Positions 1-37,024 of a stretch of DNA of 37,024 bases are shown here, piece by piece; the stretch's first letter is position 1; every line of letters begins with the position of its first letter. The stretch is from assembly GCA_020060385.1 (NCBI GenBank), contig JAGVAH010000121.1:1-37024 (forward strand). Direction: 5' to 3'. The notes beneath the pieces are model-generated. The model saw nothing but the letters and a program-made list of their open reading frames with translations, was not told where the DNA came from and ran no database searches. This DNA is from Syntrophobacterales bacterium (GTDB lineage: Bacteria > Desulfobacterota > Desulfobaccia > Desulfobaccales > 0-14-0-80-60-11). The translations under genes and the position numbers were made by a program.

Positions 1-203
1 CCGCCAAAACCTATAAGCTCTCCAATTCCCGGTATGAGAAGGGAATCGACATCTACCTGAATGTGCTGGATGCCCAACGCTCCCTCTACTCCGCCCAGCA
101 GGGACTCATCGCCATCCGCCTGGCGAAGCTGGCCAATCAGGTGCGCCTCTATGCCGTGCTGGGCGGGGGTGCCGACTCCAGCACGCCACCGGCAGGAGGG
201 TAA
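1..203 (+). CDS. RND efflux outer-membrane protein (TolC/NodT-like), 3' end only
   Basis: Only the last 66 codons are in the window (first full codon at 3, TAA at 201-203). The visible residues include RYEKGIDIYLNVLDAQRSLY and a following QVRLYAVLGGG, the typical C-terminal helix and end of outer-membrane factors of tripartite RND efflux pumps (OprM/NodT type). Such proteins form the outer-membrane exit duct and pair with an inner-membrane RND pump and a periplasmic adaptor, which would lie upstream of this window. The short low-complexity tail after the GGG is usual. A possible terminator follows at 236. The family is clear; the substrate cannot be told. Confidence 0.85.
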   Translation, partial: AKTYKLSNSRYEKGIDIYLNVLDAQRSLYSAQQGLIAIRLAKLANQVRLYAVLGGGADSSTPPAGG

Positions 204-235
204 GGTAGGGTGACGATCAGAAGCATTGGGGAGTA

Positions 236-265
236 GCCGCAGGCCTCAGGCCGCGGCCTGATTTT
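236..265 (+). terminator. Possible rho-independent terminator of the efflux gene
   Basis: GCCGC-a-GGCC, loop TCA, GGCC-GCGGC forms a 9-bp GC-rich stem with one bulged A (236-257), followed by CTGATTTT. The T tract is short, so efficiency is uncertain, but the position 33 bases after the stop fits. Confidence 0.5.
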
Positions 266-431
266 ACGTGGAGGACGATCACTAAGCTTGGCCGCCGCAT
301 CGAGGCGAATCTTTTACCTTGCTAAAAAAATTATTAACTGCGCGCCGGGTTTGGGACCTTTTCAGGTTTTATTAATAAGGGCTGGATTCCGGTGGAACAG
401 CTTGAATAAATAAATAAAGGAAAAAAGGATC

Positions 432-881
432 ATGAGAAAGTTCTACATGTTGATTGGTGTGGTCGCCATCCTGAGTCTCATGCTCATAAACGTATCTTGG
501 GCCCAGCAAGGTAGAGGGGCTGGCCGCGGCATGGGGGCAGGAAGTGGCCGGATGTATAATCCCCAAACCGTGGAGACCCTCACTGGCGAAGTGGTGAGCG
601 TGGAGTCCATCCCGGGACAGGGAGGAGGAAGGTCATCTGGGGTCCATTTGACGCTGAAGACCGATAAGGAGACGATTCCTGTCCACCTCGGGCCCAGTTG
701 GTACATGGATAAGCAAAACTTTCAAATTGGGGTCAAGGATAAAGTGGAAGTCACCGGCTCCAGAGTGTCTTTTGCAGGTAAGCCAACCATCATTGCCGGG
801 GAAGTGAAAAAAGGAGATAAGGTCCTGAAATTAAGGGATCAATCCGGCATCCCGCTCTGGGCCGGTCAGAGACGGCGCTAA
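432..881 (+). CDS. Small secreted protein, OB-fold-like, unknown function
   Basis: 149 aa. The first 24 residues form a Sec signal peptide (MRK, hydrophobic core to about residue 23, then VSWA-QQ as a likely cleavage site). A Gly/Arg/Met-rich stretch follows (about residues 27-41), then a compact domain with alternating short beta strands (TLTGEVVSVESIPG, VHLTLKTD, IPVHLGPSW, DKVEVTGSRV) resembling small periplasmic OB-fold proteins. The ATG at 432 has a purine-rich AAGGAAAAAAGG leader. It appears to be a single-gene unit between two hairpins. The exact function is not recognised; a binding role in the periplasm is only a guess from the fold-like pattern. Confidence 0.75.
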   Translation: MRKFYMLIGVVAILSLMLINVSWAQQGRGAGRGMGAGSGRMYNPQTVETLTGEVVSVESIPGQGGGRSSGVHLTLKTDKETIPVHLGPSWYMDKQNFQIGVKDKVEVTGSRVSFAGKPTIIAGEVKKGDKVLKLRDQSGIPLWAGQRRR

Positions 882-894
882 ACCTTAACTCACC

Positions 895-930
895 GGGAAA
901 GGCGGTCAGGTGGCCGCCTTCCCTGTTAAT
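895..930 (+). terminator. Hairpin terminator after the secreted-protein gene
   Basis: GGGAAAGGCGG (895-905) pairs with CCGCCTTCCC (914-923) with one extra A, loop of 8, then TGTTAATT. It lies 14 bases after the stop at 881. Confidence 0.5.
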
Positions 931-1045
931 TCGCGAAACGGCCACCAGGCGCTTCCAGCTTGCCCACCATCTCCCTTGACACCTGCCCGGGAAAAATCCA
1001 AGCATGATTTGATAATCGACAGTTGTCTTCCTGAAGCGCGGGCAT

Positions 1046-1080
1046 AAAAAAGGCGGGAGGAAGATCCTCCCGCCTCTTTA
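1046..1080 (-). terminator. Rho-independent terminator of the rpoD-dksA unit
   Basis: A perfect 10-bp stem (GGCGGGAGGA at 1052-1061 with TCCTCCCGCC at 1065-1074, loop AGA) is followed on the minus strand by six T (plus-strand A run 1046-1051). On the plus strand the stem is followed by TCTTTA, so it may also act weakly the other way. Confidence 0.85.
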
Positions 1081-1099
1081 AGGTCGGTGTAAGGTTCGG

Positions 1100-1486
1100 T
1101 TAACGGGCGGTGGCTTTGGCCAGCTTTTCCCGCATCTGCTGACAGTTGCGGCATAACGGGGTTTCCGGCATAATTTCCAGCCGCCGGGGCTCAATGGCCA
1201 GGCCGCAGTTTTCGCAGAGGCCGTAGTTGCCGCTTTCCAGTCTTAGTAAGGCCTCTTCAATGGCCTCCAGTTCCTGGCGTTTGGGCCCTAAAAGAGAGAG
1301 CTGCGTTTCCGCCAACAGGCTGACGGAGGCCTGATCCTCCTCATCCCGGGCGGTGGCCAGCATCTCCTGATAACCATCGCCGATGCTGCTCTTGAGCTGC
1401 TGTTTCACCTCCTGCCAGAGGCGCTGTTTCCGAGCCACCAGCCGGTCTTTTACTTCTGCTTGTCTTTCGGCACTCAGTCCTGCCAT
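1100..1486 (-). CDS. dksA: DksA/TraR-family zinc-finger transcription factor
   Basis: 128 aa. Residues about 5-75 are predicted as a helical coiled coil. Its tip carries D48-E-E-D51-Q-A53, matching the DxxDxA tip motif that DksA inserts into the RNA polymerase secondary channel. A C4 zinc finger follows (C-x2-C-x17-C-x2-C, within CENCG...LCRNC). Known family members act with ppGpp to reset promoter choice in starvation; here that is inferred from the intact tip and finger. Start ATG at 1484-1486 has a strong GGGAGGATGAAGA leader. The gene lies 57 bases downstream of rpoD on the same strand and is closed by the hairpin at 1052, so the two are probably one transcript. It is a little shorter than E. 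coli DksA (151 aa) and could be called a TraR/DksA paralogue. Confidence 0.88.
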   Translation of the reverse strand: MAGLSAERQAEVKDRLVARKQRLWQEVKQQLKSSIGDGYQEMLATARDEEDQASVSLLAETQLSLLGPKRQELEAIEEALLRLESGNYGLCENCGLAIEPRRLEIMPETPLCRNCQQMREKLAKATAR

Positions 1487-1543
1487 TCTTCATCCTCCCC
1501 CTGAATCATCTTCAGGGTTACAGGGCTGGGCTCGGCCCAGGTA

Positions 1544-2836
1544 TTATTCCAGGAAATCCTCCAGAGCCGCTTTGCGGGTGGGGTGTTTGAGACGTTTCAG
1601 GGCTTTTTTCTCGATCTGGCGGATGCGCTCCCGGGAGACCTTAAAGGCCCGCCCGATCTCCTCCAGGGTATGCTCCACTTCCTCCCCGACACCGAAGCGC
1701 ATCTTCATGATCTTCTCTTCCCGTTGGGTCAGAGTGGTGAGGATGGTGCCGGTCTTTTCCGTGAGTTGCGACTCCAAAATGGCTTCGTAGGGGGAGGTCG
1801 CCTTGTCATTGCGGATAAAGTCCCCCAGCCGGTCCCCTTCGTCTCCCACCGGGGTCTCCAGGGAAATCAGTTCATCGGACAGGTTGGTGACCATGAGGAT
1901 CTTGTCCTCGGGCACCCCGGAACGCGCGGCGATCTCCTTGAGATTCGGTTCCCGGCCCAATTCCTTCAACAGGTCATAAAAGGCCCGGTAGCAGCGGTTG
2001 CGGATCTCCTGGAGATGCACGGGGATGCGGATAGTCCGGGTCTTGTCATAGATGGCCCGGGTGATGGTCTGCCGGATCCACCAGGACGCAAAGGTGCTCA
2101 GGCGGTAGCCGGTGGTATAATCATACCGGGTCACGGCCTTCATCAGCCCCAAGTTGCCTTCCTGGATGAGGTCGGAAAAACTCAAACCCCGGTGCAGGTA
2201 CTTTTTGGCGATGGACACCACCAGGCGCAGATTCGCCTTGATCATCTGATCCCGGGCCCGGGTCACTTCGGATTCCAGGTCTTGGATGCTGTGGGCCAGT
2301 TCCTTGATTTCCGTGGCCTCGGGATGATGCTTTTCAATCCAAAACAGCTTTTTATGGATATCCTTAAAGAGCTTTTCCTTGGCCTGCGCGCTCTTTTCCG
2401 GGGCCTGGAACCAGTCGTAGATCTTCTTTTGCAGGTAACCGATCTCTTCCAGTTCGGACTCCACCGCGGAGACCAGTTTGAAAATGGCCTCCTGGCCTTC
2501 CTTGATAATGCGGCCCAGGTTGCGTTCTTCTTCCGGAGAAAGGATGGAATACCGCAGCATTTCCCGGAAATAGGCGGCTACCAGGCCCTCATGTTCAGGG
2601 ATCTCCTGGGCTTCCAGGCTGTCATCCAGGTCCTCCTCCGCTTCTTCCCCCAGGTTCAGGGGGCTCGGAGACAGTTCCCCTTCCAGACCGTCTTCCGGCA
2701 AAACCTCGTAGTTTTCCGGGAAGCCTAACGATTCATCCTCCTCTTCAGGGATGAGCAGATGGAACTGGTCATAGGGAATGATCTGATCATTCCCCCCGCC
2801 AAAGTTAAGGATTTTTTTAAAGTATTCTTTTTCCAT
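1544..2836 (-). CDS. rpoD: RNA polymerase sigma-70 factor (RpoD-type)
   Basis: 430 aa from the ATG at 2836; a TTG 30 bases upstream is in frame but would sit almost on the predicted transcript start, so the ATG is preferred. After an acidic N-terminal stretch come region 1.2, a short helical spacer, region 2 (IKANLRLVVSIAKKYLHRG, DLIQEGNLGLMKAV, STFASWWIRQTITRAI), region 3, and region 4 with LTQREEKIMKMRFG and the helix-turn-helix SRERIRQIEKKALKRLKHP. Group-1 sigmas recognise TTGACA/TATAAT promoters. It is shorter than E. coli RpoD (613 aa) and lacks an obvious region 1.1, so a group-2 paralogue is possible. dnaG, the usual upstream partner of rpoD, is absent; an HD-domain gene is divergent instead. 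Confidence 0.92.
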   Translation of the reverse strand: MEKEYFKKILNFGGGNDQIIPYDQFHLLIPEEEDESLGFPENYEVLPEDGLEGELSPSPLNLGEEAEEDLDDSLEAQEIPEHEGLVAAYFREMLRYSILSPEEERNLGRIIKEGQEAIFKLVSAVESELEEIGYLQKKIYDWFQAPEKSAQAKEKLFKDIHKKLFWIEKHHPEATEIKELAHSIQDLESEVTRARDQMIKANLRLVVSIAKKYLHRGLSFSDLIQEGNLGLMKAVTRYDYTTGYRLSTFASWWIRQTITRAIYDKTRTIRIPVHLQEIRNRCYRAFYDLLKELGREPNLKEIAARSGVPEDKILMVTNLSDELISLETPVGDEGDRLGDFIRNDKATSPYEAILESQLTEKTGTILTTLTQREEKIMKMRFGVGEEVEHTLEEIGRAFKVSRERIRQIEKKALKRLKHPTRKAALEDFLE

Positions 2837-2879
2837 TGAAATCTTGTTCCTATGGCTTCTGGCCAAAATTTAAACTTCT

Positions 2880-2907
2880 ATTTTACCCTTGCTTAGATTG
2901 TTGTCAA
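2880..2907 (-). promoter_or_regulatory. Sigma-70 promoter for rpoD-dksA
   Basis: Minus strand: TTGACA (plus 2902-2907), 16-bp spacer, TAAAAT (plus 2880-2885). The predicted start is near 2873, giving a leader of about 37 bases to the ATG at 2836. The sigma gene may therefore read its own promoter class. Confidence 0.75.
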
Positions 2908-3086
2908 GAAAAAATGTTAATTTATTTTTTCTCAATAACCGATCTCCTGCAGGTTCTATCGGCAATTTTTTCAATGATTTGAATATAATTACGCCTTGTG
3001 ACCTTGTCAAGGGAGCCCCCACACAACTCTTGACCCCCGGCCCCGCCCCGGAGTATCATGGTTCCAGCCATTTTGGGGGGAAGGCC

Positions 3087-4097
3087 GTGGCCCACCACTT
3101 CATTACCGACCTTACGGAAGGGGAGACCCTCCAACAGTGTTTTCTGGTCCGCCGGGTGGAGACCCGCACCGATAAAGCCGGCAAACCCTTCCTGGCCATG
3201 GTCCTGGGGGATAAGACCGGAGAGATCCCGGCCCGGGTCTGGAGTGATGTCCTGGCCAAGTGTCCCGGTCCCTTCGCAGCCGGCGATTACGTGGGCGTCA
3301 AGGCCCAGGTGAGCAGCTACCAGGGGGAGATGCAGCTCACCATCCAGTACATCAATACCCTGGAGGCCCTGCGGCAGATGGGCCGGGAACCCAAGGATTG
3401 CGACCCGGACCTCCTGCACCGGGCCACTCCTTATGACCGCCAGGAATTATGGCGGGAGCTCTGGGAACTGGCGGAGGCCCACCTTCAGCCCCCTTTAAAA
3501 GACCTGGTGTTGGCCCTGCTTAAAAAAAACCAGGAAGAACTCCTGGTCTGCCCCGCGGCCCGGGTCTATCACCACCCCTACCTGGGGGGGCTCCTGGAGC
3601 ACACCTGGTCCGTGGCCCGCCTGGCCCGCCTGTTTCTCACCATTTATCCCGACCTGAATGCCGACCTGGTCCTGGCCGGGGCCATCCTCCATGACCTGGG
3701 GAAGGTCAAGGAACTGGCCAACCCCCAGGCCCCGGAGATCACCGTCCCCGGCGCGCTCCTTGGCCACATCGTCCTGGGCTGGGAAATGGTGCGGGAGGAG
3801 GCCCGGGCCCAAGACTTCCCCGACGGGGCCTTGCTCCTGGAACTGGAGCACATCGTCCTCTCCCACCACGGCAGCCAGGAATTCGGCTCCCCCGTCCCCC
3901 CCAAGACCCGGGAAGCCATGCTGGTCTATTATCTGGATGATCTGGACGCCAAACTGAAGATGATGGACATGCACCTGGAGAGCGATAACACCCCGGGCGA
4001 TTTCACCAGTTACCACCGGGTCCTGCAGCGGGGCCTCTACAAGGGGGGAGAGCGTCTGGAAGAAGAAGAAGCGCCCCCGGCAAAATCCGAAAAATAA
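3087..4097 (+). CDS. OB-fold/HD-domain protein, YhaM-type 3'-5' exoribonuclease-like
   Basis: 336 aa from GTG at 3087, chosen because GGGGGGAAGG lies six bases upstream and homologous proteins start near FITDLTEGE. The frame is open for 66 codons further upstream, but that stretch looks non-coding. Domains: an N-terminal OB-fold (FLAMVLGDKTGEIPARVW, about residues 30-90), then an HD domain with HHPYLGGLLEHT, the metal-binding HDLGK, and a later SHHGS. This order is that of the YhaM family, metal-dependent exonucleases that trim RNA or single-stranded DNA from the 3' end. The C-terminus is a short Glu/Lys-rich tail. It is divergent from rpoD. The catalytic HD residues are all present; the nucleic-acid substrate is inferred from the family only. 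Confidence 0.85.
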   Translation: MAHHFITDLTEGETLQQCFLVRRVETRTDKAGKPFLAMVLGDKTGEIPARVWSDVLAKCPGPFAAGDYVGVKAQVSSYQGEMQLTIQYINTLEALRQMGREPKDCDPDLLHRATPYDRQELWRELWELAEAHLQPPLKDLVLALLKKNQEELLVCPAARVYHHPYLGGLLEHTWSVARLARLFLTIYPDLNADLVLAGAILHDLGKVKELANPQAPEITVPGALLGHIVLGWEMVREEARAQDFPDGALLLELEHIVLSHHGSQEFGSPVPPKTREAMLVYYLDDLDAKLKMMDMHLESDNTPGDFTSYHRVLQRGLYKGGERLEEEEAPPAKSEK

Positions 4098-4121
4098 CTA
4101 AGATTTCCCCCCCTTAGGACC

Positions 4122-4149
4122 TTGACATCCCCGAAATCAGTCTTATTGT
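4122..4149 (+). promoter_or_regulatory. Possible promoter for the universal stress protein gene
   Basis: TTGACA at 4122-4127, 16-bp spacer, TATTGT at 4144-4149 (4 of 6 to the -10 consensus). It lies 77 bases before the start at 4226. The -10 match is weak. Confidence 0.4.
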
Positions 4150-4225
4150 AATTTTAAGTACAAGGCGAGGCTGCACGCGGTATTAAGGGCTGGCCCGCGC
4201 AAGCTATTCCACAAAGGAGGGCAAT

Positions 4226-4705
4226 ATGTTTTCCAAAATTTTGGTACCGTTGGATGGTTCTGAACTGGCTGCCAAGGTCCTCCCCCAAGTCATAGAACTG
4301 GCCAAGACCTTCAAAGCCCAGGTGACTGTGGTTCATGTTTGCTACACTCCCGCCATCGGCGAAACCACCCCTGGGACCATGAAAGCCGCGGCCGCGGCTG
4401 AGGATAAGTGGTGCGCCACTTTTCTGGGGAAAGTCGCCGGCGATCTCCAGGCCCAGGGAGTGGATGTCAAGTCTGAATGCCTGGAAGGAGTGCCCGCCCG
4501 GGAAATCATCGCTTATGCGGACAAAAACAATATGGATCTCATCGCCATGGCCACCCACGGCAGGGGCGAAGTGGCCTGGGTCCTGGGGAGTACCGCGGAA
4601 AAGGTGGTTTCCCATGCCACCGTGCCGGTGTTGCTCTTCAGGGTGATCGAGATCAAACCGCCCTTGATGAAGGAAGTTTATTCCGCGGTGCCTGGCGTAG
4701 GTTAA
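4226..4705 (+). CDS. Universal stress protein UspA family
   Basis: 159 aa, single Usp domain. It begins with the standard MFSKILVPLDGSELA strand-loop, and near the C-terminus has MATHGRGEVAWVLGST followed by AEKVVSHATVPVLL, the ATP-binding region of the MJ0577 subgroup. The spacing is one residue shorter than the textbook G-x2-G-x9-G(S/T) pattern and the first Gly is Ala, so ATP binding is likely but not certain. Usp proteins are cytoplasmic and help survival during growth arrest. The start ATG has a strong AAAGGAGGGCAAT leader. It stands alone, convergent with the STAS-domain gene to the right. Confidence 0.9.
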   Translation: MFSKILVPLDGSELAAKVLPQVIELAKTFKAQVTVVHVCYTPAIGETTPGTMKAAAAAEDKWCATFLGKVAGDLQAQGVDVKSECLEGVPAREIIAYADKNNMDLIAMATHGRGEVAWVLGSTAEKVVSHATVPVLLFRVIEIKPPLMKEVYSAVPGVG

Positions 4706-4878
4706 TAGTTCTACACCTGCCGTGGGCTGAAAAAATGGGGGGACCGCCGGGTCAAGGCCTGGGAGGTCCCTCTTGTAATTTTCCCCGGGAGTTGTTTTCT
4801 ATAAAAACCTTGGCCCCAGGAGGCGGAATCCCTTGGGCCCTTAACTGGGTAGCTCCCTCCCCTGCCTATCCTGGGTTT

Positions 4879-5241
4879 TTAAGCCTTGATCCACTCCCAG
4901 GCCGCGTCCAGTTGCTCCCCGGGAAAGGTCTTGACCTCCCCTTGCATGACGTGGGCGAACATAGTGGTCAGCATCTCGATCCAAAAGGCTGCCCCCACCA
5001 CCGCCGTTTTCTCCAGATCGTCTTTGTGCTTCAGGAAAAACTTGGCGTCGTCCACCATGGCGCCCATTTCCATCCCGGAAAAATCCTCGTCCAGGTAGCA
5101 AAGGAACCGGGCCTTGCCATGCTTATTGATCAACTCCTCCAGCTTCGGAATCATGACCTCCTCATAGTCCTTGCTGGTGAGATTGCCGGAAACCTGAATC
5201 CCCAGGGTGTTGCCGTCACTGCCGGGCAGAACTTTGACCAT
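4879..5241 (-). CDS. STAS/SEC14-type (SpoIIAA-like, PF11964) protein
   Basis: 120 aa, one domain. The sequence starts with MVKVLPGSDGNTLGIQVSG, and the middle contains FLCYLDEDFSGMEMGAMVDD; these patterns belong to the SpoIIAA-like/DUF3478 family, which has an STAS-like fold. Conserved Trp/Phe positions near the end (AAFWIEMLTTMF, AAWEWIKA) also fit. Cytoplasmic, no signal or membrane segment. Family members have been linked to lipid or small-ligand binding, but no catalytic role is established. Start ATG at 5239-5241 has an ideal AGGAGGTG leader. Its C-terminus faces the stress-protein gene and it follows aconitase on the same strand with a repeat hairpin between, so it may be read from the same transcript. 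Confidence 0.82.
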   Translation of the reverse strand: MVKVLPGSDGNTLGIQVSGNLTSKDYEEVMIPKLEELINKHGKARFLCYLDEDFSGMEMGAMVDDAKFFLKHKDDLEKTAVVGAAFWIEMLTTMFAHVMQGEVKTFPGEQLDAAWEWIKA

Positions 5242-5294
5242 GAGACACCTCCTGTTTTAAGGTTAGTCAAAAAGAGGAATTATTCCCTTCTTCT

Positions 5295-5345
5295 TCTCAC
5301 GGAGAGACGCAAAGTTTCATAATTGCTTTGCGTCTTTACGTGAGA
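5295..5345. repeat. Palindromic intergenic hairpin (GACGCAAAG type)
   Basis: TCTCACG (5295-5301) pairs with CGTGAGA (5339-5345) and AGACGCAAAG (5305-5314) with CTTTGCGTCT (5326-5335), with a 3x3 internal loop and an 11-base terminal loop. It sits just after the aconitase stop. No T run follows on either strand, so it is better called a dispersed palindromic repeat or mRNA 3' stabiliser than a terminator. Confidence 0.7.
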
Positions 5346-5350
5346 CCTCT

Positions 5351-7276
5351 TCAGCTTTTCCGGGCTAGATTCAGCGCCCCGCCCACCGCTAGCATCCGCC
5401 GCTGCCGCTCTGAGAGGTCCACCCGCACCCAGATTTGCTGGCCCTCCACCTGCAGGGGTAGGCGCTCCGCGCCCTCCAGGAGAAGTTGGCGCACTCCGGG
5501 CAGGTCCAGGGTCTTCCCCAGGCTCAAGAGGTCGTAATCCTCCGGGTTTTCGAAGGTCAGGGGCAGAATGCCGAAGTTGATGAGATTCGCCAGATGAATG
5601 CGGGCAAAGCTCTTCACCAATTTCACCCGCACCCCCAGGTGGCGGGGGGCCAGGGCCGCGTGCTCCCGGGACGACCCCTGGCCGTAATTTTCGCCGCCGA
5701 TGATGGCCCCTTCCCCCATGCCCTGGACCCGTTGGGGGAAATCCCGGTCCAGCCGGGTAAAGGCAAACTGGCTGATGGCCGGGAGATTGCTCCTGAGCGG
5801 CAAAATCTGGCTGCCCGCGGGCAGGATGTCATCAGTGGTGACATTGTCGCCAGTTTTCAGCCAGACCTCGCCCCGCCAGGACTCCGGCAAACCGGAAAGT
5901 TGGGGAAAGGCCACGATGTTGGGGCCCCGGAGCACCTCCACCTGCCGGCTCTCCGCCGGGGGCAGGGGGGCCGTGAGGCTGCGGCCGTTCACCAGGAAGT
6001 AGCGAGGCGGGGCCACCCGGGGATAATCCCCCAATTTCCGGGGGTCGATGATCTCCCCGGCAATGGCCGCGGCCACCGCGGTCTCCGGGCTGGCCAGATA
6101 GACCTGATCGCCCTTGGTGCCGCTGCGTCCAGGAAAATTCCGGGTAAAGGTGCGCACGCTCACCGCGCCGGTGGCCGGGGCCTGGCCCATGCCGATGCAG
6201 CCCCAGCAGCCCGGGGGCATCACCCGCACCCCGGCCTGCAGCAGCGTCAACAGCGCGCCGGAGAGGTCCAGGTTCTCCAGGACCTGCAGCGACCCGGGAT
6301 TGACCTCCATGGAGACCCGGGGATGCACCCGCCGGTCCTTAAGGGCCCGGGCGATGACCATCAGGTCCCTAAAGGAAGAGTTGGCGCAGGAGCCGATGAG
6401 CACCTGGTCCACCGGGGTCCCCGCCACTTCCTGTACCCGGGTCACGTGGTCCGGGGAGCCGGGCCCGGCCATGAGGGGCTCTAAGCTCCCCAGATCAATC
6501 GTCTCCACCGCGGCGTAGGCAGGCCGCCCCTGGGCCTTCAGTGGCCGGTAATCCTCGGCCCGCCCCTGGAGGCTCAAAAAGCGCCGGGTCTGGGCGTCCC
6601 CGGGGAAGACGGAGGTGGTGGCCCCCAGTTCCGTGCCCATGTTGGTGATGGAGGCCCGCTCCGGCACCGTTAAATAACGGAGGCCCGGGCCGAAAAATTC
6701 CAGGATCTTGCCCCGGCCGCCTTTCACTGAAAGACGCCGTAGTAGTTCCAAGATCACGTCCTTGGCCGAGACCCAGGGCTGGAAGCGCCCCTCCAGGCGG
6801 ACGCCGATGACCTCCGGCATCACCAGGTAGAAGGGCTGCCCGGCCATGGCCAAGGCCACGTCCAGCCCCCCGGCCCCGAAGGAAAGCATGCCCGCGCCCC
6901 CGGCGGTGGGGGTGTGGCTGTCCGAGCCGATGAGGGTCTTGCCGGGCGCAGAAAAACGCTCCAGGTGCACCTGATGGCAGATGCCGTTCCCCGGCGGCGA
7001 AAAATACAGGCCGTATTTGGCGGCAATGGTCTTCAAAAAGCGGTGGTCGTCGGCATTGCGGTAATCCGTCTGCAAGAGGTTGTGGTCCACATAACTCACC
7101 GATAACTCGGTCTGCACCCGCTCCACCCCCATGGCCTCGAACTCCAGATAGGCCAGGGTGCCGGTGGCGTCCTGGGTCAAGGTTTGATCAATCTTCAGGG
7201 CCACCTCCGCGCCGGGGACCAACTCCCCGGATACCAGATGCGCGGCCATGATTTGCTCGACGATGGTTTTGGCCAT
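5351..7276 (-). CDS. Aconitate hydratase, Aquifex-type
   Basis: 641 aa. Converts citrate to isocitrate through cis-aconitate in the TCA cycle. The fold is complete: substrate and catalytic motif GSDSHTPTAGGAGML near residue 115, the three 4Fe-4S ligands C297 (IGSCANSS) and C357/C360 (PGCWGCIG), and the swivel domain with TTDDILPAG and GGENYGQGSSREHAAL. The length and order match the short Aquifex-type aconitase group (about 640-660 aa) rather than the 850-900 aa AcnA/AcnB. Homoaconitase or isopropylmalate dehydratase are alternatives, but no leuD-like partner is nearby and the swivel domain is fused. ATG at 7274-7276 has AAGGAAAG upstream. The 320-bp spacer upstream is filled by repeats. Confidence 0.88.
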   Translation of the reverse strand: MAKTIVEQIMAAHLVSGELVPGAEVALKIDQTLTQDATGTLAYLEFEAMGVERVQTELSVSYVDHNLLQTDYRNADDHRFLKTIAAKYGLYFSPPGNGICHQVHLERFSAPGKTLIGSDSHTPTAGGAGMLSFGAGGLDVALAMAGQPFYLVMPEVIGVRLEGRFQPWVSAKDVILELLRRLSVKGGRGKILEFFGPGLRYLTVPERASITNMGTELGATTSVFPGDAQTRRFLSLQGRAEDYRPLKAQGRPAYAAVETIDLGSLEPLMAGPGSPDHVTRVQEVAGTPVDQVLIGSCANSSFRDLMVIARALKDRRVHPRVSMEVNPGSLQVLENLDLSGALLTLLQAGVRVMPPGCWGCIGMGQAPATGAVSVRTFTRNFPGRSGTKGDQVYLASPETAVAAAIAGEIIDPRKLGDYPRVAPPRYFLVNGRSLTAPLPPAESRQVEVLRGPNIVAFPQLSGLPESWRGEVWLKTGDNVTTDDILPAGSQILPLRSNLPAISQFAFTRLDRDFPQRVQGMGEGAIIGGENYGQGSSREHAALAPRHLGVRVKLVKSFARIHLANLINFGILPLTFENPEDYDLLSLGKTLDLPGVRQLLLEGAERLPLQVEGQQIWVRVDLSERQRRMLAVGGALNLARKS

Positions 7277-7340
7277 AATTCTTTCCTTACCTGGAAATTT
7301 ATAGTTTCTTGAGCGGTCAGTGGCCAGTGCTCGGTTTTCG

Positions 7341-7356
7341 GTTTTCAGCTGAAAAC
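7341..7356. repeat. Perfect 16-bp palindrome
   Basis: GTTTTCAGCTGAAAAC reads the same on both strands. It lies about 65 bases upstream of the aconitase start and could be an operator or part of the repeat cluster that follows. Confidence 0.6.
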
Positions 7357-7361
7357 CTTCT

Positions 7362-7558
7362 TGTCATCCTGAGCTAAGCGAAGGATCTCGTATTGATTAC
7401 TCGGAGCAAGAAGTCATTTGCCTTTGCTGTCATTCTGAGGCCCCGAAGGGGCCGAAAAATCTAGCCCCTTCGCTTTGCTCAGGGTGACAAAAAAGCATTT
7501 TATTTGGTGTCCCGAGTAATAAGAGATTCATCGGTCGCTCCGCTCCCTCAGAATGACA
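7362..7558. repeat. Nested palindromic (MITE-like) repeat
   Basis: The outer arms are 7362-7404 (TGTCATCCTGAGC...TTACTCGG) and 7512-7558 (CCGAGTAATAAGAG...CAGAATGACA), an imperfect inverted repeat. Within its loop sits a second inverted repeat of the same family, 7428-7489 (TGTCATTCTGAGG...CAGGGTGACA), with its own small CCCCGAAGGGG hairpin. The rest of the 320-bp spacer 7277-7597 holds no gene. Confidence 0.8.
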
Positions 7559-7594
7559 GAAAAAACCAATTTAACCAGGGCCTTAATTGTTTTT

Positions 7595-7615
7595 TGATCA
7601 CTGATCACTGATCAC
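7595..7615. repeat. Three tandem TGATCAC units
   Basis: TGATCAC is repeated exactly three times. On the minus strand this supplies the TGA stop (7598-7600) of the acyl-ligase gene. Confidence 0.85.
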
Positions 7616-10330
7616 TATCTTCTGTCCCCTGAACTCTGATCCCTGTCCCCTGGTCCCTAATCCCTCCTTCAGTCTCAACACCTCGTCCCGCAGACCCAGG
7701 CTGATGGCGTCGTAGTCGCCTGCGGCCGGGTCGATCTCCAGGCCCCTTTTTTTCAGCTCCTCCCAGGAATGCTCCCGGCCGAAGACCACCCGGATGGGAT
7801 GGGGCCGGGGCCAGGCGGCGCCGGTGGGCCAGGCCTCATAGGAGCCTTGAATATAAACCGGGAGCAGTTTCACCTCCAGCTCTTTGGCCAGGATGGCCGC
7901 GCCTTTTTTGAAGCGGCCCAGTTCGCCGCCGGGGCTCCGGGAGCCCTCGGGGAAGACGCACAAAGCCTGGCCGTTCCTCAATATGTAAGACGCCACCTGC
8001 ATGGCGGCCACTACGTGCCGGGCAGAATCCACCGGGATGATGCGGATCATCTTGCTGAGGATACGGACCACGGGCAGATCGAAATAGCGGCTGTAGCCCA
8101 GGGAGAAAAGGTGATGGCGCCGGGGACCCACCGCGTAAGCAATGAGGAAGCCGTCCAGAAAACTGGTGTGATTGGGGCATAAAATATACCCCTGGCTTTT
8201 CAGCCCCTCCTGGCCGCTCACCTGAATATCGAAACTCTTTCTGAACCAAAAGCCCAGCACCGCGGTCAGCCCCTTGGTGACCAGGCGGGAGGCGAGCCCC
8301 CCGTCCATACCGGTTTGCCGGATCAAGGCCGGGGGTGGATCGGCCCTTAAGATAGTGTCCCAGGCCACTGTTCCCTCCTCTGGCTCCCCGGCGGCCCCGG
8401 GATTTTTCTCCTCGATGAGGCTGATGAGCTCTCTAACCGTGAGGATGCCGGTGAATTCCCCATCCCGGATCTTCACGTGGAACCGTCCTTCCAGGGCCGC
8501 CAGCAACTCCACCAGGCCCAGGGAGTCCATTCCCAGGTCCAGCTCCAGGTGGTCGTCCAGGGAGATACTGGCCTCCCCGGTTTGCCGGGCCAAAACCTCC
8601 ACCACCGTTTGCCCCACCGGGGACAACCCTGCGGCCGCGGCCAGCTTTTTCTTCTCATACCTCTTGCCGGCCCGCTCCTGGTAAAGGCGCTGGGCCTCGT
8701 ATCTCTTGACCTTGCCCAAGCGGGTCTTGGGGAGTTCCTCGGGGCTGAGGACGAGTTCCCTAACCCGCTTGTAAGACTCCAGGTTCTGGGAGAGCACTTC
8801 CAGGTCCCACTTCACCTTGCCGTGGATGTCCGTCTCCCCCCTCTCCCGGAAGAACTCCAGGTCCGGCACCACCAGCGCGGCCAGCTTCTCGGCCCGGGCA
8901 TCGGTGGTGATGAAAATCTCTTTGACGGAGGGGGCCTGGAGATAATGCCGGGCCACCTCCTCACTGGAAACGTTCTTGCCGGAGGCCAGGACGATGAGGT
9001 CCTTGATCCGGCCCTGAATATAGAGATAACCATCCCGGTCGAGGTAACCCAGGTCGCCGCTGGCAAACCAGCCGTCTTGCAAGACCTCCCGGGTGGCGGC
9101 CTCATTCTGGTAATACCCGGCCATGACGTTGTCGCCCCGGATGAGGACCTCCCCCACCCCGTCGGCATCGGGGTTAAGGATCCTCACCTCCACCCCTTCC
9201 AGGGGCCGGCCCGCGGAGCCGAGACGGGTGGGCGGGGGCCAGTTGATGGTCACCACCGGCGCGGTCTCCGTAAGGCCGTAGCCTTCCAGGACGGTGAATC
9301 CCAGGCGGCCAAAGCCCTCCGCCAGGTCTGCCGGCAATTTGGCCCCGCCGCTGACAAAAAACCGGAACTGCTCCCCTAAGGCGCTGCGGAATTTCCGCAG
9401 CAGCGGCCCCGCAGGATTTATTCCCAAAAACCGAGACACACGCCAGGAATAATGCAGATAGGCCACCAACAAGGGCCGCAGGGGCCAGGGAATTTTTTGT
9501 AAGCGCCGCTCCATCCCCTGGAAAAAGTGTTGCAGCACCTGGGGGGTGACCACCAGGATGGTGATTTTCTGTTCCTTGATACACCTGAGGATGGCCTCGG
9601 CCTGGAGGGTGTCCAGGTAGGTGATCCTGGCCCGGGAAAAGAGGGGCAGCAGCAGGGTGCCGGTAAAGGGAAAGGCATGATGCAGGGGCAGGATGGAGAG
9701 AAAATTGTCCTCCGGCCGGATGGCGTTAAGCCTGGCGATCTCCCGGTAATTGGCCCAGAAATTCCGGTGGGTGAGCATCACTCCCTTGGGCAGGCCGGTG
9801 GTGCCCGAGGTAAAGATGATGGAAGCCAGATCGTCAGGCCTGGCCTGGGGCAGCTCCGCTTCCCTGGCAGAGGTGGCCGCGGCCTCCCCGAAATTAACGA
9901 TCTTCCCCTCCCCTGCCCCGGCCTCCCCCACCACCACGATCTTTTTCAGGAACGGCAGGGCCTGTAACTGGGACAGGGGGGCCTGGGGAAAGGTGAAAAT
10001 AACCTGGGTCTGGGTCTGCTCCAGGGCATAGGACAAAATATCCCAGCGGGAGACCGGGTCCAGGGGCACGGCCACCCCGCCGGCCAAGAGGGTTCCGAAA
10101 TAGCTCAGGGGCCACTCAGGCCGGTTCTCCAGGAGGAGGGCCACCCGGTCCCCGGGTTGCACCCCCTGGGACCTAAGCCATTGGGCCACGGCCAGGCTGC
10201 CCCGGTAAAGCTGGCCGTAGGTGTACTCCCACACCCCCTCCCCTTCCCGGTGGAGGATACAGACTTCATCAGCAGCTTCCCGGGTTACTTGGGCCAAGAG
10301 GCCGGTCAAGGTTTGGGCGGCGTCGTCCAT
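7598..10330 (-). CDS. AMP-dependent acyl ligase / ACP / 1-acylglycerol-3-phosphate acyltransferase fusion
   Basis: 910 aa with three domains. Residues about 1-540 are an adenylate-forming fatty acyl ligase (FTSGTTGLPKGVM near 173, GYGLTET near 350, SGDLGYLDRDG, GRIKDLIVLASGKNV). A phosphopantetheine carrier domain has its attachment serine at S603 (LDLGMDSLGLVE). A PlsC acyltransferase follows with the catalytic H721-x4-D726 (NHTSFLD) and FPEGSRS near 795. The protein probably activates a fatty acid, loads it on its own carrier domain and transfers it to a lysophospholipid or glycerol-3-phosphate derivative. E. coli Aas has the acyltransferase first and no carrier domain, so the order here is reversed. 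No membrane segment is obvious. The last 20 or so residues are encoded by intergenic repeat sequence. The gene lies downstream of the glycerophosphodiesterase. Confidence 0.88.
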   Translation of the reverse strand: MDDAAQTLTGLLAQVTREAADEVCILHREGEGVWEYTYGQLYRGSLAVAQWLRSQGVQPGDRVALLLENRPEWPLSYFGTLLAGGVAVPLDPVSRWDILSYALEQTQTQVIFTFPQAPLSQLQALPFLKKIVVVGEAGAGEGKIVNFGEAAATSAREAELPQARPDDLASIIFTSGTTGLPKGVMLTHRNFWANYREIARLNAIRPEDNFLSILPLHHAFPFTGTLLLPLFSRARITYLDTLQAEAILRCIKEQKITILVVTPQVLQHFFQGMERRLQKIPWPLRPLLVAYLHYSWRVSRFLGINPAGPLLRKFRSALGEQFRFFVSGGAKLPADLAEGFGRLGFTVLEGYGLTETAPVVTINWPPPTRLGSAGRPLEGVEVRILNPDADGVGEVLIRGDNVMAGYYQNEAATREVLQDGWFASGDLGYLDRDGYLYIQGRIKDLIVLASGKNVSSEEVARHYLQAPSVKEIFITTDARAEKLAALVVPDLEFFRERGETDIHGKVKWDLEVLSQNLESYKRVRELVLSPEELPKTRLGKVKRYEAQRLYQERAGKRYEKKKLAAAAGLSPVGQTVVEVLARQTGEASISLDDHLELDLGMDSLGLVELLAALEGRFHVKIRDGEFTGILTVRELISLIEEKNPGAAGEPEEGTVAWDTILRADPPPALIRQTGMDGGLASRLVTKGLTAVLGFWFRKSFDIQVSGQEGLKSQGYILCPNHTSFLDGFLIAYAVGPRRHHLFSLGYSRYFDLPVVRILSKMIRIIPVDSARHVVAAMQVASYILRNGQALCVFPEGSRSPGGELGRFKKGAAILAKELEVKLLPVYIQGSYEAWPTGAAWPRPHPIRVVFGREHSWEELKKRGLEIDPAAGDYDAISLGLRDEVLRLKEGLGTRGQGSEFRGQKIVISDQ

Positions 10331-10376
10331 AATTTTTCGAAGTCCCCTGGGTAAAGAAGCTAAGGGCTGTAAGTTA

Positions 10377-10465
10377 TCAGTGGTCAGTAATCAGTAATCA
10401 GTGGCCGTTGGGTTAGTATCTTACAAAGGTTTTCTGACCACCGACCACTGATCACTGACCACTGG
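10377..10465. repeat. Inverted repeat built of CAGTG(A/G)TCAGT units
   Basis: Left arm 10377-10404 and right arm 10438-10465 match as an inverted repeat over 28 bases with a few mismatches; each arm is made of short CAGTGGTC/AGTAATC units. The right arm contains the stop codon of the phosphodiesterase gene (10452-10454). Confidence 0.8.
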
Positions 10466-11159
10466 CCCGCCCCCGTCCCCCTCGCAAATATTGCAGAATC
10501 TCCCCGGGCCGGTTGGTGCAAATGGCGTCCGGGTTCATCTCCAAGTAGGGTTTAAGGACCTCCGGGGTGTCGATATTCCAGGCGACCACCTGCAACCCTT
10601 GCCGATGGGCGGCGTCCACCAGTTCCCGGTTGACGTATTGATAATTCAGGACCAGGGTGTCGGCCCCCGCGGCCCGGGCCAGGCCCCCGGGGTCCCCGGG
10701 GCAGCCCACCATGAGGGCGCCGGTTTGCAGCCGGGGTTCCTGCTCTTTGAGGGTTTTTATAACCGGATGCCAGAAGGAAATGATGCGCACGCCCTCAAAC
10801 AACCGGCGCTCCTGGCAGAAGCGCAGCAGCGCGGGGGCGGCTTCCGGATGCTTCAGTTCCACCAGCAGAAAGGCCCGTCCCCGGACCAGGTCCGCCACTT
10901 CCGCCAGTTCGGGGATGCGTTCACCTGTGCCGGCATCCAGCTTTTGCAGCTCCCCCAGGGTGAAATCCCGGACCCAGCCCCGGCCGTTGGTGGTGCGGTC
11001 CACGGTCTGATCGTGGATCACGGCCAGGCGGCCGTCCTTGGTCAGTTGCACATCCAGCTCCATCCCGGCCACCCCCGCGTCCAGGCCCCGTTGAAAACCC
11101 CGCAGGGTGTTCTCCGGCTCCTCCGCGGCCGCGCCCCGATGGCCCACGATGTTCACCAT
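10452..11159 (-). CDS. Glycerophosphodiester phosphodiesterase (UgpQ-like)
   Basis: 235 aa, full GDPD TIM-barrel. Motifs: VGHRGAAAEEPENT (residues about 5-18), GMELDVQLTKDG with the metal-binding Glu/Asp, and the catalytic IHD. C-terminal VVAWNIDTPE and DAICTNRPGE are also typical. The enzyme cleaves glycerophosphodiesters to glycerol-3-phosphate and an alcohol. No signal peptide, so it is cytoplasmic and UgpQ-like rather than periplasmic GlpQ. ATG at 11157-11159 follows GGGGGAGG. It precedes the acyl-ligase/acyltransferase on the same strand by about 120 bases, which hints at phospholipid turnover and re-acylation. The last residues and the stop are provided by the repeat at 10438-10465. Confidence 0.92.
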   Translation of the reverse strand: MVNIVGHRGAAAEEPENTLRGFQRGLDAGVAGMELDVQLTKDGRLAVIHDQTVDRTTNGRGWVRDFTLGELQKLDAGTGERIPELAEVADLVRGRAFLLVELKHPEAAPALLRFCQERRLFEGVRIISFWHPVIKTLKEQEPRLQTGALMVGCPGDPGGLARAAGADTLVLNYQYVNRELVDAAHRQGLQVVAWNIDTPEVLKPYLEMNPDAICTNRPGEILQYLRGGRGRASGQ

Positions 11160-11270
11160 TTAACCTCCCCCAGGGAAAAAAGGAATAAAGGCTGCCTCGG
11201 CGGCGACGCCTGCGCCGCTGGCCCTCATCTCTCCCTCTACAGACCCCTGAAAGAATCTTATTTGGTTACG

Positions 11271-11320
11271 AGATGGCTATTGAGGATAAAGAAGCACAAG
11301 ATTCAAACTCATAGCCATCT
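11271..11320. repeat. Inverted repeat with 30-base loop in a divergent spacer
   Basis: AGATGGCTAT (11271-11280) pairs with ATAGCCATCT (11311-11320); with one bulge the arms extend by GAG/CTC. It sits in the 266-bp AT-rich gap between the divergent phosphodiesterase and EamA genes, and may be an operator or a leader hairpin. No gene is visible in this gap. Confidence 0.55.
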
Positions 11321-11425
11321 ATTTAGGTTGCCTATGTATAAAGTTAAAAAGAATATCCTTAAAATTCCCCTGTAGTGGTGTACATATATTAGAAGAATAG
11401 GAGAAAACTGGCAAGGCGGGAGGAG

Positions 11426-11839
11426 ATGGAAGTGAGTTGGCTGGCGTTTTCCCTGATGGCCACGGTTTTGTGGGGGGTGTGGGGTTTCTTGAGCAAGGTG
11501 GCCACCCAGCAGTTGCCCACCCAGGCCGTTTATCTCCTGGCCCTCTGCGGCCACGGCGTGGTTCTGGGTTACTTATGCCTAAGCGGCGGCCTGGCCATCC
11601 CCTGGCACCCCTGGGGTCTGGCCGCGGCTCTGGCCGCGGGAGTGTGCATGGCCTTCGGCCTCCTTTGCTTCTTCAAGGCCCTGGCCGGGGGCGCCGCCTC
11701 CGTAGTGGTGCCCCTCACCGCGCTTTATCCCCTGGTGACCGTGATTCTCAGCGCGGTGGTGCTACAGGAGGCCATCACCCCCAGGCATGTGGGGGGAGTG
11801 GCCCTGGCCCTGGCAGCCATGTGGCTCCTGTCCAAATAG
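11426..11839 (+). CDS. Single EamA-domain membrane protein (DMT superfamily)
   Basis: 137 aa, about five hydrophobic helices and one EamA repeat. WGVWGFLSKVA near the N-terminus and GVALALAAMWLLSK at the end are typical, and the VVVPLTALYPLVTVILS segment is the family's conserved helix pair. Full-length drug/metabolite transporters carry two EamA repeats; half-size members like this must pair to make a transporter. The substrate is unknown. The ATG follows GCGGGAGGAG. It is unlinked by function to its neighbours. The 320 bp to the next gene contain no coding region. Confidence 0.85.
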   Translation: MEVSWLAFSLMATVLWGVWGFLSKVATQQLPTQAVYLLALCGHGVVLGYLCLSGGLAIPWHPWGLAAALAAGVCMAFGLLCFFKALAGGAASVVVPLTALYPLVTVILSAVVLQEAITPRHVGGVALALAAMWLLSK

Positions 11840-12159
11840 GGCCCCATGGCTCCTGAACGGGAAGGTCGGGGTGAAAGTTAACCCGGAAATGGGGTTATCT
11901 GGCAGAAACCCAGGGGACTTACCCTGACAAGCCTTAATCAATAAATTCAAAGAATTGGGTGGGAGATGGTGAAGCAGTCTCCGGCCGGCAATAGGAAAGG
12001 GAGGGGTGACCAGAGTTAGGCAGAAGCAAACTAATGCCTGTCATCCAGTTTTATCCCCCACATAATTGCGAAACTTTTTATGAAACCAAATGAGCTTCCC
12101 CGACGGATTTGGGATAAAATAAAAAAGCGGCAAGAATATCTATTCCCAAAAAGGAAGAA
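11840..12159 (+). other. Non-coding spacer before ruvX, no gene seen
   Basis: 320 bp without a convincing ORF on either strand. It contains small hairpins (TAACCC/GGGTTA around 11879-11897; AGGCA/TGCCT around 12018-12043) and an AT-rich end. No known riboswitch consensus could be matched by eye. Confidence 0.5.
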
Positions 12160-12618
12160 ATGACCCCCCAAAAAACTGACCAGGCACGGCCCCGGGAGAT
12201 CCGCATCCTGGCCCTGGACGTGGGCGAGAAACGTATCGGCCTGGCGGTGAGCGATCCGTTAGGCATCACCGCCCAGGGACTGGAGGTCCTTACCCGTAAG
12301 GACCCCCCAACCGACCTGGCCCGGCTCCTGGAAGTGGCCCGTCAGTATCAGGTCCAGGAAATCCTGGTGGGACTGCCCCGCCACCTGGACGGCCGTCCGG
12401 GCCAGCAGGCCGAGGCTATTTTGGCCCTGGCCCGGTCCCTGGGAGAGACCCTGGGGGTGCCGGTGACTTCCTGGGATGAGCGGCTCACCACCGTGGAAGC
12501 CGAGCGTGTCCTGGTGCGGGCGGACCTGAGCCGGCGGCGCCGGCGGCAGGTGGTGGATCAGGTGGCCGCGGTCCTCATCCTGCAATCCTACCTGGAATAC
12601 CGTAACCTCTCCAAATAA
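12160..12618 (+). CDS. ruvX: RuvX/YqgF family, putative Holliday junction resolvase / pre-16S rRNA nuclease
   Basis: 152 aa, RNase H-like fold. N-terminal ILALDVGEKRIGLAVSDP carries the first catalytic Asp, ILVGLPRHLDG is the conserved strand-loop, WDERLTTVEAE the catalytic Glu, and VDQVAAVLILQSYLE the C-terminal Asp region. In E. coli YqgF trims the 5' end of 16S rRNA; a Holliday-junction role is also reported for the family. The ATG follows AAAAGGAAGAA. It sits just upstream of the dcw promoter and on the same strand, but a hairpin and a promoter separate it from mraZ. Confidence 0.92.
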   Translation: MTPQKTDQARPREIRILALDVGEKRIGLAVSDPLGITAQGLEVLTRKDPPTDLARLLEVARQYQVQEILVGLPRHLDGRPGQQAEAILALARSLGETLGVPVTSWDERLTTVEAERVLVRADLSRRRRRQVVDQVAAVLILQSYLEYRNLSK

Positions 12619-12641
12619 AAATACCCCTCCCGGCTTGCGCA

Positions 12642-12658
12642 CCTTGATATGATCAAGG
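12642..12658 (+). terminator. Hairpin after ruvX
   Basis: CCTTGAT-atg-ATCAAGG, perfect 7-bp stem, followed 15 bases later by GTTTTGTG. Only a weak terminator candidate. Confidence 0.35.
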
Positions 12659-12711
12659 CCGCTGCCGTTTTGTGAAAAAATTCTTATATTCTTTTTTTTA
12701 ATTTTTTTTAC

Positions 12712-12741
12712 TTGACATCTCCCTAAAAAGGGGCGTATTTT
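12712..12741 (+). promoter_or_regulatory. dcw promoter (Pmra)
   Basis: TTGACA at 12712-12717, 18-bp spacer, TATTTT at 12736-12741. It is preceded by a long T/A tract (about 12684-12710) that may act as an UP-like element. The predicted start near 12748 is just before the MraZ boxes. Confidence 0.75.
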
Positions 12742-12750
12742 GATTGCGGG

Positions 12751-12785
12751 TGGGAAAAAGTGGTATGAAGTGGGGAATGATGGGG
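12751..12785 (+). promoter_or_regulatory. MraZ operator: four TGG(G/T) boxes at 10-bp period
   Basis: TGGGA at 12751, TGGTA at 12761, TGGGG at 12771 and TGGGG at 12781 are exactly 10 bp apart. MraZ of E. coli represses its own operon by binding TGGGN repeats with 5-bp spacers downstream of the promoter; the same layout is seen here, with four boxes, the last only a few bases before the ATG and so doubling as the ribosome site. Confidence 0.8.
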
Positions 12786-12789
12786 TCAT

Positions 12790-13224
12790 ATGTTCACTGG
12801 TAGCTACTTTCATCTCCTGGATAACAAAGGCAGGGTCAGTATTTCCCCGCGCTACCGGGAAATCCTGCAAGAACGCCAGGACCGCCTCCTCGTCCTCACC
12901 AATTTTGACGGCTATATCCTCGCCTTTCCCCAATCCGAGTGGCTCAAGGTGGAAGCCAAGCTGGCGGAGCAGGCCATCTTTCGAAAGGATGTGCGGGCCT
13001 TCCAGCGGTTCCTCATCTCCGGCGTCCAGGAGTGTCCCCTGGACCGCCAGGGACGCATTCTCATCGGCCCTTATCTCCGGGATTACGCCAAGCTCTCCCG
13101 GGAGGTGGCCCTGGTGGGTGCGGTCCGCTGTTTTGAAATCTGGGACCGGGCTACTTATGAGGCCCATCGCCAAGAATTAGAGGCTTCGGTTAACGAAGAG
13201 GTACTCCACGAATTGCTGATCTGA
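12790..13224 (+). CDS. mraZ: MraZ, transcriptional regulator of the dcw cluster
   Basis: 144 aa, two SpoVT/AbrB-like half domains, each with the DxxxR motif (LLDNKGRVSI at residues 9-18 and PLDRQGRILI near 84-93). The N-terminus MFTGSYFHLLDNKGR is diagnostic. MraZ is a DNA-binding ring protein that represses the mra promoter and can affect other cell-division genes. The start ATG overlaps the operator region, and its only ribosome site is the GGGG of the last MraZ box. It is followed 17 bases downstream by rsmH. Confidence 0.96.
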   Translation: MFTGSYFHLLDNKGRVSISPRYREILQERQDRLLVLTNFDGYILAFPQSEWLKVEAKLAEQAIFRKDVRAFQRFLISGVQECPLDRQGRILIGPYLRDYAKLSREVALVGAVRCFEIWDRATYEAHRQELEASVNEEVLHELLI

Positions 13225-13241
13225 ACCAAGACCACAACCCG

Positions 13242-14132
13242 GTGCATGAACCGGTGATGGTAGAGGAGGTGTTGGTGGGCCTCAATTGCCGGCCAGCTCG
13301 CGTGTACGTGGATGGCACCGTGGGAGAGGGGGGGCATGCCACGGCCATCCTGGACCATTGCGCGCCGGACGGGCGGCTCCTGGGGCTCGATCAAGACCCG
13401 GTGGTCCTGAAAGCCGCAGCGGCCCGGCTGGCCCCCTACACCTCCAGATTTCGTCTGTTTCATAACTCTTATGCCCAATTGGGGGAGATTCTGGCAGAAG
13501 CAGGGATGCCGGCAGTGGCCGGCATCCTCCTGGACCTGGGGCTGTCCCTCCATCAATTGCAGCGCTCCGGCCGGGGCTTCAGCTTCCAGGGCCATGAACC
13601 CCTGGATATGCGCTTTAATCCCCTGAGGCCGGGAAAGACCGCGGCGGAAATCCTCAACTCCTCCACCCCGGCAGCCCTGGAAAAGATCTTCAAGGAATAT
13701 GGCGAAGAGCCGCGCGCCCGGCGTTTCGCCCGTCTGGTGGTGGCTGCCAGGCGACAGCAACCTTTCCGGTTTACCCAGCAGTTGGTAACACTTGTTCAGC
13801 AGGCCCAGGGACCCGGGCGGCGGACGGGGGAGCGACATCCCGCCACCCGGGTCTTCCAGGCCTTGAGGATTGCGGTGAACCGGGAACTGGAAGAGCTGGC
13901 GGTCTTCCTGGGAGAGGCCCCCGCCTGGCTGGAGCCGGGGGGACGCCTGGTGGTCATTTCCTACCACTCCCTGGAAGACCGGCTGGTCAAACAGCGGCTG
14001 CTGGCCTGGGAAAAGGCCGGGCTGATGCGCCGCCTTACCCGGAAGCCTCTGACACCCACCACCGCAGAAGTGCGGCGGAATCCCCGGGCTCGGAGCGCCA
14101 AATTGCGCGTGGCTGAAAAGGTGGGGGAATAA
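13242..14132 (+). CDS. rsmH: 16S rRNA (cytosine1402-N4)-methyltransferase RsmH (MraW)
   Basis: 296 aa. SAM-binding DGTVGEGGHATAIL near residue 25, LGLDQDP, the family's DLGLSLHQLQ and the C-terminal SYHSLEDRLVKQ are all present. It N4-methylates C1402 of 16S rRNA in the decoding centre. The start is GTG at 13242 (protein begins MHEPVMVEEVL, the conserved family start). No Shine-Dalgarno is visible, so translation is probably coupled to mraZ, whose stop lies 17 bases upstream. A CTG overlapping the mraZ stop would add seven residues but is less likely. Confidence 0.95.
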   Translation: MHEPVMVEEVLVGLNCRPARVYVDGTVGEGGHATAILDHCAPDGRLLGLDQDPVVLKAAAARLAPYTSRFRLFHNSYAQLGEILAEAGMPAVAGILLDLGLSLHQLQRSGRGFSFQGHEPLDMRFNPLRPGKTAAEILNSSTPAALEKIFKEYGEEPRARRFARLVVAARRQQPFRFTQQLVTLVQQAQGPGRRTGERHPATRVFQALRIAVNRELEELAVFLGEAPAWLEPGGRLVVISYHSLEDRLVKQRLLAWEKAGLMRRLTRKPLTPTTAEVRRNPRARSAKLRVAEKVGE

Positions 14133-14144
14133 AGGAGAAATGGT

Positions 14145-14504
14145 ATGCCGAACAACATAACCCTCCGGCTAAGCAGCGTGGAGCAGCTCTTTGCCTCCCG
14201 GAACCGCAAGGTGGCCCGCCAGCAGGCTTCCCGGTGGGGGAAGGTCGGGGTCATGGTGTTGGTCCTGTTCGTGGCCGGGTTCTTCATTTCCTCCCTGGTC
14301 TGGGCCTGGGCCAATCTGCAGCAGACCAACCTGAACTACCAGATCTCCCAGGCCCAGGAGACGCAAAAACAATATTTCGAGTTGAACCGCCGTCTCCGGG
14401 TGGAGCTTTCCAACCTGACCTCCATCTCCCGGCTGGAAAAATTGGCGGTGGAACAATTCGGCATGGGCCCGCCGCAGCCTTACCAGATCGTGCAGCTGCC
14501 ATGA
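14145..14504 (+). CDS. ftsL: FtsL-like cell division protein
   Basis: 119 aa bitopic protein: basic cytoplasmic N-terminus (about 1-34), one membrane helix (VMVLVLFVAGFFISSLVWAW, about 36-56), then a periplasmic coiled coil with QISQAQETQKQYFELNRRL and a Leu-rich segment. FtsL joins FtsB and FtsQ and activates FtsW/FtsI in the divisome. FtsL is poorly conserved; the call rests on size, topology and place between rsmH and ftsI. Strong AAGGAG leader. Its TGA overlaps the ATG of ftsI (ATGA). Confidence 0.88.
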   Translation: MPNNITLRLSSVEQLFASRNRKVARQQASRWGKVGVMVLVLFVAGFFISSLVWAWANLQQTNLNYQISQAQETQKQYFELNRRLRVELSNLTSISRLEKLAVEQFGMGPPQPYQIVQLP

Positions 14505-16564
14505 CTCCGGGCCTCGACAAATGGACCCGCTTCCGTATCGTCCTGGTGGGTTTGGGCCTTCTGGGATTGGGCCTGTGGATCTGCTGTAGGTTCTTCTATC
14601 TGCAGATCATCCGGGGAACCGAACTGCGACAGGTAGCGACCCGGGAAGCTCAGAGACTCTGTCCCGTTCTGCCGGTGCGGGGCCAAATCCTGGACCGCCG
14701 GAGCAACGAGCTGGCCATCAGCACCCGGGTTTATTCCCTGGTGGCCCACCCCCCCCAAATCCAGGACGCCGCCCGTCTCAGCCGGGAATTAGCCCCCATC
14801 CTGGGGTTCAATATCCGGGAACTGCAGCAGATTCTCACCCGGGCCCGTCCCTTTGTGTGGATAAAGCGCCACCTGACTCCGGAAAAAGAAGAAGCCTTCC
14901 GGACCTGGCAGGCCGAGGCGGAGAAAGCCGCAAAAATCAGTAAGATAACGGGACGGCGGGATATCGACGCCATCTACCTCGTTCCTGAGGCCTTCCGTTA
15001 TTACCCCCAACTCGCCCTGGCCGGTTCCCTCCTGGGATTCTGCAACGTCGACGGCCGGGGATTGGAAGGCTTGGAACTGCAATATGACCAGTACCTCTAT
15101 GGCAAGCCCAAGAAATGCATGAAGATGCTGGACGCCCGGGGCCGGATTGTGGTCTCTGGGGAGAAAGCCTGGGACCCGGAGGTCATGGGCAATAACCTGG
15201 TCCTGACCCTGGACAGCACCCTGCAATATATCGCGGAAAAGGAATTAACCAAGGGCGTGACCCATTGGCAGGCCGCGGGCGGCATGACCCTGGTGGTCAG
15301 GCCCCAGACCGGGGAGATACTGGCCATGGCCCAATATCCCCAGGTGGATCCCAACCGCTTTGCCCACTTTCCCGAAGAGAACCGCCGGGTGCGCCCGGTG
15401 ACCTGCGCCTTGGAGCCGGGCTCCACTTTTAAGATCTTCATAGCCGCCGCGGCCTTGGATGCCCACGTGGCCAAGTCCACGGACACCTACAACTGCGAAA
15501 TGGGTGTCTGGCGCCTGGGAGCCAAGGAAGTCATCCACGATGTCCATCGTTACGGCACCCTGAGCCTGCAGCAGGTTATTCAAAAGTCCAGCAATATCGG
15601 CGCCGCCAAAATCGCCTTCCGCACCGGCAGCGCCCGCCTGGACCATTATCTCCGGGCCTTTGGCTTCGGCAGCCGCCTGGGCGTTCACTTTCCCGGGGAA
15701 AACCCCGGGATCATGAGAAATGTGCGCGCCTCCCGCTCCCCCCTGGACAGGGCCACCCTGGCTTTCGGCCAGGGTGTTTCCGTCACCCCCTTGCAGCTCA
15801 CCATGGCCCTGGCGGCCTTTGGCAATGACGGGGTTCTCATGGAACCCCTGCTGGCCAAGGAGATTGTCAGTCCCCGGGGCGAGGTGCTGAAACAATTTCA
15901 GCCCCGGCCCCTGCGCCGGGTGCTTTCCCCGGACACCACCCGGAAGATGCTGGCCATCATGGAAACCGTGACCAAACAGGGAGGAACCGCATTGGAGGCC
16001 GTGCCCCCGGGTTTCACCGTGGCCGGCAAGACCGGCACGGCCCAGAAGCTGGTGGGCCGGGCTTATTCCCACAGCAAATACACCTCCTTGTTCATCGGCC
16101 TGACCCCGGCCCAAAAACCCGCCCTGGCCATTGCGGTTATCGTCGATGAACCCAAGGGCGCGATCTTCGGGGGGGTGGTGGCCGCGCCCATTTTCCGGGA
16201 AATCGCTGCTCAATCCCTGCGTTTCCTGGGGCATTATCCCCAAGGGGAAAATATGCCGGTCCTGGCGGGATTGCTGCCCACTCCCGCTGCGGCCCAGCCG
16301 GCGCCGGAGGCCAAGACCCCGGCCCCGAAAACCACAACGCCCCGGAAGGTTCTGAAATTGCAGGCGGCCACTCCGAAAAAGCCCCTGGAGGTGATGCCGA
16401 ATTTGAGCGGCCTGACTATCCGCCAGGTCCTGAACCTGCTGCATCGTTCCGGGCTGCACTGCCGTTTTGAAGGGAGCGGCCTGGCCGTCAGCCAGGAGCC
16501 GGCTCCCGGGACATCCATCAGCCCCGGGACCACCTGTTTGGTCAGGTTCCGGTCCCGGTCCTGA
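14501..16564 (+). CDS. ftsI: Septal peptidoglycan transpeptidase FtsI (PBP3) with PASTA domain
   Basis: 687 aa from ATG at 14501, which overlaps the ftsL stop by four bases; the frame stays open upstream but that part lies over ftsL. One N-terminal membrane helix (about 8-30), the PBP dimerisation domain beginning with PVRGQILDRRSNELA, then the transpeptidase domain with the active-site S308-x-x-K311 (GSTFKI), S363-S-N365 and K510-T-G-T513. A C-terminal PASTA domain (VMPNLSGLTIRQVLNLLHRS) follows an Ala/Pro/Lys-rich linker. It crosslinks septal peptidoglycan with FtsW. A PASTA tail is common in Gram-positive PBP2x/SpoVD and in this phylum's FtsI; it is absent from E. coli FtsI. Confidence 0.94.
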   Translation: MTPGLDKWTRFRIVLVGLGLLGLGLWICCRFFYLQIIRGTELRQVATREAQRLCPVLPVRGQILDRRSNELAISTRVYSLVAHPPQIQDAARLSRELAPILGFNIRELQQILTRARPFVWIKRHLTPEKEEAFRTWQAEAEKAAKISKITGRRDIDAIYLVPEAFRYYPQLALAGSLLGFCNVDGRGLEGLELQYDQYLYGKPKKCMKMLDARGRIVVSGEKAWDPEVMGNNLVLTLDSTLQYIAEKELTKGVTHWQAAGGMTLVVRPQTGEILAMAQYPQVDPNRFAHFPEENRRVRPVTCALEPGSTFKIFIAAAALDAHVAKSTDTYNCEMGVWRLGAKEVIHDVHRYGTLSLQQVIQKSSNIGAAKIAFRTGSARLDHYLRAFGFGSRLGVHFPGENPGIMRNVRASRSPLDRATLAFGQGVSVTPLQLTMALAAFGNDGVLMEPLLAKEIVSPRGEVLKQFQPRPLRRVLSPDTTRKMLAIMETVTKQGGTALEAVPPGFTVAGKTGTAQKLVGRAYSHSKYTSLFIGLTPAQKPALAIAVIVDEPKGAIFGGVVAAPIFREIAAQSLRFLGHYPQGENMPVLAGLLPTPAAAQPAPEAKTPAPKTTTPRKVLKLQAATPKKPLEVMPNLSGLTIRQVLNLLHRSGLHCRFEGSGLAVSQEPAPGTSISPGTTCLVRFRSRS

Positions 16565-16723
16565 GGCCCTGGGGCGGCCGGGTGGGCGTCTTGCCAAGGG
16601 TAGGTTTTTCTAGGATAGTTATGACAGCAGGCTGAACAATCAGAGCCCCGGGGCAGGAAAAACTTGCCATCTCACCCCGGCCTTCTGACCCACTCCCAGA
16701 CAGCACGAGGACCGGTACGGAGC

Positions 16724-18253
16724 ATGGACGGCGCCACCCAAACCTTAAGAGAACTCCTGGCCGGCCTGGCGGGCTGTCAAGTGGCGGGGGATGACCGTCT
16801 GCCGGTCACCGCGGTGGCCTACCATTCCCAGGAAGTTGTTCCGGGGGGCGTTTTTGTGGCCTTGAAAGGCCACCGCACCGACGGCCACCGCTTCCTGGCC
16901 GCGGCCCTGGAGCGGGGCGCCAGGGTGATCGTCACCGAGCAGGAGTTGGCTCCGCCCCCGGGAGTGACGGTGGTGCGGGTGCCTGACGCCCGCTTGGCTC
17001 TGGCCCATTTGAGCGCCGCGTACTACCGCCATCCCAGCCGGGAACTGATGCTGGTGGGCATCACCGGCACCAACGGCAAGACCACCACCTCCTATCTCCT
17101 GGAGGCCATTGTCGACCACGCCGGCCACCGGGCCGGGGTGATGGGGACCGTCAACTACCGGGTGGGTCAACAGTCCTGGCCCGCGGCGGTGACTACCCCC
17201 GAATCCCTGGATTTACAAAGACTGCTCCGGGAGATGCACAGCCAGGGCGCGGACTATGTCTTTCTGGAGGTCTCCTCCCACGCTTTGGACTTAAAAAGGG
17301 TGGACTGCACCATCTTTACCGCGGGCGTGTTCACTAACCTCTCCCAGGATCACCTGGACTATCACCGGGAGATGGAGAGCTATTTTGCCGCCAAATCCCG
17401 GCTGTTTCTGGAACTTATGGCCAATGGCAGTTTCGCCGGGGGAACCGCGGTCATCAACCTGGATGACCCCCGGGGCGAGGAATTGCACCGCCGGGTGTCC
17501 ATCCCCGCCCTGACCTACGGCGCCCATCCCCGGAGCCAGGTGCGCCCCAAGGTCAAACATTTTCGGCGCCACGGCCTGGAGGCCCGGCTCATCACCCCCG
17601 GAGGGGAAATCGACATCAACTCCCGGCTGGTGGGGCCCTTTAACCTGGCCAACATCCTGGCGGCCACGGCCACCGCCCTGGCCCTGGGTTTTACCCCGGA
17701 GGACATAGCCCGGGGCGTTGCCGCCTTAAAGGGTGCGCCGGGACGCTTGGAGCGCTTCGGCCCCCCGGAAGGGCCCGCGGTCTTCGTGGATTACGCCCAT
17801 ACCCCCGGGGCCCTGGCCTCGGTTCTCAAGGCCTTGCAGGCCCTGGACTTTTCCCGGATGATCACCGTCTTCGGCTGCGGTGGCGACCGGGACCGGGGCA
17901 AGCGCCCCCTCATGGGACAGGCTGCGGCCGCGGCCTCCAACCTGGTGGTGGTCACCAGCGACAACCCCCGGAGCGAAGAGCCCTTGAGCATCATCCGGGA
18001 GATTGAAGAGGGGTTGAAGGCGATGTCTGTCCCCCGCCTGACGGTCGCGGCAGCGAAGCAGGGCCAGGCCGGCTACCTGGTGGTGCCGGAGCGGCGGGAG
18101 GCCATCCGCCTGGCGGTTAGGCTGGCCGGGCCCGGCGACGCGGTCCTGGTGGCCGGCAAAGGCCACGAAAACTATCAGATTCGGGGAGAGCAGCGTTTAC
18201 ACTTCGACGACCGGGAGGAAGTGCAAGAGGCCCTGAAGGAGTATCACGGCTGA
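16724..18253 (+). CDS. murE: UDP-MurNAc-L-Ala-D-Glu:meso-diaminopimelate ligase MurE
   Basis: 509 aa from ATG at 16724; an in-frame TTG 60 bases earlier has no better ribosome site. ATP-grasp-like Mur ligase: GITGTNGKTTTS with K119 in the P-loop, the carbamylated lysine K224 (AAKSRLF), and the substrate-selecting D413-N-P-R416, which in MurE marks meso-diaminopimelate rather than lysine. C-terminal VAGKGHENYQ is typical. It adds DAP to the UDP-MurNAc dipeptide in the cytoplasm. The 159-bp gap to ftsI holds no gene, only a weak TTGCCA/TAGTTA promoter-like pair near 16592-16622. Its stop overlaps murF (TGATG). Confidence 0.96.
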   Translation: MDGATQTLRELLAGLAGCQVAGDDRLPVTAVAYHSQEVVPGGVFVALKGHRTDGHRFLAAALERGARVIVTEQELAPPPGVTVVRVPDARLALAHLSAAYYRHPSRELMLVGITGTNGKTTTSYLLEAIVDHAGHRAGVMGTVNYRVGQQSWPAAVTTPESLDLQRLLREMHSQGADYVFLEVSSHALDLKRVDCTIFTAGVFTNLSQDHLDYHREMESYFAAKSRLFLELMANGSFAGGTAVINLDDPRGEELHRRVSIPALTYGAHPRSQVRPKVKHFRRHGLEARLITPGGEIDINSRLVGPFNLANILAATATALALGFTPEDIARGVAALKGAPGRLERFGPPEGPAVFVDYAHTPGALASVLKALQALDFSRMITVFGCGGDRDRGKRPLMGQAAAAASNLVVVTSDNPRSEEPLSIIREIEEGLKAMSVPRLTVAAAKQGQAGYLVVPERREAIRLAVRLAGPGDAVLVAGKGHENYQIRGEQRLHFDDREEVQEALKEYHG

Positions 18254-19653
18254 TGCAAGCCCTGTTCACCATTCCCGAGATTCTGGCGGCCACCCGGGGC
18301 GCCCTGGTGCAGCGGGGGGCCGGAGCCGCCTTCTGCGGGGTCAGCACCGATTCCCGCACCTGCCAGGCGGGACAGCTCTTCATCCCCCTTAAGGGGGAGC
18401 ATCACGACGGTCATGAATACATCCCCGGGGCCCTGCGCCGGGGCGTGCGGGGGGTCTTGATGGGCCGGCATTGCCATCCGGGGGAAGGCGGCGCCCATCT
18501 GCGGCCCCCCCGGGAGATTACGGTCCTGGCCGTTAACGACACCCTCACCGCCCTGGGGGACCTGGCCCGGGCCTGGCGGGACCGCTTCCCCATGCCGGTG
18601 GTGGGCATCACCGGCAGCTGCGGCAAGACCACCACCAAGGAGATGACCGCGGCGGTGCTCGCCCAGCGGTTTGAAGTGCTAAAAAATACCCTGAACCTGA
18701 ACAACCTCATCGGCCTGCCCTCCACCCTCCTGGGGCTGGACCACGGCCATGGGGCCGCGGTGGTGGAAATGGGCATGAACCGCTTCGGGGAGATCCGGCG
18801 GCTGACCCAGATCTGCCGGCCCACAGTGGGGATGCTCATCAATGTCCATCCGGCCCACACCGAAGGCGTGGGGGATGTGGCGGGCGTGGCCCTGGCCAAG
18901 GGGGAGCTCCTGGAGGCCCTGGAAGGGAGCGCGGTGTTGATCTATAACGCCGACGATGCCCGCATCTCGTCCCTGGCCCGGGACTTCCCGGGGCGGGCCC
19001 TGGGGTTCGGTCTCCAGCCCGGCGCGGATTTGCGGGCCTGGGGGCGGCAAATTAGGGGCTGGGACGCCCAGGTGGCCCGGCTCCATTATGGGGGGCGGAG
19101 TTGGACCCTGAACCTGGAGGTGGCGGGTCTGCACCAACTCTACAATGCCCTGGCGGCCACGGCCGCGGGCCTGGTCCTGGGTCTGAGCCCCGAGGAGACG
19201 GCAAAGGCGTTGGCGGGCTTCCGGGCCATCCACCGGCGCTCCCAGGTGCTGACCCTGCCTTCCGGGGTGCATCTCCTGAATGATTGCTACAACGCCAATC
19301 CCGGCTCCATGACCATGGCTCTCAACACCTTGAAGGAACTGCGCCGGGGGGCCCGGGGAGCCGCGGCCCTGGGGGACATGCTGGAGTTGGGAAACGGCGC
19401 GGCCCAGGCCCACCGGGACTTAGGAAGGGTGGCCGCGGCCACCGGCCTGGATTTCCTGGTGATCTACGGCCGCTTCAACCAGGAAGTGGCCGCGGGGGCC
19501 CAGGAAGGGGGCCTGGCTCCGGAGCAGATTCTGCCCGTGGACAGTCGGGCCGAAGGAGCCAGGGCCTTGCAAAATTTTCTCCAGCCCGGAGACTGGCTCC
19601 TGGTGAAAGGGTCCCGGTCCATGCACATGGAGGGACTGATCGATCTTTTATGA
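18253..19653 (+). CDS. murF: UDP-MurNAc-tripeptide:D-Ala-D-Ala ligase MurF
   Basis: 466 aa. Mur ligase with P-loop GITGSCGKTTTKEM (K125), LNLNNLIGLPSTLL, EMGMNRFGEI, and the substrate loop NDCYNANPGSM. It adds D-Ala-D-Ala to complete the pentapeptide. The ATG shares its first base with the murE stop, so translation is coupled. The P-loop has Ser-Cys where many MurF have Ser-Asn or Thr-Gly, which is tolerated in the family. Confidence 0.96.
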   Translation: MQALFTIPEILAATRGALVQRGAGAAFCGVSTDSRTCQAGQLFIPLKGEHHDGHEYIPGALRRGVRGVLMGRHCHPGEGGAHLRPPREITVLAVNDTLTALGDLARAWRDRFPMPVVGITGSCGKTTTKEMTAAVLAQRFEVLKNTLNLNNLIGLPSTLLGLDHGHGAAVVEMGMNRFGEIRRLTQICRPTVGMLINVHPAHTEGVGDVAGVALAKGELLEALEGSAVLIYNADDARISSLARDFPGRALGFGLQPGADLRAWGRQIRGWDAQVARLHYGGRSWTLNLEVAGLHQLYNALAATAAGLVLGLSPEETAKALAGFRAIHRRSQVLTLPSGVHLLNDCYNANPGSMTMALNTLKELRRGARGAAALGDMLELGNGAAQAHRDLGRVAAATGLDFLVIYGRFNQEVAAGAQEGGLAPEQILPVDSRAEGARALQNFLQPGDWLLVKGSRSMHMEGLIDLL

Positions 19654-19711
19654 AGCAGGGAGCAACGCAGCCCAGGATGGGCAAAACCTGCCTGGGGGGG
19701 AAATAACTTAA

Positions 19712-20791
19712 GTGCTGTACCATCTCCTTTATCCATTAAAGACGGTTTTCGGCGGCTTTAACGTCTTCCGCTACATTACCTTCCGCAGTATCTTCGCGGT
19801 CCTTACCGCGCTGCTGATTACCTTGTTCATCGGCGCCTGGTTCATCCGCAAGCTGCAGGAGATGCAGATCGGCCAATATATCCGGGAAGACGGCCCTCAA
19901 TCCCACCACTCCAAGGCCGGCACCCCCACCATGGGGGGGCTGATGATCATCTTTGCGGCCTTGTTTTCCACGCTGCTCTGGACCGACCTGTTCAACCCCT
20001 ACATCTGGCTGTTAATCCTGGTGACCGTAGGCTTCGGCCTCATCGGCTTTCTGGATGATTACCTGAAAGTGATCAAAAAACACAACCGGGGTCTCAGCGG
20101 CCGGGCCAAGCTCCTGGCCCAGACGGGGATAGCCCTGGTGGTGGCCTTCTGGCTCTACCATATCCCCGGGTTCCACACCACCCTGACCCTACCCTTTTTC
20201 AAGCACATACAGCCGGAATTGGGCTGGGGCTTCTTCCCCCTGGCGGTGTTCATCATCGTCGGCGCCGCCAACGCGGTGAACCTGACGGACGGCCTGGACG
20301 GCCTGGCCATCGGCCCGGTGACCATCGCCGCGGGTACTTACATGATCCTGTGCTATCTGGCCGGCAATAAGATCATCGCCGCGTATCTCCAGATTCCTTA
20401 CATCCGGGGTGTGGGGGAGTTGTCCATCTTTTTAGGGGCCATAGTGGGCGCGGGGATCGGCTTTCTCTGGTTTAATTCCTACCCCGCCCAGGTGTTCATG
20501 GGGGACGTGGGGGCCCTGGCCCTGGGAGGCGTCCTGGGCACCGTGGCCCTGGCCACCAAGCAGGAATTCCTCCTGGCCATTGTGGGCGGCATCTTCGTGG
20601 TGGAGGCCCTGTCGGTCATCATCCAGGTCTGTTTTTTCAAGGTGTCCAACGGTAAGCGGGTCTTCCGCATGGCCCCTTTGCACCACCATTTCGAGTTGAA
20701 AGGTTGGCCGGAACCCAAGGTGATCGTGCGCTTCTGGATCCTCTCCCTGATCCTGGGGCTCCTCTCCTTGAGCTTCCTGAAACTGCGGTAG
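19712..20791 (+). CDS. mraY: Phospho-MurNAc-pentapeptide transferase MraY
   Basis: 359 aa with about ten membrane helices. Catalytic and signature motifs are intact: [15 protein letters not shown] (the Asp-Asp pair), [11 protein letters not shown], and the C-terminal [15 protein letters not shown]. It makes lipid I on the inner face of the membrane from UDP-MurNAc-pentapeptide and undecaprenyl phosphate. The start is GTG at 19712; upstream GGGGGG is at about 11 bases. The last helix ([18 protein letters not shown]) ends exactly where a palindromic repeat begins; the G of the TAG stop is its first base. A degenerate copy of this last helix occurs 343 bp downstream. Confidence 0.97.
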
Positions 20792-20812
20792 CACAGGCTT
20801 TCCAGCCTGTGC
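20791..20812. repeat. CAGGCTTTCCAGCCTG palindrome, copy 1
   Basis: GCACAGGCT-ttcc-AGCCTGTGC, perfect 9-bp stem. Identical to copy 3 (35061) and nearly so to copy 2 (34980). It begins in the mraY stop codon. CGGGACAAAATTTTT follows, so it could slow or end transcription. Confidence 0.8.
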
Positions 20813-20872
20813 CGGGACAAAATTTTTCGGAGGGATGGTGGACAGTGCCCACCCGACATTCCTGAATGTGCG

Positions 20873-21020
20873 GTAGCACCGCCCCCGGCCTGTGGGGGGC
20901 CCCGGGGCGTTTGGGTAACCAGGGGGACTTTAACTTGCTTGCTGTGAGGCTGCGGACGCCCAACCTTATCCCAACCCTTCCCGGGGCCGGGCCGGACTCA
21001 ACCGGCCCCGGGAAGGCAGG
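20873..21020 (+). repeat. Direct repeat unit A (about 148 bp, GC-rich)
   Basis: Starts at TAGCACCGCCCCCGGCC and ends at GGAAGGCAGG. It is nearly identical to 21131-21278, exactly 258 bp downstream. It contains a perfect 15-bp stem, CCTTCCCGGGGCCGG (20976-20990) with its complement at 21002-21016 and an 11-base loop. No T run follows. Confidence 0.85.
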
Positions 21021-21062
21021 CGCTCTCGGGCGGCCCTTGGCCGTCCCTGGCCGGAGCCCAAG

Positions 21063-21134
21063 ATGAGCATCAGTGCTTGGCTTCTCTCCCTGATCCTGGG
21101 GTTGATCTTTGTGATTCTCCTGAAGTTGAAGTAG
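21063..21134 (+). CDS. Possible 23-residue membrane microprotein, copy of MraY last helix
   Basis: ATG at 21063, TAG at 21132. The peptide MSISAWLLSLILGLIFVILL plus KLK is one hydrophobic helix with a basic end. Its core matches the MraY C-terminus (W-x-LSLILGL...LKL) and the DNA shares CTCTCCCTGATCCTGGGG with mraY. GGAG lies six bases before the ATG, so it could be translated. It lies inside the tandem repeat block between mraY and murD and on the same strand. It could equally be a dead remnant of a partial mraY duplication; conservation of the frame and of the small hydrophobic residues rather than random decay argues for a product. Function unknown; if made, it might associate with MraY or another membrane division protein. 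Confidence 0.45.
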   Translation: MSISAWLLSLILGLIFVILLKLK

Positions 21135-21278
21135 CATCGCCCCCGGCCTGTGGTGGGCCCCGGGGCGTTTGGGTAACCAGGGGGACCTTAACTTGCATAC
21201 TGTGAGGCTGCGGACGCCCAACCTTATCTCAACCCTTCCCGGGGCCGGGCCGGACTCAACCGGCCCCGGGAAGGCAGG
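21131..21278 (+). repeat. Direct repeat unit B (about 148 bp, GC-rich)
   Basis: Second copy of the unit at 20873, with only scattered differences. The 15-bp hairpin is repeated at 21234-21248 / 21260-21274. The 258-bp period also includes the MraY-tail-like ORF that ends at its left edge. Confidence 0.85.
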
Positions 21279-21344
21279 CTGTGTCGGGGGACCAGCGCAC
21301 TCGGCACACTCAGAGTCATTATTAGTTAACATACTCCTTACCCT

Positions 21345-21422
21345 CCCCCCTTTGAAAAAGGGGGGCTGGGGGGGATTTGTCAGCCCTGATAAATCCCCCT
21401 AAATCCCCTTTTTCAAAGGGGG
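21345..21422. repeat. CCCCCTTTG...CAAAGGGGG inverted repeat, intact copy
   Basis: Left arm 21345-21378 (CCCCCTTTGAAAAAGGGG...GGGGGATTT) and right arm 21391-21422 (AAATCCCCCTAAATCCCC...TCAAAGGGGG) form a long imperfect hairpin with a 12-base loop. A second, cut copy is at 36881. Confidence 0.8.
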
Positions 21423-21459
21423 ACTTTAAGAACCGTTTGCCGATAATGGCCGTTTCTTG

Positions 21460-22839
21460 ATGAACAGTAGTCAGATGAACATGGATCTAACCGGGAAAAA
21501 GATCTTAGTGGTGGGATTGGCCCGCACCGGGGTGGCTCTGGCCCGTTTCCTGGCCCAGGCCGGCGCCCGGGTGACGGTGACCGACCTGGCCCCGGCTGCG
21601 GACCTGGAGGGATACCGCCGGGAGATCCAGGGCCTGGGCATCAAAGAGGAACTGGGAGTATCCCAGCCCCAATGGGAGGGCTACGACCTGCTGCTTCTCA
21701 GCCCGGGGGTGCCCCCGGAACTGCCCTGGATCGCCGCGGCCCAGGAGGCCGGCATCCCCGTTTGGGGCGAATTGGAGTTGGCCAGCCATCTCTTCACCCG
21801 GCCCTTGATGGCGGTGAGCGGCACCAACGGCAAGACCACCACCACCACCCTGGTGGGGGAACTCCTTCAGGCCTCGGGCCTGCGGCCCCTGGTGGGGGGC
21901 AACATCGGCACCCCCGCCATCTCTCTGCTCGAGGAGCAAAAGGACGCGGATTTCCTGGTCCTGGAGGTAAGCAGCTTCCAGATGGACACCGCGCCCCACT
22001 TTCACCCCCAGGCCGCGGCCCTGCTGAACATCTCTCCGGACCACCTGGACCGGTACGCGGATTTCCCGGCCTACATCGCCTCCAAGGCCGGTCTCTTCCG
22101 CAACCAGGGGCCCGGAGATTTGAAGGTTCTCAATTACGACGACCCCGCGGTGCGGCCCCTGGGGGCAGGAGGGGGACGGGTCTTATACTTTTCTTCCACC
22201 CAGCCCCTGAATGCGGGTGCCTGGCTGGATCGGGGGAATCTGCGGGTTTTGCTCCCGGGGAAACTGGACGAGGTCTTTCCCCTACAAAAAATCCGTCTGC
22301 CGGGCCGCCACAACCTGGAGAACGTCATGGCCGCGCTGCTCCTGGCCCTGGACGCCGGGGCCACGGCTACAACCTGCCGGGAAGTCCTGGCCCGTTTCCA
22401 GGGCCTGCCCCATCGTCTGCAGTGGGTGGCGAATATTGGCGGGGTGGATTTCTATGACGACTCCAAAGGCACCAATGTGGGTGCGGTGGCCCGCTCCCTC
22501 ACTTTTTTTGAGCAGCCGGTGATCCTCATTGCCGGGGGCCGGGACAAGGACAGCGATTTTAGCCTCCTCTCCCCTCTGATCCGGGAGCGGGTCAAGGCCC
22601 TGGTCCTCATGGGGGAGACCCGGGAGTTGCTGGCCCGGACCTGGAACGGCCTGGCGCCCGCCCACCTGGCCGCGGATATGCAGGCCGCGGTAAACCGGGC
22701 CTGGGAATTGGCGGCCCCCGGGGAGGTGGTGCTCCTGTCCCCGGCCTGCGCCAGCTTCGATATGTTTAAGGACTATGCCCATCGGGGTGAGACCTTCCAA
22801 AGAATGGTGGAGGAACTGCGGGATGCAGAAAAACCCTGA
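21460..22839 (+). CDS. murD: UDP-MurNAc-L-Ala:D-Glu ligase MurD
   Basis: 459 aa from ATG at 21460; ATGs at 21475 and 21481 are alternatives, and MNMDLTGKKILVVG suggests 21475 may be used. No clear ribosome site is visible. N-terminal LVVGLARTGVALARFLA binds the UDP-MurNAc moiety; the P-loop GTNGKTTTTTL lies near residue 121; SPDHLDRY and DDSKGTNVGA are standard MurD motifs. It adds D-glutamate to UDP-MurNAc-L-alanine. Upstream lies a 665-bp repeat block rather than a close join to mraY. Its end overlaps the ftsW start by 17 bases. Confidence 0.95.
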   Translation: MNSSQMNMDLTGKKILVVGLARTGVALARFLAQAGARVTVTDLAPAADLEGYRREIQGLGIKEELGVSQPQWEGYDLLLLSPGVPPELPWIAAAQEAGIPVWGELELASHLFTRPLMAVSGTNGKTTTTTLVGELLQASGLRPLVGGNIGTPAISLLEEQKDADFLVLEVSSFQMDTAPHFHPQAAALLNISPDHLDRYADFPAYIASKAGLFRNQGPGDLKVLNYDDPAVRPLGAGGGRVLYFSSTQPLNAGAWLDRGNLRVLLPGKLDEVFPLQKIRLPGRHNLENVMAALLLALDAGATATTCREVLARFQGLPHRLQWVANIGGVDFYDDSKGTNVGAVARSLTFFEQPVILIAGGRDKDSDFSLLSPLIRERVKALVLMGETRELLARTWNGLAPAHLAADMQAAVNRAWELAAPGEVVLLSPACASFDMFKDYAHRGETFQRMVEELRDAEKP

Positions 22840-23998
22840 AGCTTTACCCCGCTCTTGCGACCATATTATCATGGTCAGCGCCCTGACCCTCGTGGCCCTG
22901 GGCCTGACCATGGTTTTTAATGCCAGCACGGTGATGGCCCAGGCCCAATATCAAGACCCCTATTTCTTCATCAAGCGCCAGGCCCTTTACGCCCTGCTGG
23001 GCGTGGGGGTCCTCTTCCTGGGGCGCACCATTAACTACCGGATCTATCAGCGTTTGGCCTATCCCTTTTTGTTCATTACTCTGATCGCCTTGATCCTGGT
23101 GTTTATCCCCGGTATTGGCGGCAAAGTGCGGGGCGCAGCCCGCTGGCTCAAGCTGGGCGCCTTTAACCTGCAGCCTTCGGAATTCGCCAAACTGGCCATG
23201 GCCCTGTTTCTGGCCTATTCCCTGACCAAAAAACAGGAAAAGATGAAGCATTTTTCCATCGGCTTCCTGCCCCATATGATGGTGGCCGGGGTCTTCATCA
23301 TCCTGGTGGGCCTGGAGCCGGACTTCGGCACGGCCATCACCATCGCCGCCATCGTCTTCACCATGCTCTTCATCGGCGGCACCCGCCTCACCCATATCCT
23401 GCTGGCCCTGGGGAGCGGCGTGGCCCTGGCCACGGTGATGGTCTTGCGGGACCCCAAGAAGCTGGGCCGGGTCTTTTCTTACCTGGACCCCTGGAAGTAC
23501 GGCCAGGACGTGGGGTATCAGCTTAAGCAATCCCTCCTGGCCATCGGCTCCGGCTGCCTCTTTGGGCTGGGGCCAGGACAGAGCCGGGCCAAACTCTTCT
23601 ACCTGCCGGACGCGCACACGGATTTCATCCTCTCCATCTTCAGCGAAGAGATGGGCCTGGTGGGTTTTCTCCTGGTTTTTTCCCTGTTTGTTATTCTGGT
23701 ATACCGGGGCCTGCGCCTCAGCTTCCGGGCCGAGGATGCCTTCGGCTCTTACCTGGCCCTGGGCCTCACCCTCCTCATCGGCCTGCCCGCGGTCATCAAC
23801 ATGGGGGTGGTCAGCGGCATCTTCCCCACCAAGGGGCTGTCCCTGCCCTTTCTCAGCTACGGCGGCTCCTCGCTGCTGGCCAACCTGCTGGCAGTGGGCA
23901 TCCTCTTGAATATCAGCAGCCAGGCCAAACGTGTGGTGCGGGTGGTGGGCAGGCCGCAGGTGCAGAAGAAGCAGGATGAGGGAGGAGGACCGGGATAG
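22823..23998 (+). CDS. ftsW: FtsW, septal SEDS peptidoglycan polymerase
   Basis: 391 aa from ATG at 22823 inside the murD end; GGTGGAGGAACTGCGGG lies upstream. About ten membrane helices. SEDS signature stretches are present: GAARWLKLGAFNLQPSEFAK, LEPDFGTAITI, DAHTDFILSIFSEEMG, and INMGVVSGIFPTKGLSLPF with LSYGGSSLL. FtsW polymerises lipid II at the septum and pairs with FtsI. The last residues (KKQDEGGGPG) are Gly/Lys-rich and run into a short CAGGGGTCAGGGGTCAGG repeat. Confidence 0.95.
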   Translation: MQKNPEALPRSCDHIIMVSALTLVALGLTMVFNASTVMAQAQYQDPYFFIKRQALYALLGVGVLFLGRTINYRIYQRLAYPFLFITLIALILVFIPGIGGKVRGAARWLKLGAFNLQPSEFAKLAMALFLAYSLTKKQEKMKHFSIGFLPHMMVAGVFIILVGLEPDFGTAITIAAIVFTMLFIGGTRLTHILLALGSGVALATVMVLRDPKKLGRVFSYLDPWKYGQDVGYQLKQSLLAIGSGCLFGLGPGQSRAKLFYLPDAHTDFILSIFSEEMGLVGFLLVFSLFVILVYRGLRLSFRAEDAFGSYLALGLTLLIGLPAVINMGVVSGIFPTKGLSLPFLSYGGSSLLANLLAVGILLNISSQAKRVVRVVGRPQVQKKQDEGGGPG

Positions 23999-24000
23999 AA

Positions 24001-24074
24001 CAGGGGTCAGGGGTCAGGAAGAATTAAGATTTATAGGACTATCTTTTCTACTGCTCACTGCTTACTGCTCACGG
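24001..24074. repeat. Tandem CAGGGGT / CTGCTCACTGCTTACTG spacer repeats
   Basis: CAGGGGTCAGGGGTCAGG at 24001-24018 and CTACTGCTCACTGCTTACTG with GCTCAC at 24048-24073 fill the 94-bp gap between ftsW and murG. They resemble the CAGTG-type repeats near 7600 and 10377. Confidence 0.6.
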
Positions 24075-24092
24075 TTTAGATGGGGATGGAAA

Positions 24093-25169
24093 ATGGACCT
24101 GAGGGTGGTCATTGCCGGGGGCGGCACCGGGGGGCATCTCTTCCCGGGGATCGCCATCGCCCAGGAGTTTCAGTCTTCCCTGGGAGCGGCCGTGACCTTC
24201 CTCACTACCCCCAAGGCGGTGACCGCCCGGATCCTGGAACGCTACGGCTTTCCCTGGGAAGTGATCGCCAGCCGGGCCTTAAAGGGGCAAGGACCGTGGA
24301 GCCGCATCCGCACTCTTATGGGCCTGCCGGGGAATGTCTGGGAGGCCCGGACCCGGCTCCGGACCCTGGCGCCGCACCTGGTCCTGGGCATGGGGGGCTA
24401 CGCCTCCGGGCCCGTGGGGGTGGCGGCCTATCTGTTGGGCCTCCCTTTGGTGATCCACGAGCAAAACGCCATCCCCGGGGTGGCCAACCGCTGGCTGGCC
24501 AAATTGGCCCGGCGCATATTTTTGTCCTTTCCGGACACCGCCGGCAGTTATCCCCGGGAGCGGACGGTGTGGACCGGCAACCCCATCCGGCCGGAATTTT
24601 TGGCGCCGCCCCCGGAGCGGCCCGAAACGCCCTTTACGGTGCTGATCATGGGGGGGAGCCAGGGCGCGCACAGTCTCAACCTGGCAGCCCTGGGGGCCCT
24701 GCCCTTGCTGGCGGACCTTAAGGGGCAACTTAACTTTCTGCACATCACCGGCAAGGAGGACCGGGAGGAAGTGGCCGAGGGTTACCAAAAGGCCGGTTTT
24801 GCCGCGGCGGTGGCTGATTTCACCCCGGAGGTGCCCGCCTGGATGGGCCGGGCCCATCTGGCGGTCTGCCGGGCCGGGGCCTCCACCCTGGCGGAGCTCA
24901 CGGCCCTGGGGCGGGCCGCGTTGCTGGTCCCTTTCCCTTTCGCGGCCAACAACCATCAGGAGTTTAACGCCCGCTTCCTGGCCGACGCGGGTGCCGCGGA
25001 ATTAATTTTGAATAAAGATTTTACCCCGGAGATTCTGGCTGATAAGATAAAACAATTCATATCGTCTCCCGATTCTTTGGCGGCCATGGAAACGGTCAGC
25101 CGCTCCCTGGCCAAGCCGGACGCGGCCCAAGAGATCGTCCGGGGCTGCCTGGATTTGCTGAAAATGTAA
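24093..25169 (+). CDS. murG: UDP-GlcNAc transferase MurG
   Basis: 358 aa from ATG at 24093, preceded by GGGGATGGAAA. The GT28 fold: N-terminal VVIAGGGTGGHLFPGIAIA, HEQNAIPGVANRWLA for lipid I and membrane contact, IMGGSQGAHSLN, and CRAGASTLAELTALG for UDP-GlcNAc. It makes lipid II from lipid I at the inner membrane. An upstream in-frame stretch of 54 codons is derived from spacer repeats and is not included. The normal next gene murC is displaced by a 1-kb insert. Confidence 0.96.
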   Translation: MDLRVVIAGGGTGGHLFPGIAIAQEFQSSLGAAVTFLTTPKAVTARILERYGFPWEVIASRALKGQGPWSRIRTLMGLPGNVWEARTRLRTLAPHLVLGMGGYASGPVGVAAYLLGLPLVIHEQNAIPGVANRWLAKLARRIFLSFPDTAGSYPRERTVWTGNPIRPEFLAPPPERPETPFTVLIMGGSQGAHSLNLAALGALPLLADLKGQLNFLHITGKEDREEVAEGYQKAGFAAAVADFTPEVPAWMGRAHLAVCRAGASTLAELTALGRAALLVPFPFAANNHQEFNARFLADAGAAELILNKDFTPEILADKIKQFISSPDSLAAMETVSRSLAKPDAAQEIVRGCLDLLKM

Positions 25170-25192
25170 GATACGCTGGAACCTAAAAACCT

Positions 25193-25238
25193 ACGCCACC
25201 CCCACCCTAACCCTCCCCCCTCAAGGGGGAGGGGATAA
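25193..25238 (+). repeat. Left 46-bp terminal inverted repeat of the DUF559 element
   Basis: Starts ACGCCACCCCCACCCTAACC and ends AGGGGATAA. It is the exact reverse complement, over all 46 bases, of 25745-25790. Its inner half (CCCTCCCCCC-tcaa-GGGGGAGGGG) is itself a hairpin. Confidence 0.95.
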
Positions 25239-25266
25239 AACACTGGCTTTTGGGGGCTAAGTAGAT

Positions 25267-25620
25267 ATGAATGACCTTGTCGGTCTTTCCAGAAATCTAA
25301 GGAAAAACCAGACTGACGCGGAAAGCCGATTATGGCGGCATTTACGGGGAAAAAACTTAGAAGGGTTAAGGTTCAGAAGGCAGCACCCCATCGGCAGATA
25401 CATTGTAGACTTCGTCTGCCTTGAAAAACGATTGGTCCTGGAAATTGACGGCGGCCAGCACGGAGAGGAAGCAGGGCAAATCAAAGATAACGAACGGGAT
25501 CATTGGTTAAGGACGGAAGGATACCAGGTCTTAAGATTTTGGAATAACGACGTCTTAACCAACCTGGAAGGCGTCATGGACATGATAAGGGCAAATGTCC
25601 TCCCTGATTCTGAAGACTGA
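25267..25620 (+). CDS. DUF559 family, PD-(D/E)xK nuclease-like protein
   Basis: 117 aa. The compact Vsr/restriction-endonuclease-like fold is visible as SRNLRKNQTDAESRLWRHL, FRRQHPIGRYIVDFVC with D48, and LVLEIDGGQH with E59, D61 and H65; these are the expected metal-binding residues of DUF559 (PF04480). A later DHWLRTEGYQVLRFWNNDVL is the conserved C-terminal strand-helix. The active site looks intact, so a DNA nick or cut is plausible but unproven. The gene is less GC-rich than its neighbours and is framed by the 46-bp inverted repeats. Start ATG at 25267 has only a distant GGGGG upstream. Confidence 0.9.
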   Translation: MNDLVGLSRNLRKNQTDAESRLWRHLRGKNLEGLRFRRQHPIGRYIVDFVCLEKRLVLEIDGGQHGEEAGQIKDNERDHWLRTEGYQVLRFWNNDVLTNLEGVMDMIRANVLPDSED

Positions 25621-25744
25621 TAGAAAAAAGATACTCAATAAAACTGATGGCAAACCAAAAAAAGAAAACTGCCAACATACGAAGAGCATAAAAAAAGAAT
25701 GAGCCAAAAAGCACTTTCGCCAAAAAGCACCGATGTCTTTGCTC

Positions 25745-25790
25745 TTATCCCCTCCCCCTTGAGGGGGGAGGGTTAGGGTGGGGGTGGCGT
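25745..25790 (-). repeat. Right 46-bp terminal inverted repeat of the DUF559 element
   Basis: Exact reverse complement of 25193-25238. The 124 bases between the DUF559 stop and this repeat hold no ORF but include two short GC(C)AAAAAGCAC repeats (25703-25730). Confidence 0.95.
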
Positions 25791-25868
25791 CTTAAATGCG
25801 GTAGATGGGACAAGGAAGTCTGACTCCATATATGTAGGATTTTGTCATTTCGCAAGGGAGATTTCGAC

Positions 25869-26180
25869 ATGGAGGTTTGTAAAAACAAAATTTCTAATCG
25901 ATACTTTATTTTTATTGAGGATACTGGTAATGCTGAGACGCTTCTTGTAACGCCAGAAGCTCAAATCAAATCTTTGAAGGGTGATCTTTTTGAAGAACTA
26001 GAAGACCAGGAAGAAAATTATCTACTGCAACATAATCTAGTCACAGAGGCTCAAGTCCAACGGGTTCACGAATACTATAAAAGTCGTTCAGATGAGATCA
26101 TTGATAATTTTGAGGAAATGTCACACTATGATCAGAAAAGACTTTTACAGGCACTGCAAAAAATGGTTGCCGATAAATAA
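25869..26180 (+). CDS. AT-rich orphan protein, unknown
   Basis: 103 aa from ATG at 25869, preceded by a good AAGGGAG site; an in-frame TTG 27 bases upstream is less likely. The base and codon use (many AAA, ATT, TTT, GAT) differ sharply from the GC-rich dcw genes on both sides. The protein is acidic, with a beta-like N-terminus (NRYFIFIEDTGNAETLLVTP) and two helical stretches (LFEELEDQEENYLL; VQRVHEYYKSRSDEIIDNF). No signal, membrane segment or known motif. It is 78 bases past the DUF559 element and probably arrived by transfer. Function not recognised; a small cytoplasmic accessory or immunity-like protein is only speculation. Confidence 0.7.
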   Translation: MEVCKNKISNRYFIFIEDTGNAETLLVTPEAQIKSLKGDLFEELEDQEENYLLQHNLVTEAQVQRVHEYYKSRSDEIIDNFEEMSHYDQKRLLQALQKMVADK

Positions 26181-26246
26181 TCATGAAACAGATTGTGGCG
26201 TTGGTGATATAGATAAGGTATGGGACACTTTCCAATTTCTTAAAAT

Positions 26247-27656
26247 ATGACTGATATCAAACACTACCACTTCATCGGCGTTGGCGGCATCGGCATGAGC
26301 GGCCTAGCGGAGCTCTTGGTGCGCCGCGGGCATGCGGTGAGCGGCTCCGACCTGGCGGCCAATGCCATCACCGCCCGCCTGGAGACCCTGGGGGTGCGTT
26401 TCCATGAGGGACATCAGCCGGAAAACCTGGGAGACGCCGATATCGTGGTCCATTCCACCGCGGTGCAGGAGGATAACCCGGAGCTGGCCGCGGCCCGGGC
26501 CCAGGGCCTGACGGTGCTGCGCCGGGGCGAGATGCTGGCCCGGCTGATGGCCGGACATTTCCAGATCGCCATCACCGGCGCCCACGGCAAGACTTCCACC
26601 ACCGCCATGGTGGCCGCCATCCTCCGGGCCGGGGGCCTGGACCCCACGGTGCTGGTGGGGGCCCTCTGGGACAGCCTGGGCTCCAACGCGGTCCTGGGCC
26701 GGGGCGAGTATTTCGTGGCCGAAGCGGATGAAAGCGACGCCTCCTTTGCCTATCTGCAGCCCCAGATCACGGTGATCACCAACCTGGACCGGGAACATCT
26801 GGATTATTACCGGGACCTGGCCCATATCCAGGAAACTTTCGCAGGTTATTTGGCCGCTCTCCGCCCGGACGCCCGGGTGGTGGCCTGGCGGGACGACCCC
26901 CACCTGGCCCCGGTTCTCCAGGCCGCCTGCCGGCCCTTGCTGACTTATAGCCTCCAACCGGGGGCCGACTTTCTCGCCGCGGAAATAGAACCCCGGGAAT
27001 TGGGCACCAGTTTCCGCCTCTTTTATCAGGCCCGGGACCTGGGCCGGGTGACCCTGCCTTTGACCGGCAGGCATTACGTGCTTAACGCCATGGCCGCCTG
27101 CGCGGTGGCCCAGACCCTGGGCCTGGATTTTTCCGTGTGGCGCCAGGGCTTGCAAGACCTGGGGCAGATTCACCGCCGCTGCCAGCCCAAGGGCGAGGCC
27201 CGGGGCATCCTGGTGCTGGACGACTACGGCCACCATCCCACGGAGATCAACACCACTATCAACGCCCTGGCCCAGGCCTTTCCGGAGCGCCGCCTGGTGG
27301 TGGCCTTCCAGCCCCACCGCTACAGCCGCACCCAGGCCCTGCTGCCGGACTTCTTCCCGGTCTTCGGCCAGGCCAAGATGGTCTTTGTCACCGAGATTTA
27401 CGGGGCCGGGGAAAGAAGGCTGGAAGGGGTCACAGGCCGGGCCATTTATGAAGGCATCCGCCATGCCGGCCACCCCGCGGTGCATTTCGTGGCGGAAAAC
27501 GGGATCACTGCGGATATTATTCTGGACCACCTGCACCCCGGGGACCTGGTCCTCACCCTGGGGGCCGGAGACATTTGGAAAACCGGGGAAGAGCTGCTGG
27601 CGCGGCTTAAAGCCAAGCCAGCCGAACTTGGCCAGCGCCTGCCGGGAGAAAAGTAA
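26247..27656 (+). CDS. murC: UDP-MurNAc:L-alanine ligase MurC
   Basis: 469 aa. N-terminal HFIGVGGIGMSGLAELL, P-loop ITGAHGKTSTTAMV, VAEADESDASF, and DDYGHHPTEI are the MurC signatures. It adds L-alanine to UDP-MurNAc, the first peptide step. No strong ribosome site precedes the ATG, and the sequence just upstream is AT-rich foreign DNA, so its translation signals may have been altered by the insert. The stop overlaps the ftsQ start (TAATG). murB and ddl, which often lie next, are missing. Confidence 0.95.
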   Translation: MTDIKHYHFIGVGGIGMSGLAELLVRRGHAVSGSDLAANAITARLETLGVRFHEGHQPENLGDADIVVHSTAVQEDNPELAAARAQGLTVLRRGEMLARLMAGHFQIAITGAHGKTSTTAMVAAILRAGGLDPTVLVGALWDSLGSNAVLGRGEYFVAEADESDASFAYLQPQITVITNLDREHLDYYRDLAHIQETFAGYLAALRPDARVVAWRDDPHLAPVLQAACRPLLTYSLQPGADFLAAEIEPRELGTSFRLFYQARDLGRVTLPLTGRHYVLNAMAACAVAQTLGLDFSVWRQGLQDLGQIHRRCQPKGEARGILVLDDYGHHPTEINTTINALAQAFPERRLVVAFQPHRYSRTQALLPDFFPVFGQAKMVFVTEIYGAGERRLEGVTGRAIYEGIRHAGHPAVHFVAENGITADIILDHLHPGDLVLTLGAGDIWKTGEELLARLKAKPAELGQRLPGEK

Positions 27657-28537
27657 TGGCCTGGAGTTCCGCCAAACTGAAACCGCAACGCCCGGTGAAG
27701 AAAGAGGGAGTCTTCCGGCGTAAGCGTAATAGTTATCGCCGCCGGGATAAAGGCTCCTCCACCAGGTATTGGCCTTGGGCGGTATTTCTCCCCATGGGCC
27801 TTCTGACCCTGGCCGCCCTGGGCCTGGGACTGGCCCTCCTCTATTATCAAGTCTTGAACTGGAATTTGTTTTTCATTAAAGATGCCCAGAACATTGAAAT
27901 CACGGGTCTCAAGCGGCTGCAACCGGAACTCGTCCTCAAACTGGCCAAGCTGGGTCCCCACACCAACCTCCTGGCACTGAGGCCCTTCCAGGTGGAACAG
28001 ACCCTGGAAACCCACCCCTGGATCGCCCGGGCCACCCTGACCCGCCAGTGGCCCCATCGCGTCTCTCTGCAAATTCAGGAACGGGAGCCGGTGGCCCTGG
28101 TGCAGGTGGGAGAGCTCCATTATGTGGACCGCCGGGGCAATCTCTTTAAGCCCTTGTCTCCCGGCGATCCCCATGATTTTCCCATCATCACCGGGTTGCC
28201 CCGGGAATTTTTCTCCCCCCGGCAAGTGGCCTTGCCGGGGACCATGGACCGGATCATTAAGTTAATGGACCTCCTCAAGAACGCGCCGCCTCCCCTCAAC
28301 CTGGAGAACGTCTCCGAAATCCATGTGGACCTGGAGCGGGGACTGACACTGTTTGCCAACGGCCTGGGAGCCGGGGTGGATCTGGGCAGGGGGCAATTTC
28401 CGGAAAAATTGCAGCGGTTGGCCCAGGCCTGGCCGGTAATCACCAAAAAAGGATTTCTGCCCCAGGCCGCGCGCATTAATCTCGACTATCCCCAGAAGGT
28501 CCTCCTGAGCCTTAAGGGGATGGAAGAAAACCAATAG
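27656..28537 (+). CDS. ftsQ: Cell division protein FtsQ
   Basis: 293 aa: basic cytoplasmic tail (about 1-37, many Lys/Arg), one membrane helix (about 40-66), a POTRA domain beginning at FFIKDAQNIEITGLKRL (about 72-143), and a beta-rich FtsQ domain containing WPHRVSLQIQEREPVALVQ and YVDRRGNLF. FtsQ scaffolds FtsB/FtsL in the divisome. The start shares one base with the murC stop, indicating coupling. The protein ends with a short polar tail. Confidence 0.93.
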   Translation: MAWSSAKLKPQRPVKKEGVFRRKRNSYRRRDKGSSTRYWPWAVFLPMGLLTLAALGLGLALLYYQVLNWNLFFIKDAQNIEITGLKRLQPELVLKLAKLGPHTNLLALRPFQVEQTLETHPWIARATLTRQWPHRVSLQIQEREPVALVQVGELHYVDRRGNLFKPLSPGDPHDFPIITGLPREFFSPRQVALPGTMDRIIKLMDLLKNAPPPLNLENVSEIHVDLERGLTLFANGLGAGVDLGRGQFPEKLQRLAQAWPVITKKGFLPQAARINLDYPQKVLLSLKGMEENQ

Positions 28538-28547
28538 GATTAGCAAA

Positions 28548-29783
28548 GTGCCACAGGATTTAATAGTCGGGTTGGACATCGGCACCACCAAGATCTGCGC
28601 GGTGGTGGGGGAAGTGCGGGACCGGCAGGTGGAGATAATAGGATTGGGGACCGCGCCCACCGCCGGGGGGTTGCGCAAAGGGGTGGTGGTGAATATCGAA
28701 AACACCGTCCGCTCCATCCGCAAGGCCGTGGAAGAAGCCGAAACCATGGCCGGCTGCGAGATCCGCACCGTTTTTGCGGGGGTGGGAGGCGGCCAGACCA
28801 AAGGCTTCAACAGTCACGGCATCATCGCCATCAAGGACCGGGAGGTGAGCCAGGCCGACGTGGAGCGGGTCATCGACGCGGCCCGGACCATCGCCATCCC
28901 TTCGGACCGGGAAGTGATCCACACCCTGGTCCAGGACTTCATGATCGACGGCCAGGACGGCATCAAGGACCCCATCGGCATCCACGGGGTGCGTCTGGAA
29001 TGCAAGGTCCACATCGTCACCGGCGCGGTGACCGCGCTGAACAATATCATCAAATGCGCCAACCGGGCCGGGCTGGAAGTGGGGGGCATCGCCCTGCAGA
29101 GTCTGGCTTCCGGGGAAGCGGTGCTCACCGAGGAAGAGAAGGAACTGGGGGTGGCCCTGGTGGATTTCGGCGGCGGCACCACGGATTTGGCCATCTTTTC
29201 CGAAAACGCCCTGCGCCATAATTTCGTCCTGCCCGTGGGGGGGAATAACCTCACCAACGACATCGCCATCGGCCTGCCCTCCTCCCTGCAAAACGCCGAA
29301 GAGCTGAAGAAGCATTATGGCTGCTGCCTCAATGTCATTCCGGACCCCCAGGAGCTGGTGGAGGTCCCGGGCCTGGGCGGACGGAAATCCAAGAGCCTGC
29401 CCCGGGGCAAGCTCTCTGAGATCGTCCATCTCCGGGTGGCGGAAATCCTTAACTACGTGGCCAAGGAGATCAACCGGGCCGGATTTGCCAACCCCCTGAT
29501 CTCCGGGGCGGTCCTCACCGGCGGCACCTCCCTGGTGGAAGGGCTGCCGGAGCTGGCGGAGGAAATTTTCAACCTGCCCACCCGCCGGGGTTATCCCACG
29601 GGTGTGGGCGGTCTCTCTGACGTCATTCACGACCCGGCTTATGCCACCGCGGTGGGCCTGGTACTCTATGCCCATCGCACCCAACAGAACCAGCAGCGAC
29701 GCCGGGGCCGCAGCAGCCGCCCCAGCGGCGCCTCGGGCGGTTTTTGGGCCCGGTTAAAAAGTTGGTTCCGGGAGGTGGTATAA
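28548..29783 (+). CDS. ftsA: Cell division protein FtsA
   Basis: 411 aa, actin-like ATPase. LIVGLDIGTTKICAVVGEV is the phosphate-1 loop; the SHS2/1C region follows; VALVDFGGGTTDLAIF is phosphate-2; SGAVLTGGTSLVEGLPELA is the adenosine loop. A C-terminal amphipathic helix (FWARLKSWFREVV) is the membrane anchor after an Arg/Ser-rich linker. FtsA tethers FtsZ to the membrane. Start is GTG at 28548 with a weak AGGATTA upstream. The 511-bp gap before ftsZ is unusual. Confidence 0.96.
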   Translation: MPQDLIVGLDIGTTKICAVVGEVRDRQVEIIGLGTAPTAGGLRKGVVVNIENTVRSIRKAVEEAETMAGCEIRTVFAGVGGGQTKGFNSHGIIAIKDREVSQADVERVIDAARTIAIPSDREVIHTLVQDFMIDGQDGIKDPIGIHGVRLECKVHIVTGAVTALNNIIKCANRAGLEVGGIALQSLASGEAVLTEEEKELGVALVDFGGGTTDLAIFSENALRHNFVLPVGGNNLTNDIAIGLPSSLQNAEELKKHYGCCLNVIPDPQELVEVPGLGGRKSKSLPRGKLSEIVHLRVAEILNYVAKEINRAGFANPLISGAVLTGGTSLVEGLPELAEEIFNLPTRRGYPTGVGGLSDVIHDPAYATAVGLVLYAHRTQQNQQRRRGRSSRPSGASGGFWARLKSWFREVV

Positions 29784-30294
29784 TTTCCATAAAAGTGTAT
29801 AAACTAGATTATGTAGCAACAATTGAGTGGATATGAATAACTGGCAGCTCACAACCATTTAGAGGTCGCGGTGGCCCAGGAGGTCCCAAAATCTCCCTCA
29901 AATAAATTGCCGTTTAAATTTCAACTGATAGCTTTTTTTGTATCCTTTTTTTCTGAACCCCTATGAAAATCGATGGAAATATCAGGAAACGAGAGATTGG
30001 TCATAGACCTCCCGTATACCGCTGCCTGGCCCGAAGAGCGGGATAACTTACTTTAACTAATGATAATTGTTAATTTAATTAATATGCCTCGAAAAACCTT
30101 TGAGGGCCAGCCCTGGAGGGGTTCAGGGGTGCCACGAGGCAGAGACTTGGTAATCTAAATTTGGCTGCATCTCCTTTGACCGGGTTAGTGGGGGAGGCTA
30201 ATATTTCCCCCCAAGGAAAGGTGATCTTCTCTTCCTGCAAGGCCTGGCCCGCAGGGAAAATGCCCGGAAAGATGCTGCCAAGGGGGTGGTGGGT
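29784..30294 (+). other. Long ftsA-ftsZ spacer with a structured leader candidate
   Basis: No gene is seen in these 511 bp. The left half is AT-rich, with a strongly AT-rich block at 30050-30085 that may hold a promoter. To the right, GCCTCG (30086-30091) pairs with CGAGGC (30135-30140) around smaller GC-rich stems, and GGGGGA (30190-30195) pairs with TCCCCC (30206-30211). It may be an ftsZ leader that sets its level apart from ftsA. Confidence 0.5.
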
Positions 30295-31512
30295 ATGAAG
30301 ATACAATTGGTGCCCAATGAATTATCTGCAAAAATCAAGGTGATAGGAGTTGGCGGGGCCGGCGGCAACGCCATCAATGACATGATCACCTCCCAGATGG
30401 CGGGGGTGGATTTCATGGCCGCCAACACCGATGCCCAGGCTCTGGAACGGAGTCTGGCCTCGGTCAAGATCCAGTTGGGGTCCACGGTAACCAGGGGGTT
30501 GGGGGCCGGAGGCGACCCGGAAATGGGCCGTAACGCCACCCTGGAGGAAAGCGAACGCATCAAGCAGGTGATCCAGGGCGCGGACATGGTGTTCATCGCC
30601 GCGGGCATGGGGGGAGGCACCGGCACCGGCGGCGCGCCGGTGATCGCCGAGATTAGCCGGGATATGGGCGCGCTCACCGTGGCCGTGGTCAGCAAACCCT
30701 TCGAGTTCGAAGGCAAGATGAAAAGGCGTCTGGCCGACAGCGGCATCGAAGATCTCCGCAAAGTGGTGGACACCATCATCACCATACCCAATGATCAGCT
30801 TTTCAAACTGAGCTCGAAGAACTCCCGCATCAAGGACGTCTTCGCCATGGCCAACGAGGTCCTGGGCTTTGCCGTGCGGGGTATTTCCGACCTGATCATG
30901 GTGCCCGGTTTCGTCAACCTGGATTTCGCGGACGTGCGCACCATCATGCGGGAGAGGGGCATGGCCCTGATGGGCACCGGCATCTCCGGCGGCGCCAGCC
31001 GCGCCTGTGAGGCCGCGCAGAAGGCCATCTCCAGCCCTCTGCTGGAGGATATCTCCATCAGGGGCGCCCGGGGCATTTTGATCAACATCACCTCTTCCCC
31101 GGATATCTCCATGGAAGAACTGAAGGAAATCTGCGGCATCATCCAGGAAGAGGCCGACGAAGAAGCCATCATCAAATGGGGCCTGGTTTACGACGAAGGC
31201 CTGAACGAAGAGATCCGGGTCACCGTTATCGCCACCGGCTTGGGCAAACGTCCTGAAATCGGCCGCATCCCCTGGGCCCCCCAGGTAGCTGTTACGCAGT
31301 CCGAAATCGACGACCTGGAAATCCCCACCATCCTGCGCAAAGCCTCGGAAATACCGTCTGCGGCTGCCAGCGCGGATGGCCGCCAGCCGGAAAAAAGACC
31401 CGCTCCCAACCTGGGGGTGGTGGCCGCCAAAAAATATATCGTCCACCCGGACCTGGCCTACGAGGAAAACGAATTGGACACCCCGCCTTTCTTAAGGAGG
31501 GCTGATCACTAA
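30295..31512 (+). CDS. ftsZ: Cell division protein FtsZ
   Basis: 405 aa from ATG at 30295; GTGs nine and six bases upstream are in frame but AGGGGG fits the ATG. Tubulin-like GTPase: IKVIGVGGAGGNAIND, the signature GMGGGTGTGGAPV (near 104-116), and the synergy loop NLDFADVRTIM. A linker leads to the C-terminal peptide LDTPPFLRRADH, which binds FtsA. It forms the Z ring. A strong terminator follows 30 bases after the stop, ending the cluster. Confidence 0.97.
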   Translation: MKIQLVPNELSAKIKVIGVGGAGGNAINDMITSQMAGVDFMAANTDAQALERSLASVKIQLGSTVTRGLGAGGDPEMGRNATLEESERIKQVIQGADMVFIAAGMGGGTGTGGAPVIAEISRDMGALTVAVVSKPFEFEGKMKRRLADSGIEDLRKVVDTIITIPNDQLFKLSSKNSRIKDVFAMANEVLGFAVRGISDLIMVPGFVNLDFADVRTIMRERGMALMGTGISGGASRACEAAQKAISSPLLEDISIRGARGILINITSSPDISMEELKEICGIIQEEADEEAIIKWGLVYDEGLNEEIRVTVIATGLGKRPEIGRIPWAPQVAVTQSEIDDLEIPTILRKASEIPSAAASADGRQPEKRPAPNLGVVAAKKYIVHPDLAYEENELDTPPFLRRADH

Positions 31513-31542
31513 CAGACGGCTTGCAGTTTTCGGTCTTTAATA

Positions 31543-31573
31543 GGGGCGTGATTTATCACGCCCCTTGCTTTTT
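31543..31573 (+). terminator. Rho-independent terminator of the dcw cluster
   Basis: GGGGCGTGA (31543-31551), loop TTTA, TCACGCCCC (31556-31564), then TTGCTTTTT. A clear end of transcription for ftsZ. Confidence 0.9.
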
Positions 31574-31671
31574 CAAGTATAATCATTAAGTTAAAACAAG
31601 CCTCATTTGCGTGGCTCCATTTGGCAGCCCCAGGGTTTAGCTTGCCCCAGGCCAGCCCGGGAGTCTGTGTC

Positions 31672-31807
31672 ATACCAAGTTGCCATCAAAGAAGTAATTT
31701 TTCGCTGTCATTCTGAACGGAGCGCAGCGGAGTGAAGAATCTCGTATTTTGAGATTCTTCGCTGCGCTCAGAATGACAAAATTACTCGTTTGACCGCAAC
31801 TTGGTAT
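31672..31807. repeat. MITE-like element with ATACCAAGTTG ends
   Basis: 136 bp. Ends ATACCAAGTTG (31672-31682) and CAACTTGGTAT (31797-31807) are perfect inverted repeats, extended imperfectly to about 30 bases. The inside is a second palindrome of the GTCATTCTGA...GAAGAATCTC family, also seen at 7362 and 35785. No ORF. Confidence 0.85.
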
Positions 31808-31926
31808 AAAAGGCCCCCATGCAAATGGTTGGGCAAAATAGAGGTCCGTGGCATAATTAATCATGGAAAAATGGGGGCGGCTGCCCACCGGCGCTTTTTG
31901 GTGCGCAAATGGCAAGGATATCTTTT

Positions 31927-31932
31927 TATAAT
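31927..31932 (+). promoter_or_regulatory. TATAAT box seven bases before the radical SAM start
   Basis: A perfect TATAAT places +1 on the A of ATG 31939, and no ribosome site precedes that ATG. No clear -35 was found. Confidence 0.35.
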
Positions 31933-31938
31933 TAATTC

Positions 31939-33687
31939 ATGTCCGCTAAGATCAAAGCCCGCCTGAAAAAGCTTCTGGCCGCCGAGAAAGGCGCAATTGT
32001 GCGGGAGTGGGGCCCGCGCTGGCCCGTGGCCCTGGTTTACCCCCACATCTATCCCGTGGCCATGGGCAACCTGGGCTTCCAGGTGATCTACCACCTGCTC
32101 AATTCCCAGCCCGGACTGGTCTGCGAGCGGGCCTTCCTGCCCGGGCCCCGGGAGTGGGAGGAGCACCGCCGCACCGGCACCCCGGTTTTGACCCTGGAAT
32201 CCCAGCGGCCCCTCAACGATTTTGGGGCGGTGGCCTTTTCCATCTCCTTTGAGGGCGACTACCCCCAGGTCCTGCAAATCCTGGAGGCCGCTCAGATTCC
32301 CTTGCTGGCCGCGGCCCGGGGACCCGGCGCCCCCCTGGTCCTGGCCGGGGGGGTGGCCACCTTCCTCAATCCCGAACCCCTGGCCCCCTTTGTGGACGCC
32401 TTTTTCCTGGGGGAGGGGGAGGCGGGCGCGGTCCCCTTTTTCCAGTTTCTGGCGGAGGCCGGGGGCGCCCGGGACCGGCACGTCATTCTCCGGGAACTGG
32501 CCCAAACCATCCCCGGAGTCTATGTCCCCCATGGTTACCAACCCCATTACGCCTCTGACGGCACCCTGGCCGCGTTTACGGCGGAGCCCGGTTTTCCTCC
32601 CCGGGTGCGGCCGCCCCATCTCCCGGAACTGGCCCCCTACCCCACCCACAGCCATCTCCTGGCCCCCCAGAGCGAATGGGGGGAGATGTTCCTGGTGGAG
32701 ACCGGCCGGGGCTGCTCCCGGGGCTGCCGTTTCTGCGCCGCGGGTTTTGTCTACCGCCCGCCCCGGGAGAGGCCCGGGGCCTCCTTAATCCCCCAAATCC
32801 TGGAGGGCCTGCGGCAATCCCGGAAAGTGGGCCTGGTAGGCACGGCGGTCTCCGACCACCCCGAAATCAAGGAACTCTGCCGCCAGGTCCTGGACGCCGG
32901 GGGGAATTTGGGCATCAGTTCCCTCCGGGCCGACTCCGTGGATGAAGAGCTTTTCCGGCTGCTGGCCGCCGGCGGGGTGCGCACCCTGGCCCTGGCCCCG
33001 GACGCGGGCAGCGAGCGCCTGCGCCGGGTCCTGAACAAGGGACTCACCCAGGAAGACCTGGCCCGGGCGGCCATCGCCATGAACGCCGCGGGCATCCCCC
33101 AAATGCGCCTCTATTTCATGGTGGGCCTGCCCACTGAGACCCTGGAGGACGTGGAGGAGATTCCCCGCCTGGTGAAATACCTGGAGCACCGGGTGGTCAA
33201 GGAGAGCCGGGGAAAAAGGCGGCTGGGCCAGATCACCCTCAGCCTCTCCTCCTTTGTGCCCAAACCTTTCACCCCTTTTCAATGGGCTCCATTCCTGGAA
33301 GTGGGGGAATTGAAAAAGCGTCTGAAACTGGTGCGCCAGGGGGTCCAAGGGGTCAAAGAGGTGCGGGTGCACACCGACCTCCCCAAGTGGGCCTATATCC
33401 AGGCCCTGCTGTCCCGGGGGGACCGGCGGGTGGGGGACCTGCTCCTGGCCGCGCACCGGCAGGGCTGGACCCGGGCCTTCCGGGAGAGCCCCGTCAACCC
33501 GGACTTCTTCACCTTGAGGAAGCGCCGCGCCAATGAACTCTTCCCCTGGGACTTCATCGACCACGGCCTGCAAAAGGACTACCTCTGGGATGAATATCAG
33601 CGGGCCTTGGAGGAAAAGGAGACGCCGCCCTGCCTCCCCCAGGTCTGCAGCCGCTGCGGGGTCTGCGAGGAAGTTGGCAAAGAATAG
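31939..33687 (+). CDS. Radical SAM protein with N-terminal B12-binding-like region
   Basis: 582 aa. The N-terminal 210 residues resemble a B12-binding-like Rossmann domain (VALVYPHIYPVAMGNLGFQ; LAGGVATFLNPEPLAPFVDAF). The radical SAM cluster is C259-x3-C263-x2-C266 (RGCSRGCRFCAAG), followed by a partial TIM barrel with GISSLRADSVDEEL, LALAPDAGSERLR and YFMVGLPTET. The C-terminus adds CSRCGVC, a C-x2-C-x2-C that could hold a second Fe-S cluster. The pattern fits the TIGR03960-like group of uncharacterised radical SAM proteins near B12-type enzymes. Substrate unknown. ATG at 31939 has no Shine-Dalgarno. It is separated from ftsZ by a terminator and a MITE. Confidence 0.9.
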   Translation: MSAKIKARLKKLLAAEKGAIVREWGPRWPVALVYPHIYPVAMGNLGFQVIYHLLNSQPGLVCERAFLPGPREWEEHRRTGTPVLTLESQRPLNDFGAVAFSISFEGDYPQVLQILEAAQIPLLAAARGPGAPLVLAGGVATFLNPEPLAPFVDAFFLGEGEAGAVPFFQFLAEAGGARDRHVILRELAQTIPGVYVPHGYQPHYASDGTLAAFTAEPGFPPRVRPPHLPELAPYPTHSHLLAPQSEWGEMFLVETGRGCSRGCRFCAAGFVYRPPRERPGASLIPQILEGLRQSRKVGLVGTAVSDHPEIKELCRQVLDAGGNLGISSLRADSVDEELFRLLAAGGVRTLALAPDAGSERLRRVLNKGLTQEDLARAAIAMNAAGIPQMRLYFMVGLPTETLEDVEEIPRLVKYLEHRVVKESRGKRRLGQITLSLSSFVPKPFTPFQWAPFLEVGELKKRLKLVRQGVQGVKEVRVHTDLPKWAYIQALLSRGDRRVGDLLLAAHRQGWTRAFRESPVNPDFFTLRKRRANELFPWDFIDHGLQKDYLWDEYQRALEEKETPPCLPQVCSRCGVCEEVGKE

Positions 33688-33695
33688 GGACCGGT

Positions 33696-34115
33696 ATGAG
33701 GACAATAGCGTTCCTGGTCTTGGTGATAGCGTTAACGGTAGGGGCTGCCCAGGCCGTCACACTCACAGTAACCGTGAGCAATAGTGACAGCGACCAGGGT
33801 TGCCTCGCGGTGGCCCTATACAACCTGGAAACCAGGAAAGATTTCGGGTCGGGCCGTGGTTATTATCAGGGCCAAAAGGCCAAAATCACCAATGGCAACG
33901 CCAGGGTAATTTTTGCAGATATTCCTGAGGGAACCTATGCTGTCGCGGCCTTCCACGATGTGGACTGCAGCGGCAATCTCAAAAAGAACTTTTGGGGCAT
34001 CCCCCAGGAGATGTACGGCTTTTCCAATAACTACGGCAAACGTCCGGATTTCGAGCTGGCCAGTTTTCCGGTGACCGGAGACAAGGAAATCGCCATCCGC
34101 CTGCAATGGTATTAA
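33696..34115 (+). CDS. DUF2141 family secreted protein
   Basis: 139 aa. Signal peptide (residues about 1-20, cleavage likely after GAAQA), then a beta-sandwich-like domain: LTVTVSNSDSDQGCLAVALYN, IFADIPEGTYAVAAFHDVD, NFWGIPQEMYGFSNNYG, which is the DUF2141 (PF09912) signature. Periplasmic or exported; function is not established. It starts nine bases after the radical SAM stop, with AGGGACC upstream, so it may be cotranscribed. Confidence 0.85.
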   Translation: MRTIAFLVLVIALTVGAAQAVTLTVTVSNSDSDQGCLAVALYNLETRKDFGSGRGYYQGQKAKITNGNARVIFADIPEGTYAVAAFHDVDCSGNLKKNFWGIPQEMYGFSNNYGKRPDFELASFPVTGDKEIAIRLQWY

Positions 34116-34193
34116 CAGGATTTTTGGGGGCGAAGAGTTCGCTGTCACCAATAAACCACAATTTATTTTTTGAATATCTTAAGGATCTTAACC

Positions 34194-34934
34194 ATGAAAC
34201 TCCTTAGCTGGAAAGTATGGCTGGGCCTCTCCCTGGTCTGGGCGTCCGCCATGTTCTACGGCATCCATTACTTCCTTTTCAGAGACGTAAATTATATGCT
34301 CCGGCTGTTTTTTGCCCAATTGGGTTTTTTACCCATCAACGTGCTCATCGTCACCATCATCATCAACCAGCTCCTGGGCGTCCATGCCAAAAGGGCCAAG
34401 CTGGCCAAACTGAACATGGTCATCGGCGCCTTCTTCAGCGAAGTGGGCCAGGACCTGCTCAAGTCCCTCTCTTCCTTTGCCACCGGCCCGGACCATTTTT
34501 CCAGCTTAATCAAGAACATCGACCAATGGCCGGACGAAGGCTTCGCCAGTTTCCGCAAAGCCCTCCCCGGGTATGATTTCGACCTCCGCCTCGAGGAGGT
34601 CAAATTGGAGTTTCTCCAATCCTTCCTGGCGGACAAGCGGGATTTTCTCCTGCGCCTCCTGGAAAACCCCAACTTGCTGGAACACGACGCCTTCTCCAAC
34701 CTCCTGCTGGCTGTCTTTCACCTGGCCGAGGAACTGGCCAAGCGGGAGGAACTGCAGCATCTATCCCCCGGGGACCAGGAGCACCTGAGCGGGGACCTCC
34801 AGAGAGTCTTTCTGCTGCTGATCGGCGCCTGGCTGGATTACATGCAACACCTGAAGAACCACTACCCTTACCTCTTCTCCCTGGCGGTGCGCACCAACCC
34901 CTTCGACCCCCAGGCCACGGTGGAGATTCAGTGA
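34194..34934 (+). CDS. Two-helix membrane protein of unknown function
   Basis: 246 aa from ATG at 34194 with AAGGAT upstream; a TTG 24 bases earlier is in frame but lacks a site. Two N-terminal membrane helices (about 7-25 and 34-58, the second FLPINVLIVTIIINQLL) are followed by a long, mostly helical cytoplasmic domain rich in Leu, Glu and Lys, including ELAKREELQHLSPGDQEHL. No catalytic motif is recognised. It follows the DUF2141 gene by 78 bases on the same strand. It may be a scaffold or sensor, but nothing visible shows what it binds. Confidence 0.78.
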   Translation: MKLLSWKVWLGLSLVWASAMFYGIHYFLFRDVNYMLRLFFAQLGFLPINVLIVTIIINQLLGVHAKRAKLAKLNMVIGAFFSEVGQDLLKSLSSFATGPDHFSSLIKNIDQWPDEGFASFRKALPGYDFDLRLEEVKLEFLQSFLADKRDFLLRLLENPNLLEHDAFSNLLLAVFHLAEELAKREELQHLSPGDQEHLSGDLQRVFLLLIGAWLDYMQHLKNHYPYLFSLAVRTNPFDPQATVEIQ

Positions 34935-34979
34935 AGGAGGGAGGAGAGGTTTGGGGGGGAGGGGGCTAAGGGGCAGTAT

Positions 34980-35001
34980 CCGCAGGCTTTCCAGCCTGCG
35001 G
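34980..35001. repeat. CAGGCTTTCCAGCCTG palindrome, copy 2
   Basis: CCGCAGGCT-ttcc-AGCCTGCGG, between GGGGGAGGGGGC and CCCTCTCCCCC tracts that also pair loosely. Confidence 0.8.
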
Positions 35002-35060
35002 ACCTTTACCCTCTCCCCCACACCCCCTCCCCCAATCCCATATATTTGGTAAAATTGGTG

Positions 35061-35082
35061 GCACAGGCTTTCCAGCCTGTGC
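35061..35082. repeat. CAGGCTTTCCAGCCTG palindrome, copy 3
   Basis: GCACAGGCT-ttcc-AGCCTGTGC, identical to copy 1. It ends 12 bases before the ATG of the cyclodeaminase gene, and the GGAAAAG after it is the only ribosome site candidate there. Confidence 0.8.
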
Positions 35083-35094
35083 TGGAAAAGACAT

Positions 35095-35688
35095 ATGACC
35101 TCATCGTTTTTAGACCAACTCGCCCAACCCCGGCCCGATCCCGGGGGCGGGGCTGCGGCTGCGTATGGCGGCATGGTGGCCCTGGCGCTGCTGGAAAAGG
35201 TGGTGCAACTGGAGGCCCAGAGGCCCGGGAACCAGGGGCAGCGTCAGGATTGGGAAGAAAAGTTGGCGCAGATCAAGCAGTTGACCGCGGACCTGGACCG
35301 CCTCCGGGAGGAGGACGTTAAGGCTTACGCCCGGATGGTGCAAGTGCGGGCCTCCGGCTCCCGGGACCGGGACTGGCAGGAGGCCGTGGAGTACGCCCTG
35401 GCAGTGCCCCGGGAGATCATGGCCCGGGCTGCAGAAGCCCTGGCCCTGGTGGCCTGGGTGGGCGGGCGCTGCCAAAGACATCTGGTCTCCGACCTCCAGG
35501 TGGCCCGGGAGTTTCTGGGGGCCACATTACAAGGAGCGTATCATATCGCCCGGGCCAATCTGCCCTTAGTGGTTGATGCAGCCCAGCGTCAGGAGTTCTC
35601 CCGGCAACTGGCGGAGGCTGAGACCCAGGGCCGCCAGGCCTTCCAGGAGGCCGGGGCTGTCCTGGCAGCCCGGGGATTGGTCAAATAA
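35095..35688 (+). CDS. Cyclodeaminase/cyclohydrolase family protein (FTCD-CD/FchA-like)
   Basis: 197 aa, all-helical. The signature is PRPDPGGGAAAAYGG near residues 12-26; further helices LREEDVKAYARMVQVR and VPREIMARAAEALALV match the formimidoyl-H4folate cyclodeaminase fold. Members either release ammonia from formimino-H4folate or act as methenyl-H4folate cyclohydrolase in acetogenic pathways. The next gene is a methyl-H4folate methyltransferase-like protein, so a C1-folate role is favoured. Its leader is partly made of a palindromic repeat. Confidence 0.88.
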   Translation: MTSSFLDQLAQPRPDPGGGAAAAYGGMVALALLEKVVQLEAQRPGNQGQRQDWEEKLAQIKQLTADLDRLREEDVKAYARMVQVRASGSRDRDWQEAVEYALAVPREIMARAAEALALVAWVGGRCQRHLVSDLQVAREFLGATLQGAYHIARANLPLVVDAAQRQEFSRQLAEAETQGRQAFQEAGAVLAARGLVK

Positions 35689-35732
35689 AAGCACAGATGG
35701 AGTCGAAGAGGGGAAAACCCCCTTCCTCGCCT

Positions 35733-35779
35733 CAAGCCCCCTAACCATCCCCCAATATGGGATTGGGGGAGGGGGCTTG
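35733..35779. repeat. GC-rich inverted repeat (CAAGCCCCC...GGGGGCTTG)
   Basis: Left arm CAAGCCCCCTAACCATCCCC and right arm GGGGGAGGGGGCTTG pair with a small insertion. Related G/C tracts lie at 34950-35030 and 35917-35965. Confidence 0.6.
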
Positions 35780-35784
35780 GGAGC

Positions 35785-35915
35785 ATAAGCGCTAACCTAG
35801 GGTTTTTTGTCATTCTGAGCGCAACGAAGAATCTCGCATTTTCTTGAAAAGAGAGGGATTCTTCACTCCGCTTCGCTCCGTTGAGAATGACAAATATTCT
35901 TAAGTTAGCGCCTAT
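35785..35915. repeat. MITE-like element with AGCGCTAAC-type ends
   Basis: 131 bp. Ends ATAAGCGCTAAC (35785-35796) and GTTAGCGCCTAT (35904-35915) are inverted with one mismatch. The inside is the GTCATTCTGAGC...GAGAATGAC palindrome also seen at 31700 and 7362, but here with different outer ends. No ORF. The 300-bp gap 35689-35988 otherwise holds only G/C-rich tracts. Confidence 0.85.
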
Positions 35916-35988
35916 GGGGCTTAGGGGAGGGGGCAGGGGCCTGTGGCCCTTGGCCCTCTCCCCCAAAATCTCTTCCCAAAGGTGCACC

Positions 35989-36750
35989 ATGATCCTGGCC
36001 GCGGATAATTTGCAGATTTTCAACCCGGTGGTAGCCAAGGCCTTGGAGGCAAAAGACCCCCGGCCCCTCCAGGAATTGGCCCGGCGCTGCCGGGAGGCCG
36101 GGGCCGCCATATTGGACCTCAATCCCGGTTTCTTGAGCAAGCGCCAGGAAGACCGCCTGGCCTTTATGGTGGACGCGGTGCAGGAGGCAGTGGACCTGCC
36201 CCTGATCCTAGACAGCCCCAAGGCCAACATCCTGGCCAAGGGGCTGGCCGCCTGCCGGGGCAAACCCATCCTCAACGCCCTGACCCTGGAGCCCGAAAAA
36301 CTCGGGGAGATTTTGCCCCTGGCCGCGGCCCACCGGACCGATTTGGTGCTGCTGCTCCTGGACGAACGCTCCTTTCCGGCCCCCACCCTGGAAGGCAAGA
36401 TCGCCCTGGCCGTGGAGCTGCGGGAGCAGGCCCTGGCCGCGGGGATGTCTCCGGAGCAATTGATTTACGATCCAGTGCTCCCCAACCTCAGTTGGCCCGA
36501 CGCCTGGGAACAGGCCCGGGAGTGCATCAAGACCGTGCGCCTGTTGGCCGCGGGCGCGATCTTCCCCGAACCCGCGCGCACCATGGCGGGCCTCTCCAAT
36601 CTCCGGAGCCACCTGCGCCGGGTCTACCCCCTGGAGGTGGAGTTGACCTGCCTGGGGATGCTGGCGGGCGCAGGCCTCTCCATCACCCTGGCGGACCTGC
36701 TGCAGCCGGGGTTCAAGGAAGGGTCCAAGCTTATTCGGGAATTATGTTGA
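35989..36750 (+). CDS. Methyltetrahydrofolate methyltransferase-like (pterin-binding, AcsE/MtgA-type)
   Basis: 253 aa from ATG at 35989, with AAAGGTG upstream; the frame extends upstream only through repeat DNA. TIM barrel of the pterin-binding family: KALEAKDPRPLQELARRC, AAILDLNPG, LPLILDSPKANILAKGL, KPILNALTLE, YDPVLPNLSWP and MAGLSNLRS. These match AcsE-type methyltransferases (LDLN, LDS, Asn in the barrel, GLSN), which move the methyl of methyl-H4folate to a corrinoid protein in the Wood-Ljungdahl pathway. The usual N-terminal GERIN is replaced by AADNLQ, so activity or substrate may differ. Dihydropteroate synthase is less likely. Confidence 0.82.
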   Translation: MILAADNLQIFNPVVAKALEAKDPRPLQELARRCREAGAAILDLNPGFLSKRQEDRLAFMVDAVQEAVDLPLILDSPKANILAKGLAACRGKPILNALTLEPEKLGEILPLAAAHRTDLVLLLLDERSFPAPTLEGKIALAVELREQALAAGMSPEQLIYDPVLPNLSWPDAWEQARECIKTVRLLAAGAIFPEPARTMAGLSNLRSHLRRVYPLEVELTCLGMLAGAGLSITLADLLQPGFKEGSKLIRELC

Positions 36751-36880
36751 TTATTTTAGCTGGCAAGGGGTTAGTGAGGGAGTATGAGGTCCAGAGGCGA
36801 GAAGCCGGTGCCATTAACTATTGGCCTCCACTCTCAGATGCTTGATAACCGCCATGACCTTGAAAAATGGTGTTTTACTC

Positions 36881-36944
36881 CCCCCTTTGACAAAGGGGGG
36901 CTACGGGGGATTTTAATTGACCTTCTGAAATCCCCCTAAATCCC
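36881..36944. repeat. CCCCCTTTG inverted repeat, truncated copy
   Basis: Left arm CCCCCTTTGACAAAGGGGGG is complete, but the right arm stops at AAATCCCCCTAAATCCC; the expected CCTTTGTCAAAGGGGG is missing. AGCAGTGTCCGGTTAGGAAC follows instead. Confidence 0.75.
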
Positions 36945-37024
36945 AGCAGTGTCCGGTTAGGAACTTGCATATGATGACCAGTAAGTGTCATCGAAAAAAT
37001 TTCACCCGGAGGCGATTTTTTTTC
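36945..37024. mobile_element. Possible left end of an insertion sequence
   Basis: AGCAGTGTCCGGTTAGG begins exactly where the palindrome is cut. CAGTGTCC-type starts are common at IS ends. No transposase is seen within the 80 bases left in the window. Confidence 0.4.

Follow-up and report, generated by a model that had tools for sequence, protein, structure and literature searches.

A DUF559 nuclease gene between inverted, predicted triplex-forming repeats at a murG-murC junction: a candidate minimal mobile element

What is a single small gene doing between two perfect inverted repeats at the murG-murC junction, and do the gene and its repeats belong together? The question is raised by a window of 37,024 nucleotides (the whole stretch of DNA that was analysed) from a Syntrophobacterales bacterium. 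A first-pass annotation had described 46-bp inverted ends around one DUF559 nuclease-like gene, with no transposase, and had proposed a minimal mobile or gene-conversion element that might have moved recently. Three features had been overlooked, and they are the subject of the present analysis: the arm is a dispersed repeat, its third tract is mirror-symmetric, and its link with DUF559 genes is general.

The unit and its nuclease

The structural description given by the first-pass annotation is accurate (Table 1). A repeat search of the window found the two arms to be 100% complementary over 46 nt, with a spacing of 506 nt, and DUF559 is the sole gene between them, with no transposase. The neighbours of the unit are murG, which ends at 25169, and murC, which starts at 26247. 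The same gap also contains, between the unit and murC, a small open reading frame (25842-26180, 112 aa) which has no family match but has a homologue with 73% identity at the same junction in one relative (G016). Further upstream, the gap between mraY and murD holds a direct repeat of about 240 bp with GC-rich hairpins (20880-21300).

Table 1. Features of the unit and of related repeats in the window
Feature	Position	Strand	Remarks
Whole unit, arm-gene-arm	25193..25790	.	598 bp, murG-murC junction
Left arm	25193..25238	+	46 bp; repeat search, triplex-motif finder match
Left arm, outer part	25193-25198
Left arm, C-rich mirror tract	25199-25207		CCCCCACCC
Left arm, linker	25208-25210		TAA
Left arm, hairpin stem	25211-25219		CCCTCCCCC
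Left arm, hairpin loop	25220-25224		CTCAA
Left arm, hairpin stem	25225-25233		GGGGGAGGG
Left arm, inner end	25234-25238		GATAA
DUF559 (PF04480) gene	25267..25620	+	117 aa; predicted nuclease, Vsr/EDxHD fold
Right arm	25745..25790	-	exact reverse complement of left arm; repeat search, triplex-motif finder
Right arm, stem	25750-25758	read on +	CCCTCCCCC, followed by the loop
Right arm, stem	25764-25772	read on +	GGGGGAGGG
Right arm, linker	25773-25775	read on +	TTA
Right arm, mirror tail	25776-25784	read on +	GGGTGGGGG
B-family (AAAGGGGGG-type) dispersed repeat, inverted doublet	21346..21425	.	between mraY and murD
B-family dispersed repeat, single copy	36881..36911	-	near window end

The encoded protein belongs to DUF559, scoring 139 bits against PF04480 (curated cut-off 20.6; E 6.6e-41, Pfam). 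Its AlphaFold model (pLDDT 84.9) gave as best solved structures in Foldseek 3HRL (3.3e-8), the catalytic domain of I-Bth0305I (3R3P, 1.8e-4) and Vsr (1VSR, 9.2e-3), and a profile match to I-Bth0305I was also obtained (E 0.0013). The modelled fold is that of Vsr and the EDxHD homing endonucleases, and the protein is a predicted nuclease. The four residues that had been singled out as nuclease residues (D48, E59, D61 and H65) are all invariant among 78 DUF559 proteins, as are E19, Q64 and D74. E. coli YcjD and NGO0050 (the protein of 3HRL) are likewise DUF559 proteins; triplex motifs lie directly 3' of E. coli ycjD and also near the NGO0050 gene. Two other assignments were rejected: a defence gene, for which the match to DpdF is weak and partial only, and kinship with the enterotoxin B chain, for which the weak PDB profile matches are chance local alignments.

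Arm architecture

The left arm is predicted to fold as a DNA hairpin (-11.7 kcal/mol, z -3.1), and the typical arm runs in the order pyrimidine stem, loop, purine stem, 3-nt linker and purine tail, with a tail that mirrors the purine strand of the stem and permits A or T opposite A. In the window this arrangement reads GGGGGAGGG-TTA-GGGTGGGGG; further arm types are GGGGGAAGG-CTG-GGATGGGGG, AAAGGGGGG-TTA-GGGGGGATT, GGGGGAGGA-TTG-AGGTGGGGG and GGGAGGGG..GGGGAGGG. Among 170 asymmetric stems, the fit of the tail across a linker of 3 is 0.91 in mirror order, 0.64 in direct order and 0.69 when permuted (s.d. 0.010, maximum 0.73); mirror order exceeds direct order in 140 stems and falls below it in 16, and the mirror fit at other linker lengths is at most 0.67. 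In the third tract G stands opposite G, and A stands opposite A or T at near-equal rates. A G facing G and an A facing either A or T are the rules of antiparallel purine-motif triplexes, which are established chemistry. The window arm has the stem, the short linker and the purine-motif third tract of an intrastrand triplex motif (TM/PIT), and is a predicted triplex former; the fold itself has been seen in vitro for the E. coli motif only (PMC4666352).

The tail is common rather than universal, since 12 loci, mostly from Alphaproteobacteria, have inverted hairpins with no tail detected. Five alphaproteobacterial loci and one gammaproteobacterial locus have arm hairpins that end in GTCG or a close variant of it, and in which no triplex tail was detected. 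That the G-tracts exist solely to form G-quadruplexes was considered and rejected, as AAAGGGGGG-TTA-GGGGGGATTT arms and the stem-by-stem co-variation of the mirror tract favour the third-strand rule; G-quadruplexes may form all the same. A search for an RNA element in Rfam gave no match.

Arms within the host genome

The first-pass annotation had proposed searching for the repeat with and without the gene. When used as a query against its own genome (4.15 Mb in 175 contigs), the unit matches about 45 further places, nearly all of them to the arms, which are a dispersed repeat. Exactly three DUF559 genes were detected in this genome and all three are bracketed by triplex-type arms of two families. 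The two genes outside the window are bracketed by the second family, AAATCCCCCCTAACCCCCCTTT..AAAGGGGGG, of which the genome contains 88 strict copies, against none of the reversed pattern. The same genome has 92 A1-type copies, yet no A1-type DUF559 gene.

Eight Y1/RAYT-like genes in the same genome provide an internal control for the pairing of DUF559 and arms, as these genes have palindromes of their own: seven of the eight carry different palindromes, several of GTAG type, and none is flanked by a DUF559-type arm pair. RAYT was therefore rejected as the driver of the arms, and the genome contains, side by side, two nuclease-repeat systems that are unrelated to each other.

Association across genomes and arm types

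The link extends well beyond this genome. Of 80 DUF559 loci from public genomes of many phyla, all but one (79/80) have inverted hairpins, triplex motifs or both within 400 bp of the gene, and the exception has degenerate arms by eye. Ungapped inverted repeats scoring at least 14 occur within 400 bp of 58 of the 80 genes vs 14 of 1792 windows of the same geometry in the same loci, and they bracket 57/77 DUF559 genes vs 3/401 other ORFs (Fisher p 1e-52). A triplex motif is present on both sides of 47/77 DUF559 genes and of 1/401 neighbouring ORFs, and on one side or both in 64/77 and 16/401, respectively; motif density is 28-fold around the DUF559 genes of this set. The motif pattern read backwards gives almost no matches. 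In relatives, nearly all stand-alone DUF559 genes are bracketed by inverted C/G-tract hairpins; DUF559 domains within large proteins (five loci) have no arms.

In a set of 158 genomes from the phylum, 40 of the 42 with a stand-alone DUF559 gene have the strict motif vs 36 of the 116 without (p 5.5e-14), and at family level the figures are 21/28 vs 6/39 (p 1e-6), kinship being corrected only roughly in these tests. At least 10 motifs are contained in 18 of the 116 genomes scored as DUF559-negative; the search for DUF559 presence is lossy: the E. coli control went unmatched, even though K-12 strains have ycjD, with a DUF559 annotation. The association of DUF559 with arms is thus general and obligate-looking, and the outcome that the first-pass annotation had named as refuting, repeats placed at random and unlinked to DUF559, was not seen. 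Since the arm pairing recurs in nearly every gene examined, in many phyla, the DUF559 nuclease is a good candidate for the agent that spreads triplex repeats.

Arm type also follows DUF559 phylogeny. When mapped onto a tree of 104 DUF559 proteins, arm class changes 22 times vs 43.1 for shuffled labels (0 of 200 shuffles reach so low a count), and a single clade contains every AAAGGGGGG arm. Several genomes have two DUF559 types, such as A-type and B-type, each of which keeps its own arms, and left and right arms recur in certain pairings of type (A with C; X with D). The relation of copy number to the cognate gene varies with arm type. Within one family, genomes with a B-type gene have 36-107 B-type copies and those without have 0-10, except for two with 44 and 65 (p 2e-4); the relation is weak for A1 (p 0.02) and absent for A (p 0.16). 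In one relative (G016) there is a tandem pair of B-type DUF559 genes with B-type arms between them and at both ends.

Boundaries, age and movement

The limits of the unit were examined in 47 pairs of DUF559 units with one short alignment spanning the gene. Relative to the outer arm edges, the median start of the alignment is 1 bp outside the left arm (37/47 within 20 bp) and its median end is 1 bp outside the right arm (44/47 within 20 bp). Two units, L152 of Deltaproteobacteria and L168 of Dadabacteria, are 80.4% identical over 418 bp, arm to arm, and share nothing else in 8-10 kb; a Thiobacillus unit (L131) and its counterpart (L136) are likewise homologous from arm to arm only, and no shared neighbouring proteins were found around cross-lineage pairs. 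Conserved arms amid drifting flanks could yield part of the boundary sharpness among close relatives but do not account for the cross-phylum cases. Because homology across phyla ends at the arms in unrelated contexts, the unit appears to be a module delimited by its arms and transferred between lineages. There is no excess of direct repeats, as expected of a target-site duplication, at the edges of 69 units, and with the transposase absent as well the unit differs from an insertion sequence or MITE.

At the murG-murC junction itself, the comparison with relatives that had been suggested found some with the unit and some without it. The unit is present in G014, G016 and G017, and absent from G013, G015, G018 and G006-G008; in G011, G012 and G009 a DUF559 gene lies beside murC. 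In G016 the reading frame of the gene is broken and both arms are intact. The loop variant is the same in both arms of a genome and differs between genomes (CTCAA in the host genome, G000, and in G014, CTCGCA in G016), a pattern seen in few events that suggests concerted change. The murG-murC copy is an old insertion whose arms are kept matched within each genome. Recent movement, which the perfect ends had seemed to indicate, is unsupported, as the unit occupies the same junction in G014, G016 and G017. The broader proposal of a minimal mobile or gene-conversion element is strengthened by DUF559-linked repeats across phyla, by boundaries at the arm edges and by arm types that track protein clade.

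Strains of E. coli vary in the presence of the motif. Two loci, trpS-yhfZ and yhjG-yhjE, alternate between the motif, a REP-type repeat or neither; no clean insertion or duplication was found at these two loci, and the differences between alleles take in the entire intergenic sequence. The median number of additional close motif copies is 3 in strains that have ycjD vs 1 in those that lack it (p 5e-5), a difference confounded by phylogroup. At sapF-fabI, ycjD alternates with the eef operon; a clean empty site there was considered and rejected, since the E. coli loci that lack ycjD hold that operon.

A proposed mechanism and its alternatives

The reading that we favour, and consider somewhat probable, is a minimal mobile element, present here in one copy, whose DUF559 nuclease acts on its own arms. 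Such an element would consist of a gene for a DUF559 nuclease of 100-120 residues and two inverted arms able to form a hairpin or triplex, in about 420 bp. The nuclease would recognise its own arm class, arm copies lacking the gene, single or paired, would disperse within the genome, and on occasion the complete unit would pass from one genome to another. We infer that DUF559 may cut or nick at or near the folded arms, for example while these are single-stranded in the course of replication, and that repair of the break may copy the arm or the unit, in a manner akin to homing or gene conversion. Hydrolytic nucleases of the Vsr type lack any joining chemistry. Because of this, and because target duplications are lacking, dispersal is probably by cleavage and copy-repair and not by cut-and-paste, a preference also favoured by the matching of arms within a genome and the allele-wide differences in E. 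coli. No direct transposition of the unit was seen, and the age of the murG-murC unit, the lack of target-site duplications, the E. coli alleles without a clean insertion, the motif-rich genomes scored as DUF559-negative, the weak relation of copy number to the gene for A1 and its lack for A, and the A1-type copies of a host genome with no A1-type gene weigh against a mobile element.

These same observations bear on other explanations. DUF559 might be a housekeeping nuclease for repair or for particular structures, like Vsr, with the hairpins serving as its own terminators or regulators and nothing moving; the common Vsr fold in Foldseek and vertical retention at murG-murC and at E. coli sapF-fabI agree with this, as does Caulobacter VsrA, a protein with a DUF559 domain that has been linked both to DNA damage and to a cytosine methyltransferase (PMC12907096). 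We regard this as unlikely, since it leaves unexplained why arms are copied from tens to more than 100 times elsewhere, why homology across phyla ends at both arms in unrelated contexts and why arm type tracks protein clade; moreover, earlier work, as cited in PMC4666352, attributed no promoter or terminator activity to the E. coli motif. Spread of the repeats by RAYT or another transposase, with DUF559 genes as passengers or opportunists at hairpins, is less likely still. It would fit the eight RAYT-like genes of the host genome and the many DUF559-negative genomes that have the motif, but those RAYT genes bear unrelated palindromes and never a pair of DUF559-type arms, the motif hardly ever brackets ORFs other than DUF559, and no transposase or integrase was found near the motif by Holder et al. 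(PMC4666352).

A strict selfish homing endonuclease, by which DUF559 would cut the empty allele of one site and be copied in, with the arms as cut or recognition sites, is a rather improbable account of the whole. The arms are dispersed widely and not confined to one target, units occur in many contexts beyond the one junction at which they are present or absent among relatives, and the DNA-binding extension of I-Bth0305I is missing; the similarity to its catalytic domain in Foldseek and in the profile search, the presence or absence of units at that junction and the arms matched within each genome nevertheless speak for strict homing. That GC-rich palindromes flank a small gene by mere coincidence can practically be dismissed: two-copy short repeats often arise by chance, but the excess of bracketing inverted repeats over other ORFs in the same loci and the near absence of matches to the backward-read pattern are hard to attribute to it.

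Should the mobile-element reading hold, two orphan observations would explain each other, namely a large nuclease family with no settled role and a widespread triplex repeat with no known spreader. It is possible, though we would put it somewhat below an even chance, that DUF559 proteins recognise and propagate natural triplex repeats, that the unit is the smallest known autonomous-looking element (about 420 bp) and the first with triplex ends, and that YcjD offers a testable model. The 25-year-old question of why PIT/BoxC elements exist and how they multiply would become testable in E. coli K-12, a strain in which ycjD and the repeats occur together, and the enzyme family may be one that reads triplex or mirror-hairpin DNA.

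Comparison with known systems

The closest relatives of the arms are the PIT/BoxC/TM repeats. The work of Holder et al. on this motif reportedly comes after that of Hoyne and Maher. The G/C-rich intrastrand triplex motif is present in more than 260 bacterial genomes, with 23 copies in E. coli K-12, and forms a stable triplex in vitro with no in vivo footprint; no transposase, integrase, associated mobility gene or class of flanking gene was reported for it (Holder et al. 2015 NAR, PMC4666352). Like the window arms, these repeats have the architecture of class II purine-motif triplexes with a second loop of TTA (type A) or CCG (type B), and are intergenic and present in many copies, including inverted pairs that combine both types. 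Unlike the motif as published, a nuclease family is tied to it here, the stem types AAAGGGGGG, GGGGGAAGG, GGGGGAGGA and GGGAGGGG are added, and some arms have no third tract. CGTC-tagged REPs, which are dispersed palindromes found chiefly in Alphaproteobacteria, have been reported without a dedicated transposase (PMC3733652, Di Nocera 2013); their tag differs from that of the GTCG-ended alphaproteobacterial DUF559 arms, for which a relation to them is possible.

Among nucleases of the same fold, the EDxHD homing endonuclease I-Bth0305I (3R3P) shares the fold of its catalytic domain with DUF559, whereas the DUF559 unit has neither intron or intein nor an extra DNA-binding region and is bounded by dispersed arms. 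Vsr, YcjD and NGO0050 (3HRL) also have this fold and the genes of the latter two have arms or motifs alongside; we know of no arm association for Vsr (1VSR) itself.

In its general plan the unit most resembles the REP/RAYT (TnpA-REP) pairs and REPINs, which likewise combine a small nuclease gene with inverted palindromes and with dispersed singlets and doublets. RAYT is an HUH Y1 tyrosine transposase with GTAG-tagged REPs. DUF559, by contrast, has a hydrolytic PD-(D/E)xK/Vsr fold and its arms are mirror-tailed. As in a REPtron, the gene is flanked by inverted palindromes with dispersed copies; however, the gene between them is DUF559 and not a Y1 HUH transposase, and in place of a GTAG tag at the stem foot the arm has the ends ACGCCA.../...GATAA and a TAA linker. 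By analogy, the unit would work like a REP/RAYT pair, yet it falls outside the REPtrons on both enzyme and tag. No literature linking DUF559 or YcjD to inverted repeats, BoxC or triplex motifs was found among open-licence papers. The parts are each known separately, and no description of the system was found in the literature searched; it would be a mobile element that relies on a hydrolytic nuclease instead of a transposase.
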